From Tunturiibacter empetritectus (GTDB lineage Bacteria; Acidobacteriota; Terriglobia; Terriglobales; Acidobacteriaceae), in the NCBI RefSeq assembly GCF_014201375.1, contig NZ_JACHDZ010000004.1:310001-374000 (forward strand): a stretch of DNA of 64,000 nucleotides. The letters run 5' to 3'. The position numbers were made by a program, and so were the translations under genes. How positions within the stretch are numbered: the first letter of the stretch is position 1; every line of letters begins with the position of its first letter. Below, piece by piece: positions 1 to 64,000 of this stretch. The notes below the pieces were generated by a model. It was not told where the DNA came from, did not search any database, and was given only the letters and a program-made list of their open reading frames with translations.

Positions 1-731
1 AGCTCGTAGGTTCCGATGAGAGTAAGGGGAACCAGGGGGACCTGGGCCTTGATGGCCATGTAGGCACAGCCGGACATCATCGTCTGGAGCTGGCCGTTGG
101 CTGCGCGGCCGCCCTCTGGAAACAGTACGAGCGGCAGACCGTGCTTCAACGTGGCAACACCGCGGTTGAGGCTGGCAATCAGCGAGCGGGGGCTGTTCGA
201 ATCAACCGGAACCTGGCCGGAGCGGTTGAGGTACCACCCGATGAAGGGGATCTTCCAAAGGGACTGCTTGGCCAGAATCCGGAACTGGAAGGGGAGCTTT
301 GCGAAGAGGACCGGTGTGTCCATGTAACTGAGGTGGTTGGAGGCGTAGACGGCGGTCTCATGCTCGTGGAGCTTCTCGCGGCCAATGATTTTGACGGGAG
401 AGAGGCTGATAAGGAGGAGGGTGCGCGCCCACAGGTGAGCGATGGCGTGCTGTTGGCGGCCGGACTTATCCCATAGACCCGCGAGGAGGGAGATACAGCC
501 GAAGCTCGCGGTAGCCAGACCTACGAGGGGGATGAGCAGGAGATAGGAGAGCAAGCGCAGGGCGAAGGGCGGCTGCTTCGAGGTGAAGGCAGCGGCGGGA
601 AGATCCGGCTCCTCTACCGAGAGGATGGATTGGGCCGACGGCTTAGATTCGGCGGATGCTGCGACTTCGGTGCTCTCGCTTTTGTCTTCGTTCTTGTGCG
701 CCACGTTGTCCGCCAAAGGGGAGTCGTTCAT
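1..731 (-). CDS. plsC: 1-acyl-sn-glycerol-3-phosphate acyltransferase (PlsC family), 3' end outside window
   Basis: The gene runs off the left edge; about 243 codons are visible. Reading the minus strand from the ATG at 731, a charged N-terminus of about 50 residues is followed by a hydrophobic membrane segment (about residues 58-85). The acyltransferase block I motif NHLSYMD (H-x4-D) lies near residue 131 and FPEGGR (block III, usually FPEGTR) near 204. Family members acylate lysophosphatidate at the inner membrane in phospholipid synthesis. The start codon overlaps the folC stop as ATGA, so the two are translationally coupled in a folC-plsC unit. Other lysophospholipid acyltransferases share these motifs, so the exact acceptor is inferred. 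Confidence 0.88.
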   Translation of the reverse strand, partial: MNDSPLADNVAHKNEDKSESTEVAASAESKPSAQSILSVEEPDLPAAAFTSKQPPFALRLLSYLLLIPLVGLATASFGCISLLAGLWDKSGRQQHAIAHLWARTLLLISLSPVKIIGREKLHEHETAVYASNHLSYMDTPVLFAKLPFQFRILAKQSLWKIPFIGWYLNRSGQVPVDSNSPRSLIASLNRGVATLKHGLPLVLFPEGGRAANGQLQTMMSGCAYMAIKAQVPLVPLTLIGTYE

Positions 732-2215
732 AGCTCTCCGGCTAGACGGCGGATCTCGCCCACTAAATAGACGGAGCCGGTGGCGATGATGAGGCCTTCG
801 GGCGGCGTCACGGCACGAGCCTGGGCGAGAGCGGCGGCAAGGTGAGGGGCGGCGTGGGCAGGGATATCGAGAGCATGAGCGGCGGCCAGGAGATCTTCGA
901 TGTGGGCGGCTCGCGGGTTGTCGATGGGGGCGAAGACGATGTGGTCTTTGCGGCGTTCGGGATCGGTCGAGGAGGCGTCGAAGAGCGGAAAGAGGATCTG
1001 ACCCATCTCTTTGAGATCTTTATCACGAAGGCAGCTGAAAAGGAGCGTTCGAGGCTGGGCTTCAGGAAGCTGCGCGATGGCAGCCCGGAGGGTCCAGGCA
1101 CCAGCCGGGTTGTGCGCTACGTCCAGCAGGAGCTGCGGGCCTTCGGGGAAGGTAAAGAGTTCGAGGCGGCCGGGCCATTGCGTGTTGCGGATTCCCGTTT
1201 CAATCTGCGCATTGGTTATTTTGTAACCTGTTTGGTTGCTTTCTTGCTTCATTTTGGAAAGTTTGTAACCTCTAGAGTTACGTAAATCCGCCGCAGCAGC
1301 GATTGCCAAGGCAATATTGCGCTGCTGATGATGCCCGGACAGGGGCGAATCCACTTCGAGGGTCTCCCCATCGAGGGTGAGGATGTAGTGATTTGCAGGG
1401 AGCGGCCCTGCTTCCTGGCCAGCGGTTCCGGGATGTTGTGGAACACCGGCAGTATGGCCAGGTACGCTGGTGGGGATGTAGTCGGCGGCGTTGATGGCGC
1501 GGAGGTTGAGCGCGGCCGCAGCCTCGCCGATGGCCTGGTTGGCTTCAGGGTGCTGGGGCAGCGTGATGAGCGTGCCGTTGGGGCGCAGGATGCCGGCTTT
1601 TTCGCGGGTGATCTCGGCGATGGTGGTGCCGAGATAATCCTGATGGTCGAGCGCGATGTCGGTGAGGATGGAGAGGAGCGGGTCGACGATATTGGTGGCG
1701 TCGAGACGACCCCCAAGGCCGACTTCAAGGACGGCGATGTCTATCGGAGTCACCGGGGTCTTCTCCGCCTGCGTTGCGCTCTCTCCCGCGAAGTAGAGAA
1801 AGCCCACCGCGGTGAGAACCTCAAAGAAGCTGGGTGGGTAGGGCAGGTCGCCGGCCTCGACGAGATGGCGGGCGGTCTCGTCGACTTGAAAGTAGAGGCG
1901 GGCAAAGTCTTCGTCGTGGATCTGTTGCCCGTCGATCTGGATTCGCTCGTTGACCCGGACCAGGTGGGGCGAGGTGTATAGGCCGGTGCGGTAGCCTGCG
2001 GCGGTGAGGATGCTGCTGAGAGTGGCGGCTGTGGAGCCTTTACCGTTGGTTCCGGCGATCAGAATCGAGGGGAAGGCGGTCTGCGGGTTGCCCAGGGCAG
2101 CGGCGAGGACCCGCATGTGGGCGAGATCGAACTTCCGGCGAGGGGTACTGGGCGTTGAGGGGGCAAGTTCCTGGCCCAGAGCGTAGAGATGGTCGACCGC
2201 TGCCGTGTAGGACAT
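728..2215 (-). CDS. folC: Bifunctional folylpolyglutamate synthase/dihydrofolate synthase
   Basis: A 495-residue Mur-ligase-type enzyme. The ATP-binding loop GTNGKGS lies at about residues 55-61, GLGGRLDATN follows in the central domain, and DVAHNPAG marks the C-terminal domain. FolC adds glutamate to dihydropteroate and to folates in the cytosol, using ATP. The protein is slightly longer than typical members (about 420-450), with extra Pro/Gly-rich sequence in the middle. It is the first gene of a minus-strand pair with the downstream acyltransferase, whose start overlaps its stop codon. Confidence 0.93.
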   Translation of the reverse strand: MSYTAAVDHLYALGQELAPSTPSTPRRKFDLAHMRVLAAALGNPQTAFPSILIAGTNGKGSTAATLSSILTAAGYRTGLYTSPHLVRVNERIQIDGQQIHDEDFARLYFQVDETARHLVEAGDLPYPPSFFEVLTAVGFLYFAGESATQAEKTPVTPIDIAVLEVGLGGRLDATNIVDPLLSILTDIALDHQDYLGTTIAEITREKAGILRPNGTLITLPQHPEANQAIGEAAAALNLRAINAADYIPTSVPGHTAGVPQHPGTAGQEAGPLPANHYILTLDGETLEVDSPLSGHHQQRNIALAIAAAADLRNSRGYKLSKMKQESNQTGYKITNAQIETGIRNTQWPGRLELFTFPEGPQLLLDVAHNPAGAWTLRAAIAQLPEAQPRTLLFSCLRDKDLKEMGQILFPLFDASSTDPERRKDHIVFAPIDNPRAAHIEDLLAAAHALDIPAHAAPHLAAALAQARAVTPPEGLIIATGSVYLVGEIRRLAGEL

Positions 2216-2363
2216 GGGGTTATTTTAGGCGATGGCGTGAGTTTGAATACTCGGCTGGAGTGACTAACCGGTCGAAACCCTGCCAATTCCACTCACGTGC
2301 CGCCTGTAACACCAAGGTGGGATATCGAGGGTGGTTCGACGGGTCGATAGTGGGGTATCAACA

Positions 2364-2388
2364 GTTGCAACATGCAATGTTTTGCAAC
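2364..2388. promoter_or_regulatory. Inverted repeat upstream of a small membrane gene
   Basis: GTTGCAA (2364-2370) and TTGCAAC (2382-2388) form a perfect 7-bp inverted repeat with an 11-bp spacer, about 60 bp upstream of the small gene at 2450. It could be an operator. No regulator is assigned and the match could be chance. Confidence 0.25.
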
Positions 2389-2449
2389 CCAATCTGCCCG
2401 TTCGAAACCTGGAGGGTTCACAAGACCCAAGGGGAAAAAGGAGAAGTCT

Positions 2450-2584
2450 ATGCGCTTAGCACTTGGTATCGCTTTTGGAATGATCGCCGTAGCACCATTT
2501 TTAGGCCGTTGGAGAGCGAATGTCTGGTTGAGGAAGCATGTCCCGGCGGAACGCACCATGAAGAGCGTTCCAGAGATTGCTTAA
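2450..2584 (+). CDS. Small hypothetical membrane protein (44 aa)
   Basis: The 44-residue product has a hydrophobic N-terminal segment (about residues 3-18), then a basic stretch with several Arg/Lys, and ends in TAA. A strong Shine-Dalgarno AGGAG sits 6 nt before the ATG, and a good rho-independent terminator follows about 30 bp after the stop, so the unit has its own expression signals. I do not recognise a family. It could be a small inner-membrane protein. It lies between folC (divergent) and a minus-strand zinc-finger gene. Confidence 0.5.
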   Translation: MRLALGIAFGMIAVAPFLGRWRANVWLRKHVPAERTMKSVPEIA

Positions 2585-2615
2585 CTAAAGAGTTAACAGA
2601 CGTTACGAGAGAACG

Positions 2616-2646
2616 GGACCGTTGCCCACAGGGGTGCGGTCCTTTT
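2616..2646 (+). terminator. Rho-independent terminator after the 44-aa gene
   Basis: GGACCG (2616-2621) pairs with CGGTCC (2637-2642), with further GCCC/GGGG-type pairing in the loop, and is followed directly by TTTT. Confidence 0.6.
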
Positions 2647-2813
2647 CTTCTGCTTTTGGGAGTCAGGCGGTGGGGTTCCTTCGCTTTCAACGCAAGAACG
2701 GCGGACAGTCGTGTCGCCGTCCGCCATCGCTGCCGATCTTTCGGTTATCGGTTATTTGCGGCGGCTATTTGGCGGCCGCGCGTCCGCCGCAGAGACTGAG
2801 ACTGTCGACGCCG

Positions 2814-3140
2814 CTATCTCTGCTTCGCCTGCCGGGAGATCATGACCACTTTGGAGATCTCGCTGGGAATGCGGGCAGGGCTTGCCAGCATTGCGGTCCT
2901 GGTGAAACGCGGCGAGCCGGTCCAGCTTGGCAGTCGGAACAGATCGAAGGGGTGGGCTGCGGGAGTCTTGTCGTCGCCCTGTTCTGGAGAGTGATGGTCG
3001 CGAAGCTCGCCGAGAACGATGGAGCGCGTGGTGGCGCGTTCCGCGGGGGAACTCGACTCCCAGTAGAGGCGGAAGCCCTGACCACAAACCGAACAGTGAA
3101 TATCCTGCCGGAACTCAGACCTTCTCAGTAAGACCTGCAT
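2814..3140 (-). CDS. Hypothetical zinc-finger-like protein (108 aa)
   Basis: The product has a CSVCG knuckle near residue 17 followed by an aromatic GFRLYW stretch, then a polar and basic region without clear domains. The start is chosen at 3140 because AAGGA lies 9-10 nt upstream on the minus strand. The single CxxC could form half of a metal site with nearby His residues, which is inference. Overlapping frames on both strands are also open here because of the G+C bias, but only this one combines a good ribosome-binding site with a plausible protein composition. Confidence 0.5.
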   Translation of the reverse strand: MQVLLRRSEFRQDIHCSVCGQGFRLYWESSSPAERATTRSIVLGELRDHHSPEQGDDKTPAAHPFDLFRLPSWTGSPRFTRTAMLASPARIPSEISKVVMISRQAKQR

Positions 3141-3370
3141 GTTGTTGTCGTCCTTGCGGGCGATTTCTCCCGAATCCTGTGGACACTCAGAACATCCTTA
3201 CCGTAGCCGGACCGGCTGAGCGAGGCCATAGCACGCCGGTGTGAGGGTGGCGGGCCAGTAGTAACGTTCGCAGTTATGACCGACCGGCGATTGTGTTGTG
3301 TCCCGTTCGCAACCAGCCGCCTCAACGCGATTTGCAGCAACCATCTATTCTTGAAGATGTGAGCGAACAG

Positions 3371-5389
3371 ATGATAAGGATTCAGCTTCCGGACGGTTCA
3401 GTGCGCGAGGTTTCGCGCGGTACTACAGCGTATGAAGTGGCGATGAACATCTCGCCGCGGCTGGCTGCAGCAGTGGTGGTGGCGCGGATTCGTCCGCTGA
3501 CGCCGGTGACTACGGGAGCCGCGGTGGAGGATGAGACCGCAGAGGCTGCAATGTATGGCGGTGCCGAGAGCGGCGAGCGGCTGGTGGATCTTGCAGCGCC
3601 TCTGATGGAAGATGTAGCGCTCGAGCTGCTGAAGGAGAGTGATGAGGCCGCACTGAAGGTGGTGCGTCACTCTGCCGCGCACGTGATGGCGACGGCGATC
3701 CTCGAACTCTTTCCGGAGACCAAACTTGGACATGGGCCGGCGACGGATTCGGGCTTCTTCTATGACGTCTACCGTGAGACGCCGTTCAGCGATGAGGACC
3801 TCGCCGCGATCGAGACACGCATGGCCGAGGTGGTCGCGCGGGATGAGAAGTTCCTGCGTGAGGAAGAGTCGCGCGAGATGGGATTGAAGGACTACGCCGA
3901 GCAGGGCGAGTTCATGAAGGTCCACTTCATCGAGAAGTTCACGCAGCCGGGCGATGAGATATCGCTCTATCGCAACGGGAAGTTTGTGGACTTCTGCCGC
4001 GGGCCGCATGTGCCTTCAACGGGGCGCGTCAAGGCGTTCAAAGTAACGTCTGTCGCTGGAGCTTACTGGCTGGGCGACGAGAAGAATCAGCAACTGCAGC
4101 GGATCTATGGCACGGCGTTCTTCAACACGAAAGATCTTGACGCACACTTCAAGCGGCTGGAGGAGATAAAGGCTCGCGACCACCGTGTGCTGGGCAAGCA
4201 GCTCGATCTGTTCTCCATCCAGGAGGTCGCAGGATCGGGGTTGATCTTCTGGCATGCCAAGGGCGGGCTCATTCGCAAGACGATGGAAGACTGGATGCGC
4301 GAAGAATGTATCCGTCGTGGTTACGATATGGTCTACACACCCCACATCATGCGGCGAGAGCTTTGGAAGATCTCCGGACATGAGGGTTTCTATTCGCAGA
4401 ACATGTATCCGCCGATGGAGCTTGACGACGCGGAGTATCGGCTGAAGCCGATGAACTGCCCCGGCCATATTCTCATCTACAAGAACTCGCCGCGCAGCTA
4501 TCGTGATTTGCCTATTCGCTATGCGGAGCTGGGAAATGTGTATCGCTACGAGCGCAGCGGAACGATGCACGGCCTGCTGCGAGTGCGCGGATTTACGCAG
4601 GATGACGCGCACATCTTCTGCACGCCGGAGCAGATCGTAGGCGAGATCGATGCCTGTCTGGACTTCGCCGAGGCTGTGTTGAAGACTTTCGGGTTTGCTG
4701 AGTTCAAGGTGGAACTTTCGACATGGGACCCGAAGGACCGCAAGAGCTACGTGGGAACGGACGAGCACTGGAACATTGCGACAGGTTCGCTGTACGAGGT
4801 GCTCCACGCCAAGGGGATTCCGTTTAAGGTGATCCCCGGCGAAGCGGCGTTCTACGGTCCAAAGATCGACATCAAGCTCGTCGACGTGCTCGGCCGGCTG
4901 TGGCAGTTGTCGACGGTGCAGTTCGACTTCAATCTTCCTGCCCGCTTCGAGCTCGAGTACAAGGGCGAAGACGGTGAGCTGCATCAACCCGTCATGGTGC
5001 ATCGTGCGCTGTTCGGTTCGGTGGAGCGCTTCTTCGGTGTGCTGATCGAGCACTACGCCGGCGCTTTTCCGTTGTGGCTCGCGCCGGTGCAGATCGGAAT
5101 CGTACCCATCTCGGAGAAGCATGTGGACTATGCCGCTGCGGTCAAGGCAAAGCTCGAGGCTGCGGGGCTGCGTGTCGAACTCGACCAGCGAAATGAAAAG
5201 ATGAACGCGAAGATCCGCGAGTTCACCCTGCAGAAGGTGCCGTTTGTGCTGGTGATGGGCGACAAGGAAGCAGCTACCGAAGCCGTTAGTGTAAGAACGC
5301 GCGGAAAGGGCGATGAGGGCAGTGTCGCACTCGCCGACTTTATCGAACGAGCCAAAGCGTTGGTCGCCTCCAAATCAGTTGCACTTTGA
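3371..5389 (+). CDS. thrS: Threonyl-tRNA synthetase
   Basis: Class II aminoacyl-tRNA synthetase charging tRNA-Thr in the cytosol. In order: TGS domain (about 1-65), editing domain with HSAAH near residue 100 and the RGPH motif near 213, then the catalytic core with zinc ligands in MNCPGH, DDAH and MVHRALFGS. Motif 2 is RYERSGTMHGLLRVRGF and motif 3 begins GSVERFFG, followed by the anticodon-binding domain. The frame is open further upstream, but the ATG at 3371 begins the TGS domain directly (MIRIQLPDGS) and gives 672 residues, near the usual length. The ribosome-binding site is weak. Confidence 0.95.
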   Translation: MIRIQLPDGSVREVSRGTTAYEVAMNISPRLAAAVVVARIRPLTPVTTGAAVEDETAEAAMYGGAESGERLVDLAAPLMEDVALELLKESDEAALKVVRHSAAHVMATAILELFPETKLGHGPATDSGFFYDVYRETPFSDEDLAAIETRMAEVVARDEKFLREEESREMGLKDYAEQGEFMKVHFIEKFTQPGDEISLYRNGKFVDFCRGPHVPSTGRVKAFKVTSVAGAYWLGDEKNQQLQRIYGTAFFNTKDLDAHFKRLEEIKARDHRVLGKQLDLFSIQEVAGSGLIFWHAKGGLIRKTMEDWMREECIRRGYDMVYTPHIMRRELWKISGHEGFYSQNMYPPMELDDAEYRLKPMNCPGHILIYKNSPRSYRDLPIRYAELGNVYRYERSGTMHGLLRVRGFTQDDAHIFCTPEQIVGEIDACLDFAEAVLKTFGFAEFKVELSTWDPKDRKSYVGTDEHWNIATGSLYEVLHAKGIPFKVIPGEAAFYGPKIDIKLVDVLGRLWQLSTVQFDFNLPARFELEYKGEDGELHQPVMVHRALFGSVERFFGVLIEHYAGAFPLWLAPVQIGIVPISEKHVDYAAAVKAKLEAAGLRVELDQRNEKMNAKIREFTLQKVPFVLVMGDKEAATEAVSVRTRGKGDEGSVALADFIERAKALVASKSVAL

Positions 5390-5422
5390 CTTTACGAGAG
5401 TTGCACTTCAAGAGGGATGCAG

Positions 5423-5776
5423 ATGGCTTCGCTCTCCGATCAGGACCGCGCAGCAGCGATTGCGATTCTCGAGCAGTTGCGCGAGCGGATCGCTGCTGTC
5501 GCCGGTGAGGATCGCGAACGGCTCTTTCAGATGCGGCGATACATCCTCAAGCGGTTGGAGTTCGACGAGCGAGGAACGCCGACGCAGCGTCGCAAGTTGA
5601 AAGAGGCGAAGCGGAAGAGTCAGCTTGGGCTCTGCGCCCTCTGCCACACCGCGCTGCCCGACCGTGGCGCAGAACTTGACCGCTTTCGTGCCATCGATGG
5701 GTATACTGCAAGAAACACCCAGCTGGTTTGTCATAGTTGCCATCAGAAGGCCGAAGCAGAACGCGGATTCGCATGA
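5423..5776 (+). CDS. HNH-like zinc-binding protein (117 aa)
   Basis: A helical basic N-terminus (about residues 1-65) precedes a pair of zinc knuckles, CALC and CHSCH, separated by about 30 residues with an intervening aspartate and a YTxxNTQLVCHSCH stretch. This layout resembles a small HNH/treble-clef fold. The canonical catalytic HNH residues are not obvious, so nuclease activity is not claimed. Start at 5423, because AGAGGG lies 6 nt upstream of this ATG; an alternative in-frame ATG is at 5417. It follows thrS by about 30 bp and may be co-transcribed with it. Confidence 0.75.
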   Translation: MASLSDQDRAAAIAILEQLRERIAAVAGEDRERLFQMRRYILKRLEFDERGTPTQRRKLKEAKRKSQLGLCALCHTALPDRGAELDRFRAIDGYTARNTQLVCHSCHQKAEAERGFA

Positions 5777-5934
5777 TGTTGAGACTTGTTCGGCGAGAAC
5801 TCCATCGCGGTTGATCAAACGATAAGGTATCGACAGAGAGCGCGAGAGTAGCAGCGGAGGTCGCGGATCTGTTGACTGACAAAGGTTTAGTTTGAGCCTG
5901 CAGACGGAACGGCAGTACAATCAACAGGGGACCG

Positions 5935-6429
5935 ATGTTTACGATTAGCGACAGTATTCATATCAATGCTCCGATCGAGAGATGTTTCCTGCTTTCGACC
6001 AACATTGAGTTGGTGGGAAAGACGCTGGGAATGAAGCCGATCGAAGGTAAGACCCGGGGAATGATTACCCCTGGAGACAAACTTCTGTGGGCGGGATGGA
6101 AGTTCGGTTTTCCCCAGATGCATGAGACCCTCATCACCCGGTACGAACGGCCCATGTTTTTTCAAGACACCATGGGGCGTGGCCGCTTCAAGCGATTCCA
6201 ACACGACCATCACCTCTTCTATATTGATGGACGGACAGTGCTGAACGACAAGATCCGGTTCACTCTCCCGCTTTCGTGGGCGGGAAGATTGGTAGCCCGC
6301 GCGATTCTTGTGCCTTACATCTCGCGGGTTCTGCGCCGCAGGCTGAAGCTGCTGAAAAGGATTGCCGAGAGTCAGGAGTGGCGAAAGTATCTTCCGGAAG
6401 AGATCGAGCAGGCCAGTGCTGCGTCGTAA
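5935..6429 (+). CDS. SRPBCC family protein (paralogue 1)
   Basis: A 164-residue protein with the START/Bet v1-like helix-grip pattern: N-terminal strand with INAPIERCFLL, central strands with RFKRFQHDHHLF and DKIRFTLPL, and a long basic C-terminal helix ending AESQEWRKYL. Such folds form a hydrophobic pocket for lipids or aromatic ligands. The substrate cannot be read. The gene at 7509 is a clear paralogue, co-linear from the first residue, and the two flank an oxidoreductase on the same strand. AGGGGA precedes the ATG at short spacing. Confidence 0.8.
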   Translation: MFTISDSIHINAPIERCFLLSTNIELVGKTLGMKPIEGKTRGMITPGDKLLWAGWKFGFPQMHETLITRYERPMFFQDTMGRGRFKRFQHDHHLFYIDGRTVLNDKIRFTLPLSWAGRLVARAILVPYISRVLRRRLKLLKRIAESQEWRKYLPEEIEQASAAS

Positions 6430-6551
6430 TCTTCGTCTTCCGGCACTCTCCCCAGACGCAACAAACATAAGCTGCATCGGGTTAACCACCCCACGAACAG
6501 GCACGCCGATTTGTGCATCAAATAGCAATCGGACTGTTTCGAGGTGCTTAA

Positions 6552-7460
6552 ATGAGGGCTGTAGTCCTGCATGAGTATGGTGGACCGGATAAGTTGAAGT
6601 ATGAAGTTGTTCCCGATCCGGTTGCCGGCAAAGGTGAGGTTTTAGTGCGGGTCGCTGCGACCAGCGTGAATCCGATCGACTACAAGATGAGAAGCGGAGA
6701 GGCGAAGGAGCATTTTCCGTTGGAACTTCCAGCCATCATCGGGAGGGATCTCTCAGGGATCGTGCGAGAGGTTGGCGAAGGCGTGAGAGGCTTTGCACCG
6801 GGCGACAAAGTAATGGCGTTCGCGACAAAAACCTATGCTGAGCTTGTTGTAGTTAAGGCAACCGATCTTGCGCTCGTTCCGGAGAAGCTGGACCTCGTGC
6901 ACGCTGCGGCCCTCCCTCTGGTGACCCTGACAGGAGAACAGCTGATCACCCGTGGGACAAAGATACAATCCGGACAGACGGTTCTGGTCTCGGGTGCGGT
7001 TGGCAGCGTTGGCCGGTCTGCGGTGTGGACCGCCAAGAAAGCCGGAGCAGTTGTGTTCGCCGGTGTAAGGAAGTCGCAGCTAAAAGAGGCGGAGATTTTG
7101 AAGGCCGATCACGTGATCGCGCTTGATGACGTGGCAGCGATGGAGAGGATTGGATTCGTCGACGCGGTTGCGGACACGGTTGGCGGTAAGACCGCGAACC
7201 TGCTCTTGGCGAAGGTAAAGCAGGGAGGGGTGTTCGCCTCGGTACTTGGCCCCCCATTGGACGCGAAGATGCACCCCACTGTCAAAGTCGAGCCTGTTCA
7301 GGCTGTTCCAGATGCTAAGACACTGAAAACGCTGGCCGAAGATCTGGTCGCCGGACGATTTGCCATTCCAATCGACAGGATGGTGCCGCTTGAGGAGGCA
7401 GGGCAGGCACAAGCCGCAGCCGCAAAAGGTGGGATTGGAAAGATACTGTTACTGGCGTAA
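6552..7460 (+). CDS. NADP-dependent oxidoreductase (zinc-less MDR / quinone oxidoreductase type)
   Basis: A 302-residue medium-chain dehydrogenase/reductase. The GroES-like N-terminus has NPIDYKMRSG and GRDLSGIVREVG. The Rossmann fold begins with VLVSGAVGSVGRSAVWTAKK near residue 143. The structural and catalytic zinc cysteines of alcohol dehydrogenases are absent, as in quinone oxidoreductases and enoyl reductases. It lies between two paralogous SRPBCC genes on the same strand, with gaps of about 120 and 50 bp, suggesting a small functional unit acting on a hydrophobic carbonyl compound (inference). Confidence 0.87.
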   Translation: MRAVVLHEYGGPDKLKYEVVPDPVAGKGEVLVRVAATSVNPIDYKMRSGEAKEHFPLELPAIIGRDLSGIVREVGEGVRGFAPGDKVMAFATKTYAELVVVKATDLALVPEKLDLVHAAALPLVTLTGEQLITRGTKIQSGQTVLVSGAVGSVGRSAVWTAKKAGAVVFAGVRKSQLKEAEILKADHVIALDDVAAMERIGFVDAVADTVGGKTANLLLAKVKQGGVFASVLGPPLDAKMHPTVKVEPVQAVPDAKTLKTLAEDLVAGRFAIPIDRMVPLEEAGQAQAAAAKGGIGKILLLA

Positions 7461-7508
7461 TCTATTTCTGTTACGCCAAGTACTCAAGAGTAAACGGTGA
7501 CCGGGCCC

Positions 7509-8069
7509 ATGGAAACAATTCGATTAGAAACCTGGATTGATGCACCCGTAGAACGGTGTTTTCTGCTTTGCCTGAGTGTTGATCTTCATCTCGCGTCGGC
7601 GCATTCCTCCCGAGAACAGGCAGTAGAAGGGGTCACGACCGGCCTGATCAGCGAGGGCGAGACGGTTACCTTTCGCGGTCGTCATCTCGGAGTGAAGATG
7701 CGGCACAAGAGCCGAATCGAGGTTCTGCGGCCCTACTCGTACTTTCGCGATGCCATGGTCTCAGGCGTCTTCTCGCACTTCGAGCATGAACATCACTTCG
7801 CGGCGATGGATGATGGAACCCGGCTACGAGACGAGATTCGATTTACCGCTCCCTTGGGCGCGATAGGGCGTCTTGCGACCAAGCTTCTGGTGAAGCGTCA
7901 CCTCAGCGCGTTCCTGTTGCAGCGAAATGCGGTGATCAAACAGGTGGCAGAGTCCAACGACTGGCACCGCTATCTGGATGGTCAATCGGTGACCATCTCA
8001 GTCGCTCCCGAAGGAAGTTCGGCGAAGAGATGGGAAGCAACCAGCCTGCTGACTCGCTCCCAGAGTTAG
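7509..8069 (+). CDS. SRPBCC family protein (paralogue 2)
   Basis: The 186-residue product aligns end-to-end with the protein at 5935: IDAPVERCFLL against INAPIERCFLL, FSHFEHEHHF against FKRFQHDHHLF, DEIRFTAPL against DKIRFTLPL, and AESNDWHRYL against AESQEWRKYL. A C-terminal tail of about 25 residues is unique. The ATG at 7509 makes both paralogues start at the same alignment position, so I prefer it to the in-frame GTG at 7497. The ligand is unknown. Confidence 0.78.
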   Translation: METIRLETWIDAPVERCFLLCLSVDLHLASAHSSREQAVEGVTTGLISEGETVTFRGRHLGVKMRHKSRIEVLRPYSYFRDAMVSGVFSHFEHEHHFAAMDDGTRLRDEIRFTAPLGAIGRLATKLLVKRHLSAFLLQRNAVIKQVAESNDWHRYLDGQSVTISVAPEGSSAKRWEATSLLTRSQS

Positions 8070-8131
8070 CCGCTCAAAAAATCGCACCCCATCGTCCTCT
8101 ACGAACCTCTACGAACCAGACGAACGCATCG

Positions 8132-8752
8132 TCAGCGTCGGCGAAAGCTGTTGCGAATAGCGCGCGTTCGGTCGGCCGTAACGAGCGGTTGCGCAGCTGC
8201 GGGGCCCTCCGGGTAGAGAACCACAAAACGCCCGGGGCCTTCGCCAGAGGAGGCTGTCGGCAGGCCGGACTTCGCCAGCGCAAGGTGAAGCATGCGGCGC
8301 TCGCGCGAGGTCATGGGCGGAAAGGAGTAGGGCCTGCCCGTGGCGCGAACCTGTTCGATGGCCGTCTCGGCAGAGTGTTGGAGCTCCCGGTCGCGGTTTG
8401 CTTTAAAGCCTTCCGCGTCGAAGAAGATGAGGTCGTGCTCTTCGGGTTCGAGCCGGAGGATCTTGGCGGCGAGATGCTCGATGGCGTGGAGGAGTTCGCC
8501 ATTGCGGGCAAGAAGAAGGGGAGTATCTGTGCCGGTAAACTCGACGCAGATTACCGGGAACGAGTCGGGGGCAGAAGCGCCGGGTAAGGCAGAGGGGGCC
8601 GCGCCGGCGGGAGCGTCAGCGTTCGGTTGCACGTGGCCGTTGCAGGCAAGAATTTGAGATTGCAAATCGAGACTTCCTGTCTCTTTCAAAACCTCCAGGA
8701 AGTCCGCGATCTTCTTCACCGCACGGCCCTGATCTATCAGGGGGTTCGTCAT
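8132..8752 (-). CDS. khpB: RNA-binding protein KhpB/Jag (KH and R3H domains)
   Basis: A 206-residue protein next to yidC, the usual place for Jag. A low-complexity Ala/Pro linker follows the N-terminal helix. A degenerate KH-like segment (LLLARNGELLHAIEHLAAKI) lies around residue 80 and an R3H domain, including MTSRERRMLHLALAKSG, around 148. The canonical KH GxxG loop is weak. Family members bind RNA and affect cell shape and sRNA regulation in other bacteria. Here the function is inferred from the domains and from linkage with yidC-yidD-rnpA-rpmH. Confidence 0.82.
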   Translation of the reverse strand: MTNPLIDQGRAVKKIADFLEVLKETGSLDLQSQILACNGHVQPNADAPAGAAPSALPGASAPDSFPVICVEFTGTDTPLLLARNGELLHAIEHLAAKILRLEPEEHDLIFFDAEGFKANRDRELQHSAETAIEQVRATGRPYSFPPMTSRERRMLHLALAKSGLPTASSGEGPGRFVVLYPEGPAAAQPLVTADRTRAIRNSFRRR

Positions 8753-8851
8753 TTATATAAGACCGATTTCGAGGGCATGGAGTTTCACCCTTTTTTATTT
8801 TGATTCTCTCAACGTACTACACAGCTCAAATCTCTTCCAGCAATCAACCGT

Positions 8852-10654
8852 CTACCGCTTTCCCGAGATGGTCGTAGGCGCTCCTGCCTTGCGGCGAGCA
8901 CGTTTGGCTGCGATCTCGCGCATCTCCCGGCCAAGGCTGGTGCGGTTCATCACCGACTGCTGAATGATGCTGATCAGGTTGCCGATGGTCCAGTAGAGGG
9001 CAAGACCCGAGGCGTAGTTCCAGGTCATATAACCGGAGACCGCGGGCATCATGAACGCCATCATCTTCTGCTGCTGGGGATCGACGCCGGGAGACGGCGT
9101 ATAGAACTGCACCAGGAACTGGCTCACGATCATGACGATAGGAAGGATGTGGTACGGGTCTGCGCTCGAGAGGTCGGGCAGCCAGAACCAGTGCGCCTGG
9201 CGCAGCTCCACCACCTTGGGCAGCATGCTGAAGAATGCGAAGAGCAGAGGCATCTGGATCAGCGTCGGAATACACCCGCCAAACATGTTGACGCCGTTAT
9301 CCTTTTGCAGCTTCATGATCTCGACGTTCATCTCATTGCGCTTGGGGTCGGTTGCCTTGTACTTCTTGTAGCGCTCCTTGATGGCGTCCATCTGCGGTTG
9401 AATGCGCTGCATCTTCAAGCCGCTCTGCATCGTCTTCACGCGCAGCGGCAGAATCAGCAGGTTGATCAAGACGGTCAACAGCACAATCGCCCAGCCCCAG
9501 TTCGAAGTAATGTGGGCGTGGATGAACTGTAGCGAGAGGAAGAGATACTTTCCGATCGGGCCGAAGAACCCAAAGTCGAGCAGCGGCTCCAGCGAGATCG
9601 TATCGCCTGTTGCATGAATGCCGCGCAGAATGTTCACAGCCTTCGGGCCAACATACACGCGGGTCTGAGTGCGGCCGCTGGTATCACCCAGTGCAGCGCC
9701 GAGGACCGGCACCTCAATCGCTCCCTTGGCAGGCGCGCCCGATCCCAGACCGGTACGCCGAATAGTCTTCGCCACGTCCAGCTGGTTATGCAGCATCGCC
9801 ACGGTCGCGGTGTCTGGAGAATCCGGCAGGAAGATCGCGGCGAAGTAAGTGTCGCTGGTGCCGGCCCAATCGAACGGCCCATTGAGCGTCTCGCCTCCCG
9901 AGACCTTCTTCGGAGCCAGATGCTGTTCCTTGGCATGCTGTGCGTAATCCAGTTGCGCCCCCGCATACGCCGACGCATTATCCTGATCGCCAAATCCACC
10001 CGGCCAGTTGATCAGTGCGCGAACCGGAACCCCACCTTGCGTAACCTCGACATCGGCATGCAGAACATACGTCTCGTCGAACGAAAACGTCTTGCGCACC
10101 GTCGTCGCGCCGTCGGAGTAGTTGAACGTCAGGCTAGTCGGCGCAGCAAGCGGCCCCGTAGCCGACGGCACATACAGCGCCTTACTCAAGGTCGCCGTCA
10201 ACGCCGCATCGTACGTATACAGCGACAGCGGAAATCCAAACTGCTGCGCCGCCTGCGTGTGCACCAGGTTCAGCGGCTTGCCGTCGGAGTCCTTGTACTT
10301 CTTCAAAATCCAGCTCGACACCTGGCCGCCGCGATTGGTGAACGTGATGCTGTAGAGCTCATTCTCGACCGTCGTAGTCGCCTCAGCAGGAGCCTGCACC
10401 GCAGGAACCGCCGAGGTCGAAGGAGTCGCCGCAGGGGAAGGCAAATTTGCCGCAGCCACCGGAGCCGAAGCGGGCACCGGCGCGCCGGGAGCCGCAGCAG
10501 CGCTCTGGCCGGCGTTGGGCGAGCTCGTCTGCGGGTTATTCTTCGCGCGAAAGTACTGCAGGCCAAAGAAGACGGTGACCAGGACGAGCATCATGACCAG
10601 GAGCGATTTATTGTCGCCACCGCCCTGTTGATTTGGGTTTTTAAACTCTGCCAA
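8852..10654 (-). CDS. yidC: Membrane protein insertase YidC
   Basis: A 600-residue Gram-negative-type YidC: N-terminal transmembrane anchor (about 15-32), Pro/Ala-rich linker, large periplasmic beta-sandwich (about 90-350), then the conserved hydrophobic core with LINLLILPLRVKTMQ and the final helices with a basic C-terminal tail. It inserts proteins into the inner membrane alone or with SecYEG. The start is TTG at 10654 (TTG GCA GAG), with AGGAAG 6 nt upstream; no ATG is available near it. It follows yidD and rnpA in the conserved minus-strand cluster. Confidence 0.95.
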   Translation of the reverse strand: MAEFKNPNQQGGGDNKSLLVMMLVLVTVFFGLQYFRAKNNPQTSSPNAGQSAAAAPGAPVPASAPVAAANLPSPAATPSTSAVPAVQAPAEATTTVENELYSITFTNRGGQVSSWILKKYKDSDGKPLNLVHTQAAQQFGFPLSLYTYDAALTATLSKALYVPSATGPLAAPTSLTFNYSDGATTVRKTFSFDETYVLHADVEVTQGGVPVRALINWPGGFGDQDNASAYAGAQLDYAQHAKEQHLAPKKVSGGETLNGPFDWAGTSDTYFAAIFLPDSPDTATVAMLHNQLDVAKTIRRTGLGSGAPAKGAIEVPVLGAALGDTSGRTQTRVYVGPKAVNILRGIHATGDTISLEPLLDFGFFGPIGKYLFLSLQFIHAHITSNWGWAIVLLTVLINLLILPLRVKTMQSGLKMQRIQPQMDAIKERYKKYKATDPKRNEMNVEIMKLQKDNGVNMFGGCIPTLIQMPLLFAFFSMLPKVVELRQAHWFWLPDLSSADPYHILPIVMIVSQFLVQFYTPSPGVDPQQQKMMAFMMPAVSGYMTWNYASGLALYWTIGNLISIIQQSVMNRTSLGREMREIAAKRARRKAGAPTTISGKR

Positions 10655-10716
10655 AAGAGACTTCCTATTCTTTGCTAAACGTGAGGCCGCCTCCGCAGAC
10701 TTTGGAGACGCTACCC

Positions 10717-11037
10717 CTATGATAAATGGTCTGTGGAAATAGGGGCGGCCGCGGCCCTATCCGAGCTTCGCAGAGGCACCGGATCCAGCCCGCCCTTCGC
10801 AAACGGATGGCACCTGCCGAAGCGTCGCAGCGCCAGCCAAGTCCCCTTCGCCACACCGAACCGAACCAGCGCAACATAGGCATACTCCGAGCACGTCGGA
10901 AGATAGAGGCACTGGCTGGGGCTGAAGGCATGCAGCACCGGCGACACGATGCCCTTGTAAATCCCGTAAGCCACGCGGACAGCGAGACTGGGCTCAGAAA
11001 GAGGCGATTCCGCGAGACTGGCTTCAGTATTCTTCAT
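10717..11037 (-). CDS. yidD: Membrane protein insertion efficiency factor YidD
   Basis: The 106-residue product has the YidD signature: a short amphipathic region, YKGIVSPVLHAFSPSQCLYLPTCSEYA (shown here in parts as YKGIVSP and PTCSEYA), GTWLALRRFGRCHPF and a final GGLDPVP. Start chosen at 11037 (MKNTEAS), 4 bp after the rnpA stop; the longer open frame would overlap rnpA by more than 100 bp. YidD aids YidC-dependent insertion at the cytoplasmic face of the membrane. Confidence 0.9.
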   Translation of the reverse strand: MKNTEASLAESPLSEPSLAVRVAYGIYKGIVSPVLHAFSPSQCLYLPTCSEYAYVALVRFGVAKGTWLALRRFGRCHPFAKGGLDPVPLRSSDRAAAAPISTDHLS

Positions 11038-11041
11038 CTGT

Positions 11042-11509
11042 CTAGAGCGATGTCGCCGAGGTCTGCTTCTGGGAGCGATCCCCAGGCTGCCGACCGGGCT
11101 GCCGTACGGGGTCTCGATCAGCCACCTTCTGAATGGCCCGAAACACCGTGGCAACCTCGCGCTCCAGCGTCGGAAAGTCGAGATCGATCACGCTGCGCCG
11201 CGGATGCAGAATCACATCGACCGGCGTGCTGAGCGTCGACAGGTTGCTGCGAACGGCCTCGCGCATGCGGCGTTTGATGCGGTTGCGGTCAACCGCCTTT
11301 CCCATCACCTTCCCCACCGTCAGGCCCACCCGCGCGCTCGACGCATCGGCATCCCGCAGCGGAGTTCCGTCGGCCCCAAGCAGCGGCCGAACAGCAAAGA
11401 AGTAGCTCATCTGCTTCGCAAACTGTTTGCGGCTCGCCTTATACACGCGCTGGTAGTCAGCGTGTTTCCGCAGACGAAAGATCGAATTTGGCTTTGAATT
11501 CCCTGGCAT
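11042..11509 (-). CDS. rnpA: Ribonuclease P protein component
   Basis: RnpA binds RNase P RNA and helps mature tRNA 5' ends. The visible landmarks are FRLRKHADYQRVY at the N-terminus, the RNR signature AVDRNRIKRRMREAVR in the centre and the hydrophobic strand VDVILHPR. The start at 11509 (MPGNSKPNSIFRL) gives 155 residues; upstream in-frame ATGs would add about 47 residues with no family counterpart. A C-terminal extension is rich in Arg, Gln and Asp. The yidD gene follows after 4 bp. Unusually, rpmH is not adjacent: about 720 bp and a small gene intervene. Confidence 0.93.
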   Translation of the reverse strand: MPGNSKPNSIFRLRKHADYQRVYKASRKQFAKQMSYFFAVRPLLGADGTPLRDADASSARVGLTVGKVMGKAVDRNRIKRRMREAVRSNLSTLSTPVDVILHPRRSVIDLDFPTLEREVATVFRAIQKVADRDPVRQPGRQPGDRSQKQTSATSL

Positions 11510-11651
11510 ACGAGCAGCGTTCTTAGCGCACGAGCAGCTTGTCCACTCTTTCCATGGTACAAGCTTCCCTCCCTCTCCCGAGCCTGCCTCTTCAAAGCGG
11601 CACGCCATCAGAGCACTCTCCATATGCAAATCGGGATGCAAATCACGCAAA

Positions 11652-11676
11652 GAAGCCCGTCTCCACGACGGGCTTC
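11652..11676 (-). terminator. Hairpin, probable terminator of the small gene at 11731
   Basis: GAAGCCCGT (11652-11660) and ACGGGCTTC (11668-11676) form a perfect 9-bp stem with a 7-nt loop. On the minus strand the stem is followed by a short T-rich run (TTTG). It lies between the Asn/Gln/Pro-rich small gene and rnpA. Confidence 0.45.
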
Positions 11677-11730
11677 TCGAGGGACGACACTATGTGTCCC
11701 TTCAGGTTATGCGTCCCTCTAAGACGCTAA

Positions 11731-11877
11731 CTATTTCTTATCGCTCGGGGTGTGCTCTCCACTCTTCACGGAGGTATCTTGTCCCGGTTTCTTCGTCGTT
11801 GTAGTTCCTGGGTTATTGCCCTGCGAAGGATTGTTCCCTTGGTTTCCCTGATTTGGCGGATTCATATTCTGTGCCAT
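11731..11877 (-). CDS. Small Asn/Gln/Pro/Gly-rich disordered protein (48 aa)
   Basis: Read from the ATG at 11877: MAQNMNPPNQGNQGNNPSQG, then a Thr/Lys-rich part and a C-terminal SGEHTPSDKK before TAG. It is low-complexity, highly polar and certainly disordered, with no cysteine, hydrophobic segment or signal peptide. AGGAG lies 9 nt upstream and a hairpin follows the stop, so expression signals are intact. I do not recognise a family. It is inserted between rpmH and rnpA, which are usually adjacent. Confidence 0.55.
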   Translation of the reverse strand: MAQNMNPPNQGNQGNNPSQGNNPGTTTTKKPGQDTSVKSGEHTPSDKK

Positions 11878-12231
11878 AACGATCATCTCCTATGCCGGCC
11901 GTCGACCACTATCGCGACGTTGCCGACCCTGAATAGGAGACCTGCCGCAGCAGGATGGTTGCCCAAGAAGGTTGACTTACTTGCTGATAGATGTTGGTTT
12001 AGCCGATACAATTCCGCCGAGCGGGGAGAACTCATTTCGAATCTGGACGATGGGCTAGTCAGGCCTACGCAATCCTGATGTCAAAAAGACACAGACCACC
12101 GTAGGGAGCAATAGCCCTCCTCGATGGTCTATAGAAACCATGGATACTTTTTTGAGATTGCTTTCATTTACGGGTTCCGAGGAACCAAACATCAAGAGCC
12201 TTGAAGGCGTTGATTCATTGTACGCAAAAGA

Positions 12232-12387
12232 CTAGTCGCGGAAACCGGCGCTGACGGCGATCTTATGACGGCCCTTGGCGCGGCGACGGCTAAGCACAGC
12301 TGCTCCCGCCTTGGTCTTCATGCGGGAAAGAAAGCCGTGGGTCTTGGCGCGATGGCGGCGGTTAGGTTGAAAAGTACGCTTCGGCAT
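12232..12387 (-). CDS. rpmH: 50S ribosomal protein L34
   Basis: The 51-residue highly basic protein begins [19 protein letters not shown], the L34 signature, and continues with the usual [19 protein letters not shown] core. The start at 12387 is fixed by the universally conserved MKRT/MPKRT beginning; the frame continues upstream but without family support. It is divergent from dnaA across a 767-bp intergenic region, the usual arrangement near a replication origin. Confidence 0.95.
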
Positions 12388-13154
12388 GACAAAAAACTCC
12401 TGCGCAGGGTAGAACACCTGCTCAAACTTTTAGGCTGTTGCAACAATCTCTGAGTATACCCGATTAGACCGAATTTTCACAGCCCAATCCACTGCGTCCT
12501 TTGTGCCAGTGACGAACTTCTTTTCAGCGAAGAGTCTTGATCGGATTAGCCATCGAACTCCTTCGCAGCGACGACGGAGTGCGATGGGAGACGAAAGTTT
12601 CAAAATGAGACGACTCAACAAACTATTCTGTAAAAGAAAATCACTGCCACCAATGCGCGCACATGCGCCTCAAAACAGACACACCGGATATCCTGATAGT
12701 GATATCAACCAACCACACAAGGAGACCGGATCGCGAATCCTTTATCACACCAAACTTCGCAGTGGTAGAGAAGAAACATCCAGGCGCAACGTATTTTCTC
12801 CCTGCTACAGACGCTTGATTTCACCGTCTTCACTGCTAATGGTGCAACTTCTTTTTTTTGATCGGAAGCATTGAAAAACGTCGTCTTTTCCGTGCTACTA
12901 TCGAACCCGATTCGCAAGACGTTTTTCTGCAAGCCCAGCCGTCCCGCACTCTGATTCACGTTGAACTACTCCTCTCCGCAGCTAAGGTTGCAAGGGTGCC
13001 CAGCGGAGAGCATTCTAGCAACACAGGGGCCGTGTGAACCTTGTCCTCAGGGGCCAGGTATGGACTCCTATTTGCTGCTTATCGTGTGAACCTGCACGAC
13101 TGAAAGAAGTGCCACGTCTGGTTTGGAACAGGAAACAAGACAAGGAAATTAAGA
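12388..13154. other. rpmH-dnaA intergenic region; candidate origin/promoter region without clear DnaA boxes
   Basis: A 767-bp non-coding stretch between the divergent rpmH and dnaA, where oriC lies in many bacteria. It is more A+T-rich than its surroundings, with a T8 run near 12852. I looked for TTATCCACA-type DnaA boxes on both strands and found no exact copy; the nearest is TTATCACAC near 12742. The 11-mer CGTGTGAACCT occurs twice, near 13031 and 13084. A possible dnaA promoter (TTGAAA at about 12871 and TACTAT at about 12896, spacing near 19) is weak. Origin function is not demonstrated. Confidence 0.3.
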
Positions 13155-14582
13155 ATGTCATTCGTTCCGACGGCTACCGCCGTATTGAATTATTGGGTTC
13201 GTATTCTGGCTGCCCTTGAGAAGAAGATCAACCGCCAGTCTTACGAGACATGGCTCAAGCCGACACGGTTCTCACACCTCGAGGGCAAAAAGCTCTTCGT
13301 GCGAATTCCCTCCACCGACTTCCAGCACATCGGCGACCGCTACGCCGACCTCATCCAGGAAGCGATCGACAACCTCGGACTCGACGTCGAATCGGTAGCC
13401 TTCACCACGCCCGAGCAGGACCCGCGCGCACCCAAGGTGAGGGAGGACGGCGGCTTCGCTCCCGTCCCCAGCCACAGCCAGAGCGCACCCCGCCAGCGCC
13501 TCGGCGCCTCGTCCAACTCCGTCTCAGGGCCGACGCCCGAGCAGGCTCGATTCGACTGGAGTGCAGCCTCCCAGCTCAACCCGCGCTACCAGTTCGACGC
13601 CTTCGTCATCGGCAGCGGCAACCAGTTCGCCACAGCAGCAGCCCAGGCCGTAGCCGAACGGCCCTCCAAGGCCTACAACCCGCTCTTCCTCTACGGCGGC
13701 GTCGGCATGGGCAAGACCCACCTGATGCATGCCATCGGGCATGACGTAAAGCGCAGGCAGCCGCACGCCTCCATCAGCTACGTCAGCGGCGAAAAGTTTA
13801 CCAACGAGATGATCAACTCGGTCCGCTACGACAAGATGACCGGCTTCCGCGACAAGTTCCGCAACGTCGACGTCTTGTTGATCGACGACATCCAGTTTCT
13901 AGCCGGCAAGGAGCGCACACAGGAGGAGTTCTTCCACACCTTCAACACGCTCCACGAAAGCATGAAGCAGATCGTCATTGCCAGCGACCGCCCTCCCAAA
14001 GAACTTGCCGACTTTGAAGATCGTCTGCGGTCGCGCTTCGAGTGGGGTTTGATCGCCGACATTCAGCCGCCCGATCTCGAAACAAAGGTCGCGATCCTGC
14101 AGAAGAAGGCAGAGAGCGAACAGACGCAGCTTCCTACTGACGTAGCGATGTTTATCGCCTCGAACGTCCGGACCAACGTGCGTGAGCTTGAGGGCGCGCT
14201 GGTACGGCTGATCGCCTGGTGCAGCATGCATGGCGTGGAGATCACGCTTGCTGTAACCCAGCAGTGCCTGAAGCAGTTCATCGACACCCAGGTTCGCAAG
14301 ATCACGATTGAGACCATTCAGCGCACGGTGGCAGAGCAGTTTGGGATGCGGGTTGCGGAGTTGAAGCAGAAGAATAACTCCCGCCAGATTGTGGTGCCGC
14401 GGCAGATTGCGATGTTCCTGGCCAAGCAGTTGACGGAGGCTTCCCTGCCGGAGATTGGGCGGCAGTTTGGCGGCAAGCACCATACGACCGTGATGCACTC
14501 TATCTCGAAGATCGACGAGCAGCGCCGCGCCGATAAGGACTTGAATCGGACGATCAACAAGCTGATGGAGACGCTGAGCTAA
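13155..14582 (+). CDS. dnaA: Chromosomal replication initiator protein DnaA
   Basis: A 475-residue initiator ATPase. Domain I (about 15-90) is followed by a Pro/Ser/Gln-rich linker. The AAA+ domain has Walker A GGVGMGKTHL near residue 181 and Walker B LLIDDIQF near 241. The C-terminal HTH carries the DnaA signature around GGKHHTTVMHS. AAGGA lies 9 nt before the ATG. DnaA melts oriC and loads the replicative helicase. It is divergent from rpmH; dnaN is not adjacent but about 2.5 kb downstream. Confidence 0.97.
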   Translation: MSFVPTATAVLNYWVRILAALEKKINRQSYETWLKPTRFSHLEGKKLFVRIPSTDFQHIGDRYADLIQEAIDNLGLDVESVAFTTPEQDPRAPKVREDGGFAPVPSHSQSAPRQRLGASSNSVSGPTPEQARFDWSAASQLNPRYQFDAFVIGSGNQFATAAAQAVAERPSKAYNPLFLYGGVGMGKTHLMHAIGHDVKRRQPHASISYVSGEKFTNEMINSVRYDKMTGFRDKFRNVDVLLIDDIQFLAGKERTQEEFFHTFNTLHESMKQIVIASDRPPKELADFEDRLRSRFEWGLIADIQPPDLETKVAILQKKAESEQTQLPTDVAMFIASNVRTNVRELEGALVRLIAWCSMHGVEITLAVTQQCLKQFIDTQVRKITIETIQRTVAEQFGMRVAELKQKNNSRQIVVPRQIAMFLAKQLTEASLPEIGRQFGGKHHTTVMHSISKIDEQRRADKDLNRTINKLMETLS

Positions 14583-14600
14583 CCCCTGAAAAGAACAGGT

Positions 14601-14793
14601 GTCCTGCCGGACGGGCTCCCTGCGCGGGAGGCGGTCACTTCGTGACGCGTATACCGGCCCAGGCAGGATGATCTGCATCGGTCCTCCCGTTGGTCGGAAC
14701 AATCATCTCTCGCGACCAACGGGAGCGCCAACCGAAGGGGTATACCCATCACGAAGTGATCGCCCCGCGCGCAGCGGGACCGTCCGGCAGGAC
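14601..14793. repeat. Nested-palindrome dispersed repeat, copy A
   Basis: A 193-bp element just after dnaA. Its outer arms of about 55 bp (14601-14655 and 14739-14793) are inverted repeats of each other, differing at roughly one position in six, and begin and end GTCCTGCCGGACGG / CCGTCCGGCAGGAC. Inside is a perfect 13-bp stem, CTCCCGTTGGTCG (14684-14696) with CGACCAACGGGAG (14713-14725). Copy B is at 40535-40701 in the opposite orientation. It contains no coding region; it resembles a REP/REPIN- or MITE-like element. Its two ends are intact here, but I saw no target-site duplication. Confidence 0.8.
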
Positions 14794-14805
14794 AGAATCT
14801 CTCCC

Positions 14806-14979
14806 AAAAAATAAAGTTGAAAACCGTGGCGTATTTTTAGCAGCCCAAAAACACGCTGCTAACTCACCACGTTTACCACGCAAACCACCACGTTCTCACC
14901 ACCAAAACACCACACCAAAACACACCTATTTCCCCAAAAACCCCAATTAAAACCCCCATCCACCAGCGCCAGAAAAAAA
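14806..14979 (+). repeat. A/C-rich dispersed repeat, copy 1
   Basis: A strongly strand-asymmetric block (G-poor on the plus strand) beginning AAAATAAAGTTGAAA and ending near a run of seven A. It shares the order and wording of a second block at 48223-48415: ATTTTTAGC, ACCACGCAA/GCCACGCAA, CCACCAC, TTCTCACCA, AACACCACACC and AAACACxC, closing with CCAGAAAAAAA. The frames through it are not convincing as protein. It lies directly next to palindromic copy A and downstream of dnaA, in the convergent gap before the NTF2-like gene. Confidence 0.65.
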
Positions 14980-14980
14980 T

Positions 14981-15583
14981 CTACTTCGGAAGATACTTCG
15001 CAGGAATCGGATTAGCAGGAGACTCCGAATCCCAGAAGATGTTGACGACCCAATACCGGTCCCCATCCTTCAGCAACTGAAAACTATTGATCCCTCTAGT
15101 AAAAGGAGCAGGATCATCAGCATTATGGCGAGACTCATAAGCGCTCCAGATCTGAACAATATTGCCGAACTGCTCGATCTCATTGTGGATAGAGCGCTCA
15201 AAGAATCCATTCGCACTCATACGCCCCTGACTGCGAGCGATATAGCTATCAATCGTAAGAACCACCGCATCAGCATGGCCACTAGTAGGTGACATCACCG
15301 CGGGAATAAGGCGCGCATCCGGGATAAAGAGCGAGCGCATACGGTCCCAGTCACGCTGCTGTCCCTTAGGCCCGGAGATGACGCTGTAGACAGCGTTCAG
15401 GATTGCTTCAGGAGATTTGACGTCCTCGGGCTTGGCCTGAGGCCAGTCGCTTCGAGTTGCGATAGAGCCGATCAGCGTGGGAGGAGCTGATGGCTGCGGC
15501 GTTGCTGCGGTCTGCGCCTTCGCGGCGATGCTCGCTAGTGTGACGAGTAAGAAGATGGAGGCGATTCGGTTCGCTGGCTTCAC
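14981..15583 (-). CDS. Exported NTF2-like (SnoaL-type) protein
   Basis: A 200-residue protein with a signal peptide (about residues 1-23, cut after AKAQ) and a single NTF2-like domain. Features are the N-terminal helix with EAILNAVYSVIS, the W-D-x-M-x-x-L-F motif WDRMRSLFIPDA near residue 80, and a C-terminal DGDRYWVVNIFWDSES strand. Such domains serve as small-molecule pockets or isomerases. No catalytic residues or substrate can be named. It is convergent with dnaA and its 3' end abuts the A/C-rich repeat. Confidence 0.75.
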   Translation of the reverse strand: MKPANRIASIFLLVTLASIAAKAQTAATPQPSAPPTLIGSIATRSDWPQAKPEDVKSPEAILNAVYSVISGPKGQQRDWDRMRSLFIPDARLIPAVMSPTSGHADAVVLTIDSYIARSQGRMSANGFFERSIHNEIEQFGNIVQIWSAYESRHNADDPAPFTRGINSFQLLKDGDRYWVVNIFWDSESPANPIPAKYLPK

Positions 15584-15907
15584 GGAAGCTCCTTTGAGGA
15601 ACAGTGTTACTTTACTGCGAGCGGGGGCATTCCGGTTAATGCGAGGTCGTGCTCAGGTCACAGAATGGATTGTGAAGCGTAGAAGAGATAAGTAGATTCA
15701 TCTACTTCATTGCGGAATGTATTTGCCTACAAAGTTGGCGTTGAGATCGTTTGGAGGAGTTTGCGCGATGGCGAAGGGAGAGGAAAGGAGTGACGCGGTG
15801 ACGATGAGACCTCGGAGTTTTGTCTGAAGATGCGGGATCATTGGAGCTCTCTTCGTCCGCAGTCCAGGTCTGGGGATCGTAGACTAAGCGTGATTGTTCC
15901 GGTTGCG
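15584..15907. other. Intergenic region without a supported gene
   Basis: 324 bp between two minus-strand genes. Short open frames on both strands have poor composition and no ribosome-binding site. I see no RNA gene or strong hairpin. Confidence 0.5.
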
Positions 15908-16561
15908 TTACCAGGTGATGTAGACGCCTTTGCGGATCCATTGAGGATTCTCGATCTGCTGCATTATGAAGTCGGCTACGTCTTCGCGAGAGATACGGCT
16001 GCCGTTTGGGGGTAAGGCCTCGCCGTCGATGCGATAGGTGCCGTGGCCGGGCGTGTTGGTGAGCATGGGAGGCATCACCATAGTCCAGTCGAGGCTGCTG
16101 TGGGAGAGGGTGTTCCACTGCGAGATCTGCGAGGCCACAGGCCACTTGAGGAAGGTGTTGTAGACGATGTTCTGGACAATCCAGCGGCGCCATGCGGGTT
16201 GCTTGTCAAGCGAGTCGGGGAGCGCGCCGGCGGAGCCGAGGACGATGATGCGGCGGACGGGCTTCGGCTGGGTGAATGTCTCCTGCATGGCGGCGACGAT
16301 CTGGGGGACGGCGCGTTCGAGGACGTCCTCCTTCTTGAGGGAGCTTGCCCCGAGCGCCGACAGGACTACATCGGCGTCTGCGATAGTCAGACGGACTGGA
16401 TTGGGGTCAAAGACGCTGCCGTGGACGACCTGAACCTGGTCACGCAGGGGAAAGGTTTCAGGTGTGCGCAGGAGCGCGGTGACCTGGTATCCGGCGGCGA
16501 GACAGCGCTGGGTGAGGAGTCTTCCGGTAGCGCCACTGGCTCCGAAGAGCGCGATCTTCAT
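15908..16561 (-). CDS. NAD(P)H-binding SDR-like oxidoreductase
   Basis: A 217-residue atypical short-chain dehydrogenase/NmrA-type protein. MKIALFGASGATGRLLTQRC carries the GxxGxxG dinucleotide motif at the N-terminus. VVLSALGA follows strand 4, and IIVLGSAGALPDS lies near residue 115. Start at 16561, where AAGGAG lies 7 nt upstream; the frame is open for 37 more codons without support. Related proteins include flavin reductase/biliverdin reductase B and quinone reductase-like NmrA proteins. The substrate is unknown. Confidence 0.83.
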   Translation of the reverse strand: MKIALFGASGATGRLLTQRCLAAGYQVTALLRTPETFPLRDQVQVVHGSVFDPNPVRLTIADADVVLSALGASSLKKEDVLERAVPQIVAAMQETFTQPKPVRRIIVLGSAGALPDSLDKQPAWRRWIVQNIVYNTFLKWPVASQISQWNTLSHSSLDWTMVMPPMLTNTPGHGTYRIDGEALPPNGSRISREDVADFIMQQIENPQWIRKGVYITW

Positions 16562-17137
16562 GCTGAACTCCTTTGAGCTTCGGGACTGATTATCCTCGCA
16601 GGTAAGATGTAAGTGTGAAAAAAGTGGTTTGGGTAAAGCGCTCATTCTGTTTTGTTTGGTGAACATTCCCACGTTTGGGGATGGGTCTTCTCAAAAACCG
16701 GGAGCAGTGGCTGTGAAGAAGTGGGATAAGGGGACGGTTGATGTGGAGGTGCGGGCCCGTCTTCCTGAGTATGCGTTTTGGGGCGACCGATTTTCTAAAA
16801 CACGACTGCCCCATAACCGTCTATTTATGAGATTGATGGGAAGGATATCCACTTTTCAAGCGACAACGGTTACTGCTACTAGTATTTCTCTCTTTTCTCT
16901 TGTTTCTTAGAAGCAGTCATAGGCATTGGTTTAGGTTCTGGCAGATTTCGACATCGCACACAACAACCTTGGTTTCCACAAAGAAATCTGTCGCGCTGGA
17001 GGCCGTTTCACCCCTAGAATCAAGCAGACGCTGAACGGCCGAGATGCATCGTGGGTTCGATTCGGTGTACAGTTTGGCCAGCAGCAATCAACGAAGACGG
17101 AGACAAAACTGTGACGAGTGCGACCCAGGAGCCCGAG
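16562..17137. other. Intergenic region upstream of dnaN
   Basis: 576 bp. A TTG-initiated plus-strand frame (16629-16910, 93 codons) starts with a hydrophobic stretch but has no ribosome-binding site and no recognisable family. The minus-strand frame over 16590-16814 looks like random Arg/Pro-rich translation. The region probably holds the promoters of the divergent SDR gene and dnaN. Confidence 0.4.
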
Positions 17138-18319
17138 ATGACTTTGCCGACCGAGACGAGTGCAGCGCCAGCCCCAACTGGCAACCTCGAGATCACCGTC
17201 TCTCGCGCGGAGTTGCTGCGAGAGTTGACTGCTGCCCAGAGCGTGGTCGAGCGGAAGACGACGATTCCAATCCTGTCGAACTTTCTGTTCGAGGCGACGC
17301 AGGGCGAGGGTGGCGACCGGTTGACCATTACGGCGACTGATCTCGATCAGAGCCTGCGAACGAGCTGCGCAGCCAAGGTGAAGAAGGGCGGCGCGTGCAC
17401 TATTCCGGCGCGCAAGCTGTACGACTACATCAAGCTGTTGCCTGAGGGCGAGATCTCGATCAAGCTCATGGACAACCACTGGGTGCAGATCCGGGCGGGG
17501 CGATCGAATACGAAGATGGTGGGAATGGCGAGGGCGAACTTTCCGCAGGTGCCGGAGTTTCCTGCCAGCGGCGCGGTAAAGATCTCGGTGCCTTCGCTGA
17601 AGAACATGGTGTCGAAGACGATCTTTGCGATCTCGAACGAGGAGTCTCGGTACACGCTGAATGGGGCGCTGCTGGTCCTGAAGGCGGAGAGCATGGCGAT
17701 GGTTGCGACGGATGGCCATCGGCTGGCGCATATCGAAAAGCTGGGCGAGACGCTGGATGGTGTGTCGGGTGAGAAGAAGACGCTGATTCCACGGAAGGCG
17801 CTGAGTGAGCTTTCTTCGCTGCTCGGGGCGACGGAGGCCGAGACGCTCGAATTTGGCGATGACGATCAGACGTTGTTCTTCAGGGTTGGTGGCCGGGTGT
17901 TGACCAGTCGGAAGCTGACCGGGCAGTTCCCTAACTATGAGGCCGTGCTGCCGCGGGATAACAACAAGTTTGTGATCGTTCGGTCAGAGGATCTGATGGG
18001 TTCGATTCAGCGCGTGGCTCAGTTTGCGGATGAGCGGAGTGGCGCGATCAAGATACGGCTCGAACAGAATGAACTGAAGCTCTCTTCTTCGAGCACGGAT
18101 GCAGGTGAGTCGGAAGACACGATCGAGACACCGTATAACTATGATCCGCTGGTGGTGGGATTTAACAGCCAGTATCTTATCGATTTTTTGAAGGCGATCG
18201 GCAACAGCGGTGAGGTACGTTTGGAGTTCAAGGATGCACAGAGCGCAGGTCAGATGCGGCCCGAAGATGCGAATGAAGATGTGAAGTATAGATACATCCT
18301 CATGCCCATGAGAATCTGA
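17138..18319 (+). CDS. dnaN: DNA polymerase III subunit beta (sliding clamp)
   Basis: The clamp protein of the replisome, with three repeated folds over 393 residues. Landmarks are VSRAELLRELTAAQSVVERK near the start, the central MVATDGHRLAH and the C-terminal end YRYILMPMRI. Start choice: ATG 17138 has AGGAG 6 nt upstream. An alternative GTG at 17111 is also possible, and the frame is open to 17051. The N-terminal Ala/Pro/Thr-rich leader of about 20 residues is not part of the clamp fold. dnaN is separated from dnaA by about 2.5 kb. Confidence 0.95.
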   Translation: MTLPTETSAAPAPTGNLEITVSRAELLRELTAAQSVVERKTTIPILSNFLFEATQGEGGDRLTITATDLDQSLRTSCAAKVKKGGACTIPARKLYDYIKLLPEGEISIKLMDNHWVQIRAGRSNTKMVGMARANFPQVPEFPASGAVKISVPSLKNMVSKTIFAISNEESRYTLNGALLVLKAESMAMVATDGHRLAHIEKLGETLDGVSGEKKTLIPRKALSELSSLLGATEAETLEFGDDDQTLFFRVGGRVLTSRKLTGQFPNYEAVLPRDNNKFVIVRSEDLMGSIQRVAQFADERSGAIKIRLEQNELKLSSSSTDAGESEDTIETPYNYDPLVVGFNSQYLIDFLKAIGNSGEVRLEFKDAQSAGQMRPEDANEDVKYRYILMPMRI

Positions 18320-18352
18320 TTTGGCGATCGCAGCAAAGCAGCAGCGCATGAG

Positions 18353-18396
18353 AAATAAAGCATATTTCTGCCATTTGGCAAAGATATGCTTTATTT
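18353..18396. terminator. Bidirectional terminator between dnaN and the GH/FGE gene
   Basis: AAATAAAGCATAT (18353-18365) pairs with ATATGCTTTATTT (18384-18396), and TGCCA/TGGCA pairs inside. The A/T-rich stem ends give U-tracts in both directions, as expected between convergent genes. Confidence 0.65.
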
Positions 18397-18597
18397 GAAA
18401 AGCGCTAAAAGTAAAAAGCAAGAAAGTGGCTTGTCATCAAAGGCGCCAGCGCTGGACGCACAGCCTTCTCGTCGGGTATGCGCCGTCGCGGCAGGCGATG
18501 GGCGGACTATAAGGTGGAAAGATCGCACATACGCGGGAGAATAAACCAAGGGCTATTCAATCTGTAAAACCCCCGCTGCGATCATGTGAGACGCCTT

Positions 18598-20800
18598 TCA
18601 TTCTGCTTCCTTCACGCAACGGAAGCCGAGCGCGCCGGACCTGTCATAGCTTGGAGCCATCATCAACAGCTTTCCATGGTTATCGTTTCGATAGGCTTGG
18701 GGAAAATACCAGATAGATCCCTGCGGCTTGTAGTAGCTTCCTCCGCGCAAAATTCCTCCGCGCGTGTGCTCATCCACATATTCATCGGTCCACTGCCAAA
18801 CATTTCCGACCATATCCATTACGCCGAATGGACTTGCACCCGACGGGTGCGCATCGACGTTGTGGCCCTCGCATAGTGCGCCCTAGGTCCGGCCGCGGCA
18901 CTGCCTTGTCATCCCAGTGATCGCCCCACGGATAGGTTCTGCCATCTGTTCCCTGAGCTGCAAACTGCCACTCCCATTCGTGAGGCAGGCGCTTACCCGC
19001 CCACTTCGCGTACGCGCGAGCGTCCTCAATCGACACCCAGGTCACAGGTTTGTTATCCCATCCTTCGGAATAAGTTCCATTGCTCCAGTCCTTCAAAAAA
19101 TTGAGATCGTTGCTCGGATGATAGTGCGCTGCGTCGAGAAACTTCTTGAACTCAGCGTTGGTCACGGGATATTTGTCCATGTCAAACGTCTTCAACTTCA
19201 TAGGATGCTCGTGAAATCTTCGCGGAGTATCTTCCCATGGATATTGAACATCGACGCCAACATCGTCAGAGCCCTCAACCTCTATGCCTTCCACGCGAAA
19301 TAAATAGTTGCCACCCGGAATCTTGATCATGGCTTCGGGTGTTACCGACGTCGGCTTAGTAGAAGCGATCTCTACAATGCTTTGCGGCAGGGTCTTCCAC
19401 TCGTGTGAAAAACTCGCGAGCTTCGACTCTGTCATTGATTTCATCGTCCCCATCAACTCATGCATCGCAGCACTCGGTTCACCCACCGTGGCGAGGATCA
19501 TTCCATATCCATGCGATTCAATCGGAAAGGACAGAATCGCGTCACTACTCTCTTTCTCCGGCGTCAGTTCAACCCCGTGATAGAGATCGAAGTAACGGGT
19601 GCCCTGTTCGAATGGAATCGTCATCTGGCGTCCCTGAACGTCGTACTCATTACGATTGACGATCGTCCAGACAGTCTGTCCGTCCAACGGCCATCGGCTG
19701 GAAAAGATCCCATAACGATGCATCGGATAAAGAGGCTCCCACCCAGGACTGACAAGGAAGGGTGCGACTCCGCGCTCCATCGTCGCCATTCTTCGCGTCG
19801 CCTCAGCATCTCTCGGAGTCACCTGATTCCAGATCCCCCAAACGTTCTCCCAACTCTCCCACCCCTCGCCGTTGAAAAAGGCGTATTGCAGGTCATCCGT
19901 TTTATCCCGATTCCATCTGCCCTGGATATTTACTTGGTGACGCGTCTCAAGCCACCGGTACTTATCAACCGTCGGCGCAAACTGAAACTTGTACTGACCC
20001 CATGTCAGGACGTTCCACGCCAACGCCTCATCAGAAGGCCCATTCTCCGGTTCGAATGCGAGAGGGTGCCCCACCTTTTCGGCAGCAAGCGAGAATGCAA
20101 GCGGCACACCATCCTGCGTGTCACCGTTGATGCCGTCCGCACCGATCTCCTTCATGAACTCAGCGGTCGCCTGTGCCCATGGCTTTCCCGGATCGCGCGT
20201 GCCCTGATCCCACATCATGATTGGAAAAAGCACCTTCACTCCGCGTCGATGAAAATCCTCAGCCATATTGCGAAGTCCTTCGACCCCGCCCGGCATCGAG
20301 CGCACTATATCCTGCTGATTGCGATTGTCGATGCCCATGTTGGGGTAGGTCGCCCAGATCAGCACCGCATCAATCCCGCCATATCGCTTCTTCAAATCGT
20401 CAAGATATCGATCGACGGTGTATTTACCTGCTGCTGGATCATAAAAATAGCGATCGTGCACCATCATCTGCGGCTGTATGAAACTGGATTGAGCCCACTG
20501 TAGCGCGGGAAGGTCATACCTTGATCCGTCATAACCGACACGAATTCGCCGTTCGGTGCGCCAATCCGTTACAGCCCTTATCCACTCATCGTGCGTCTTT
20601 GCCGTGCAGGGAACATTTCCACCCTCCCATGGCATATGCAGCGTCAGACAAGCTGGAGGCGGGATCTGTTGTTCTTTTGGCTGATAGCGCCAGTCCTGTG
20701 CCTTCCCTGGGGATGTGAGTCCAGCGGCGAAAAGGCAAAGACATATTGAAAGTGCAGATTGCTTCCGTCCTGTTAGAGTATTCACTCGTTCCGCCTCCAT
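18598..20800 (-). pseudogene. Exported glycoside-hydrolase-like/formylglycine-generating-enzyme fusion, frameshifted near 18865
   Basis: Signal peptide (about 1-35). A (beta/alpha)8 glycosidase-like region (about 40-440) includes FHRRGVKVLFPIMMWDQG and GADGINGDTQDG. A SUMF1/FGE-type sulfatase-modifying domain begins near residue 490 (MIKIPGGNYLFRVEG, FDMDKYPVTNAEFKKFLDAA, KRLPHEWEWQFAAQG, YPWGD). After residue ~640 the frame becomes nonsense and stops at 18782. The correct continuation (GASPFGVMDMVGNVWQWTDE ... ALGFRCVKEAE) is in another frame and ends at 18598. The break at about 18862-18868 looks like a 1-bp insertion or 2-bp deletion in RGP-DNVDAHP. It follows ribokinase by 26 bp in the sugar operon. 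FGE-like domains without the catalytic Cys pair often act as lectin-like or EgtB-like folds; activity is not inferred. Confidence 0.75.
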
Positions 20801-20826
20801 CTTGCGTCCTGCCGTCCGTCTTCGTT

Positions 20827-21771
20827 CTATAACTCGTTCGCTCCGACGCCCGCCAACATCTGTTCCACCTCAGCCATTCGCGGCATGGAGGTTTGGGCCC
20901 CTGTCCGCGTCACTGAAAGCGCCGCTGCTGCTGCTGCGAAGCGTGCGCTTTCGACCGGATCTTTCTTCATCATCAAAGCCGTCGCAAACGCTCCATTGAA
21001 AGCGTCTCCCGCAGCTGTTGAATCGACTGCCTGAACCGCAAACGGCTCCAGTCGAGCACTCAATCCATCAGCCGATGCAAGATAGGCTCCGCGGGATCCA
21101 AGCTTGAGGACTACCCCTCGAACCCCTTTGCGCATAAGAGTCTGCGCCATCATCACAGGCTCGTCGACTTTAGCCGCTTCATCCCCGATGAAGAATGCCG
21201 CCTCCGTCTCGTTTGGGGTGAACCAATCGACCTTGTCGAGAAGGTCCTCTGGCAATTGCTTCGCCGGCGCAGGATCGAGAATCAGCGGCACACCCTCACG
21301 GGCGCAGATCGTGGCCAGATGTTGAACCGTCTCCGTAGGAATCTCCAGTTGCGTTAACACCATCCCCGCGCCTCGAAGAATCTCGATGTTTGCATCCAGA
21401 TATTCAGGCGTTACCTGAGCATTGGCGCCTGGCGTGATCACAATGCAATTTTCCCCAGTTTCAGACACGACGATCACGGCAACACCAGAGCTGCATTGCG
21501 AAGTTGAGACACCGTCGACATTCACACCCGCATCTTTCAAATGCTCTTTAAGCTGCGTACCGAAGGCATCATCTCCGATTCTTCCAATCATCGCGACCGA
21601 AAACCCCAGGCGCGCTACTGCAACCGCCTGGTTCGCGCCTTTTCCCCCAGGATGAGTCTGGAAGGCTGTCCCGACGACGGTCTCTCCCTCGGTGGGAATC
21701 CGCGCCGTGTACGCGACGAGATCCATATTGATGCTCCCCACCACGACGACTCCCTTCTTTTCAACGGGCAT
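20827..21771 (-). CDS. rbsK: Ribokinase (PfkB family)
   Basis: A 314-residue sugar kinase. The N-terminal GSINMDLVAYTARIPTEGET and HPGGKGANQAVAVARLG give the ribokinase substrate loop (GGKGANQA). The C-terminal PfkB signature has the catalytic Asp in DSTAAGDAFNGAFA near residue 250. It phosphorylates D-ribose to ribose-5-phosphate. Start at 21771 with AGGAGG 3 nt upstream (short spacing). The upstream transporter gene ends 26 bp before it. Placement with a GRP-type transporter and a LacI regulator supports a pentose catabolic operon; another sugar is possible. Confidence 0.9.
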   Translation of the reverse strand: MPVEKKGVVVVGSINMDLVAYTARIPTEGETVVGTAFQTHPGGKGANQAVAVARLGFSVAMIGRIGDDAFGTQLKEHLKDAGVNVDGVSTSQCSSGVAVIVVSETGENCIVITPGANAQVTPEYLDANIEILRGAGMVLTQLEIPTETVQHLATICAREGVPLILDPAPAKQLPEDLLDKVDWFTPNETEAAFFIGDEAAKVDEPVMMAQTLMRKGVRGVVLKLGSRGAYLASADGLSARLEPFAVQAVDSTAAGDAFNGAFATALMMKKDPVESARFAAAAAALSVTRTGAQTSMPRMAEVEQMLAGVGANEL

Positions 21772-21796
21772 AGGCCTCCTAATCTCGCAAACAGGA

Positions 21797-22786
21797 TCAA
21801 TAAATAGGAGCGAGCGCAATCGCGCTCAATCCGCAGAGGAACAATACAAACATCCAAAACAGGTAAGTTTTGGCTCGAGCGGGCGCGGTTGCAAATTCCT
21901 TCCAGATAAAGACTCCCCAAGCGGCAGAGATCATCGTAGCTCCCTGACCAATCGAATAAGAAACCGCCGGCCCCACAATATGCGCGCGAGATGCCACAAA
22001 ATTAAAGGTCGCGCCTGTACACCAGATCACTCCGCCGAGGATGCCCCAAAGATGCCACGATCCGCGTGCCGAAGAGTACCCACTCATCGACACGGGCTCG
22101 CTCTTATCCAACGGCTTGCGCATTAACAGATAGTTGAATGGAACGGCGCATAGAGCGACGCCAATCGCGAAGAACATTGCCACGGCATACGGCCCAGGAG
22201 CGCCCTCGCCCAACATGGACCGTGAGACAAACGGATAGAAGCTACCCATCAACAGGCCCGCTGCCAGGCAGATGACGAACCCGCGCATGCTCAGCGATCG
22301 GCGTTCCGTCTCGCGCAGCCGGTACGCCATCGCATCAAGAACGATCGCTCCCACGACGAGTGCGATTCCGCCAAACAGCATCAACGCATTGCCGCTTGGT
22401 GAAATAATGTAGCTGCTGATTGCCCCGACAATAAGCGCTAGCCCGATTCCAACCGGAAATGCAACGGCCAAACCAGCAATCTCGATGGCGGCAACGAGCA
22501 GCAGGTTGGCGACATTGAAGAGGATGCCTCCTGTCACCGCGAGTCCGATGTGGGATGAATCTGCCGCCATCAGGTCGGCTAGAAAGGGTCGGCCGACGTC
22601 TCCCATGCTGCCCAGCGTAAAGCCCCAGATCAAAGCTGCAAGGATCAACCCGATTACATAATCCCAGTAGAAGAGCTGGAATCGATAGCCCGGACCCAGC
22701 TTCATCGTGTTGGCCCACGAACCCCAACAGACCATCGTAACGAGCATCAACGAAAGAGCAATCGCATAGGTTTGAGGCTGAAACAA
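21797..22786 (-). CDS. GRP-family (RbsU/GlcU-like) sugar transporter
   Basis: A 329-residue integral membrane protein with about ten transmembrane helices of the drug/metabolite superfamily. Landmarks are MLVTMVCWGSWANTMKLG at the start, FPVGIGLALIVGAISSYI in the middle and SYSIGQGATMISAAWGVFIW near the end, the glucose/ribose porter pattern. The start is probably TTG at 22786, with AGGAG 8 nt upstream; a TTG at 22831 has no ribosome-binding site. In Firmicutes such carriers take up ribose or glucose with H+. Here it heads an operon with ribokinase, under a promoter/operator at 22847-22902. Confidence 0.83.
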   Translation of the reverse strand: MFQPQTYAIALSLMLVTMVCWGSWANTMKLGPGYRFQLFYWDYVIGLILAALIWGFTLGSMGDVGRPFLADLMAADSSHIGLAVTGGILFNVANLLLVAAIEIAGLAVAFPVGIGLALIVGAISSYIISPSGNALMLFGGIALVVGAIVLDAMAYRLRETERRSLSMRGFVICLAAGLLMGSFYPFVSRSMLGEGAPGPYAVAMFFAIGVALCAVPFNYLLMRKPLDKSEPVSMSGYSSARGSWHLWGILGGVIWCTGATFNFVASRAHIVGPAVSYSIGQGATMISAAWGVFIWKEFATAPARAKTYLFWMFVLFLCGLSAIALAPIY

Positions 22787-22846
22787 TGGTCGGGCTCCTT
22801 CTACATCTCTGCAACCGTTGAAAATCTTCAATTGGCTGGCTTTAGA

Positions 22847-22902
22847 TGAAAGCTTTCAAATAGAAGCCTCCGAAGCATAAAAAGACCGCGGTAGTTTGTC
22901 AA
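22847..22902 (-). promoter_or_regulatory. Sigma70-type promoter with LacI-type operator for the sugar operon
   Basis: On the minus strand, TTGACA (22902-22897), a 17-nt spacer and TATGCT (22879-22874), then 15 nt further the perfect palindrome TGAAAGCTTTCA (22858-22847). The operator would cover about +9 to +20, a classical repression position. The same module occurs at 24200-24256 on the other side of lacI. Confidence 0.75.
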
Positions 22903-23089
22903 GGAAGTTTTATGCACCCCTTTCAATCGATCGGCCAAGAATCAGAATCGTTATAAGGTATGCGAGACTCAAAGTATGCTCCGGGGCCGCTCCAATCCTG
23001 AGCATCACAGCAGTTCAGGCATTCGCCTTCAACGACACGCTCAGAAAAGCACACGAGCCGGACGAATTCAAATCCGCAGGAGTTAGCGA

Positions 23090-24148
23090 ATGGCAAACAT
23101 GAAGCAGATCGCAAAGATAGCTGGTGTCTCACTCGGCACCGTATCCCATGTTCTTAACAAATCTGCTCCCGTTCGCGAAAACCTTCGCAAGCGGGTCATG
23201 GACGCCGTCGATGCGGTCGGCTACCAGCCCAGCCAACTGGCGCGTGGCCTTCGTCTGGACAAGACCAACATGATCGGCATGATCATTCCAGACGTGACGA
23301 ACCCATTCTTCCCGGCCGTAGTTCGCGGCGCAGAGGACGTCGCCTTCGCAAACGGCTATCGCCTAATTCTCTGCAACACTGACAACGACCATTCCAAAGA
23401 GATCGTTCACCTCAATGAACTTCGAACGTTCCTTCCGTCCGGCCTGATCGTGATTCCATCCAACTTCAGTGACCTCACCGCACAGGCCGAGTCGTATCGA
23501 AAGTCTGGAACAGCAGTCGTCTGTGTCGACCGTCTTCCCAAAGGGTGGGAAGGCGACACGGTTACTGCTGACAACGAGAAGGGAGCCTATGAGGCGACCA
23601 GCTACGTGCTCCGGCAAGGACATCGGCTCCTTGCGATGGTCATGGGCCCACGCCATCTGACGAATGCGCAAGACCGCCTGGCAGGCTTCAAACGCGCACT
23701 ACACGAAAAGAAGATCCCAATCGGTCCCGAATATATACAAGAGGCAAGCTTCGACCAACACGGCGGTTACGCGAAGACTATGCTGCTTCTTCGCATGATC
23801 CCGAGGCCGACGGTGATCTTCGCAGCGAACGACATGATCGCGTTCGGCGCCCTGCTGGCCTTTCGCGAAGCCGGCCTCCACTGCCCCGAAGACATATCCC
23901 TGATTGGTTTCGACAACCTTCAATTTGCCGAGATGACCAGCCCTCCGCTCTCATCCGTATCCCAGCCAGGCTTTCAAATGGGAACCACAGCCGCTCAAAT
24001 CCTGATTGATCGTGTCCGCGGCGATGATGGCCCAGCAAAGCATCTCATCCTTGAAACAGCGCTGAAGATTAGAGACTCAGTTGCTCCTCCTAGCGCGATC
24101 TCCGCCCAGAAATCCCCCTCCTCTCGGCGGGGCAAACTCAGCAAGTAG
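23090..24148 (+). CDS. LacI-family transcriptional regulator
   Basis: A 352-residue repressor-type protein. The N-terminal HTH and hinge (MKQIAKIAGVSLGTVSHVLN, residues 4-23, then GYQPSQLARGLRL) are followed by a periplasmic-binding-protein-like sensor domain (IIPDVTNPFFPAVVRGAED; the FAANDMIAFGAL and GFDNLQFAEMTSPPLSSV motifs). AGGAG lies 8 nt before the ATG. It is divergent from the transporter-ribokinase operon and lies between two identical TGAAAGCTTTCA operators, its probable binding sites. The likely effector is a sugar of this pathway. The C-terminus has a Ser/Arg-rich tail. Confidence 0.93.
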   Translation: MANMKQIAKIAGVSLGTVSHVLNKSAPVRENLRKRVMDAVDAVGYQPSQLARGLRLDKTNMIGMIIPDVTNPFFPAVVRGAEDVAFANGYRLILCNTDNDHSKEIVHLNELRTFLPSGLIVIPSNFSDLTAQAESYRKSGTAVVCVDRLPKGWEGDTVTADNEKGAYEATSYVLRQGHRLLAMVMGPRHLTNAQDRLAGFKRALHEKKIPIGPEYIQEASFDQHGGYAKTMLLLRMIPRPTVIFAANDMIAFGALLAFREAGLHCPEDISLIGFDNLQFAEMTSPPLSSVSQPGFQMGTTAAQILIDRVRGDDGPAKHLILETALKIRDSVAPPSAISAQKSPSSRRGKLSK

Positions 24149-24199
24149 GCGATCTTTTCTCTGCGATCTGTTGTCTTCGGCGGTATGCAGATTTTGCCG

Positions 24200-24256
24200 T
24201 TGACAACATCGCAATGCGTGTTCTAGTCTTCTCGGCGATCCAAATGAAAGCTTTCA
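24200..24256 (+). promoter_or_regulatory. Second LacI-type promoter-operator module, now without its original gene
   Basis: TTGACA (24200-24205), an 18-nt spacer and TAGTCT (24224-24229), then a 15-nt gap and the palindrome TGAAAGCTTTCA (24245-24256). The geometry relative to the -10 box is the same as upstream of the transporter. Downstream there is only a TPR reading frame lacking a start codon. Confidence 0.7.
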
Positions 24257-24274
24257 AGCGGGCCCGATTCTTGA

Positions 24275-24898
24275 GCAACCGCAGGAATTGCACGAATCCC
24301 AAAGGCCGCATCTCTTTATCTCATTCGAGGTGTCGCCTATGCTCAGCTAGCCCAATACGATCAGGCTGAAAAAGACTTCGTGGACGCCGCGCAGCTCGAA
24401 CCAGATCAGCCGCATAGCGTAGTTGCTATGAGCATGCTGTACTCCGATCGCAATCAACCCGACAAAGAGAAGGCGCTCCTTACCAAGCAGCTCGCCATTA
24501 CCCCCAAAGACTCCGTTACAAATTACTTGCTTGCCGACCTCATCATCCGTGGGGGAGTTCAACCTGGCCAGCCAGCCTTCCAGGAAGCAAAAGGCTATCT
24601 CGCCACCTCTCTCGCTACGAAGCCAGACTCCGCCGAAGCCCAGGTTCTTATGGGTCACCTGTTAGAACAGGAAAACAACATCTCCGACGCGGTGGGTCAC
24701 TACGGCAAAGCGATCGAGTTAGAGCCGGACAACCGTTCTGCACTCGACCGTCAGTTCATTCTTCTGCGCAGGCTGCACCGCAACGACGAGGCGGCTCAAA
24801 CCCTCCAACATCTCAAATCGGTGCTGAATAATGAGATCGAGCAGGAAAGGAAATCTTTCCCTGCCCGCACCAGTGCCGCTCCGCAGGGCCAGCCGTAG
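24275..24898 (+). pseudogene. 5'-truncated tetratricopeptide-repeat protein
   Basis: The frame opens directly after a TGA at 24272-24274 and has no ATG. The first possible start (GTG 24380) lies inside a TPR helix pair. The readable protein is a string of TPR units: LYLIRGVAYAQLAQYDQAEK, LEPDQPHSVVAMSMLYSDRN, AQVLMGHLLEQENNISDAVG, AIELEPDNRSALDRQFILLR. The N-terminal repeats and any signal peptide are missing. Its stop codon directly abuts, in convergent orientation, the original 3' end of the multihaem cytochrome gene. The 5' part was probably deleted at a junction near 24260, placing the remnant behind a LacI operator. Confidence 0.65.
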
Positions 24899-24957
24899 TC
24901 ATTGTTGTTCAGCCGGCGAATACACCTTGATCCAGTGGGTACGCATCCTCGTCCGAA

Positions 24958-26121
24958 TCACCTGGTCGCCGGTCTCAGAGACGATTGCATTTGTCTGCTC
25001 GGCATGTGGCAGTCGATGCAGTTGCTCTTGATCGAAGGACCCATCGTCTTTTCCATTCCACAGCTCTCCACGCGATGGCAAGTCAAGCATCTCGCAGAGT
25101 ATGACGCCGCCGGCCGCTCCGCCGCATGTACATCGTGGCACGTAGAGCACCTCATCTCCGGAGACGATAAATAACACCGGCTCCGCTTCAACAGACCCAC
25201 CTGGTTCGCGTGCACATCAGGGTGCATGTCTGCGCTTGCAGTATCCTCGCTCAGATATCGCGCAAGCGGTTCCCCGGGTATGAAGGAAAATGCAGGCGCG
25301 ATCTCCTTCTGTGCGGCACCGTTATGGCAAAGTGCGCACAGGTCCACCTGCCTGTCTCGCGCGAAATGCTTCGGGTTCAATATCAGCGTCTCCTGCAAAT
25401 GCCTCTTAGGTTGCCCCTTTGCAAACAGCGCCGCATGCCGCGATCCCGGCCCATGGCACACCTCGCAGGAGATCCCGGGGACCAGGCTCTCTCTGTCATA
25501 TCGGTTCCCCATCGGGTCGTCCGAGAGCGCTTTAATATAGCTGACATGGCACTCCAGACATCGCCGAGACGCAGGTCGATCAAAGTTTGGCGGACCATTC
25601 CTATAGCCCGGACTATTAATCCATCGGCCGCCATCCGACCAGTAGCTTACCGGCAACTCGAACAGCTCATCTCCTCGCCAATACAGATAGCTCTGTCCAC
25701 GCACTCCTGAGCCAACCACCACACCAACCTCTTCGCTTCTCCTCTGGAGGTCTCCGGCAAAACCAGTAACGGCGGCAATGTAGTAATTCGCGCCTCTCTT
25801 CTCCATCTCATAAGAGATGCCAGGGTCGCCGATAGCTGGCGCAGGATCAGCTATCTTCAGAGTGTTTGAGCCCTTAGCGAAAGAACCGAGTATGGCCTCG
25901 CCTGTCGGATTCTGTGAAGTGAGGTGATGCGCCGTATGCACATAAGACAAGCTTTGTTCGACGTGACACGACTTGCATGTTGCATCGCCCACATAGCCTT
26001 CGCGCACATGGGATCCCTCCACTACGTCATGCGATATCTGTAGTCCGTGACTGGTCCGCGCGTGTCCAATCAAAATCAACCCCATCGCGCACACGGCAAT
26101 TGTCCGGCCTGATGAGTTCAC
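24958..26121 (-). CDS. Multihaem c-type cytochrome (7 CxxCH), C-terminus altered by a frameshift
   Basis: Exported 387-residue protein with a signal peptide and seven haem-binding CxxCH motifs: CKSCH, CLECH, CEVCH, CALCH, CSTCH, CLTCH and CIDCH. It would carry electrons in the periplasm. After the last haem motif the frame gives a 13-residue tail and stops at 24958. In another frame the reading continues sensibly (TNAIVSETGDQVIRTRMRTH, then WIKVYSPAEQQ) to 24899. A 1-bp loss in the CCN codon after CHM (about 25000) explains this. All haem sites remain, so the shortened product could still fold. Confidence 0.8.
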   Translation of the reverse strand: MNSSGRTIAVCAMGLILIGHARTSHGLQISHDVVEGSHVREGYVGDATCKSCHVEQSLSYVHTAHHLTSQNPTGEAILGSFAKGSNTLKIADPAPAIGDPGISYEMEKRGANYYIAAVTGFAGDLQRRSEEVGVVVGSGVRGQSYLYWRGDELFELPVSYWSDGGRWINSPGYRNGPPNFDRPASRRCLECHVSYIKALSDDPMGNRYDRESLVPGISCEVCHGPGSRHAALFAKGQPKRHLQETLILNPKHFARDRQVDLCALCHNGAAQKEIAPAFSFIPGEPLARYLSEDTASADMHPDVHANQVGLLKRSRCYLSSPEMRCSTCHDVHAAERPAASYSARCLTCHRVESCGMEKTMGPSIKSNCIDCHMPSRQMQSSLRPATR

Positions 26122-26787
26122 CCTTCGCGCACCCCATTCCAGAGCTCATCCAGACGATACAACAGAATTTTGAAGCCCTGTCATATGTACATACGGTCCC
26201 GAACACCCCACGATTAGTCGGGTTTTATATGTGGCACCAATGCTACTTTGTGATTGTACTGAAGGTTGGACCATTCAAGTCTGAGTATGCCGGCAAAATT
26301 GAACTCTTATCTCTCAGCTGCAGATGCTCTGCTGAGAACAACTTCAGTAGGCAAGGAGCTAAAATACTCGATTCTCGTAAGCGTTACGAATATTCACACG
26401 TCCTGACAAGAGCGCGCGGGTGTTCTCTGGGTCGCATCACTCCGGGAGTCAGGGAATTCATACGAGGACTACACGGAGAAGAGAGACTAGGCAGAGGAGC
26501 AGCTTCATGACCGGAGCGGGCAACGTAGCCGAAGATTGGAGCAAGGATGTTTCTCTGTGAAATGGAGTGTCGAGTGGCATGTCGCTGCTCGGCACTTTTT
26601 TGTTTCCACCCAATTTACTTAGCGCCAGCGGGTTACACTCGATCGCAGCCGATCTAGAATCCGCGTGGGCAGCCAAGCCTCTGGAACTTACTCGTCACGA
26701 AGGGCGGTCCTCATACTTAGGGACCCAACTACTCGGCTAGATTGAGGGTTCTTTTGCATGGATCGATAAAAAAGAGTTATTCATTAA
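26122..26787. other. Intergenic region with an orphan terminator-like hairpin
   Basis: 666 bp between cytochrome and mutS2. Open frames on both strands have no family resemblance or ribosome-binding site. The only structured element is the hairpin at 26566-26601. An unrecognised small RNA upstream of it is possible but unsupported. Confidence 0.4.
26566..26601 (+). terminator. Rho-independent terminator without an obvious upstream gene
   Basis: AGTGTCGAG (26566-26574) pairs with CTCGGCACT (26587-26595) with one G-U pair, followed by a run of seven T. No plus-strand gene ends upstream. Confidence 0.55.
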
Positions 26788-29271
26788 TCACTGGCGCAGC
26801 TCGACTTCGGTTGCGCCTTGTCCGCCCTGATTCTGCGGAGGCTCGGTGACGGTTGTGACGTGAGGATGATTGCGGAGATATTCGCGCAAGGTTCGACGCA
26901 GGACGCCCATGCCGGTTCCATGCACGATGCGAATGCGCGGCAATCCGGCCAGAAAGGCGCGGTCGAGAAAGCGCTCAACTTCCGTCTGCGCTTCGTCGGC
27001 GGTACGGCCGATGACGTTGATCTCGGAGGTCATGTAGTCGGTGTCGTTGTTGACTGTGGCTACGGTGATGCCTCCGCGTTTGCGCGCGGCTTCGAGCGGC
27101 GTGACGACCTTGACGGACTCAACCTCTGCAATGTCGTCGATGGCGGCGCGCATCTTCATCAGGCCCATGGAGACTTCAAAGGTCTTGTTATCGAGGATCC
27201 GGTCCACCCGCGCCTGACGTCCCAGGGATTTGAGTTTGACGAGGTCGCCGACCTTGATGCCTTTGGGAATGTGGGGTTGAGCGGCGGGGTCGTTCTTGTC
27301 GGCTCTTGTTGTGTGCGCGACGACGGTGGAGTTGAACTGCTCGGAAAATTCGCGACGAAGGGTTGCCATGCGGCGATCGGAGTCGCGAGCAATTTTTTGA
27401 GCGAGTGTCTTGTCGTCGATGGCTTTCACGGTCTCACGCAGCTGATAGGCGAAGTCTTCGAGGAGAGAACTCAGCTTGGCTTCGAGCTCTTTGGTGCGAG
27501 CTTTTTGTTCGACGCGGCCTTCGACTTCGACGCGGGCTTTTTCGCGGGATAGCTCGCGTTCACGCTGCTGCATTGTTTCGCGCTCTGCGGCCGCCGCGGT
27601 GAGCTGGTCGTGGAGCTGATCGAGGAAGGCCCCGATGTCTGCGGTTTGTGTGGTCATCTGGGCGCGGGCTGTTGCGATGATGTCCGGCGCAAGGCCGAGT
27701 CGCGCTGCGATGTTGAGACCGGCAGAGGCTCCAGGTACGCCGAGCCGCAGTTCGTAGGTGGGGGTAAGGGTTTGCTGATCGAAACCGACGGCTGCGTTGA
27801 GGACGCCTGGGTGATTGGCGGCGTAGACCTTCAGTGAGGTGAGGTGAGTCGTGATGCAACACCACGCATTGAGCGCGAGGAAATGGGCTGCGATGGCGAC
27901 CGCGAGTGCCGCGCCTTCTTCGGGATCTGTGGCGGAGCCCAGTTCGTCGAGCAGGACGAGCGAGTCGGTTGTGGCTTCGCGGGAGATGCGATCCAGATTG
28001 ACGACGTGTGCGGAGAAGCTGGAGAGATTGCGCTCGATGGACTGGGCGTCGCCTATGTCGGCGTAGATGCTTTGGAAGAGTGGGAGCTTCGCCTCCTCCG
28101 CAGGAACAGGAATGCCAGCCTGAGCCATCAACGAGAGCAGGCCGAGGGTTTTGAGAGAGACGGTCTTTCCTCCGGTGTTGGGCCCGCTGATGATGAGCTG
28201 CTTCGCTTCGGGAGGGAGGATGATGGTGAGTGGAACCGGCGTTCTGGGTTCTATGCCTTCGGCCAGGGCGTCCGCACGCATGCGAAGCTCCAGCAGGGGA
28301 TGGCGTGCGGCGGTGAGCGATAGCTCCTGGGTGAACATTGGGCGGGAACAATTGAGAGTTTCGGCGAAGCGGGCGCGTGCGTGGTGCGATTCAACCTCCG
28401 CAAGGATGCTCGCGCCGAGATGGATGGCGGTAGAGTTTTCCCCGAGCGCATGAGTCATGGCGACGAGGATTCGGTGTATCTCTGACTGTTCTTCATCAAG
28501 GAGCCGTACTAGCTCGTTGTTCTGCTCGATCGTCTCTAATGGCTCCACAAAGACGGTCTGGCCGGACGAGGACGAGCCGTGAATGACGCCGGGGACCTTG
28601 CGCTTGAACTCGGACTTTACCGGGATGACGAAGCGATCGCCGCGAATGGTGATGAGATCTTCCTGCGTGCTGCCACCTTCGCTGAGGCTTTGCAGGGACC
28701 TGCGGAGACTCGCTTCGATGGCGCGGTGTTGGCGCTCCATGGCGCGACGGATGCGATTGAGTTCGGGGGAGGCGTCGTCGTTGAGGCTGCCGTCGGGCTC
28801 GATCTTGCCGCGCAGGAGGCGAAGAAGTGGCGCGAGGTCGTAGTCGAGCAGAGCAGCGGAGAGCGCGGCAATTCCTGGCCACTCGTAGCGGGTCCCCTTT
28901 GGGGAAGGGTCGATGAGGTTGCGCCACGCAGCGACGCGTTCCACGACGGCGAGAAGATCACGAATCTCGGTGGACTCGAGGGCAGCGCCTTCGATGCGGG
29001 CTTTGTCGAGAAGAGTGGTGGGATCGAAGAGTCCGCGGAACTCGAAGCTTCCGCCTCGCATGAGCATAGCGCGCAGCTCGGCGGTGCGTTGTTGCTGCTG
29101 GTTGATCCAGGCCAGGTCGGCGCAGGGTTCGAGCGCGAGAATCCAGGCGCGGCCCAGGGGGGAGAAGGTGCGGCCGGCGATGTACTCACGGAGTCGCGGC
29201 CACTCCAGGGCGGCGGCGCTCACTTCGCGCAGCGGGGAGGGGATGATCGGCAATAGCTCTGGTGAATTCAC
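26788..29271 (-). CDS. mutS2: Endonuclease MutS2
   Basis: An 827-residue MutS-family protein. The core and lever helices (about 1-310) precede the ATPase with Walker A GPNTGGKT near residue 358, Walker B LVLLDELGSATDPEEG and CCITTHLTSLK. A long Glu/Arg-rich coiled-coil (about 510-640), a KOW-like segment (GDLVKLKSLGRQARVDRI) and the C-terminal Smr nuclease domain with RIVHGTGMGVLRRTLREYL follow. MutS2 acts on recombination intermediates or collided ribosomes in other bacteria. The start is GTG at 29271, immediately followed by the conserved N-terminus. Confidence 0.94.
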   Translation of the reverse strand: MNSPELLPIIPSPLREVSAAALEWPRLREYIAGRTFSPLGRAWILALEPCADLAWINQQQQRTAELRAMLMRGGSFEFRGLFDPTTLLDKARIEGAALESTEIRDLLAVVERVAAWRNLIDPSPKGTRYEWPGIAALSAALLDYDLAPLLRLLRGKIEPDGSLNDDASPELNRIRRAMERQHRAIEASLRRSLQSLSEGGSTQEDLITIRGDRFVIPVKSEFKRKVPGVIHGSSSSGQTVFVEPLETIEQNNELVRLLDEEQSEIHRILVAMTHALGENSTAIHLGASILAEVESHHARARFAETLNCSRPMFTQELSLTAARHPLLELRMRADALAEGIEPRTPVPLTIILPPEAKQLIISGPNTGGKTVSLKTLGLLSLMAQAGIPVPAEEAKLPLFQSIYADIGDAQSIERNLSSFSAHVVNLDRISREATTDSLVLLDELGSATDPEEGAALAVAIAAHFLALNAWCCITTHLTSLKVYAANHPGVLNAAVGFDQQTLTPTYELRLGVPGASAGLNIAARLGLAPDIIATARAQMTTQTADIGAFLDQLHDQLTAAAAERETMQQRERELSREKARVEVEGRVEQKARTKELEAKLSSLLEDFAYQLRETVKAIDDKTLAQKIARDSDRRMATLRREFSEQFNSTVVAHTTRADKNDPAAQPHIPKGIKVGDLVKLKSLGRQARVDRILDNKTFEVSMGLMKMRAAIDDIAEVESVKVVTPLEAARKRGGITVATVNNDTDYMTSEINVIGRTADEAQTEVERFLDRAFLAGLPRIRIVHGTGMGVLRRTLREYLRNHPHVTTVTEPPQNQGGQGATEVELRQ

Positions 29272-29365
29272 TTCTTTTATCGTACCCTCGCAGGGAACTA
29301 CCGACCGAAACCCTGCGTAGCAAGGAGAGCGCGGGGCCGGCGCCTTGAGTGGTTGGAGGTGTGAG

Positions 29366-29902
29366 ATGGTCTGTCAGGCATGTGGGTCTTCCCTTGTTGA
29401 TGGTGTTCATTTTTGTGCAAAGTGCGGGGCCCAGGTCGCTGCTGCGCAACCAATGTATGCTGCTTATCCGCAGCCGCCGGTGCCCATGGCGGCGCCCCGG
29501 GTACAGCGGAATCTGCAGACGCTTGGAGTGCTTTGGTGTGTCTTTGGAGCGTATCGGATTATCGGCGGGTTGATCGGCATGTTCTTTCTGCGCGCATTCG
29601 CGTTCCGCAACTTCGGCGGGTTCGACTGGCCGTTCAACAATCATAGCGGCCTAGAACACTCGTGGATGGGTGCGTTATTTCCCCTGATCGCTGCTTATAC
29701 GGTGGCTATGGCGGCGCTTGCGGTGTTTGTTGGCTATAGCCTCTTGACGCGGCGACCGTGGGGGAGGACCTTTGCCATCGTCGTGGGAATCTTGACTCTG
29801 CTGAAGCCACTCTTCGGCACGGCGCTGGGGATCTATACGCTTTGGGTGCTGGCTCCAGGGGCTTCGGGTCTCGAGTACGACGCGATCGCAGACCGAAGCT
29901 GA
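29366..29902 (+). CDS. Zinc-ribbon membrane protein
   Basis: A 178-residue protein. An N-terminal double zinc knuckle CQAC...CAKC (residues 3-24) is followed by a Pro/Ala/Tyr linker. Three to four transmembrane helices start at TLGVLWCVFGAYRIIGGLIG; a hydrophilic Asn/His loop lies between the first two. Start at 29366 with GGAGG 6 nt upstream. Zinc-ribbon plus membrane helices is common in uncharacterised bacterial proteins. No function is assigned. It lies 22 bp before hemB and may be co-transcribed. Confidence 0.72.
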   Translation: MVCQACGSSLVDGVHFCAKCGAQVAAAQPMYAAYPQPPVPMAAPRVQRNLQTLGVLWCVFGAYRIIGGLIGMFFLRAFAFRNFGGFDWPFNNHSGLEHSWMGALFPLIAAYTVAMAALAVFVGYSLLTRRPWGRTFAIVVGILTLLKPLFGTALGIYTLWVLAPGASGLEYDAIADRS

Positions 29903-29924
29903 AGGCTGGACGTAAACTGGAGAC

Positions 29925-30914
29925 ATGAACTTTCCAGCTACGCGTCTGCGCCGTCTGCGCCGCACCGAGGCTATGCGGTCTCTGGTTCGCGAGACTCATC
30001 TGCACCCCGGTGCGCTGATCTACCCGTTGTTCATCTGCCCTGGCGAAGGAATACGCAAAGAGATCAGCTCCATGCCTGGGGTCTTCAATCTGTCGATCGA
30101 TGAAGCCGTGAAGGAAGCCGAGGCCTGTGCCTCGCTTGGGTTGGGAGGGTTGCTACTGTTCGGCCTGCCGTCCGAGAAAGACGAAGAGGCTTCCGGCGCT
30201 TGGGCCGACGACGGCATCGTGCAGCAGGCGCTGCGAACGTTGAAGAAGGACAAAGCGCTTGATTCTCTGGTGACAATCGCTGACGTTTGTCTGTGTGAGT
30301 ACACCTCGCATGGTCACTGCGGTGTTGTGGCGCGGGATGGTGATCATTACGAGATTCAGAATGATTCGAGTGTCGCGCTGATTGCGAAGACGGCCGCGTC
30401 ATTGGCCAAGGCTGGTGCGGATATTGTCGCTCCTTCGGACATGATGGATGGGCGGGTTGAGGCGATTCGAGAGGCGCTCGACGCGGGCGGGCACGAACAG
30501 ACTCCGGTGATGAGCTATGCCTCGAAGTTCGCATCGGCTTTTTACGGACCATTCCGCGAGGCGGCTGACTCTGCTCCGCAGTTTGGCGATCGTCGCAGCT
30601 ACCAGATGGACGGGGCGAATCTGCGCGAGGCTATGCGGGAGATTGACCAGGATATTGCCGAGGGCGCGGATATGTTGTTGATGAAGCCTGCGATGCCGTA
30701 TCTCGATGTAATTCGCGCGGCGCGGGAGCTATACGATTTACCCATGGGCGCGTACCAGGTGTCGGGGGAGTACTCGATGCTGCATGCGGCGTTTCAGCGT
30801 GGATGGCTGGAGCCAGAGCGCACGATGATGGAGTCGCTGCTGTCGATCCGACGGGCTGGAGCGGACTTTATCGTGACGTACTTTGCGAAGGACGCGGCGA
30901 AGGTGCTTGCGTAA
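29925..30914 (+). CDS. hemB: Delta-aminolevulinic acid dehydratase (porphobilinogen synthase)
   Basis: A 329-residue enzyme joining two 5-aminolevulinate molecules into porphobilinogen for haem synthesis. Seen are [17 protein letters not shown] at the start, the metal-site region [14 protein letters not shown] near residue 125, the first Schiff-base lysine in [15 protein letters not shown] near 199, and the second in [12 protein letters not shown] near 252. The length matches the family. GGAG sits just before the ATG. Confidence 0.95.
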
Positions 30915-30945
30915 CAAACGATTCATAAGGGTGGATCCCCTCAAG

Positions 30946-31866
30946 CTAAGGCGAGTTGATGGGATCGTCGAAGCTGTCAGGGGGAAGCTGGGTGATGATC
31001 GCCTCTGCCCCGAAGCGGGCGCGCAGCTGAGCCAGCGTAGTGTCCTGCTGCATGGGCGGGACATAGCGGATGTTGTAGTTCGCGATGGTACTTGCTACGA
31101 GGTAGAGCTTCGCACCTGGAATCGTGCGCCAGTAACTCTCGCGAGCCTTTTCGGTGCCACGCTCTCGATCGCGTTCAAGCTCTGCCTGCTGATAGCGCGC
31201 AGCGCGTTCAAGGAAGATGCCCTCCAGCTTCCCGTCCTGATCGAGAAACCAGTCGACAAGTTTCCCGCGATAGAGAATACCCGCGGCGAGAGCGTCGATC
31301 TCGACGTCGAAGTCTTGCTGGCTTCGAGGCAGAGAACGCGTGGTGAACAGCAGCTCCCACTCCGAGACATAGGTAAGCAGAAAGTCATCGCAGAAGCGCT
31401 TTAGCAGTCGGTGCATGCGCTGATTGGTGCTGTAGTCGCCGTAGCGCGAGACGATCAGGCCGGACGCCCACCCCTCCAGCGCGCAGAAGAGCCACAGCAA
31501 GGAGAGAAAACGTCCCTGCTCCAGAAACGCACGTAGGTATGAGTCCGCCAGATGGGCTCTTGCGATGAGAGGATTTGACGGCGTAAGTTCAGGGCCTGGC
31601 AGAAGCGAACGAAATACGTTGCGGTATGCCTCCGCTTTAGAAGATCCCAAAGCAAAGGTGGGCAGCTCGCCCAATGGTGTGTGAACCAGCAGGATCCACG
31701 AGAGAACAAATGGAACCACCGTCACGAGCAGCGAAAAGACGACCTCTTCGGTGCGAGTGCGTTGGTACCTTCTTGCGGGAATATAGGCGGAGAAGAAGAG
31801 GCGGTAAATAACCCCTGGCGCAAGCAGGTAGCCGATCAGCAGAAATCCCGCGACCAGCGCACTCAT
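30946..31866 (-). CDS. Hypothetical membrane protein (DUF6338-like)
   Basis: A 306-residue protein with an N-terminal transmembrane helix (about 4-24), a second near residue 45-62 and a third near 130-150, then a soluble charged C-terminal domain. That domain has an acidic/aromatic middle (DFDVEIDALAAGILYRGKLV), a Arg/Glu-rich helix and a Pro/Asp tail. The resemblance to DUF6338-type proteins is from memory and not certain. It follows, with a 3-bp gap, the 61-residue gene at 31870 on the same strand. Confidence 0.65.
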   Translation of the reverse strand: MSALVAGFLLIGYLLAPGVIYRLFFSAYIPARRYQRTRTEEVVFSLLVTVVPFVLSWILLVHTPLGELPTFALGSSKAEAYRNVFRSLLPGPELTPSNPLIARAHLADSYLRAFLEQGRFLSLLWLFCALEGWASGLIVSRYGDYSTNQRMHRLLKRFCDDFLLTYVSEWELLFTTRSLPRSQQDFDVEIDALAAGILYRGKLVDWFLDQDGKLEGIFLERAARYQQAELERDRERGTEKARESYWRTIPGAKLYLVASTIANYNIRYVPPMQQDTTLAQLRARFGAEAIITQLPPDSFDDPINSP

Positions 31867-31869
31867 GGT

Positions 31870-32055
31870 CTAGGCGGGCTTGCGGACGATGCGGAAGCGG
31901 TCGCCTCGGTCATCGGTGAAGAGGGCTACCCCGGTTTCGGCCAGATCGCGTCGTACCGCGTCGATCTTTTCGGTAAGCGTGGTTTCCGAATCGGCCTCCT
32001 CCTCGAAGACGCTGTTGCGCAGTGCGCTCGTCAGCCGGGCTACATTACTAACCAT
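31870..32055 (-). CDS. Small hypothetical protein (61 aa) in an operon with the membrane gene
   Basis: A charged 61-residue protein without cysteine or hydrophobic segments: a helix-rich N-terminus (VARLTSALRNSVFEEE) and a short C-terminal beta-like stretch (GVALFTDDRGDRFRIVRK). The tight 3-bp spacing to the membrane gene supports co-translation and a shared role. I do not recognise a family. Confidence 0.6.
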   Translation of the reverse strand: MVSNVARLTSALRNSVFEEEADSETTLTEKIDAVRRDLAETGVALFTDDRGDRFRIVRKPA

Positions 32056-32294
32056 CGGAACATTCTCCCTGGTTCGATTATCAAGCCTCTGTCAAGCGTT
32101 TTCGCTGAAATTTCGCTTTAGTTCACTCCTTCGTTACCTGTCGGCGGCATTTATTCAGGACGCGCCTTCATCTACTCATGACGATCGACAGTCCTCTTCG
32201 CGAGCGGTATGGTCGCGGGCCATCTATCGATTGCCCATCGCTTGAGCGTAAAATTGAAGTGTTTCGAGTTCCCTACATCCTATGGAGTGTTCCT

Positions 32295-33713
32295 TTGGCA
32301 GATACAATCTTTGATCTTGTAGTGCTCGGCGGTGGACCCGCCGGATATACCTGCGCGATTCGCGCGTCGCAGTATGGTCTAAAGGCGGCCCTGATCGATG
32401 CGAATGACCGGCTGGGCGGAACGTGCCTGCTCTGGGGCTGCATACCCACCAAGTCGATGCTCTTCTCTGCCGAGCTATGGGATCACCTGAAGCACGCCGA
32501 CCGGTATGGCATCGAAGTGACATCGCCCAAGCTGAACTGGAAGGGCGTACTGGCGCGCAAGGACGATGTGATCTCGCGTCACGTCAAGGGTCTCGACTTC
32601 CTGATGAAGAAAAACAAGATCAACGCCATCAAGGGTTATGGTCGCTTGACTGGTCCGGCGAAGGACGGCGTCCACACCATCGAAGTGAAGACAGCCGATG
32701 GCAAGACCGAAACCATAAAGGCAAAGAACGTGGTGCTTGCGACCGGCTCGGACGCGCGCATGCTGCCGGGTTATACCCCGGACACGACCATCCTGACCAA
32801 CTACGAGATTCTGAAGATCGACGAAGCCCCCAAGTCGCTGGTGGTGGTGGGATCCGGTGCAGTTGGAGTCGAGTTTGCCTCAGTCTTCAAGAGCTTCGGG
32901 GCGGAAGTGACGGTCCTTGAAGCGTTGCCACGCATGGTGCCCGCGGAGGATGAGGACGTCAGCAAGGAGCTGCTGCGTCTCTTCAAGAAGCGTGGAATCG
33001 ACGTGCACCTCGGAGCGAAGGTCGATAAATTTGAAAAGAATAAAGACGGAGTAGTGGTTCACTTTACAAAAGCCGATGGCACCGGCGAGACCAAGCAGGC
33101 CGAGAAGGTGCTGGTAGCAGTTGGCCGCGCACCGCGAACCTACGACGTGGGTCTCGACAAGGTAAAGATCACGCCTGATCGTGGCTTTATCGTCACCAAT
33201 GAATGGATGGAGACGACCGAACCAGGCATCTATGCGATCGGTGATATCGTCGCCGGCCTGCCTCAGTTGGCGCACGTCGGCAGTATGGCGGGGCTCGTGG
33301 TTGCGGCCAGAATAGCCGGCAAGTTTGCCAAGCCTGTGAACCGCACGCACATTCCAGGCTGCACCTACTGCGATCCGCAGATTGCGAGCGTCGGTCTTAC
33401 CGAGGCGCAGGCAAAGGAGAAGGGCTTTCAGGTCAAGGTCGGCAAGTTCCCGTTCGTCGGCAACTCGAAGGCTACTATCCTCGACGCGCACGATGGCTTC
33501 GTCAAGGTCGTCTCGGACTCGAAGCACGGCGAGATTCTTGGCGTCCACATCATCGGCACCACCGCAACAGAGATCATCGCCGAAGCCGTTACTGCAATTG
33601 AGTTAGAGGCGACGATCGAAGAGATGATGTTCACCATCCACGCGCATCCGACGGTCGCCGAGGCCCTCCTCGACGGCTTCTCAAGCGTTGAGGGCATGGC
33701 GGTCAACGTCTAG
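32295..33713 (+). CDS. lpdA: Dihydrolipoyl dehydrogenase (E3)
   Basis: A 472-residue flavoprotein disulfide reductase. FAD-binding GGGPAGYTCAIRAS lies near the N-terminus and the redox pair in GGTCLLWGCIPTKSM near residue 37-50. The NAD-binding VVGSGAVGVEFASVF and C-terminal ATEIIAEAV with the active-site His in HAHPTVAE follow. The start is TTG at 32295 with GGAG 7 nt upstream; the ATG 10 bp earlier is out of frame, and the longer open frame adds unrelated residues. E3 reoxidises lipoyl groups of 2-oxoacid dehydrogenases. lipB and an E2 gene follow. Confidence 0.93.
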   Translation: MADTIFDLVVLGGGPAGYTCAIRASQYGLKAALIDANDRLGGTCLLWGCIPTKSMLFSAELWDHLKHADRYGIEVTSPKLNWKGVLARKDDVISRHVKGLDFLMKKNKINAIKGYGRLTGPAKDGVHTIEVKTADGKTETIKAKNVVLATGSDARMLPGYTPDTTILTNYEILKIDEAPKSLVVVGSGAVGVEFASVFKSFGAEVTVLEALPRMVPAEDEDVSKELLRLFKKRGIDVHLGAKVDKFEKNKDGVVVHFTKADGTGETKQAEKVLVAVGRAPRTYDVGLDKVKITPDRGFIVTNEWMETTEPGIYAIGDIVAGLPQLAHVGSMAGLVVAARIAGKFAKPVNRTHIPGCTYCDPQIASVGLTEAQAKEKGFQVKVGKFPFVGNSKATILDAHDGFVKVVSDSKHGEILGVHIIGTTATEIIAEAVTAIELEATIEEMMFTIHAHPTVAEALLDGFSSVEGMAVNV

Positions 33714-33790
33714 TTTGTATCAAGGTTCAGACTGCAGCCGGGCCATTTGGCTCGGCTGTTTTCTTCAACTGTGAGAACCACAAACAGCTC

Positions 33791-34516
33791 ATGCATATCA
33801 ATCTCCTCAATCTCGGTCGCGTCCCATACCGCGAAGCGCTCGCCATCCAGCAACAGGTCATCGTCGCCAGAAAGCAGAATCTGATAGGCGATACGCTTCT
33901 GATGCTGGAGCACCCACCCGTATTGACGCTTGGCAGGAACGCGCATCGCTCCAACGTTCTCGCTAGCGACGAACAACTGGCACGCCGAGGAGTAGAACTG
34001 CATGAGATCAACCGCGGCGGCGATGTAACGTATCACGGTCCAGGCCAGCTGGTCGGGTATCCCATCATCGATCTGCGCGGCGACCTGCCCGGCAAAAAAG
34101 GACCGCATCTGGGCCCAGTCGACTACGTTCGTCTGCTTGAAGAAGCCTTAATCCGCACCTGCGGCGACTTCGGCGTGATGACCCAGCGCATCTGCAAGCT
34201 CACAGGGGTTTGGACTATGGCAGGAGGAAGCATCCGCGAGAAAAAAATCGCGGCGATTGGCGTTCACGTCTCTCAAGGCGTCACCTCGCATGGCTTCGCA
34301 CTCAACGTAACCACGGACCTAAGAGACTTTGACTGGATCATCCCTTGCGGCATCACAGATCGACAGGTAACGAGCCTCGAACTGGAGGCCGACCCCGGCC
34401 GCCAGCCGACGATGGAGTCTGCTCTCAACTCCACCGCCAGAAACTTCGGCCGAGTCTTCGAGCGGCAGATGCTCTGGTGCGAATCGGTCGATCAACTCCT
34501 TGCCACGCATGTATGA
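33791..34516 (+). CDS. lipB: Octanoyltransferase LipB
   Basis: A 241-residue enzyme transferring octanoyl groups from acyl-carrier protein to lipoyl domains. The signature RGGDVTYHGPGQLVGYPI lies near residue 76-93. KKIAAIGVHVSQGVTSHGFA follows, and the catalytic Cys/Lys pair is in IPCGI and KIAAIG. Position between lpdA and the double-lipoyl E2 fits lipoylation of that E2. Spacing to lpdA is 77 bp. Confidence 0.93.
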   Translation: MHINLLNLGRVPYREALAIQQQVIVARKQNLIGDTLLMLEHPPVLTLGRNAHRSNVLASDEQLARRGVELHEINRGGDVTYHGPGQLVGYPIIDLRGDLPGKKGPHLGPVDYVRLLEEALIRTCGDFGVMTQRICKLTGVWTMAGGSIREKKIAAIGVHVSQGVTSHGFALNVTTDLRDFDWIIPCGITDRQVTSLELEADPGRQPTMESALNSTARNFGRVFERQMLWCESVDQLLATHV

Positions 34517-34692
34517 AACGCGAAATTCCGTAAGACGGCCGCTGTTCGCTAACCGCACCGTGCAGCCAGGTTTCACCCAGCAGCCGTATAATCCCATTTG
34601 CGCACGCCCGATTGCGGACCGGGCTGATACCAGGCGGTCTTAGCCGCCCGCACCTGAAAGCCGCACCTGAAGTTAGGGGAGAAGAGAGATAC

Positions 34693-36300
34693 ATGCCGAC
34701 TGACGTAGTTATGCCCCAGATGGGCGAATCCATCACCGAAGGCACCATCACAAAATGGCTCAAAAAACCGGGCGATGCCATTCAGCGGGACGAACCTCTT
34801 TTTGAGATCTCGACCGACAAGGTCGATGCGGAGATTCCTTCGCCCGCCGCCGGCACTCTGAAGGAGATCAAAATCTCCGAAGGAACTACGGTCCAGATCA
34901 ACACCGTCGTCTGCAGCATCGACGAAACAGGCTCGTCAACCGCACCTGCTGCCGCACCCGCCAAGGCTGAAACCGCGGCCGCCCCTGCAGCGAACACCGT
35001 CGCACCGGCCGCAGCTCAGGGAAATCCCCCTGCCGCAGCAGGTCCGGGAACCGAAGTCCTGATGCCTCAGATGGGCGAGTCCATCACCGAGGGGACAATT
35101 ACCAAGTGGCTTAAGAAGGTGGGCGATACCGTCCAGCGCGACGAGCCTATCTTCGAGATTTCGACCGACAAAGTTGACGCCGAGATCCCATCGCCCGTAG
35201 CCGGTATCCTCTCCGAGATCAAGGTTCAGGAGGGTGCCACCGTTACGATCAACACGGTCGTCGCGGTTATCGGCGGCGCTGCCGGAAAATCGTCCGCTCC
35301 GGCTGTGTCTACTCCTGCTCCAGCCGCGGCTGCTTCGGCGCCTGCGGCCTCTGCAGTATCTTCCGCTGCGGCAGGCGAACGGGTTCGCTCTTCACCGCTG
35401 GTACGCAAGATCGCAAAAGACAACAACGTTGATCTTTCGCAGGTTCCAGGCACAGGAGCCTCGGGCCGCATCACCAAGACCGACATCGTCAGCCATCTGG
35501 AGCAGGGTCCGAAGCCTGTCTCCGCCGCGTCCGTTGCCCCAGCGGCCTCCGCGCCAGCCCCATCCGCTGCCAAACCAGCTGCTCCTCAGCCGCAACCCGG
35601 CGAACTCGTTCCCATGACCAAGATGCGCTCCATCATCGCGCAACGCATGGTCGAGTCCAAACGTACCAGCCCACACGTCCACACTGTCTTCAAGGTGGAC
35701 ATGACGCGCATCGTCAAGCTCCGCGAGAAGGAGAAGTCAAAGTACGAACAGCGCAACGGCGTCAAACTGACGTACATGCCCTTCATCACCCGCGCTGCTA
35801 TCGTCGCGTTGCGCAAGCACCCCATCGTCAACGGTTCAGTGGAAGGCGACGCAATCCGCTACAACAAGAACATCAACATCGGGATCGCCGTCGCGCTCGA
35901 CTGGGGCCTCATCGTTCCCGTTCTGAAGCAGACCGAGGAGAAGAACTTCCTCGGCATCGCGCGCGGCATCGTCGACGTCGCCGATCGCGCCCGGAACAAG
36001 AAACTTTTACCCGATGAGATCTCCGGTGGCACCTTCACACTCACCAACTCCGGCATCTTCGGCGAGCAGTTCGGCACACCGATCATCAACCAGCCACAGA
36101 GCGCGATTCTCGGTATCGGCGGCCTTAACAAAGAAGCCGAAGTCATCACCGACAAGGACGGCAACGACTCCATCGCGATCCGCTCCATTCAGCGCTTCAC
36201 GCTTGGCTTCGACCATCGCATCGTAGATGGCGCCGACGCAGGCAAATTCATGTCTGACTTCAAGGCATACCTCGAGAACTGGTCCGAGGACATCGGCTAA
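34693..36300 (+). CDS. sucB: 2-oxoacid dehydrogenase E2 (dihydrolipoamide acyltransferase) with two lipoyl domains
   Basis: A 535-residue E2. Two near-identical lipoyl domains carry the lipoylated Lys in EISTDKVDAEIPSP (near residues 43 and 160). They are joined by Ala/Pro linkers. A peripheral-subunit-binding domain (SSPLVRKIAKDNNVDLSQVP) and the catalytic domain with FDHRIVDGADAG (His-x3-Asp-Gly) near the C-terminus follow. The start at 34693 (MPTDVVMPQMGES) begins the first lipoyl domain. The layout resembles the actinobacterial-type SucB; PDH or branched-chain E2 is not excluded. No E1 gene is in the cluster. Confidence 0.87.
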   Translation: MPTDVVMPQMGESITEGTITKWLKKPGDAIQRDEPLFEISTDKVDAEIPSPAAGTLKEIKISEGTTVQINTVVCSIDETGSSTAPAAAPAKAETAAAPAANTVAPAAAQGNPPAAAGPGTEVLMPQMGESITEGTITKWLKKVGDTVQRDEPIFEISTDKVDAEIPSPVAGILSEIKVQEGATVTINTVVAVIGGAAGKSSAPAVSTPAPAAAASAPAASAVSSAAAGERVRSSPLVRKIAKDNNVDLSQVPGTGASGRITKTDIVSHLEQGPKPVSAASVAPAASAPAPSAAKPAAPQPQPGELVPMTKMRSIIAQRMVESKRTSPHVHTVFKVDMTRIVKLREKEKSKYEQRNGVKLTYMPFITRAAIVALRKHPIVNGSVEGDAIRYNKNINIGIAVALDWGLIVPVLKQTEEKNFLGIARGIVDVADRARNKKLLPDEISGGTFTLTNSGIFGEQFGTPIINQPQSAILGIGGLNKEAEVITDKDGNDSIAIRSIQRFTLGFDHRIVDGADAGKFMSDFKAYLENWSEDIG

Positions 36301-36323
36301 TCAGCTTCAACTTTAAACACAAA

Positions 36324-36360
36324 AAAGCGCGGCAGACTTGAACTAAGTCTGCCGCGCTTT
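36324..36360. terminator. Bidirectional terminator between the E2 gene and purK
   Basis: A perfect 16-bp stem, AAAGCGCGGCAGACTT (36324-36339) with its complement (36345-36360), a 5-nt loop, and A/T runs on both sides (AAA upstream, CTTTT downstream). Confidence 0.8.
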
Positions 36361-36375
36361 CTTTTCTTACTGCCG

Positions 36376-37554
36376 CTACAGCAGAGCCTTCGCCCGCAAC
36401 ACCAGCTCAACCGCCTCATCTGCCGTTGCACCAACCGCCGACAGATGCCCCATCTTCCGCCCTTTACGCGGCTTATGTTTCTCATACAAATGCAGCCTAA
36501 CCCCGGGCACAGCCAGTGCCGCATCGAATCTGGGCTCGACAGCCTGCCCATCCTTCAGCCAGAGATCTCCGAGCAGATTCGCAATGGCAGCAGGTTGCAC
36601 AACACCAACATCACCCAGCGGCAGAGCACACACCGCCCGCACCAACTGCTCAAACTGCCCCGTCACACAAGCTCTCACACTCGCGTGATAGCTGTTGTGC
36701 GGCCGCGGCGCTAGCTCATTCACCAGCAGCTTCCCATCGGTCGTGCAAAACATCTCAACCGCGAGAACTCCCTCAAGCTGAAACGTATCGGCAATCGCCT
36801 CCGCGATCTCTCGAGCCTTCTCCTCCATCTCCGAAGAGAGTGGAGCGGGAATCACGCTCCAGGCCAGAATCTGTTCCTCATGGTGATTCAGCGCCGCAGG
36901 ATAAACCTTCACCTCGCCATTGGGAGCACGCGCCACCAAGACCGAGATCTCCCGCTCCAGATTCACTGCCTTCTCCACAACGCCCGCGCGCTCGCCCAAA
37001 GCCTCCCAGGCACTCCTTACCTCATCTTCGACAGAGGCGCCGGCAGCAAATCCAACCTTACCCTGACCCCGCCCGTCGTATCCGCCAGTCGCACTCTTGC
37101 AGAAACATCTACCGCCAAGTGCAGTCACCGCATCCCGTAACTCATCCAGCGACCGAACCGCGCGATACTCCCCAACCGGAAATCCATTTCGCCGCAGCCA
37201 GTCCTTTTGCTCGATCCTGTCCTGAATCACCGCGAGCATAGCACCGCCCGGCCGCACCGGCGCATAGCTGGCCGCGGCTTCCATACTCGCCGGCGAGATC
37301 TGCTCAATCTCCAGCGTCACCACGTCGCATCCGCGCGCAAGATTCGCTGCCTCCCGCGAATCATCCCATCCCGCCTCGATGCATCCATCCACCACAAACC
37401 GCGCAGGGCAAGCCGGATCCGGATCAAGCACAAGGATGCGATACCCCATCCCACGAGCCGCCATTGCCGTCATCCGCCCCAGCTGCCCACCACCAAAGAT
37501 TCCGATCGTCGCACCCGGCAAAATCGGCTTCGCATTCGAAGAACCAGAGCTCAC
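36376..37554 (-). CDS. purK: N5-carboxyaminoimidazole ribonucleotide synthase
   Basis: A 392-residue ATP-grasp enzyme of purine synthesis that carboxylates AIR with bicarbonate and ATP. Seen: [16 protein letters not shown] at the start, [18 protein letters not shown] (ATP-grasp core) near residue 150, and [20 protein letters not shown] with HNSYHASV near 270-290. Its ATG overlaps the purE stop as ATGA. Confidence 0.94.
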
Positions 37555-38069
37555 GCGCCAACCTCATCTTCTCCGACCACCTGCGCTAAAACCTCATCCC
37601 GCCGCGCCATGCGCCAGGCCATTAGCCTCTTCTGCAACGCCGCATCCGTAGTAGCCAATATCGCGACAGCTAACAACCCAGCGTTCGTAGCCCCAGCTGC
37701 TCCAATCGCCAGCGTTCCCACAGGAATACCCTTCGGCATCTGCACAATGCTCAATAGCGAATCCATCCCTTGCAGCGCTGTCGCTGGAATCGGCACGCCA
37801 AGCACCGGCACCACAGTCTTCGCCGCAATCATCCCAGGCAGATGCGCCGCCCCGCCAGCGCCGGCAATGATCACACGAAGCCCGCGCGCAACGGCAGAAC
37901 CTGCATAGTCAAACAAAAGATCCGGCGTCCGATGAGCCGACACCACCCGCACCTCATGCGCAACGCCAAACTCCTTCAGCACCTCGACGGCGCCTCGCAT
38001 CACCGCATAATCGCTGCGGCTCCCCATCACAACTCCAACCAAAACAGTGCCCAGCGGCTCGGCGTCCAT
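37551..38069 (-). CDS. purE: N5-carboxyaminoimidazole ribonucleotide mutase
   Basis: A 172-residue enzyme converting N5-CAIR to [22 protein letters not shown] and [11 protein letters not shown] are the class I signatures, and [10 protein letters not shown] follows. Start at 38069 (MDAEPLGTV), consistent with family length; an upstream in-frame start adds 21 residues that do not match. Overlaps purK by 4 bp. Confidence 0.94.
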
Positions 38070-38134
38070 GGCCCGATTATACGGTTTCCAGTGCACGCCG
38101 CGCCCTGGCAGCGCTACGAACGATTCGCCCATAG

Positions 38135-38764
38135 ACTCGCGTTCAAGCCCACATCTCCAACTTCCTTAACCGAAAACGCGCCCTCTCCCTCGAAGGCCTC
38201 GACCGCGTCCTCGCATCGCAAAAGCTCTCCGTCGAGCACATCCTTCCCCTCGAACTCAACGCCCTCAGCGCCGCCTCCGCTCCTGCACCAACCGAAAACA
38301 GCGATCCCATCGAGACCGTCCCCGTCGTCTCCCCCTCCGCCGCCATGGACGACGCGCGCATCCCCCCCGCCTCCATCATCGAAACCATCCAGGTCTCCGC
38401 CTCCCGCCTCCAGGACAACCGCGCCCGTCCCTCCAGCAAATACGCCCACTGGCAGCGCTTCCTCGCCATCCGCGCCGACGCTCAGCAATCCGCTGCCATG
38501 GACCCGCTCCTCTCCCCCGGAGCCATCGCCGTCCTCGACCGCCACTACAACTCGCTCGCCCCCTACCGCGCCCACCAGCCCACCCTCTACGCCGTCCGCT
38601 GCGGAGCCGCTCTCCTACTGCGTTTCGTAGACTTCGACGAGGGCCGTCTTATCCTCCGCCCCTACTCCCGCGACTTCCCCGTCCAGCTCCTGTCTCTGGC
38701 CACGCACGAAACCCCGGCCGACTACCTCGTAGGCCGCGTCTGCCTCATCTTCTCCGAACTCTGA
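38135..38764 (+). CDS. XRE-type helix-turn-helix protein, 5' end unresolved
   Basis: The frame is open from 38135, just after a TAG at 38132. Its first residues read [20 protein letters not shown], then [16 protein letters not shown]. This matches the recognition helix and following helices of an XRE-type HTH. An Ala/Pro-rich linker follows, then a domain with [14 protein letters not shown] and a C-terminal hydrophobic strand part ([20 protein letters not shown]). The HTH lies before the only ATG (38345), so the true start is upstream or lost. The first HTH helices would need to be before the TAG or in another frame ([13 protein letters not shown] near 38100). A degraded 5' end next to the divergent purE is likely. 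Confidence 0.5.
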
Positions 38765-38892
38765 ACGCCACAGAGCAAGGCGCCGCAGGCGCGTCAGCCT
38801 CGATGGCAGATCGCGCCGTGCGCGCAGCACGCGGTTGTTTGTTCTTGCATCATGACCTGTAATAAGAATCGCAATGCTACCCTGTCCAAGCG

Positions 38893-39186
38893 ATGAACCT
38901 CCGCATAGCAGCCATCCGCTCCGGCACCGACCCCGTCCGCAAGCTAACCTACGGCTCCTTCCATCGCTGGCTCGAAACGCCCTTAACCTGCCCCCGCTGC
39001 GACGCCACCTATCTCCTCGCCGTCGACTGGGACCAATCCTCCGACCGTTGGTTCCACGAGACCTCCCGCCCCCTCATCACCCTTCTCAAGAAGGCCATCC
39101 ACATGGGCCACACCACCGATCACCGCGTCACTCACTTCGAAACCGAAGGCGTCATCGTCGAAAGCATCACCCCGCCGCTCCCGTAG
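38893..39186 (+). CDS. Hypothetical small zinc-binding-type protein (97 aa)
   Basis: A 97-residue soluble protein with a single CPRC knuckle near residue 34, aromatic residues around it (YGSFHRWLETPLTCPRCDAT), and a His-rich segment (KKAIHMGHTTDHRVTHFETE) that could complete a metal site. Neither a signal peptide nor a membrane segment is present. The ribosome-binding site is weak. I do not recognise a family. Confidence 0.6.
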   Translation: MNLRIAAIRSGTDPVRKLTYGSFHRWLETPLTCPRCDATYLLAVDWDQSSDRWFHETSRPLITLLKKAIHMGHTTDHRVTHFETEGVIVESITPPLP

Positions 39187-39240
39187 CATCCAGCGAATCA
39201 CCCTCAGCCCACGAATCAGTACCGACGCACGAGGTCAAGC

Positions 39241-39816
39241 ATGGACGTATCGGCTCTCTTCCGCATCTTCGACCTCGCCTGGATCTTCTCAGAAATTGCC
39301 CTCCTCCTCATAACGCGGACGCGCAGCGGCAACCCCAGCGCCGACATACAAGACCGAGGCTCTCTCCGCATCTTGTGGATCGTCATCTTCGTCGCCATCA
39401 CCCTCGGCAGCTACTACGGCGAGACCCACCCCCACACCATCGACCATGGCGCTCCCTGGGTTCGAGCCACCGCCCTCACTCTCCTCCTCCTGGGTCTCGC
39501 CATCCGTTGGACAGCCATCATCACCCTCGGCCGCTCCTTCAGCGCCAACGTAGCCATCCACGCCACGCAAACCATCCACAAGACAGGACTCTTCCGCTTC
39601 GTCCGCCACCCATCCTACTCTGGCTTGATTCTCATCTTCGCCGCCATCGGCCTTCACACCCGCAACTGGCTGGGTCTGACGATCATCTTCATCCCCACCA
39701 CAGCCGCGCTGCTCTACCGGATCCACGTAGAAGAGTCAGCCCTCCGCCGCGCCTTCGGCCACGAGTACGAGATCTACAGCAAGTCCACTAAATGCCTCAT
39801 CCCCGGCATCTATTAG
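39241..39816 (+). CDS. Isoprenylcysteine carboxyl methyltransferase (ICMT)-family membrane protein
   Basis: A 191-residue protein with about five transmembrane helices. The C-terminal ICMT/PEMT signature is seen: GLFRFVRHPSYSGLILIFAA (RHPxY-G near residue 120-130) and VEESALRRAFGHEYEIYSKS (the E-R-x-x-x-x-x-x-E-Y motif near 163). Such enzymes use SAM to methylate isoprenylated or lipid substrates at the membrane; in bacteria the substrate is mostly unknown. GAGG lies 6 nt before the ATG. Confidence 0.85.
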   Translation: MDVSALFRIFDLAWIFSEIALLLITRTRSGNPSADIQDRGSLRILWIVIFVAITLGSYYGETHPHTIDHGAPWVRATALTLLLLGLAIRWTAIITLGRSFSANVAIHATQTIHKTGLFRFVRHPSYSGLILIFAAIGLHTRNWLGLTIIFIPTTAALLYRIHVEESALRRAFGHEYEIYSKSTKCLIPGIY

Positions 39817-39917
39817 AAACAACCCCCAGGCGGTTCAGCCGTCTCCATCTCTCAGGACACACACCAACCGCGAAATCCCCGCAGAGCGCCCCTTGCGGCT
39901 CCCCGGGGACAACCAGC

Positions 39918-40208
39918 CTACGCTACCGCCAACTCGTACTCTTCCGCGCTGATATCCACGCTCAAATCGGTCACCGAACCAACGCTGGTTACGCCCACTG
40001 CAGGCTTCTTCCAATCACCCAGCGACCGGCTCAACATCGATGCCGCGCAACCTTCACCGCAAAGAATGGTGATATCCCGGCTCCGCGCCAACTCCGCATC
40101 CCACGGCATAAACGTGACGCCGAACGACGTAACCTTGGCGAGAACCCAATGATTGCTGGTCTTCTTCTGGACCCCGCAAACGCATGTATAAATCGCAATT
40201 GCTGCCAT
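39918..40208 (-). CDS. Small hypothetical cysteine-containing protein (96 aa)
   Basis: A 96-residue protein with CVCG near residue 9 and CGEGC near 54, spaced as a possible zinc site, between VLAKVTSFGVTFMPWDAELA and ASMLSRSLGDWKK. Start at 40208 because GGAG lies about 8 nt before the ATG; the longer frame is unsupported. Convergent with the ICMT gene. No family is recognised. Confidence 0.62.
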   Translation of the reverse strand: MAAIAIYTCVCGVQKKTSNHWVLAKVTSFGVTFMPWDAELARSRDITILCGEGCAASMLSRSLGDWKKPAVGVTSVGSVTDLSVDISAEEYELAVA

Positions 40209-40534
40209 ATATCTCTCCTCTCCGTTCCGCTGTTCCCGCGAACTGTGTGCTACGTCTTGCATAGTTGCACTTGGCCTGCCAATGCTGCGAAAACGTCCGT
40301 CTTTCTTTGTTTTCAACGCGACTGCCGAATCCCGTCACCACTCCAGCGACGCCATCGAATGCTCTGGATTGGCAAGAATAGGAAAACATTTTCCACTCTC
40401 CCGTCCGAAGGGTAATTTCTTCAGAAAGAGAGCGGGGACACACTCATCTGATGCTGGAAGACCGATCAGCGGCCCACAAAAGCAATCACAAGCGAAGAAT
40501 TAACGAAATCCTACCTTTAGGCCACAGGAGTACA

Positions 40535-40701
40535 CCCTGCGCGGGCGGCGGTCACTTGTATACCCCTTCGGTTGGCGCTCCCGCTGGTCGCGAGCCATCT
40601 TCCTTTCCGACCAACGGGAGGACCCAAGCGCATCACCCCACCAAGACAAGGTACACAAGTCACGAAGTGACCGCGGCCCGCGGGGCGTTTCCGTCCGGCA
40701 G
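40535..40701. repeat. Nested-palindrome dispersed repeat, copy B
   Basis: About 167 bp that match the reverse complement of copy A (14601-14793): GTATACCCCTTCGGTTGGCG, then CTCCCGCTGGTCG (40578-40590) pairing with CGACCAACGGGAG (40608-40620), GGAGGACC, and the right arm GTCACGAAGTGACCGC up to CCGTCCGGCA. The outer left arm is degraded (the tract before 40535 no longer pairs), and one internal segment is shorter. It sits just downstream of the beta-helix gene. No coding content. Confidence 0.78.
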
Positions 40702-40733
40702 TACCGGCAATTGGAGACCATGCGGCTCCCCCG

Positions 40734-42479
40734 CTACCGTCGCAGAATCTGAATCAGCTCGATGCTGAAAGAACCGCTGGCCGCACCCTGTTCCGGGTCT
40801 ACCCTCAGCTGCCTCAGGACACCGGACCACTTCGCCACCGAAGACAGATCCACATCATAGGTATGGAACCCCGCCGCCGCCGGATACAACCAGAAGTCGC
40901 TATGTTTTTCCTCGTTCCACCCAACATCCGCGTCAGTGATGAAATAGATCTGCCCAAAGCCTGCATTCGTTGCGTTCTTCATCCTGATGCGGACAAACGT
41001 TCCCGGCGTGATGGCAACTCCAAGGCGATCCGTAGAAAAAATGCATGGATCGATGTTATTGACGATTCCATTCAGCGAGCCGCCACTCACGCGCAACTGA
41101 CTTATCCCAGCTCCGTTCTGCCAGCCCACCGCGTTCCCATCGGAGTTGAACTTCCAGGACTGAAGAACCGTCGGCTCCGCCTCCGGCTTGCCGATATTGC
41201 TGTTCTGTTCCAGTTCAATCCCCGTGCAATTTCCGTCGCCTCCGAAGAACAGTGTGTTCGGCGCGTTAGCGTACTTGTTGTTGTAGATCTTGCCGGTCGG
41301 ACGATTCCCTTGCACCCAGTTGGCGACTTCGATCTGATTGTTTCCCAGCTTGCGTGCTGAATTATTGCTGAGAAACGTGCAGTTCCGAATGACGAAGTTA
41401 CGCGTAGTGGGATTCAGATAACCCGGCGTAGCGAGGATCTCAATAGCCGGTCCAGCATTGTTCTTAAAAGTGCAACCATCCACCATCACATCTTCGTTAT
41501 CGCACTCAAAGTCCAAACCCGTGTTATCCGGGCAGGCATTAAACGGCGTGTCGCTGATCGTAACGTTGTTCAGGGTCACGTCTTTCGAGAACATAATCTG
41601 CAACGCCGAGGTTCCCGTAGCGGCGTATCTTGCGCCTCGTTGAATCGTCGAATTCCGAACCGTGCACCGGGTCACGCTGGTAAGAAAGAGGCTGACGAAC
41701 GAGGTCCCATCAACTGTGTTGTCATGCAAATTCAGATGTTCCATATACACATCGGTAAACTTGTTCCTCGACGCATTCGTCCTATCGACGCAGTGATGAT
41801 TTCCCCAATCCAACGCGATCCCCGCGCCAGTGTTATAGACTTCAGTGTTGGTGATCTTAAGGTCAGAGAGCACACAGGTCTCGTTATTCGGTGTGTCTTC
41901 CACACCGGTAACTCCAATTCCATACGACCACGTCACTCGTCCGCGGTCCGCAGGATCCTCTATGTTCTTGAAGTCATGAGCCACAATGTCATCCAGATAG
42001 ACCGACTGGTTGTGATACGAGTGATCATAAAAAATCACGATTCCCGCGCCACCGTCGCATACCTCCAGGTTCGAAACCTTCAAGTAGGAAGAGTTATTCA
42101 ATCTGAGACATCGGTCCGTCGGCTTGCCATCGCGCTGAATCTTGGGTCTCGCTCCCTCGCTATACGCCGCCACTGTAATAAACTGCTGCGCGTTGCCGGC
42201 ACCATTAATCCTCAGCTCCTCCCGCCACACGCAGCCACGCTTCAGTAGAAGAGAATCACCAGGAGAAAAGGTGTGCTGATTGATCGGCGTGAAGTCCTTC
42301 CAGGGGGCTGTCGCTGATGTTCCGCTGTTCTGGTTGTTCCCGGCGGTGTCCACATAGTAAGTTTTTCCGGCCGCGGGGGAGAAGCCCCCAGCACTTGCGC
42401 GAAGAACGCCGGGGGAGAGCGTGAGTCCAGCCGCCGCCCGACCGGTCTCGTGGAGAAATCGTCTTCGACTTTGTCTCAT
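40734..42479 (-). CDS. Tat-exported right-handed beta-helix protein
   Basis: A 581-residue protein. RQSRRRFLHETG is a twin-arginine export signal. The N-terminal part (KTYYVDTAGNNQNSGTSATA) resembles DUF1565-type parallel beta-helix proteins, and Asn-rich coils of the helix run over about residues 60-400. A C-terminal jelly-roll-like domain (about 440-580, TPGTFVRIRMKNATNAGFGQ) resembles carbohydrate-binding modules. Such proteins bind or depolymerise polysaccharides. No catalytic residue set is identified, so lyase activity is not claimed. Divergent from the YncE-like gene. Confidence 0.8.
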   Translation of the reverse strand: MRQSRRRFLHETGRAAAGLTLSPGVLRASAGGFSPAAGKTYYVDTAGNNQNSGTSATAPWKDFTPINQHTFSPGDSLLLKRGCVWREELRINGAGNAQQFITVAAYSEGARPKIQRDGKPTDRCLRLNNSSYLKVSNLEVCDGGAGIVIFYDHSYHNQSVYLDDIVAHDFKNIEDPADRGRVTWSYGIGVTGVEDTPNNETCVLSDLKITNTEVYNTGAGIALDWGNHHCVDRTNASRNKFTDVYMEHLNLHDNTVDGTSFVSLFLTSVTRCTVRNSTIQRGARYAATGTSALQIMFSKDVTLNNVTISDTPFNACPDNTGLDFECDNEDVMVDGCTFKNNAGPAIEILATPGYLNPTTRNFVIRNCTFLSNNSARKLGNNQIEVANWVQGNRPTGKIYNNKYANAPNTLFFGGDGNCTGIELEQNSNIGKPEAEPTVLQSWKFNSDGNAVGWQNGAGISQLRVSGGSLNGIVNNIDPCIFSTDRLGVAITPGTFVRIRMKNATNAGFGQIYFITDADVGWNEEKHSDFWLYPAAAGFHTYDVDLSSVAKWSGVLRQLRVDPEQGAASGSFSIELIQILRR

Positions 42480-42616
42480 CCTCTGCCAACCCGCCTCTCA
42501 GACGCGCACGTCTCAGACCATCTCCGAGCCTTCCGGTAGACAGTCTAGACGAGACGAGTAACGGACGCATTCAGCGAAAATTAAGCATGCAATGCTACCT
42601 TCGTCATGCTGTAGAT

Positions 42617-42648
42617 CCAATGCATTGGGTTATTCCTCAATGCATCGA
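42617..42648. promoter_or_regulatory. Palindrome pair between two divergent genes
   Basis: CCAATGCATTGG (42617-42628) is a perfect 12-bp palindrome, and 20 bp further TCAATGCATCGA (42637-42648) repeats the AATGCAT core. The two-turn spacing in the gap between the beta-helix and YncE-like genes suggests paired operator sites. No regulator is known. Confidence 0.4.
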
Positions 42649-42674
42649 ATCCAGCATCAGAAATGGAGATATAG

Positions 42675-43715
42675 ATGCGAACGATGCGAATGGTTGTAAT
42701 GTCAATGGCGGTGCTGCTGCCCGCTGGCTTCCTGTCCGCCACGGCGCAGACAAAGTGGGACGTAACCAATACATGGCACATTGGCGGAGAAGGCGCCATG
42801 GACTACCTAACGGTCGATCCCGAGACCCACCGCTTGTTTGTCCCCCGCGGCACCCACACCCTGGTGATCGACTCAGGCTCAGGCAAGGTGCTGGGCGACA
42901 TTCCGGGACAGAAAACTGCACACGGCGTGGCGATCGTCCCATCGCTGGGACGCGGCTTCATCACCGATGGCGGCGGAGACGGTGCCATCGTCATCTTCGA
43001 TCTCAAGACCTATGCCGTGCTCGGAACCCTGGCCACAGTGCCCGATTCCGACGGCATTATCTACGACGCTGGACTCGACCGCATTCTGGCTGTCTCAGGA
43101 GACAAGGGCATCCTCATGTCGTTCAAGCCGGACATCGATCCGAAGAGCGGCAAGATCGATACCCCCATCGAGCTGGGCGGAGCGCCTGAGTTTCTCGCCT
43201 CCGACGGAACCGGAAAGGTCTACATCAATCTGGAGGACAAGGACGTAGTAGCCGAAGTTGACCTTCAGTCAAGAAAGGTCCTCGCGCGCTGGCCCGTCAC
43301 CCCCGGCGGCAAACCCGTGGGAATGGCCTTGGATAAGAAGACGCATCGCCTCTTCATTGGCTGCCGCAAGCCCCAAAAGATGATCGTCATGAGCGCCGAA
43401 GACGGCAAGGTTCTCTCCGACCTCCCCATCGGAGCAGGCGTCGACGCCACTGCGTTCGAGGCAGGCCAGGCTTTCGCAAGCTGCCGCGACGGCTCCCTTG
43501 TAGTCATTGGAGAGAAGTCAGGACAGTTTGCCGTTCAGCAAATCGTCAAGACTCCCTACGGGGCGAAGACGCTGGGCATCGATCCGACCGCCCACAAGAT
43601 CTATCTCCCAACGATGGAGTTCGAAGAGCCCAAGCCCGGTGCAACAGCAGCGCGCCCCAAGGCAAAGCCCGGCAGTTTCATGATCGTAGAGGTCGGCGAG
43701 AGTGCGGCGCAGTAG
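42675..43715 (+). CDS. YncE-like exported beta-propeller protein
   Basis: A 346-residue protein with a signal peptide (about 1-24, SATAQ) and repeated propeller blades such as GAMDYLTVDPETHRLFVPRG, TLVIDSGSGKVLGDIPGQKT and AIVIFDLKTYAVLGTLATVP. The blades recur about every 40 residues. YncE-type propellers are periplasmic and of uncertain function; binding to DNA or to other proteins has been suggested. GGAG lies upstream of the ATG. Confidence 0.85.
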   Translation: MRTMRMVVMSMAVLLPAGFLSATAQTKWDVTNTWHIGGEGAMDYLTVDPETHRLFVPRGTHTLVIDSGSGKVLGDIPGQKTAHGVAIVPSLGRGFITDGGGDGAIVIFDLKTYAVLGTLATVPDSDGIIYDAGLDRILAVSGDKGILMSFKPDIDPKSGKIDTPIELGGAPEFLASDGTGKVYINLEDKDVVAEVDLQSRKVLARWPVTPGGKPVGMALDKKTHRLFIGCRKPQKMIVMSAEDGKVLSDLPIGAGVDATAFEAGQAFASCRDGSLVVIGEKSGQFAVQQIVKTPYGAKTLGIDPTAHKIYLPTMEFEEPKPGATAARPKAKPGSFMIVEVGESAAQ

Positions 43716-43737
43716 ATAACAATAGAAATCCGAGCAA

Positions 43738-43768
43738 CCTGCCAACCGCACCCTCTCCGGTTGGCAGG
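43738..43768. terminator. Strong hairpin after the YncE-like gene
   Basis: CCTGCCAACCG (43738-43748) pairs perfectly with CGGTTGGCAGG (43758-43768) across a 9-nt loop. No T-run follows, so it may be a 3' stabiliser or a weak terminator. Confidence 0.4.
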
Positions 43769-43848
43769 CAAACCCGAAGCAATGGCGGATGAGTCCCCGT
43801 GAAAGCGGCTCATAAAAAACTAATCGCGTGTCTTGGTAAACTGGATTA

Positions 43849-45120
43849 ATGCTCTCAAGGCTATACGCAAAGTGGATGTACTCCTGGGAGACAGCCCTCA
43901 CCACCCGCGATACCAACCGCATCGTCCGCCCCCTCGAGTGGGGCTTCGACTGGCTCGAGGACTTCAGCCCCTTAGCCCGCGCAGCCAACCCGCACCCCGG
44001 CGACACGCCCGTGGCAGAGGACTTTGCCCGCATGACCGCCGTCAACCGCGACATAGTCGCACGAGCCGACGAGTTCTTCGGCTACGAAACCCCCACCGAC
44101 TTCCGCCTCGAGCGCCGTCACCCCCAGCTCTACCCCACCAACGTCCGCCCCGAAACCCTCGAAGAGGATGCCGAGCTCAAACGCCAGGCCGAGACCGGCG
44201 AGATCGAAGAGGCCGAGTTCCTCCGCTTCACCTCGCCCATCCGCACCCGCTACCCAGAGAACGACATCGTCAACGCCCGCTGGTATCCCGCCCATCCCGA
44301 GGCGCAACGCGAAGCTCGCTTTAAAGGGCTTCCAGTTAAACCCAGGCAGGCCATGATCATCATGCCCCAGTGGAACGCCGACGCCTTCTCTCACAACGCC
44401 CTCTGCACCCTCTTCAACAGCTTCGGAATCTCCTGCCTCCGCCTCTCCAAGCCCTACCACGACGTCCGCCGCCCCGCCGAACTTGAGCGCTCCGACTACG
44501 CCGTAAGCTCCAACGTAGGCCGCACCACCGAGGCCTGCCGCCAGGCCGTAGTCGACATTCGCAGCTGCATCGACTGGCTCGAATCACAAGGCTACGAGCA
44601 CTTCGGCGTCCTCGGCACCTCGCTCGGCAGCTGCTACGCCTTCATCGCAGCCGCCTTCGACCAGCGCCTCCAGGTCTGCGCCTTCAACCACGCCTCCACC
44701 TGGTTCGGAGATGTCGTCTGGGCCGGCCAGAGCACCCGCCACATCCGCGCCGCCTTCGAGCAAGCCGGCCTCACCCAGGATCAAGTCCGCGAGATCTTCT
44801 CCATCGTCAGCCCCATGTCCTACATGGACCGGTTTGCTCAAAGCTCCAGCCCAGCAACCCCCAAGCGAGTCCTCGTCGTCCACGCCACCTACGACCTAAC
44901 CTTCCCGCTGAAATACTCGCTCGACGTCCTTACCAACTTCGACGCCCTCAACATCGACTACGTCTCGAAGGTCCTCCCTTGCGGCCACTACACCACCGGC
45001 GAAACCCCCTACAAGTACATCGACGGCTGGTATCTCGGCTCCTTCATCTACAAATCCTTCAAGCACCTCGCGCAAACGAAGACCGCCGCAGCGCTCGAAC
45101 CTCAAGCAACTCTCAAGTAA
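43849..45120 (+). CDS. ABHD18-like alpha/beta hydrolase
   Basis: A 423-residue soluble protein. The long N-terminal part has EWGFDWLEDFSPLARA. The hydrolase core has MIIMPQWNADAF and the nucleophile elbow GTSLGSCYA near residue 262, with VVHATYDLTFP for the acid near 345 and GHYTTG for the His near 382, so a Ser-Asp-His triad is plausible. This resembles DUF2048/ABHD18 proteins. The substrate is unknown. No ribosome-binding site is evident before the ATG. Confidence 0.8.
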   Translation: MLSRLYAKWMYSWETALTTRDTNRIVRPLEWGFDWLEDFSPLARAANPHPGDTPVAEDFARMTAVNRDIVARADEFFGYETPTDFRLERRHPQLYPTNVRPETLEEDAELKRQAETGEIEEAEFLRFTSPIRTRYPENDIVNARWYPAHPEAQREARFKGLPVKPRQAMIIMPQWNADAFSHNALCTLFNSFGISCLRLSKPYHDVRRPAELERSDYAVSSNVGRTTEACRQAVVDIRSCIDWLESQGYEHFGVLGTSLGSCYAFIAAAFDQRLQVCAFNHASTWFGDVVWAGQSTRHIRAAFEQAGLTQDQVREIFSIVSPMSYMDRFAQSSSPATPKRVLVVHATYDLTFPLKYSLDVLTNFDALNIDYVSKVLPCGHYTTGETPYKYIDGWYLGSFIYKSFKHLAQTKTAAALEPQATLK

Positions 45121-45128
45121 CGGTAATC

Positions 45129-45677
45129 CTAAGCCGTCGCCGCAAGTGAAGCGGCTTGCGCTTGGGGCTTCCTGCGGAGGATGGCCGCGGAGATCAGCGT
45201 GATGAGCAGCCCGACGGGGAACGGTTCTATGAAGGTGTAGAGAGCGTTGACGAAGGGGTTCTCGTAGAGCTGCTGCTCATGGCGGATGGAGGCGACTTTG
45301 GCCTGGATCGCTTCGGCGGTGCCGGGTGCAGATTGAGCCTTCTCAATGAGCTTAGCGAAGTAACTGTCCATGATGCCGTGCATGAAGTTGAAGTAGAGTA
45401 TCTCCCACGTGACAACATAGAAGATGCACGAGATGAGCGTGATGCCGATGCCGATGCCGAAGGCGCGCCCGAAGGTGATAGTGCCGCCGGCAAGGTTGTC
45501 GCGGTAGGAGCGGATGCCGAAGTAGACAAGGAGGAAGGAGAGCACGATGGTCGTGTAGCCGATGACCAGCGCTTTTTGGCCGTGGTTGAGGTCGCTGAGG
45601 AAGCGAAGGGTGCCGCACATCATGACGGAGGAGAGTACGCCGGAGATAAGGCCGAAGGTAACAATGGTCTTCTTCAA
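45129..45677 (-). CDS. DUF4199-type membrane protein
   Basis: A 182-residue membrane protein with four hydrophobic helices: GLISGVLSSVMMCG, VIGYTTIVLSFLLVYFGI, GRAFGIGIGITLISCIFYVV and FPVGLLITLISAAIL. A soluble loop (about 110-150) precedes the last. The start is TTG at 45677 with AGGAG 7 nt upstream. Function unknown. Convergent with the hydrolase, 8 bp apart. Confidence 0.78.
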   Translation of the reverse strand: MKKTIVTFGLISGVLSSVMMCGTLRFLSDLNHGQKALVIGYTTIVLSFLLVYFGIRSYRDNLAGGTITFGRAFGIGIGITLISCIFYVVTWEILYFNFMHGIMDSYFAKLIEKAQSAPGTAEAIQAKVASIRHEQQLYENPFVNALYTFIEPFPVGLLITLISAAILRRKPQAQAASLAATA

Positions 45678-45916
45678 TGTGAGGCTCCTGTGGAGGTGAA
45701 CTTGAAGACACTTTGCCGGTCGGAGGCGGTGCTTGTCGTCATGCTTTCGGGTGATTTTGGGGATAAGCGGTCGAAATCATGCTTTGGGGTGAGCGTTTAC
45801 AGCAGTTTCACTGCCACTGCGCCCAATCCTACGATATGCGAGTGCCGTTTTGACCCTAATCCGCCTATAGAGTCAGACATGAATAGGTAGGGCGATGGCC
45901 CGTAAATCAAATCTAC

Positions 45917-46537
45917 TTATGCAATAGAAACCGCCGCGCAGAAGAGCATGTTTCCTCCCCTCTCGACGGGTGTAATGTCTGCACCTTGAAGCAAATGTGA
46001 CTGAGGAAATAATGGAAATGGGTCGGCGACTCTGATTGCTGGAATTACTGCATCTGGCCACAGCGGATTGTCTACGTACTCAGCTCGGTACAGAACCATG
46101 GCATGCTGAACAGTAGCTATGAACAAAGGGCAACCGGTTGCCAATTCGTTAATTATGTCTCTATTAGTCAGGGTATGTACGTGCCGGTAATGATCGATCG
46201 CAGAAGTAATATGGGAAGTAAAACTCACTCCATTGTCGTCCACCCAAGTCATATTTAGTGCTGCAACGACGGCGCTGACGGTCGGATCGCCTTTACACTC
46301 AGTATTCCCGTGCATCGCAAGAACGATTTTCATCTGATCCAACGGATGACCATAGAAGTTGAAAAAAGTCGAAAGGCAAGCGGCCCAGCAGAATAAGTCG
46401 CACTTCTGAAGCTGAAGCGAATTCAGTACCTCCTGTTCATTTACACCGACAATTGTTTGGGCTAGGGCTTGCTTCGTTCCGAAACTCAGGCCTATCGCGA
46501 TTGCTGCACTAGATGAAATGAAATCTCGTCTGTTCAT
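45917..46537 (-). CDS. Exported papain-like (C39-like) cysteine peptidase family protein
   Basis: A 206-residue protein with MNRRDFISSSAAIAIGLSFG (a Tat-like or Sec signal, ending ALAQ). The candidate catalytic residues are Cys in CDLFCWAACLSTFF near residue 50, His in VQHAMVLYR near 143, and Asp in RVADPFPLF near 168, in the C39/papain order. Start at 46537; GGAGGA is 11 nt upstream. By inspection it is more A+T-rich than its neighbours, which suggests recent acquisition. Substrate unknown; it could be a bacteriocin- or toxin-processing type or a structural homologue. Confidence 0.65.
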   Translation of the reverse strand: MNRRDFISSSAAIAIGLSFGTKQALAQTIVGVNEQEVLNSLQLQKCDLFCWAACLSTFFNFYGHPLDQMKIVLAMHGNTECKGDPTVSAVVAALNMTWVDDNGVSFTSHITSAIDHYRHVHTLTNRDIINELATGCPLFIATVQHAMVLYRAEYVDNPLWPDAVIPAIRVADPFPLFPQSHLLQGADITPVERGGNMLFCAAVSIA

Positions 46538-46753
46538 CGCACATACTTCCTCCAATTTATAGGTCGCGGGGAGCCTCGAAAGTATGCCACCCACTATGGA
46601 GTGCGGCAAGCGCATTGTTTTGCGATGCTCGAGCACCGTATCGATTTCGGACCGTGATACCGCACCCTAAAGGTTGCTTCTCCAAGGATCAAGATGTTGT
46701 GCACGAGGGTTTCGGTTGGCGAATAATCGCCACCAAGTCACTCGTCGGATCTC

Positions 46754-47227
46754 TTAGGGGAGCAGGCCCAGTTGTTTACCCAGCTGCACGGCCTGGGTGC
46801 GGCGGCGTGCGCCCAGCTTGTCGAAGGCCCGGCTGCAGTGGGTTTTGACGGTGTTCTCGCTGACGAAGAGGCGGTCGGCGATCTCGCGGTTGCTGAGCCC
46901 CTCAGCGATGAGGCTCAGAATTTCGAGCTCGCGGGGGGTGATGCCGAGGGCGTCGAGCTGGGGCTGGTTCGCCGTGAAGGGGTCTAGCGCGGCAGGCGCG
47001 GCAGTGGGGACGAGGACTTCGCGGAGGATGATCTTTTCGCGAGGTTTGGTGAGCTTGATGCCCAGCCAGATGCCGAAGGCAGAGAAGAGGACGGCCACGA
47101 TGGCGCCATAGATCTCAAAGGAGTGCTCGATGACCAGGAACTGGTACTCCGACCAGCGGAGGACAGCGATGAGGACGCCGCCGACGAGGCCGAGAAGTAG
47201 GACGTGGCTGAGAACGGTGCGCTTCAT
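46754..47227 (-). CDS. Membrane-anchored LuxR-type HTH regulator
   Basis: A 157-residue protein with two transmembrane helices at the N-terminus (VLLLGLVGGVLIAVLRW and YGAIVAVLFSAFGIWLGIKL), a linker, and a LuxR-type HTH at the C-terminus (ITPRELEILSLIAEGLSNRE, then NTVKTHCSRAFDKLGARRRT). No receiver or autoinducer domain is present, so the membrane part may be the sensor. Start at 47227; the frame continues upstream, including an ATG at 47287, without support. Confidence 0.78.
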   Translation of the reverse strand: MKRTVLSHVLLLGLVGGVLIAVLRWSEYQFLVIEHSFEIYGAIVAVLFSAFGIWLGIKLTKPREKIILREVLVPTAAPAALDPFTANQPQLDALGITPRELEILSLIAEGLSNREIADRLFVSENTVKTHCSRAFDKLGARRRTQAVQLGKQLGLLP

Positions 47228-47361
47228 CTCTGTTGGGTGGATTTTACTGCGGTGGCCGATTCCAGGCCTAATCCTGAACTCTGCCATCACAAAGACCCAG
47301 GCACGCGCCACTTACCAATAACAAAGCCTCGGACTCACAACTTCACAACGCGCAGAGAAAA

Positions 47362-47401
47362 GCCACGAACCAGAGACTTCTCAACGTCTCAAATTCGTGG
47401 C
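47362..47401 (-). terminator. Terminator of the small membrane gene at 47435
   Basis: GCCACGAA (47362-47369) pairs with TTCGTGGC (47394-47401), and AGAGAC/GTCTC pairs inside. On the minus strand it is followed by TTTT, which fits the end of the small gene upstream. Confidence 0.5.
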
Positions 47402-47434
47402 CTTCTAATCTTTTCTTTGATTGAACGAAGCTGC

Positions 47435-47554
47435 TTATCGATCACTATGGAGGGAGGAATCGAAATCCTCTCGCGGCGTCCTGCTCCATTTGGCGACAAG
47501 AAGCGGAAGAATCACCATCATCGAAAACGCAATTCCAATATAGAAAGTCTGCAT
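47435..47554 (-). CDS. Small single-pass membrane protein (39 aa)
   Basis: Product begins MQTFYIGIAFSMMVILPLLV, a transmembrane helix, and ends in a charged SRTPREDFDSSLHSDR tail. AGAGGA lies 7 nt before the ATG (47554), and a terminator hairpin follows. No family recognised. Confidence 0.45.
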   Translation of the reverse strand: MQTFYIGIAFSMMVILPLLVAKWSRTPREDFDSSLHSDR

Positions 47555-47779
47555 AAGGTGATCCTCTCCAAAGCTGCTTGCTGTAAGTAAGAACGCCAAC
47601 CGCAGACGAATGGATGCCCCCGGCAAAACCTTATTCGTTCGAATTCAAATGAACGGCCGAAACATCCCGAAATATTACGTTTTCAGAGGCAACCAAGCTG
47701 CAACGACTCAACACGATTAGAAACAACTTTGGCGAACAGCCTCGTAAACTGCTCGTACCTACCGCTCAGGAGGCCCTCG

Positions 47780-48187
47780 ATGTCCATAGCAACCAATCCC
47801 GCATCCGCAACGGAGATGTTTGAAAAGTTCGTTGCTGCGATCAACAGCCACGACGTTGAAGCTCTGATCCGGCTCATGACAACCGATCATCTCTTCGTAG
47901 ATTCGTTGGGTAACCGTGTACAAGGAGCCGCTTCCATGAAGATCGGCTGGCACGCATACTTTGCCATGTGCCCGGACTACGCCATCGCAGTCAGAAAAAC
48001 GCTCGCGGAGTTCGACACTGTCATGGCGACAGGCGAAGCCGGCGGCACGATCGACAACATCGCCTGGCAAACACCCGCAGCCTGGCTGGCAACTATCAGC
48101 AAAGGGCAGGTAGCCGAGTGGCGCGTCTTCGCCGACAACAAGCCGGTCTATGACATTCTGGCGCTCAGACCGCGCAAGCAGTCCTAG
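47780..48187 (+). CDS. NTF2-like (SnoaL-type) protein
   Basis: A 135-residue cytosolic protein with the NTF2-like pattern: EMFEKFVAAINSHDVEALIR, LMTTDHLFVDSLGNRVQGAA, MKIGWHAYFAMCPDYAI and a C-terminal KGQVAEWRVFADNKPVYDIL. AGGAGG is 6 nt before the ATG at 47780. Substrate unknown. Confidence 0.8.
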   Translation: MSIATNPASATEMFEKFVAAINSHDVEALIRLMTTDHLFVDSLGNRVQGAASMKIGWHAYFAMCPDYAIAVRKTLAEFDTVMATGEAGGTIDNIAWQTPAAWLATISKGQVAEWRVFADNKPVYDILALRPRKQS

Positions 48188-48222
48188 GATGAGAACCAAG
48201 GAGCAGAACAAAGAAGCAGAAC

Positions 48223-48415
48223 AAAAATAAAGTTGAAATTCGTTGCGCATTTTTAGCCCTCGAAAAGTGCATTGTCTTGCACCCACGTCAGCCACGCAAT
48301 CCACCACATTCTCACCATCGAAACACCACACCGAAACACCCTCTTTTCCCAAAACACCCGTCAAAAACCACAGCAAAACCACAAATCGCCACCCCACCAT
48401 CCCCCAGAAAAAAAA
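48223..48415 (+). repeat. A/C-rich dispersed repeat, copy 2
   Basis: Second copy of the block seen at 14806-14979, in the same orientation. It begins AAAAATAAAGTTGAAA, contains ATTTTTAGCC, CCACGCAATCCACCAC, TTCTCACCATC and AAACACCACACC, and ends CCCCAGAAAAAAAA. It lies between the NTF2-like gene and glyA, so it is part of the glyA 5' flank. No plausible protein; it might be transcribed into the glyA leader. Confidence 0.65.
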
Positions 48416-48445
48416 GCCCGGAAAACCGTGACATAAAATAACGCC

Positions 48446-49711
48446 ATGCCCATCGACCGTAACGCCCCGCTGGCCGCCGCCGACCCCGAAATCGCCGTTC
48501 AAATTGAAAACGAAGTAAAGCGCCAGCACGAAGGCCTCGAGATGATCGCCTCAGAAAACTTCGTAAGCCGCGCGGTTTTAGAGGCCGCGGGCACCGTTTT
48601 CACCAACAAATACGCAGAAGGCTACCCCGGCAAGCGCTACTACGGCGGCTGCGAGTACGCCGACGTCGTCGAAAATATAGCCCGCGACCGCGCCAAACAA
48701 CTCTTCGGCGCCGATCACGTCAACGTCCAGCCCCACTCAGGCTCGCAGGCCAACGCCGCCGCCTACATGACCATCCTCAACCCCGGCGACTGCCTCCTCG
48801 GCCTCGATCTGGCCCATGGAGGCCACCTCACCCACGGCCACAAGCTCAACTTCTCCGGAAAACTCTACAGAATCGTCGGCTACCAGGTCCGCAAAGACAC
48901 CGAAACCGTTGACTATGATGAACTTGAAGCCACTGCACTCCGCGAAAAACCCAAGGTAATCGTAGGGGGAGGCAGCGCCTACCCGCGCCAGTTCGACTTC
49001 CCCCGCATGCGCGCCATTGCCGACAAAGTAGGCGCCCACTTCATGGTCGACATGGCCCACTTCGCCGGCCTCGTAGCTGGAGGAGCCCATCCATCGCCCG
49101 TTCCCCACGCCCACATCGTCACCACCACCACTCACAAAACCCTGCGTGGACCGCGCGCCGGCATGATCCTCTGCAATCAGGAGTTTGCTGCAGGCGTAGA
49201 CCGCAGTGTCTTTCCTGGCCAACAGGGTGGCCCACTCATTCACATCGTCGCGGCCAAAGCAGTAGCCTTCAAAGAGGCTCTGGCGCCGGAGTTCGCGACC
49301 TATGCGAATCAGGTAGTTACCAACGCCAAAGTCCTCGCCGAAGCCATCGCCACCGAGGGCTATCGCATCATCTCCGGTGGCACCGACACGCATGTCATCC
49401 TCATCGACGTATTCCAGAAAGGAATACTCGGCTCAGAAGCAGAACATGCTCTGGGAGAGGCTGGGATCACAGTCAACAAGAATGCAATCCCCTATGACAC
49501 GAACCCGCCGATGAAGCCCAGCGGAATCCGAATCGGCACGCCAGCCTTGACGACAAGAGGCATGAAGGAGCCCGAGATGCGCGTCATTGCCGGCTGGATC
49601 GCGCAGGCTCTCGAACACCGGACCGATTCTACCAAGTTGCAGCAGATCCGCAACCAAGTGCTCGAAATGGCGGAGAATTTCCCCCTGTACAAATGGCTGC
49701 GAGAAACATAA
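48446..49711 (+). CDS. glyA: Serine hydroxymethyltransferase
   Basis: A 421-residue PLP enzyme interconverting serine and glycine with tetrahydrofolate. [34 protein letters not shown], and the PLP lysine in [16 protein letters not shown] near residue 232 are all present. No strong ribosome-binding site precedes the ATG; the A/C-rich repeat ends 30 bp upstream. Confidence 0.96.
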
Positions 49712-49900
49712 CCTTCTCGAAATCAAAGTGTTTCAGCTAAATAGACATCGTAGGTGCGGTATACGGCGTGGCAACTTCGGTCCACCGCTGCAGCCGATAA
49801 CGAATCTGCGAGTATAGTTTTCGATTGAAAGGCTGACATAGGCCGATGGCAGTGAACCAGGAGCGCTGTCTTTTCGAACCTTCGAAGGAAAGGGGACTTT

Positions 49901-50389
49901 ATGGCGATGCAAATGTTGACCTGGTTGATCGCCATCCCCCTGCTAGGCCTCGTCACCGGCCTTCGGACGATGACCGCTATGGCCGTTCTTTGCTGGTTCG
50001 CCTACGCGGGCCATCTACCAGTAGACGATAGCTGGGCGTCCTGGAGCGGTAAACTCGTAACCGCAATCGTCTTTACCGTGCTGGCATTAGGCGAGCTCGT
50101 TGGGGACAAGCTACCCAAGACGCCCAATCGAACGGCACCGTTTCCATTGATTGCGAGGCTTGTCTTTGCCGGTCTTGTTGGAGCGGTCGTGGCCGCAGGA
50201 CTCAACGGATCCGGAGTCGAGGGCGTCATCCTCTGCGTGCTGGGATCCTTGATCGGTGCCTTCGCCGGCATCCTGATTCGCCGAGAGATCGTATTGCGGT
50301 TAGGGTGCAAAGACTGGCCGGTGGCGCTCGTCGAGGATCTGAGCGCGGTCCTGGGCGCGGTCCTCGCGATGGGGATTGTGACCGGATAA
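49901..50389 (+). CDS. DUF4126-type membrane protein
   Basis: A 162-residue membrane protein with about four helices. GLVTGLRTMTAMAVLCW, LGELVGDKLPKTPNRTAPFP and the C-terminal EDLSAVLGAVLAMGIVTG are DUF4126-like. AAGGA lies about 14 nt before the ATG, with GGGG closer. Function unknown. Confidence 0.8.
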   Translation: MAMQMLTWLIAIPLLGLVTGLRTMTAMAVLCWFAYAGHLPVDDSWASWSGKLVTAIVFTVLALGELVGDKLPKTPNRTAPFPLIARLVFAGLVGAVVAAGLNGSGVEGVILCVLGSLIGAFAGILIRREIVLRLGCKDWPVALVEDLSAVLGAVLAMGIVTG

Positions 50390-50425
50390 CGCGTTTTGCC
50401 GCAACTACATGCTCAACTTCTCTCC

Positions 50426-50447
50426 CGTCTTGCAAAGTTGCAAGACG
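50426..50447. promoter_or_regulatory. Perfect palindrome upstream of a small membrane gene
   Basis: CGTCTTGCAA (50426-50435), AG, TTGCAAGACG (50438-50447): a 10-bp perfect inverted repeat with a 2-nt centre, about 185 bp before the small gene. No T-run follows, so an operator is more likely than a terminator. Confidence 0.35.
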
Positions 50448-50632
50448 TTGCAGCTCCCCCGATACGTCAAAAAATATGGCAAAACTCAATCGTGTCAGAG
50501 TAGTATGTGCCATACGAATGCGCGGGATAGCTGAAAGCGAATCCCCGCATGGGCCTAGGACGAGTGCCGAAGCAAAGGAATCTGTTCCTGCTGAAAGATC
50601 AACTGCTGGGGCCTCTACTGGGAGGTAGAGAC

Positions 50633-50842
50633 ATGACAAGAAGCATAACGCGGATTGTGCTGACGATTTTGATGTACGCGGGAGTTGTAGTCTTCCTGTT
50701 TCCATACTTCACGGGAAGAATTACAACCGGCATTCTCTTCATGATCATTGGCGCTGGCGCAACCGTGCTCTTCGGAATACTCCGCTGCTACCTCACCGAA
50801 GGCGACTGCGGCCGTATCCCCCATCACAGTCGCGATTGGTAG
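50633..50842 (+). CDS. Small membrane protein (69 aa)
   Basis: Two transmembrane helices (IVLTILMYAGVVVFLFPYF and TTGILFMIIGAGATVLFGIL) followed by a short polar tail. Start at 50633 with GGAGG 7 nt upstream; longer reading to 50549 is less likely. No family recognised. Confidence 0.6.
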   Translation: MTRSITRIVLTILMYAGVVVFLFPYFTGRITTGILFMIIGAGATVLFGILRCYLTEGDCGRIPHHSRDW

Positions 50843-50928
50843 ATCACCGTCCGGACCACCACCGAATGTCCATCGCCCCAGATCAGCCTGTAATCGCGCC
50901 AAGTTTCTGACGTTGCAAAAGCAGAAAG

Positions 50929-50950
50929 TTTTGTGATCATTTTGTGATCA
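50929..50950. repeat. Tandem 11-bp repeat (TTTTGTGATCA) x2
   Basis: Two exact copies in a row, 50929-50939 and 50940-50950, about 70 bp before the gene at 51019. TGTGA and GATCA resemble half-sites of CRP/FNR-type regulators, but the full consensus with its dyad is not present. Confidence 0.4.
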
Positions 50951-51018
50951 TCTCCTCTTCAAAACAGAGCACTTCCGCATCACAGTATTCAGCTCTTTAA
51001 GAAGAGGAAGAAATATCT

Positions 51019-51216
51019 ATGCTCACTCCAGCGCTTATCAGCGTCATCGTCACTTTGATTGTGGTCGGATTGCTGCTTTATTTGATCGGCTTGATCCCGA
51101 TGGACGGCACCATAAAACAAATCATTCGTGTAGTGGTCATCATTGCGGTGATCATTTGGCTCCTGCAAACATTCAATCTGCTTGGTCCTCTGGGCTTCCA
51201 CCACGCGCTACGTTAG
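51019..51216 (+). CDS. Thivi_2564-family small membrane protein
   Basis: A 65-residue protein that is nearly all membrane: SVIVTLIVVGLLLYLIGLIP, PMDGTIKQIIRVVVIIAVII and WLLQTFNLLG. The pattern fits the Thivi_2564 family (from memory). AGAGGAAG lies upstream of the ATG. Confidence 0.75.
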   Translation: MLTPALISVIVTLIVVGLLLYLIGLIPMDGTIKQIIRVVVIIAVIIWLLQTFNLLGPLGFHHALR

Positions 51217-51254
51217 GTCGACTTCGCCGCAGAATCATATCTCACACAACGCGG

Positions 51255-51800
51255 TCAGGTCAGCGATAGATCAAGCGCCAGCACTTCAGCGATCTTCGCT
51301 GCTGCCTGCGTGGGCGTACATAGACTGGTGTCGATCGAGAGCCGTGGCTTCGGCAGAAATGATCCCTCGAATCCTCCCGCCGTATGAATCTGATCGAACA
51401 GCGTCTCTGAAGTCAATTTGCGATATTGAAGTCGCGATGGACTATTCAGTCGCCGCTTTAACTCGCTTAGCGGACAGACGAGTTCGACAAACTCCACCTC
51501 ATCGCCTCTCTGAGCAGTGGTGTTCAGCGTGTTCGGAAGAAAGCAGGGCCGCACCGTCGGTTCGGGTGCGAAGGTAAAGATGAGGGCCGGCAATTGGCTA
51601 AGACTGGCCTGATCGAATACCGAAAGCCAGATCTCTTCCCGCAGTGCGACGAAGCCTGGCGAACCGAATTCGAAGACCGACAGAAGCAGATCGACCGTGA
51701 GATGGTTGTGGAAGAGTTTGTAGCCGGTCATCGCTGCCAACTCCTGCGCGACGCTCAACTTTCCGGTAGCGGGCAGACCATAGAGAAAGATCAGCTTCAT
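51255..51800 (-). CDS. P-loop kinase-like protein (AAA/shikimate kinase type)
   Basis: A 181-residue protein. MKLIFLYGLPATGKLSVAQE carries the Walker A GLPATGKL at residues 8-15, a noncanonical P-loop with Leu after Lys. HNHLTVDLLLSVFEF and FVELVCPLSELKRRL follow. The fold resembles small nucleotide or sugar kinases, sometimes linked with toxin modification. The acceptor is unknown. trxC lies upstream on the same strand, 55 bp away. Confidence 0.72.
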   Translation of the reverse strand: MKLIFLYGLPATGKLSVAQELAAMTGYKLFHNHLTVDLLLSVFEFGSPGFVALREEIWLSVFDQASLSQLPALIFTFAPEPTVRPCFLPNTLNTTAQRGDEVEFVELVCPLSELKRRLNSPSRLQYRKLTSETLFDQIHTAGGFEGSFLPKPRLSIDTSLCTPTQAAAKIAEVLALDLSLT

Positions 51801-51855
51801 CGATTTGTATCCTTCACACGCAACTACTCCGCGCCAAGTATACGAGTCCCATCCC

Positions 51856-52302
51856 TCAGGCCGTTCGAGACGGCGCAACTGATCGCAGCCATCCCTCCAT
51901 CACATCGTGTCCAACGACGCCAGCCTGCTGTTTCACAAGCTTGCCAGCCGAAAAGATGGCGAAGTTGGGGATACCGCGCACCTGGTACCGAGCGGCGAGC
52001 TGCTGGTGTTTGTCTATATCGACTTTCAACACGAGGGCGTCTCCCGCCATATCCCTTGCCGTGCGCGCAACCTCTGGAGCGGCAGCATGACAAGGTCCAC
52101 ACCACTCCGCCCAGAAGTCAACGAGAACGGGCACACGAGAGTTTTGCACGATCTCATCGAAGAGCGCCGCATCGACTTGCAAAGGCTCGTCGAGCGGCGG
52201 CAGCGGAGTCTTACACGCGCCGCAACGGCCTGTGTCGGAAAGGTGATTTGCAGCAATGCGATTCTTCTGGCCACACTGTTTGCAGCTTCGAATTGCAGGC
52301 AT
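51856..52302 (-). CDS. trxC: Thioredoxin 2 (zinc-ribbon thioredoxin)
   Basis: A 148-residue protein: an N-terminal zinc ribbon CKQCG...CGACK (about 7-32) and a thioredoxin domain with the active site DFWAEWCGPCHA near residue 62. RGIPNFAIFSAGKLV with the cis-Pro lies near 113. Start at 52302. It reduces disulfides in the cytosol and is usually oxidative-stress linked. Confidence 0.93.
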   Translation of the reverse strand: MPAIRSCKQCGQKNRIAANHLSDTGRCGACKTPLPPLDEPLQVDAALFDEIVQNSRVPVLVDFWAEWCGPCHAAAPEVARTARDMAGDALVLKVDIDKHQQLAARYQVRGIPNFAIFSAGKLVKQQAGVVGHDVMEGWLRSVAPSRTA

Positions 52303-52460
52303 TAACGTCTCCCATTCCACTGAAATTAGATATTTCTTTGCCGATTTGGTCTCACCTGCGAGTTGTTCGTAAGCAGTGTTCCAGCGTTCCTCTCGGCTTG
52401 ACAACGTGCGGCTAAATCGAGATCGAACGAGATTTCCGCGCGAATATCACGGCCGACAGC

Positions 52461-53231
52461 TCAGGCGCGCCGACGATATCGGATGGAAAATTCGTAGGTC
52501 GGGTTCGGTGGAAAGAGCCGCGCTACCAGGCGAAGGCGATCCGCAAGGGCCAACGGAGCGAGCAGTGGATACTCACGCTCCCGAAGTTCAGAGTAATCAA
52601 AGTCCACCGAGAGCGAAAGCTGGTAGATAGCAACTGCGTCCGAGAAAGCAGATTCAAGGAAAGCCGTTTTGGCCTTCTCGTCGATCACCGGTTTGCCGTC
52701 AATCTTTTCCGCCTTCCCGCCAAGCGCGAGACCGCGGCTCTCCCAGGCATCCTGGCTGGTCTCACCGCGAACATCAGCCAGAGCCTGTTCCCAGACGAGC
52801 TGGTCAAAGGCCTGTGGAACACCCACCGCATCGACGAAGGCGTGGCCAACATTGATGAAGAACTCGAACGCCAGCGCAAATCGGTCCCCCAGCAGACGAG
52901 TAGAGATGAACACGCCTTCCGTGCCATCGTGAGTCACGTTGCGATGACAGATCGCTTGGTCGCCAAGTTCAGGCGTGTAGGCCGGCGCAACCATCGTAGC
53001 TTCGCTGCCCCGAGCCTCGCTCAAAGCAAGCGGCACAAAGTAGTAAGTCTTGCGCGAGATTGCACCGGAGATGGTGATCGGCACAGCCTGGACCATGCGC
53101 TCGAGGTCACTTGCCTCAAGGTTGTTATCACCAAACGCCGCATAACGAATGCCGTTTGGCGCCTGCCGCACCACCGCCTCGCGGATCACCTGTGCTGCCT
53201 GTACCAACTCGCTCTGAACACCTTCTGCCAT
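52461..53231 (-). CDS. Hypothetical protein (256 aa)
   Basis: Soluble protein without signal peptide or membrane segment. EGVQSELVQAAQVIREAVVR begins a helical N-terminus; the middle has repeated beta-like segments (VPITISGAISRKTYYFVPLA). The C-terminus is rich in Arg, ending SIRYRRRA. Coding evidence is the length, composition and divergence from 53251. No family is recognised. Confidence 0.65.
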   Translation of the reverse strand: MAEGVQSELVQAAQVIREAVVRQAPNGIRYAAFGDNNLEASDLERMVQAVPITISGAISRKTYYFVPLALSEARGSEATMVAPAYTPELGDQAICHRNVTHDGTEGVFISTRLLGDRFALAFEFFINVGHAFVDAVGVPQAFDQLVWEQALADVRGETSQDAWESRGLALGGKAEKIDGKPVIDEKAKTAFLESAFSDAVAIYQLSLSVDFDYSELREREYPLLAPLALADRLRLVARLFPPNPTYEFSIRYRRRA

Positions 53232-53250
53232 AAAGCAGTATTCTACTGGT

Positions 53251-53568
53251 ATGGCGCAAGCATCGCAGAACGGAAGTTCAGCCTCGCCTCGAACCTTTGG
53301 CGCTGGCTATTTCTTTGGTGTACCTCTGGGGGACCTGGGCTGGTTTACCAGCCTCCTGATGAGCTTTGCGCTGGGGTTTGCGGCCTTCTTCGCGGCGACC
53401 TTCTGCGCAATCCTCACAGTTCTCTTCTACAACACGGCAACCCACCATGCGGTCGATTTCTCGCTGACCTACACGCGGGTCGGATTGCCGGTGGGCATCC
53501 TGGTGCTCCTAGTGGCGCTGTCTTACCTGGGCACCTTGTGGATACGCAGGCAGCTTCGCAAAAGCTAA
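53251..53568 (+). CDS. Hypothetical membrane protein (105 aa)
   Basis: Two strong hydrophobic helices (LLMSFALGFAAFFAATFCAI and PVGILVLLVALSYLGTLWI) and a basic C-terminal tail RRQLRKS. It diverges from the gene at 53231 with only about 20 bp between starts. No family recognised. Confidence 0.68.
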   Translation: MAQASQNGSSASPRTFGAGYFFGVPLGDLGWFTSLLMSFALGFAAFFAATFCAILTVLFYNTATHHAVDFSLTYTRVGLPVGILVLLVALSYLGTLWIRRQLRKS

Positions 53569-53692
53569 TAGCCAGTCTGATAGCTTTCGCTCGGTTCTCC
53601 AAATAAGTCTGAGAAGGGATTCGCTCGATACGGTCTATCGGTGATATCTGCTATTCTTCGCTCTCAGAACACTTCCTGGAGGACCACCAAGT

Positions 53693-55480
53693 ATGTCATT
53701 CGTTCGTGCCTTTGCGCGTTGGGGCTGCTGTACGGCTGCAATCGCAAGCTTCGCCGTTCCTTCCGTCGCCGCAGACAAGAAAGCAAAAGATGCCGCGGTC
53801 GAAACCCCCTCCTACTACGGACCGCAGCCCGCGACCGAGAACATCGATCTGACGATGTATGCGCGCATCCGCGAAGAGGGTTTCAAGCACTCCCACGTCA
53901 TGGAATTCGGTGGGGCGTTGGCTGATGGGATCGGACCCCGGCTAACCGGATCACCGAATATGGCGAAGGCCAACGCCTGGACGCGCGAAACGCTGACGAA
54001 GATAGGCCTCGAAAACGCGCACCTCGAAGATTGGGGCGAGTTCGGCATGGGCTGGCAGCAGATCAACACCTGGGTGCGAATGGTGTCGCCCGATCCAGAA
54101 CCCCTCTGGGCACAGGCTGCCCCGTGGTCCCCTGCAACCAACGGTACGCTCACCGGCGAAGTCGTCTACATGAACGTGCAGGAGATGAGCGACCTCGAAA
54201 AATACAAAGGGACGCTCAAGGGCAAGATCGTTCTCCTCGGCGCAATGCGTCCCACCCCCGACATCACCGAGCCGCTATTCCGCCGATACACCGACGCAGA
54301 ACTCAAAGAGATGGAAACCTATGAGTCGCGTGGCGGACGCTTCACTCCAGGTTCTCCGGAGTTTGCTAAGTTCCTCGCCGACCGAATGAAAATCGCCGAG
54401 ATTCGCAAAGCCGCTCTCAAGATGATGGCGGAGGAAGGCTCGCTTGCCGTGCTGACACCGAGCCGCGATGGCGGAGACGGAGGTGGAACAGGCATCATCT
54501 TCGACGACAACGGTGCGAACCTCGCCCGCGACGCACAGAAAAAAGAAAACGCAGTCACCATCCCCAACGCAGTGATGATGATCGAGCACTACAACCGCCT
54601 CGGACGCATGGTGGAAAACCACGTCCCGGTAACGCTCGAGCTCAACATCGAAACGAAGTTCACCGGAGACCACGAGCATGGCTTCGACACGGTCGCAGAA
54701 ATCCCCGGAACCGATCCCAAGTTGAAGGATCAGGTCGTCATGGTAGGCGGCCATCTCGACAGCTGGATCTCCGGTACCGGCGCGACCGACAACGGCGCAG
54801 GTTCGATCGTCGCAATGGAAGCCGTTCGAATCCTGAAGTCGCTCGGCATCAAGCCCAAACGCACCATCCGGATCGCGCTCTGGTCTGGTGAAGAGCAGGG
54901 TCTCTTCGGGTCACAGGGATACGTCAAGCAGCACTTCGGTACCTTCGCAGAGCCAAAGGTTCCCGAGCCTGCAAGCGTGCCCTCCTTCCTGCGTCAGCAT
55001 GGCGCTTTGTCCACGACCAAGGAGTGGGAGACCCTCGACGCCTACTACAATCTGGACAACGGCACCGGCAAGGTACGCGGTGTCTACACGCAGGAGAACT
55101 GGGCGATTGCTCCGATCTTCAAACAGTGGATCGCGCCCCTCGCCGACCTCGGCGTAACGACGATCTCCAACCGCAACACCGGCGGCACCGATCACTTATC
55201 GTTCGATGCGGTTGGTCTCTCCGGCTTCCAGTACATTCAGGATCCGATGGACTACGAGACGCGAACCCATCACTCCGACATGGACACCTACGACCGTCTG
55301 CACGCGCTCGATCTCGAGCAGGCAGCGGTAGTCGAGGCGATCTTCCTCTACAACACCAGCGAGCGCGAGGCCATGATGCCGCGCAAGCCCTTCCCGCATC
55401 CAGAGTTGGAGAAGCAAAGGACTGCGCCAATTCCAGAAATCTATCCGAACGCAGTTCCTCCCGCCAACGCAGCGAAATAA
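53693..55480 (+). CDS. Exported M28-family metallopeptidase with PA domain
   Basis: A 595-residue secreted zinc peptidase with a signal peptide (about 1-26). A PA-like insertion precedes the catalytic domain. The metal ligands are His in VMVGGHLDSW near residue 352, Asp in TDNGAGS near 365, Glu pair in WSGEEQGLFG near 399, Asp in YYNLDNGTG, and His in RTHHSDMDTYD near the C-terminus. GGAGGA precedes the ATG. M28 peptidases are aminopeptidases or carboxypeptidases; specificity is not visible. Confidence 0.9.
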   Translation: MSFVRAFARWGCCTAAIASFAVPSVAADKKAKDAAVETPSYYGPQPATENIDLTMYARIREEGFKHSHVMEFGGALADGIGPRLTGSPNMAKANAWTRETLTKIGLENAHLEDWGEFGMGWQQINTWVRMVSPDPEPLWAQAAPWSPATNGTLTGEVVYMNVQEMSDLEKYKGTLKGKIVLLGAMRPTPDITEPLFRRYTDAELKEMETYESRGGRFTPGSPEFAKFLADRMKIAEIRKAALKMMAEEGSLAVLTPSRDGGDGGGTGIIFDDNGANLARDAQKKENAVTIPNAVMMIEHYNRLGRMVENHVPVTLELNIETKFTGDHEHGFDTVAEIPGTDPKLKDQVVMVGGHLDSWISGTGATDNGAGSIVAMEAVRILKSLGIKPKRTIRIALWSGEEQGLFGSQGYVKQHFGTFAEPKVPEPASVPSFLRQHGALSTTKEWETLDAYYNLDNGTGKVRGVYTQENWAIAPIFKQWIAPLADLGVTTISNRNTGGTDHLSFDAVGLSGFQYIQDPMDYETRTHHSDMDTYDRLHALDLEQAAVVEAIFLYNTSEREAMMPRKPFPHPELEKQRTAPIPEIYPNAVPPANAAK

Positions 55481-55512
55481 AAACACAAACAACTATCATC
55501 CAGCTCACAGAT

Positions 55513-55536
55513 ACCCCCTTCCGAGGGGGTTATCTT
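55513..55536 (+). terminator. Terminator after the M28 peptidase
   Basis: ACCCCCT (55513-55519) pairs with AGGGGGT (55524-55530), and the T-containing sequence TATCTTCG follows. The stem is short and the T-run is weak. Confidence 0.5.
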
Positions 55537-55568
55537 CGTTAAGTGGCCAACCTAAATTCGGAGGTTTG

Positions 55569-55970
55569 ATGATGACTGATCAGAAGACGAGCGAAGGAAT
55601 AAAAACCTGCACCAGCCGATACTCCGTCGACGAGACTGTCTCCCGGCTCGAAGCTCTTCTCAAGGAAAAGGGAGTCAAGCTATTCGCAATTGTGGATCAC
55701 TCCGGCGAGGCGGCCACAGCGGGCTTCGAGATGCATCCGACAAAGTTATTGATCTTCGGCAGCCCGAAGGCCGGCACTCCCATCATGCTCGCCGCACCAT
55801 CGGCAGCGCTCGATCTTCCACTAAAGATCCTTGTTGCCGAAGGAGCCGACGGCAAGGTACTGCTCTCCTGGAACGATCCAGCATGGCTGGAACAACGCCA
55901 CGGCTTCCCCGCGGAGCTAACCGCCAACCTCGCCGCAGCAGGGATGCTCGCCACCAAAGCAACGCAGTAG
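55569..55970 (+). CDS. DUF302 domain protein
   Basis: A 133-residue soluble protein with one DUF302 domain: SRYSVDETVSRLEALLKEKG, KLFAIVDHSGEAATAGFEMH and PTKLLIFGSPKAGTPIM. Function unknown; some members bind small ligands or haem-like compounds. GGAGG lies upstream of the first ATG; the next ATG at 55572 is equally possible. Confidence 0.83.
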   Translation: MMTDQKTSEGIKTCTSRYSVDETVSRLEALLKEKGVKLFAIVDHSGEAATAGFEMHPTKLLIFGSPKAGTPIMLAAPSAALDLPLKILVAEGADGKVLLSWNDPAWLEQRHGFPAELTANLAAAGMLATKATQ

Positions 55971-55979
55971 CCGAACTCA

Positions 55980-56552
55980 TTACCCACAGACGGCCTTACG
56001 CCGAAAGCAGTCCGGGCTATGGTCGTTCATGATCCCAACAGCCTGCATCCACGCATACACAATGACAGGGCCTACAAACTTGAAGCCACGTTTCTTCAGA
56101 GCAGCAGAGATCTCCTCAGACAGTGGAGTCTTTGCGGGAACCGGCCCCGTATTTTGGATAGGCTTATTGCCAGCCATCTTCCAAACGTAAGTTGAGAAGT
56201 CCTCTCCCGCGTCGGCCATAGCCACATAAATCCGTGCGCCGTTGATGGTTGCTTCAATCTTGGCACGTGAGCGAATAATGCCCTCGTTCTGCAGCAGGCG
56301 CTCGACATCGGCTTCACCCATACGAGCAACCTTCTTCGGATCGAAGTTCCGAAATGCCCTACGAAAAGCCTCGCGCTTACGTAGGATGGTGAGCCACGAT
56401 AACCCTGCCTGAAAGCCATCGAGCATCAAAGCCTCCCACAGCACACGGCTATCGCGCTCCGGGACGCCCCATTCCTGATCGTGATACGCGCGCATCAGTG
56501 GATCGTTGTCTGCCCATGCGCACCGGTGAACAGCATTCTTCGTCTTGGTCAT
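55980..56552 (-). CDS. tag: DNA-3-methyladenine glycosylase I
   Basis: A 190-residue HhH-family base-excision enzyme. CAWADNDPLMRAYHDQEWGV includes a zinc ligand and the Tag signature. LMLDGFQAGLSWLTILRKRE is the helix-hairpin-helix part, and the C-terminal HSPDCF supplies further zinc ligands. It removes 3-methyladenine from alkylated DNA. Confidence 0.93.
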   Translation of the reverse strand: MTKTKNAVHRCAWADNDPLMRAYHDQEWGVPERDSRVLWEALMLDGFQAGLSWLTILRKREAFRRAFRNFDPKKVARMGEADVERLLQNEGIIRSRAKIEATINGARIYVAMADAGEDFSTYVWKMAGNKPIQNTGPVPAKTPLSEEISAALKKRGFKFVGPVIVYAWMQAVGIMNDHSPDCFRRKAVCG

Positions 56553-56611
56553 TCGGCAGCCATCTCCTGATAGTCACTCAATCCTACGATGGACGGCGTC
56601 GCCGTTGGGCC

Positions 56612-57469
56612 TCAAAGCCACGCACTGAGCAATCGCCCCGCGCTCCCAAGCACCTTCAGCGAGTCGGTTCGGCCTGTGAAGTAGCGTGCGTTGATCTCAG
56701 CAGACCCAAGATCTTCAAGACTACGGAACGCGCTGAGTTCAGCAGCGATATCAGGCGGAGTGAAGAAGAGCTTGAACGGCTCTCCGGCCTGTTGAACCCG
56801 TGAAGCGAGAGAGTCGTGGGCCAGTTGCTCGAAGAATGGAAGCGCGGATCGCGGTTGGCCGTAGTCGAGAACGAGCGCACTGCCAGCAGCCTGTGACGCC
56901 AGAAACCTGGTGGTAGCACGGAAGGCCGCAAGCGTAAGGTACGGGACCACGCCGAGCCATGCGAACACAGCCGGTGCCCTAGTGTTGAATCCGCTAGCCT
57001 GTAGCTGATCAAGGAGAGACTGCTCTTCGAAGTTCACTGGCACATAAGTAAGGTTTCCCGGCGCAGAGAGCGCAGTGTCTTCAAGAAGCTCTCGCTTCCA
57101 CTGCTGCGTAGCTGGATGGTCCACTTCGAAGACGCGAAGCTGGGGATAAGGATTTCGATGAGCAAAAGTATCGAGCCCCGCCCCAAGCAAAACATACTGG
57201 CTGACGCCCTGCGAAACAGCCCGAGCAAGAGTGTCTTCGGCGTAGCGACTACGTGCAACCAGGAAAGCCCGTAAACCAACAGAGAACGGCCGATCCTTTC
57301 GATCCGGATTGCGAGTCGGCGTCCGGCGCAACTCCTCCGCGTAGGAGCCGCCGAGAATGGGGACCGCAACAGGGTCCTCAAAGACGAGGGGCTTCGCATC
57401 GTAGAGTTGGTGCGCCGCGCGCCGCAAGGCTACGCGAAGGGCAGTGCGTGATGGACTCGCCGATTGCAT
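56612..57469 (-). CDS. Class I SAM-dependent methyltransferase (PPM/LCMT type, TIGR00027-like)
   Basis: A 285-residue enzyme of the leucine-carboxyl-methyltransferase type: RTALRVALRRAAHQLYDAKP, YVLLGAGLDTFAHRNPY (motif I near residue 92) and FEVDHPATQQWKRELL. Such proteins act on polyketides or other carboxylates in some Actinobacteria. The acceptor is unknown. Confidence 0.85.
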   Translation of the reverse strand: MQSASPSRTALRVALRRAAHQLYDAKPLVFEDPVAVPILGGSYAEELRRTPTRNPDRKDRPFSVGLRAFLVARSRYAEDTLARAVSQGVSQYVLLGAGLDTFAHRNPYPQLRVFEVDHPATQQWKRELLEDTALSAPGNLTYVPVNFEEQSLLDQLQASGFNTRAPAVFAWLGVVPYLTLAAFRATTRFLASQAAGSALVLDYGQPRSALPFFEQLAHDSLASRVQQAGEPFKLFFTPPDIAAELSAFRSLEDLGSAEINARYFTGRTDSLKVLGSAGRLLSAWL

Positions 57470-57487
57470 GCGATTCGCTTACCGCGC

Positions 57488-58327
57488 CTAGGCGCCCATC
57501 CAGCTCAAGGTCTGCGAGAGATAATCTTTCATCTCCTTGCGCGGGACAATCGCATCAAGGAACCCATGCTCCAGCAGAAACTCGGAGCGCTGGAAGCCCT
57601 CCGGAAGCTTCTGCCGAATCGTCTGCTCGATCACGCGAGGCCCCGCAAAGCCGATCAATGCCCCCGGCTCTGCGATATTCAGATCGCCGAGCATCGCAAA
57701 ACTTGCGGTGACGCCCCCTGTAGTTGGATCAGTCATCACCGAGATATAAGGAATCTTCGCATCATCCATGCGCGCCAACCCCGCCGAGATCTTCGCCAGT
57801 TGCATCAGCGAAGCAATGCCCTCCATCATGCGCGCACCGCCAGAGGCCGCAACGATGATCAGCGGATGTCGTGTCGCCAGCGAACGATCGACCGCCCTCG
57901 CAATCGTCTCGCCGACAACCGCTCCCATGCTCCCGCCAATAAAGGCGTACTCCATCACGCTCATGACAACGCTGTGTGGCCCAAGCTGTCCAATGGCATT
58001 GACGATCGCATCGTTCAACCCGGTCTTCGTCTGCGCCTCCGCCAGACGCCGCTTGTAGGGCTTCAGATCGGTAAAGTTCAAAGGATCGGTCGAGCGAAGT
58101 TCCAGGTCGACAAGCTCATACCCCGGCTCCAGCAGATTCTCAATGCGCGTACGAGCGTCAATACGAAAGTGATGACCGCAGTGCCAGCAGACGCGCTGGT
58201 TGGCTTCAAGCTCAGCCTTGAATAGAATCTTGCCGCAATCGGGGCAGCGGATCCACAGTCCCTCGGTCCGAACCGTCTTCTCCGAGTCGTTGACGATCTC
58301 GTTATCTTCGCGCTTGAACCAACTCAT
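57488..58327 (-). CDS. accD: Acetyl-CoA carboxylase carboxyltransferase subunit beta
   Basis: A 279-residue subunit that transfers CO2 from biotin to acetyl-CoA for fatty-acid synthesis. The N-terminal zinc ribbon has CPDCGKIL and CWHCGHHF (about residues 29-53). The carboxyltransferase body includes FIGGSMGAVVGETIARAVD, ASGGARMMEGIASLMQLAK and FAGPRVIEQTIRQKLPEGFQ. accA is not in the window. Confidence 0.95.
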   Translation of the reverse strand: MSWFKREDNEIVNDSEKTVRTEGLWIRCPDCGKILFKAELEANQRVCWHCGHHFRIDARTRIENLLEPGYELVDLELRSTDPLNFTDLKPYKRRLAEAQTKTGLNDAIVNAIGQLGPHSVVMSVMEYAFIGGSMGAVVGETIARAVDRSLATRHPLIIVAASGGARMMEGIASLMQLAKISAGLARMDDAKIPYISVMTDPTTGGVTASFAMLGDLNIAEPGALIGFAGPRVIEQTIRQKLPEGFQRSEFLLEHGFLDAIVPRKEMKDYLSQTLSWMGA

Positions 58328-58410
58328 CCTTGCATGCCCTTTCCACCGCCGCCCTGTTCATTGTAACGACTGAACAGTTTGCACGGTGCGTTGGTGGTTG
58401 AGCTGGAAAT

Positions 58411-58941
58411 TTAGAGCGCTTCGGCGAGGCGAGAGTAGAGACCAGCATGATTGGTCTCATACAGAACCAACAGCCTCTGCCGCATCAGGTAGTACGAAGA
58501 GGCCACTTCGTGCAGATAGAAGGGAATCCGCATCTGTTGCCGTCCGAAGAAGGTCGCAATCATAATTTGTGTGACTGCACGACGCAGCTGCAAGCCATCG
58601 CGGCGCATGCGCTCGGCGATGATGATGCCTTCGTCGAAGTTCCACCGTTCAACGTACGAGGCGAGCGCGACCAGGATACGGGCGTTTTCTCGCATACGCT
58701 GAACCCCTTCAAGGCCACCCATCAAACTCCACATCTCTGCCGGCTCCAGGTTGAGAGCATCCTTCTGTGGCACAAGATGATTCAGTGCCACGGTCATTAC
58801 ACCTTTAGACTCAATCGGATGAAGCTTGGCCACAAGCTCATCCCATGTGCAGCGAGCCAGGCGTCTTGCCGTCAAATAGGAATGGAGAAGGGCACAACCC
58901 AACAGAATAGTAACCAGCGCGGTAATGACTATGGGTGCCAT
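58411..58941 (-). CDS. Hypothetical membrane-anchored protein (176 aa)
   Basis: One N-terminal transmembrane helix (APIVITALVTILLGCALLHS), then a soluble helical domain with WDELVAKLHPIESKGVMTVA and AEMWSLMGGLEGVQRMRENA. Start at 58941; further upstream reading lies inside the neighbouring gene. It follows the membrane gene (58947) on the same strand with 5 bp between. No family recognised. Confidence 0.68.
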   Translation of the reverse strand: MAPIVITALVTILLGCALLHSYLTARRLARCTWDELVAKLHPIESKGVMTVALNHLVPQKDALNLEPAEMWSLMGGLEGVQRMRENARILVALASYVERWNFDEGIIIAERMRRDGLQLRRAVTQIMIATFFGRQQMRIPFYLHEVASSYYLMRQRLLVLYETNHAGLYSRLAEAL

Positions 58942-58946
58942 ATGGG

Positions 58947-59723
58947 TTACGTGTGGTCGCGCGTCCGAGTGACCTGCTGAAGATCGTACTGCACTCGACT
59001 GTGAAGAGCAACGAGATAATCTTTCATTTCGTTCGAAAGAGGCGCACGGACACGTTCCGGCCTCCAGAAGGCCACCGCCCAGTACAACAAGACGGCAATA
59101 TAGAGGAAAGAGGGGAAAAGCTGGACCACTCGATATTGTTGCGTCCATCCCAGAAAGAGACTGGCCAGGTCGCTGACAGCGGAGCCGAAAGCCCAAAGCG
59201 TCAATCCCTGGGCGAGGGCCATGACGTGGTTACGCCATTCCAGACCTAACCTATTGGAAGCAAAGAGCATAGCGAGAAAGAGTCCACAATCGAGCAACGC
59301 AGTGAACAAGTCTCCCCGAATCTCCCAGATCCCGGCAGTCGAACCCGGCGGGGTCTTTATTGCAAGGCAAAGTCCAGCGGCAACGGCTGTGCCAGTCACC
59401 CCGACGAGCACAAACGAAGAGCGTGCGTCCCGAATCCACGTTCCCGTCGGGCGCAAAACCACCCGAGCGATCTCGAAGATCAGACCAAGCTGAAAAAGAA
59501 AGTCCCCGCCAGCCAAAATCCAGTAGGTAGTTCTATAGACCTTCGGCGTGCTGTAACGAGAGATTAGAAAAAGTCCAATCGAAACTAGAATGGAATATGT
59601 AACAAAGCCAGTGAAAACGGGGAACTGCCGCCACCGTTGGCGAAGCAACAGTACGAGCAGCAGGGCGGCGAAACCGACAAAGTTCGCCGCCCACAGGATG
59701 TTATCCAGAGCCGGAAAGTTCAT
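58947..59723 (-). CDS. Hypothetical polytopic membrane protein (258 aa)
   Basis: About seven hydrophobic segments, such as NFVGFAALLLVLLLRQRW, FVTYSILVSIGLFLISRY and LFPSFLYIAVLLYWAVAFW. A soluble C-terminal tail (LSNEMKDYLVALHSRVQYDL) follows. Start at 59723 (MNFPALDNI). Paired with the downstream gene. Function unknown. Confidence 0.7.
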   Translation of the reverse strand: MNFPALDNILWAANFVGFAALLLVLLLRQRWRQFPVFTGFVTYSILVSIGLFLISRYSTPKVYRTTYWILAGGDFLFQLGLIFEIARVVLRPTGTWIRDARSSFVLVGVTGTAVAAGLCLAIKTPPGSTAGIWEIRGDLFTALLDCGLFLAMLFASNRLGLEWRNHVMALAQGLTLWAFGSAVSDLASLFLGWTQQYRVVQLFPSFLYIAVLLYWAVAFWRPERVRAPLSNEMKDYLVALHSRVQYDLQQVTRTRDHT

Positions 59724-59753
59724 TCCTGCCTCGCAGGCGTATTCGGAACGATC

Positions 59754-59921
59754 TTACAACCCTAAGACGGAGATGACGATACTCGCGTAGTCGCCTAGAG
59801 AAAGTGCAACAGAAGCGACCAGCGGATGGGGATTTCCGCCCGACATGTTTGCAAACATCGGAGCAGCGGTGGAGAAGAGGACAGCGACGGTGAGCGCGAG
59901 ATTGCGGATTGACTTATTCAT
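59754..59921 (-). CDS. Small exported protein (55 aa)
   Basis: Product starts MNKSIRNLALTVAVLFSTAA, a signal peptide ending near APMFA, then a short Gly/Pro/Val-rich mature part. AAGGAG lies 9 nt before the ATG (59921). It precedes the membrane/anchored pair on the same strand and may be co-transcribed with them. Function unknown. Confidence 0.62.
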   Translation of the reverse strand: MNKSIRNLALTVAVLFSTAAPMFANMSGGNPHPLVASVALSLGDYASIVISVLGL

Positions 59922-60090
59922 GGGGAAGGCTCCTTGTGCGCAAATGTGCGCTTGCATCAGCCTAGGCCATGGATGCTTTCTAATTAAGAAAAAACATGCG
60001 CTAAACCTACACAAAAGAACCATCTATTGTGGGATGGACGATAAGATCGTTCTCGATTACGACTATCGCTGACCTGAACGAACGACTATC

Positions 60091-60115
60091 CGAGAGTCTT
60101 TTGTGGAGACTCTCG
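60091..60115. other. Isolated perfect hairpin
   Basis: CGAGAGTCT (60091-60099) and AGACTCTCG (60107-60115), with a 7-nt loop. No T-run on either strand. It lies in the gap between two small genes; role unknown. Confidence 0.3.
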
Positions 60116-60239
60116 ACCACGCCCCAAGAGCAGTGCCCTTGACGATTTCGAAGCACCAGCCTTCCCCTTTCGGTCCAAGTGAAGCAAAGGCAACAGATGG
60201 CGGAGGCCTGCCTCTGTCGCGCACCGTCGCACGTGGCCC

Positions 60240-60515
60240 ATGTATCGTGTGTCAGGGGCCGCGGAGGGTCAATTGCCGTACATCTATATCGACAGGATCT
60301 TCCATGAACTAAGGTCTGAGCTCTTATCGGCCATGCACTCCGCCCTGGAGGCACAAGGGCGCAAAGGGCCGGTCGACGTGGACCGCCTCTATCGTGCGTT
60401 CACCCGCGCAGCAGCTGGAAAATGCGCGAATCCTCAGCGCGTGTCCGAAAAATGCATAGTCGAAACGATGACCTCCAAACCTCGCAAGGCCAAAGAGGCA
60501 CGAATTGACGAGTAG
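60240..60515 (+). CDS. Possible small hypothetical protein (91 aa)
   Basis: The frame has reasonable composition from the middle on: HELRSELLSAMHSALEAQGR and VDVDRLYRAFTRAAAGKCAN, with a Lys/Arg-rich tail. The start is uncertain; GGAGGG precedes a TTG at 60273 that could be the true start. No family recognised. Confidence 0.38.
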   Translation: MYRVSGAAEGQLPYIYIDRIFHELRSELLSAMHSALEAQGRKGPVDVDRLYRAFTRAAAGKCANPQRVSEKCIVETMTSKPRKAKEARIDE

Positions 60516-60693
60516 GAGTGTGCTTACAACTCTTACCTTCAGAACAGATCTTCCGACCACATCAAGCTCCTGACACGCGTCATCGAGTGCATCTCAGTGA
60601 GGGGCCGCATCGACGATCCTAGGTAGGGCCATCGGCCTGACGAAGTCAGAGGTATCGTGCCAGTCGCCATACAAGCGACAACAAACTAAAGAG

Positions 60694-61149
60694 TCAGTGC
60701 CCCGAGTGATACGGGTGGCCGGCCAAGATGGTAAAGGCGCGGTAGACCTGCTCCGCCAGCACGACCCGCGCCAGTTGGTGCGGCAGAGTCATGCGACCCA
60801 GCGAGAGAAGCAGATCCGCCCGCTGCCGCGCCTCCGGGGACCAGCCGTCCGCCGGCCCGACCGCAAGCACCAGCCGCTGTGTCCCCTCATCGCGAAGCCG
60901 CCCAATCTGACCGGCAAACTCTTCAGAGCTATATTCCTTCCCACGACTATCAAGCAGAATCGCATAAGCCGGAGTCCGCCCCGCCTGCCGGTTCACCCAG
61001 TCCAGTAACGCAGCCTCGTTGTCAAAGAATTGAGACTCGCACTGCGAATAATGGATAGTCCTTTGGACATATTCCGCTATTATGCGATCGTTCGAATCAG
61101 TCTTAGACTGAGCTCGTCGAGGAGTAATGGCGCAGAGAATAATCTTCAT
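60694..61149 (-). CDS. rlmH: 23S rRNA (pseudouridine1915-N3)-methyltransferase RlmH
   Basis: A 151-residue SPOUT methyltransferase acting on helix 69 of 23S rRNA. LLDSRGKEYSSEEFAGQIGR, VLAVGPADG (usually GGADG) and the C-terminal YHSGH (usually YHRxH) show the knot. Start at 61149 (MKIILCAI), 8 residues inside the longer frame, matches the family. The deviations at the SAM-binding loop and C-terminus are noticeable. Confidence 0.88.
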   Translation of the reverse strand: MKIILCAITPRRAQSKTDSNDRIIAEYVQRTIHYSQCESQFFDNEAALLDWVNRQAGRTPAYAILLDSRGKEYSSEEFAGQIGRLRDEGTQRLVLAVGPADGWSPEARQRADLLLSLGRMTLPHQLARVVLAEQVYRAFTILAGHPYHSGH

Positions 61150-61368
61150 TTCGCGCACCCGCAAAACTTTCAAAACTCGTTTATTCCGAGAATCATAACT
61201 TTAGGGCTCGTAGATTCGCATTCTCACAGATATTCGTAAGCTGGTCGCTAAAACACTGCATTCCAGAGAGAAGCGGGATTTTTTTGAATGGCATTGCACG
61301 TGCAGGGACATTCCATGTCGATTGCATTTTATGTAGCTCCCGAGCCCGACACATCTAGGAGAATCTCA

Positions 61369-64000
61369 ATGTCTTCGAAGTACTTTCGCTACTTAGCTCC
61401 TGCGGCCCTCGTCTTTGCCTCAGGCATCATCCAGGCACAGACCAGCAAAGGTACCCTCGCAGGCACAGTGCGCGACAGCACGGGCGCGGTGCTCGCTCAC
61501 GCTAAAATTTCGATTGTGAGCCAACTGACCGGCGAGGAAAGAAATACCTCCTCGAACGCCGAAGGAGCCTATCGCGTCGAAGCCATCAACCCCAGCATCT
61601 ACGGCATCCATATCGAGGCCCCCGGATTCAGCGCGGTAGACATCAAGGACGTGAACGTCCTCCCCTCCGTCGTCACCAGCTACGACGCTACTCTCACCAC
61701 CGGCCAGGTCACCACCTCCGTTAACGTAGAAGCCAGCACTAACGGCGTCAATCTCGACGACGGACATCTCTCAAGCACCATTGGATCGACCGAACTTGCC
61801 AAACTGCCCATCTTCTCTTTGAATCCGGTTGAACTCGTGGCCACCGTACCCGGAGCCCAGTTCATCAACGACAACTCACTCAGTCTGGGAGGAGTCGGCG
61901 GACAATATCTGCATGTCGAGGTCAACGGCGCCCGCCCTCGAGCCAACAACTTCCTGCTGGATGGACAGGAGATCAATGACATCGGCCTCGGCGGTCAAGC
62001 CTTCCAGCCGCAGATTCCCGACATGTTCCAGTCCGAGGTCATCTTCACCAACAACGCTCCGGCAGAGTATGGTCGGGCCGGCGGCGCTGTCGTCAACCTC
62101 ATCACTAAGGCCGGCTCTAATCGGTTCCACGGAAGCGCCTTCGAGCTTTACTCCGGCTCCGGCCTCAACTCGGTCGACGGCATTACCCGCAAAGGGTCCA
62201 CCAGCCGCGCGAATAAGGCTCGATTCGATCAGCACCAGTACGGCTTTACCGCGGGCGGTCCCCTCTGGAAAGACAAGCTCTTCGCCTTCGGTGGAACCAT
62301 GTTCACCCGCTTCTATGGCAACGCTACATCCACCCAGATCGAGCTTCCGGACGCAGCTGGATACGCTACCCTGAATGCGATCGGCGGACCCCAGGTGGCC
62401 CTCCTCCAGAGCCTGCTCGCCAGCGGTTCCTACCTCACCAATTACCAGCAGATCACGACCGCTCCGGTCGAATCCATCAATGCCGGCGCGCAAAGCGGTT
62501 GCCCCGTTGGGGGATGCATCGTCACCACCGCGAACTTCCTTCGTCCTCCCGTCTCACAGCAGTCCCCCGATACCCAGTGGTTCTATCGCATCGACTTTAC
62601 TCCGCGTGAGAAAGATACCTTCGGCTTCCGCTATCTCCACGACCGCAACAACTTCAACCCGGACCTGGGATTGAATACCTCCGGCCTTCCCGGCTTCGAC
62701 GGACAGGTCGGCGGACCCACCGAGCTCGCCTCGGGAAACTGGACCCACGTCTTCTCTCCGAGCCTGCTCAATGAGTTCCGCGTCTCCGAGACCCGCATCT
62801 CTTTCACCTTTACCGCCCTGCCCAGCGCGTTGGCCAACCCGGTTGCCAACGTCGAGAACATCAACTTTACCGACAACGGTCTCCCCGTCCTCGGCCTATC
62901 TCAGAACATCCCCCAGGGCAACAAGGAAGACGCCTATCAATTCCAGGACACAGTCGGCTGGACGAAAGGCAAACAGTCCCTCCGCATTGGCGTTGACGTA
63001 GGCCGTTCGCTCGATACTCTTCTCGTTGCACAGCAGCCCAACGGACAGCTTAACTTCGCCGCCGACACCAACGGTACTGCACTCGCCAACTTCCTCAACA
63101 ACGATCTCGGCGTCAGCGGAACCGCGGTCAGGAGCTTCGGCCCAACCCGCATCGACCCCCACGTATGGAGGAGTGCCTTCTTCGCCCAGGACGACATCAA
63201 GCTCTTCCCAAGCCTGACCATCAACCTTGGACTCCGGTACGACTACCTCACCGATCCCGCCAACGCACTACCCTTTCCCGGTGTCGATCTTGCCAACCCG
63301 TACGGGTCCATCACCACGTTCAACAAAATCCGTACTGATAACGCGAACTGGGGGCCGCGTTTCGGCTTTGCCTACTCTCCATCGACCGGATGGCTCGGAG
63401 GAGGTAAGACCGTCTTCCACGGCGGCTTTGGCATCTACTACGACACCAGCTTTACCAACATCGCCATCAACTCCGCCCAGACCGCGCCAAATGCGGTTTC
63501 CGGAACCCTCACCTCTACAACAGCCAACCCGCTCGGCAATGCGACTAGCCTGATCCCCACCATCCCCCCTCACCTGAGCCAACATTCCACGGTAGGCTCC
63601 GGTATCGACAAGAACATCAAAAACCCGAGCACGTACCAGATAAACCTTGGAATAGAGCGTACTCTGCCAGGAAGCCTCAAGCTGGCCATCAACTACGTAG
63701 GCAGCCGCGGACGCAAGCTCTACGCCAACCAGCAGCTCAACTACCTTGATAACAGCACGCCGGACGCCGTCGCCCTCGGCCAACGCCTCAACCCCAGCCG
63801 CGGCATCATCAACGTACGCACCAACAGTGCCGCATCCGAGTACGACAGCATCCAGACCGACGTCTCCCGCCAGTTCAAGCACGGCTTGTTCTTCCGCGCA
63901 GCCTACACCTATGGCGCAAACCTCGACGACGGCTCCGAGATCTTCACCACTTTCGCCAACTCCACCTCTTACTCGGCCAACCTTGCACCCGGCGGACGCA
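61369..64000 (+). CDS. TonB-dependent receptor (Oar-like) with carboxypeptidase-like domain, 3' end outside window
   Basis: Open from the ATG at 61369 to the window end (877 codons visible). The signal peptide is about residues 1-23 (cut after IIQAQ). A CarboxypepD_reg-like domain (about 25-110; TLAGTVRDSTGAVLAHAKIS and GAYRVEAINPSIYGIHIEAP) precedes a plug with LEVNGARPRANNFLLDG-like sequence (seen as VEVNGARPRANNFLLDGQEI) near 185-205. The outer-membrane barrel follows. AGGAG is 7 nt before the ATG. Such receptors are abundant in Acidobacteria and take up glycans, peptides or siderophores. The ligand is unknown and no substrate-binding partner gene is visible. Confidence 0.88.
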   Translation, partial: MSSKYFRYLAPAALVFASGIIQAQTSKGTLAGTVRDSTGAVLAHAKISIVSQLTGEERNTSSNAEGAYRVEAINPSIYGIHIEAPGFSAVDIKDVNVLPSVVTSYDATLTTGQVTTSVNVEASTNGVNLDDGHLSSTIGSTELAKLPIFSLNPVELVATVPGAQFINDNSLSLGGVGGQYLHVEVNGARPRANNFLLDGQEINDIGLGGQAFQPQIPDMFQSEVIFTNNAPAEYGRAGGAVVNLITKAGSNRFHGSAFELYSGSGLNSVDGITRKGSTSRANKARFDQHQYGFTAGGPLWKDKLFAFGGTMFTRFYGNATSTQIELPDAAGYATLNAIGGPQVALLQSLLASGSYLTNYQQITTAPVESINAGAQSGCPVGGCIVTTANFLRPPVSQQSPDTQWFYRIDFTPREKDTFGFRYLHDRNNFNPDLGLNTSGLPGFDGQVGGPTELASGNWTHVFSPSLLNEFRVSETRISFTFTALPSALANPVANVENINFTDNGLPVLGLSQNIPQGNKEDAYQFQDTVGWTKGKQSLRIGVDVGRSLDTLLVAQQPNGQLNFAADTNGTALANFLNNDLGVSGTAVRSFGPTRIDPHVWRSAFFAQDDIKLFPSLTINLGLRYDYLTDPANALPFPGVDLANPYGSITTFNKIRTDNANWGPRFGFAYSPSTGWLGGGKTVFHGGFGIYYDTSFTNIAINSAQTAPNAVSGTLTSTTANPLGNATSLIPTIPPHLSQHSTVGSGIDKNIKNPSTYQINLGIERTLPGSLKLAINYVGSRGRKLYANQQLNYLDNSTPDAVALGQRLNPSRGIINVRTNSAASEYDSIQTDVSRQFKHGLFFRAAYTYGANLDDGSEIFTTFANSTSYSANLAPGGR

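Follow-up and report, generated by a model that had tools for sequence, protein, structure and literature searches.

Directly behind dnaA in the window (by which we mean the whole 64,000-nucleotide stretch of Tunturiibacter empetritectus DNA analysed here) lies a palindromic element of 193 bp, and a second copy of it is found some way downstream. The features discussed below are as follows:

13155–14582, plus strand: dnaA; 18 nt separate its stop codon from the element
14601–14793: the whole element, dnaA copy, 193 bp
14601–14612, plus strand: hairpin HP1 of the left arm, nearly invariant, with a 4-bp stem and a 4-nt loop; one end of the element
14615–14632, plus strand: hairpin HP2 of the left arm, variable stem with compensatory changes, loop TRCGC and a bulged base
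14634–14646, plus strand: hairpin HP3 of the left arm, 5-bp stem and triloop TTC
14681–14793: right portion, replaced; resembles paralogous copies (0.957 to the copy L037, 0.841 to its own ortholog in the relative G047)
14684–14725: central stem-loop, perfect 13-bp stem and 16-nt loop
14748–14760, minus strand: HP3 of the right arm, placed by mirroring the arm alignment
14762–14779, minus strand: HP2 of the right arm, of a stem type unlike that of the left arm in the same element
14782–14793, minus strand: HP1 of the right arm; the other end of the element
14981–15583, minus strand: ORF convergent to dnaA, 187 nt past the element
40535–40704, minus strand: second copy, decayed and inverted relative to the first, its left end without HP1

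The first-pass annotation of this locus had described inverted outer arms of about 55 bp enclosing a perfect 13-bp inner stem, and this description holds: the arms (14600–14655 and 14739–14794) are 56 nt long and 86% complementary, and the inner stem (14684–14696 and 14713–14725) pairs perfectly over its 13 bp. It was equally right about an opposite-oriented second copy with a degraded outer left arm. That copy aligns at 40537–40704 at 75.6% over query positions 1–174, and 29 nt separate its right end from the stop of a minus-strand gene (40734–42479). As a single strand the dnaA copy folds far beyond chance (z = −10.8 as RNA and −10.6 as DNA), and the minimum-energy fold of this copy alone is one long hairpin. 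A search for a terminator-like site at the dnaA copy found none, and no Rfam model matched at the gathering score over the whole window. On the 3′ side of the element, at 14794–14960, lie an A-rich stretch and a GTGGCGTATTTTTAGCAGC-type sequence, which are similar in three relatives (G047, G014 and G044).

Only two copies had been implied, whereas the genome count comes to very roughly 190. The terminal 16-mer, allowing up to two mismatches, occurs 306 times (163 forward, 143 reverse) in the 4.8-Mb genome versus 19 times (11 and 8) for its reversed control, and the 193-bp query finds at least 40 scored places among 227 candidates in the same genome. In 392,668 fetched bases, an element-centred sample chosen around copies, 176 ends form 59 paired elements and 58 unpaired ends, some of the latter being chance or palindromic self-matches and a few resembling coding sequence. 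At about 1.5 ends per element, the end count suggests, by extrapolation, that figure of very roughly 190 elements for the genome. The paired elements are mostly 177–179 or 191–194 bp long. Aligned copies share an architecture of arm, centre and inverted arm, in which each arm, instead of being one side of a long stem, is its own train of three small tandem hairpins. Across arms, HP1 (GTCC-TGCC-GGAC) hardly varies, and HP2 presents the loop TRCGC on several stem types. HP3 is either GTCAC-TTC-GTGAC or, in 19 of 131 classified arms, a second type (HP3b) with a GC stem and then five T as RNA polymerase would read it. In some arms HP2 and HP3 are separated by an extra hairpin module. A minimal 49-bp form (HP1, HP2, HP1) is found in the present genome (G000) at C5:66611–66659, and two orthologous sites of G047 have a short form like it.

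Across copies it is the local hairpins that are maintained, and not the long outer stem. In the covariation set of 80 distinct arms, drawn from 94 distinct arms in register, the local structure is paired in 95.7% of cells, versus 84.8% in shuffled and 34–45% in slid controls, and two-sided changes number 108 against an expectation of 24.2 (s.d. 3.9). Stems 2 and 3 (HP2 and HP3) vary with compensation, and RNAalifold recovers the same hairpins, including the bulged variable base in HP2. The two kinds of pairing were compared in the 48 of 59 paired elements with both arms in register: HP2 pairs were kept locally in 282 of 288 cases, versus 173 of 288 from arm to arm. Identical HP2 in both arms occurs in seven of the 48 elements, as against 2.9 by shuffling (42 of 2,000 shuffles reach seven). 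The earlier suggestion that the whole element could extrude as a cruciform or fold as RNA thus survives in part: at minimum energy the dnaA copy does fold into the long hairpin, but what is conserved across copies is the local hairpins.

By sequence matches, the family is confined to one genus of soil bacteria. With BLAST, 17 of 41 genomes match: the present one, 16 of the 24 others in the genus and none of the 16 outside it. A covariance model of the arm finds matches in 38 of 62 genomes of the genus and none in the other 24, and 13 genomes are element-rich, with at least 92–93 arms each. Within the same class but outside the genus, 10 of 179 genomes gave weak matches (one per genome, E = 1.5e-4 to 9.1e-3), which we read as chance; the best match inside the genus reaches about 1e-21. 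The plasmids, phages and viral contigs searched contained no match. A description of the element sequence may exist, but none was found in the literature searched, including the available parts of PMC3733652, PMC12306157, PMC2817692 and PMC3116915. In two low-copy genomes, G001 (L014) and G023 (L017), a full copy is present at the same site (about 1501–1690), directly behind the stop codon of one gene, terminase-like, and ahead of another, HipA-like; both names come from reading the translations and not from a search.

Elements are extragenic, are found mostly directly behind stop codons and avoid divergent gene pairs. With genes called by a simple home-made ORF/GC3 rule and not by annotation, the context of 93 out of 117 elements could be assigned: 48 are in tandem, 30 in convergent and nine in divergent spacers and six inside ORFs, with 106 tandem, 37 convergent and 38 divergent spacers as background. 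Of 112 ends, 60 face the 3′ end of a gene, 45 face a start and seven lie inside ORFs. A position 1–9 nt after the stop codon is taken by 35 of the 60 ends facing 3′ ends, versus one of 45 at the equivalent distance from a start. In tandem spacers, 14 of 24 elements are at most 9 nt from the stop, where uniform placement in the same spacers would give 2.9 (s.d. 1.4); a twenty-fifth element, overlapping a called gene, was left out. For convergent ends the same comparison gives 23 versus 15.4. The dnaA copy, 18 nt past its stop, is outside this peak. Both element ends show a weak flank preference, A-R-A-n-T-n-T beside GTCC. Start-facing ends show it just as strongly, so it is no trace of stop codons but belongs to the ends themselves or to the target. 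That no duplication flanks the element, as noted at first for two copies, was confirmed statistically: among 59 flank pairs, direct identity at 4, 6, 8 and 12 nt does not leave the range of the shuffles, and at 10 nt it is slightly high (reached by 75 of 2,000 shuffles). No signal of a palindromic target was seen at the insertion flanks, and empty sites come without clean joined flanks because of divergence in the surrounding intergenic sequence. A palindrome of type GGACAGCTTCTTAGAAGCTGTCC was considered as a pre-insertion site and rejected, the full palindrome having matched only around C1:680.8 kb. In the locus L061 (G000:C1:679649–681825), at about 1182–1380, two GGACAGCTTCTTAGAAGCTGTCC-type palindromes stand close together beside an element, possibly as an operator or another small repeat. 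A left arm with half a centre at L071:19650–19720 (G000:C1:73649) is found at the same place in five species; it lies upstream of the start of a small gene and is followed by a −10-like TTATAAT, possibly a case of reuse in a promoter region.

At close range the copies are inherited vertically. In close pairs of genomes (97–98.6% identical, three blocks), 20 elements were examined, of which 19 were placeable and all 19 were present in the partner; full elements are 0.979–1.000 identical, with no gain or loss in that sample. Element sites are also common to the present genome and G047, G014, G044 and G002. At the dnaA site itself, G047, G014 and G002 have an element, G044 has half of one, and G011 and G041 have none. 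At the divergence of about 8% that separates G000 from G047, sites are mostly common but contents are not. Among 60 HP2 pairs (20 arms) compared with G047, 37 are the same, 15 have changed on both sides and are still paired, none has changed on one side alone and eight are broken, several of them belonging to arms that carry the extra module. Another 10 arms were left out as absent, unplaced or not comparable. The comparison with G014 (45 HP2 pairs in 15 arms, 15 further arms having been dropped) gives 29 same, 12 two-sided, two one-sided and two broken. The core is inverted in place in one of seven full pairs with G047 (C1:202924; 0.91 inverted, 0.67 direct), and among six full pairs with G014 one is clearly inverted (0.80 versus 0.66) and one weakly. 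The left 80 nt of the dnaA copy match the G047 ortholog best (0.912, the best of 71 comparisons), whereas its right 113 nt match paralogs best, with the G047 ortholog ranking 18th; G047 and G014 agree with each other at 0.93 over this right part. Judged by these similarities, the dnaA copy is a chimera. Over about 8% divergence, then, hairpins have been exchanged, cores inverted and halves replaced in place.

We consider it probable that these copies constitute a family of composite extragenic elements, REP-like (BIME-like) and restricted to the genus, the modules of which are remodelled in place and which may act at mRNA 3′ ends. The best reading is thus of a new family without a known mobiliser that acts, if at all, on the ends of transcripts. 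An ancient and now slow spreading process would have seeded the sites. Exchange with other copies, together with hairpin-templated repair (template switching), would then remodel the elements, which would explain the chimeras, inversions and two-sided changes. Selection on the folded RNA or on single-stranded DNA, on the other hand, would explain the invariance of HP1 and the retention of elements after stop codons. We think that both operate; the data do not separate the two. At mRNA 3′ ends the hairpins may influence how transcripts decay or terminate or how ribosomes are released, by analogy with the REPs of Escherichia coli. According to the available part of PMC12306157, REPs near stop codons lower the translation of the upstream gene, and those within 15 nt of a stop codon stall ribosomes; on this analogy, a role in the behaviour of mRNA 3′ ends would be the most likely function. 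Counterweights to this explanation are the distance of 18 nt between the dnaA copy and its stop, the long hairpin into which this copy folds at minimum energy, the HP3b and terminator results given below, and the fact that template-switch correction can produce covariation without selection.

It is possible, though we lean against it, that the paired stems are not selected at all, and that template switching at quasi-palindromes copies changes across the hairpins and flips the centres of elements that are neutral relics. Such a process would provide one mechanism for both the one-step two-sided changes and the in-place core inversion, and covariation can arise from its correction without selection; moreover, the HP2 types form a small set, the commonest of which are one pair away from an all-C/all-G stem. 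Yet HP1 is nearly invariant in sequence, the elements remain close to stop codons, and they are kept at many common sites in relatives with flanks about 82–98% identical. Long-range arms, too, should have been corrected by the same process, and they differ.

A structured non-coding RNA or a bidirectional intrinsic terminator module would fit the position of elements after stop codons and between convergent genes, their strong folding and the T5 tract that follows HP3b. However, no Rfam family was matched, and HP3b, which occurs in just 19 of the classified arms, is found in eight of 76 stop-facing arms versus 11 of 55 start-facing ones, so that a terminator role of HP3b was discarded. This lack of enrichment, together with the lack of a terminator-like site at the dnaA copy, weakens a purely terminating role, and we regard the RNA or terminator reading as unlikely. 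We would give no better chance to a further, more speculative reading, in which transposase-independent repeats settle a few nt past stop codons and renew themselves where they are, at sites fixed for the life of the lineage. Modules would be exchanged among the roughly 190 copies, both sides of a stem would be rewritten together and centres would flip; if true, the family would behave as a distributed, self-correcting 3′-end cassette of the chromosome.

The first-pass annotation had likened the element to REP/REPIN and MITE families. The likeness stands as to the many extragenic, palindromic copies without flanking duplication, but not as to a RAYT helper or a target duplication. A REPIN mobilised by RAYT/TnpA_REP, a Y1 HUH transposase acting on single-stranded hairpins, would be consistent with the hairpin ends, the missing target duplication, the weak flank preference at both ends and the bulged HP2 stem, as well as with two Y1 matches at one locus of the present genome (C1:442300 and C1:443952, the second shorter). 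However, no element end lies within the 14 kb around this locus, the sole Y1 locus inspected for flanking ends, and the GTAG-tagged hairpin is not seen at the element ends. Y1/RAYT transposases do not track the family: four of the 13 element-rich genomes (G002, G014, G043 and G044) have no Y1 match, which rules out RAYT as a required helper, and element-free genomes have as many or more, at least one match being found in 17 of the 21 tested (24 element-free in all). G014 has no match, and its 97% relative G060 has one. An ancestral helper may have been lost, but mobilisation by RAYT is improbable. The Y1 locus itself (L063, G000:C1:436000–450000) contains, at about C1:442150–444600, the two Y1-type matches and a repeated sequence nearby, recognised from repeated translations, which is not the present element. 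An even smaller probability is given to a MITE, that is, an internal-deletion derivative of an IS with TIRs of about 16–55 bp, moved by its DDE transposase and now inactive. Conserved TIR-like ends, the two length classes and presence/absence differences between relatives speak for it; against it, there is no target duplication signal at 4–12 nt, no pair of ends 0.4–4 kb apart, as a parental autonomous element would have, was noticed in the 393 kb fetched and the exact ends listed, and the stems co-vary, which the TIRs of DDE elements need not do. A local duplication, finally, is ruled out by the copy number and the relatives in other genomes.

The usual explanation of REP/BIME-type repeats is copying by a RAYT, and BIMEs bind IHF, gyrase or Pol I. 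ERIC/RU and Correia (NEMIS) elements are extragenic imperfect palindromes of 100–200 bp, and Correia elements have TA duplications. The present element resembles the latter groups, as generally described, in being an extragenic imperfect palindrome of that size, and differs from them in sequence and in its hairpin-train anatomy, and from Correia elements in their TA duplications. With MITEs it shares terminal inverted repeats but no target site duplication. According to the available part of PMC3733652, TIRtrons with TIRYT transposases occur in Acidobacteria and some of their TIR families are repeated; the present family is likewise acidobacterial and repeated, yet its ends do not flank the Y1 gene in the own-genome locus checked. 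The same source, so far as available, defines CGTC-tagged REPs by the CGTC tag, an 8–9-bp stem starting with AT pairs and a CCA tail, and lists five phyla without Acidobacteria (PMC3733652). Inverted dimers and the lack of a dedicated transposase found are common to both, but the consensus HP1–HP3 show neither the 8–9-bp stem with leading AT nor the CCA tail of that published description. Compensatory changes are reported to be common in REPINs (PMC3116915, available part), and they are found here too, as are two inverted hairpin units around a variable centre. Unlike in REPINs, four of 13 rich genomes are without a Y1/RAYT gene found, the HP2 type usually differs between the arms of one element (41 of 48), and GTAG, the tag of RAYT REPs, is not seen beside HP1, HP2 or HP3 in the aligned arms. 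On the features compared, membership in the RAYT, CGTC and MITE families therefore fails. The closest resemblance is to BIME/REP of enterobacteria and pseudomonads, which likewise have many extragenic copies, hairpins in inverted pairs, mosaic modules and a position near stop codons (PMC12306157). The present elements are, in the same way, extragenic mosaics of inverted palindromic units with exchangeable modules, but they have three distinct hairpins per arm, an arm module of 54 nt versus a REP of 20–40 nt, a central stem-loop, an unrelated sequence and a range of one acidobacterial genus. They make up a large REP/BIME-like family that RAYT does not track and whose sites have stayed fixed across several percent of divergence, and comparison of orthologous sites shows directly that modules are exchanged, cores inverted and stems changed on both sides. 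Such a family offers a natural test bed for how hairpin repeats stay paired, by selection or by template switching, how they persist, and why they sit directly after stop codons.
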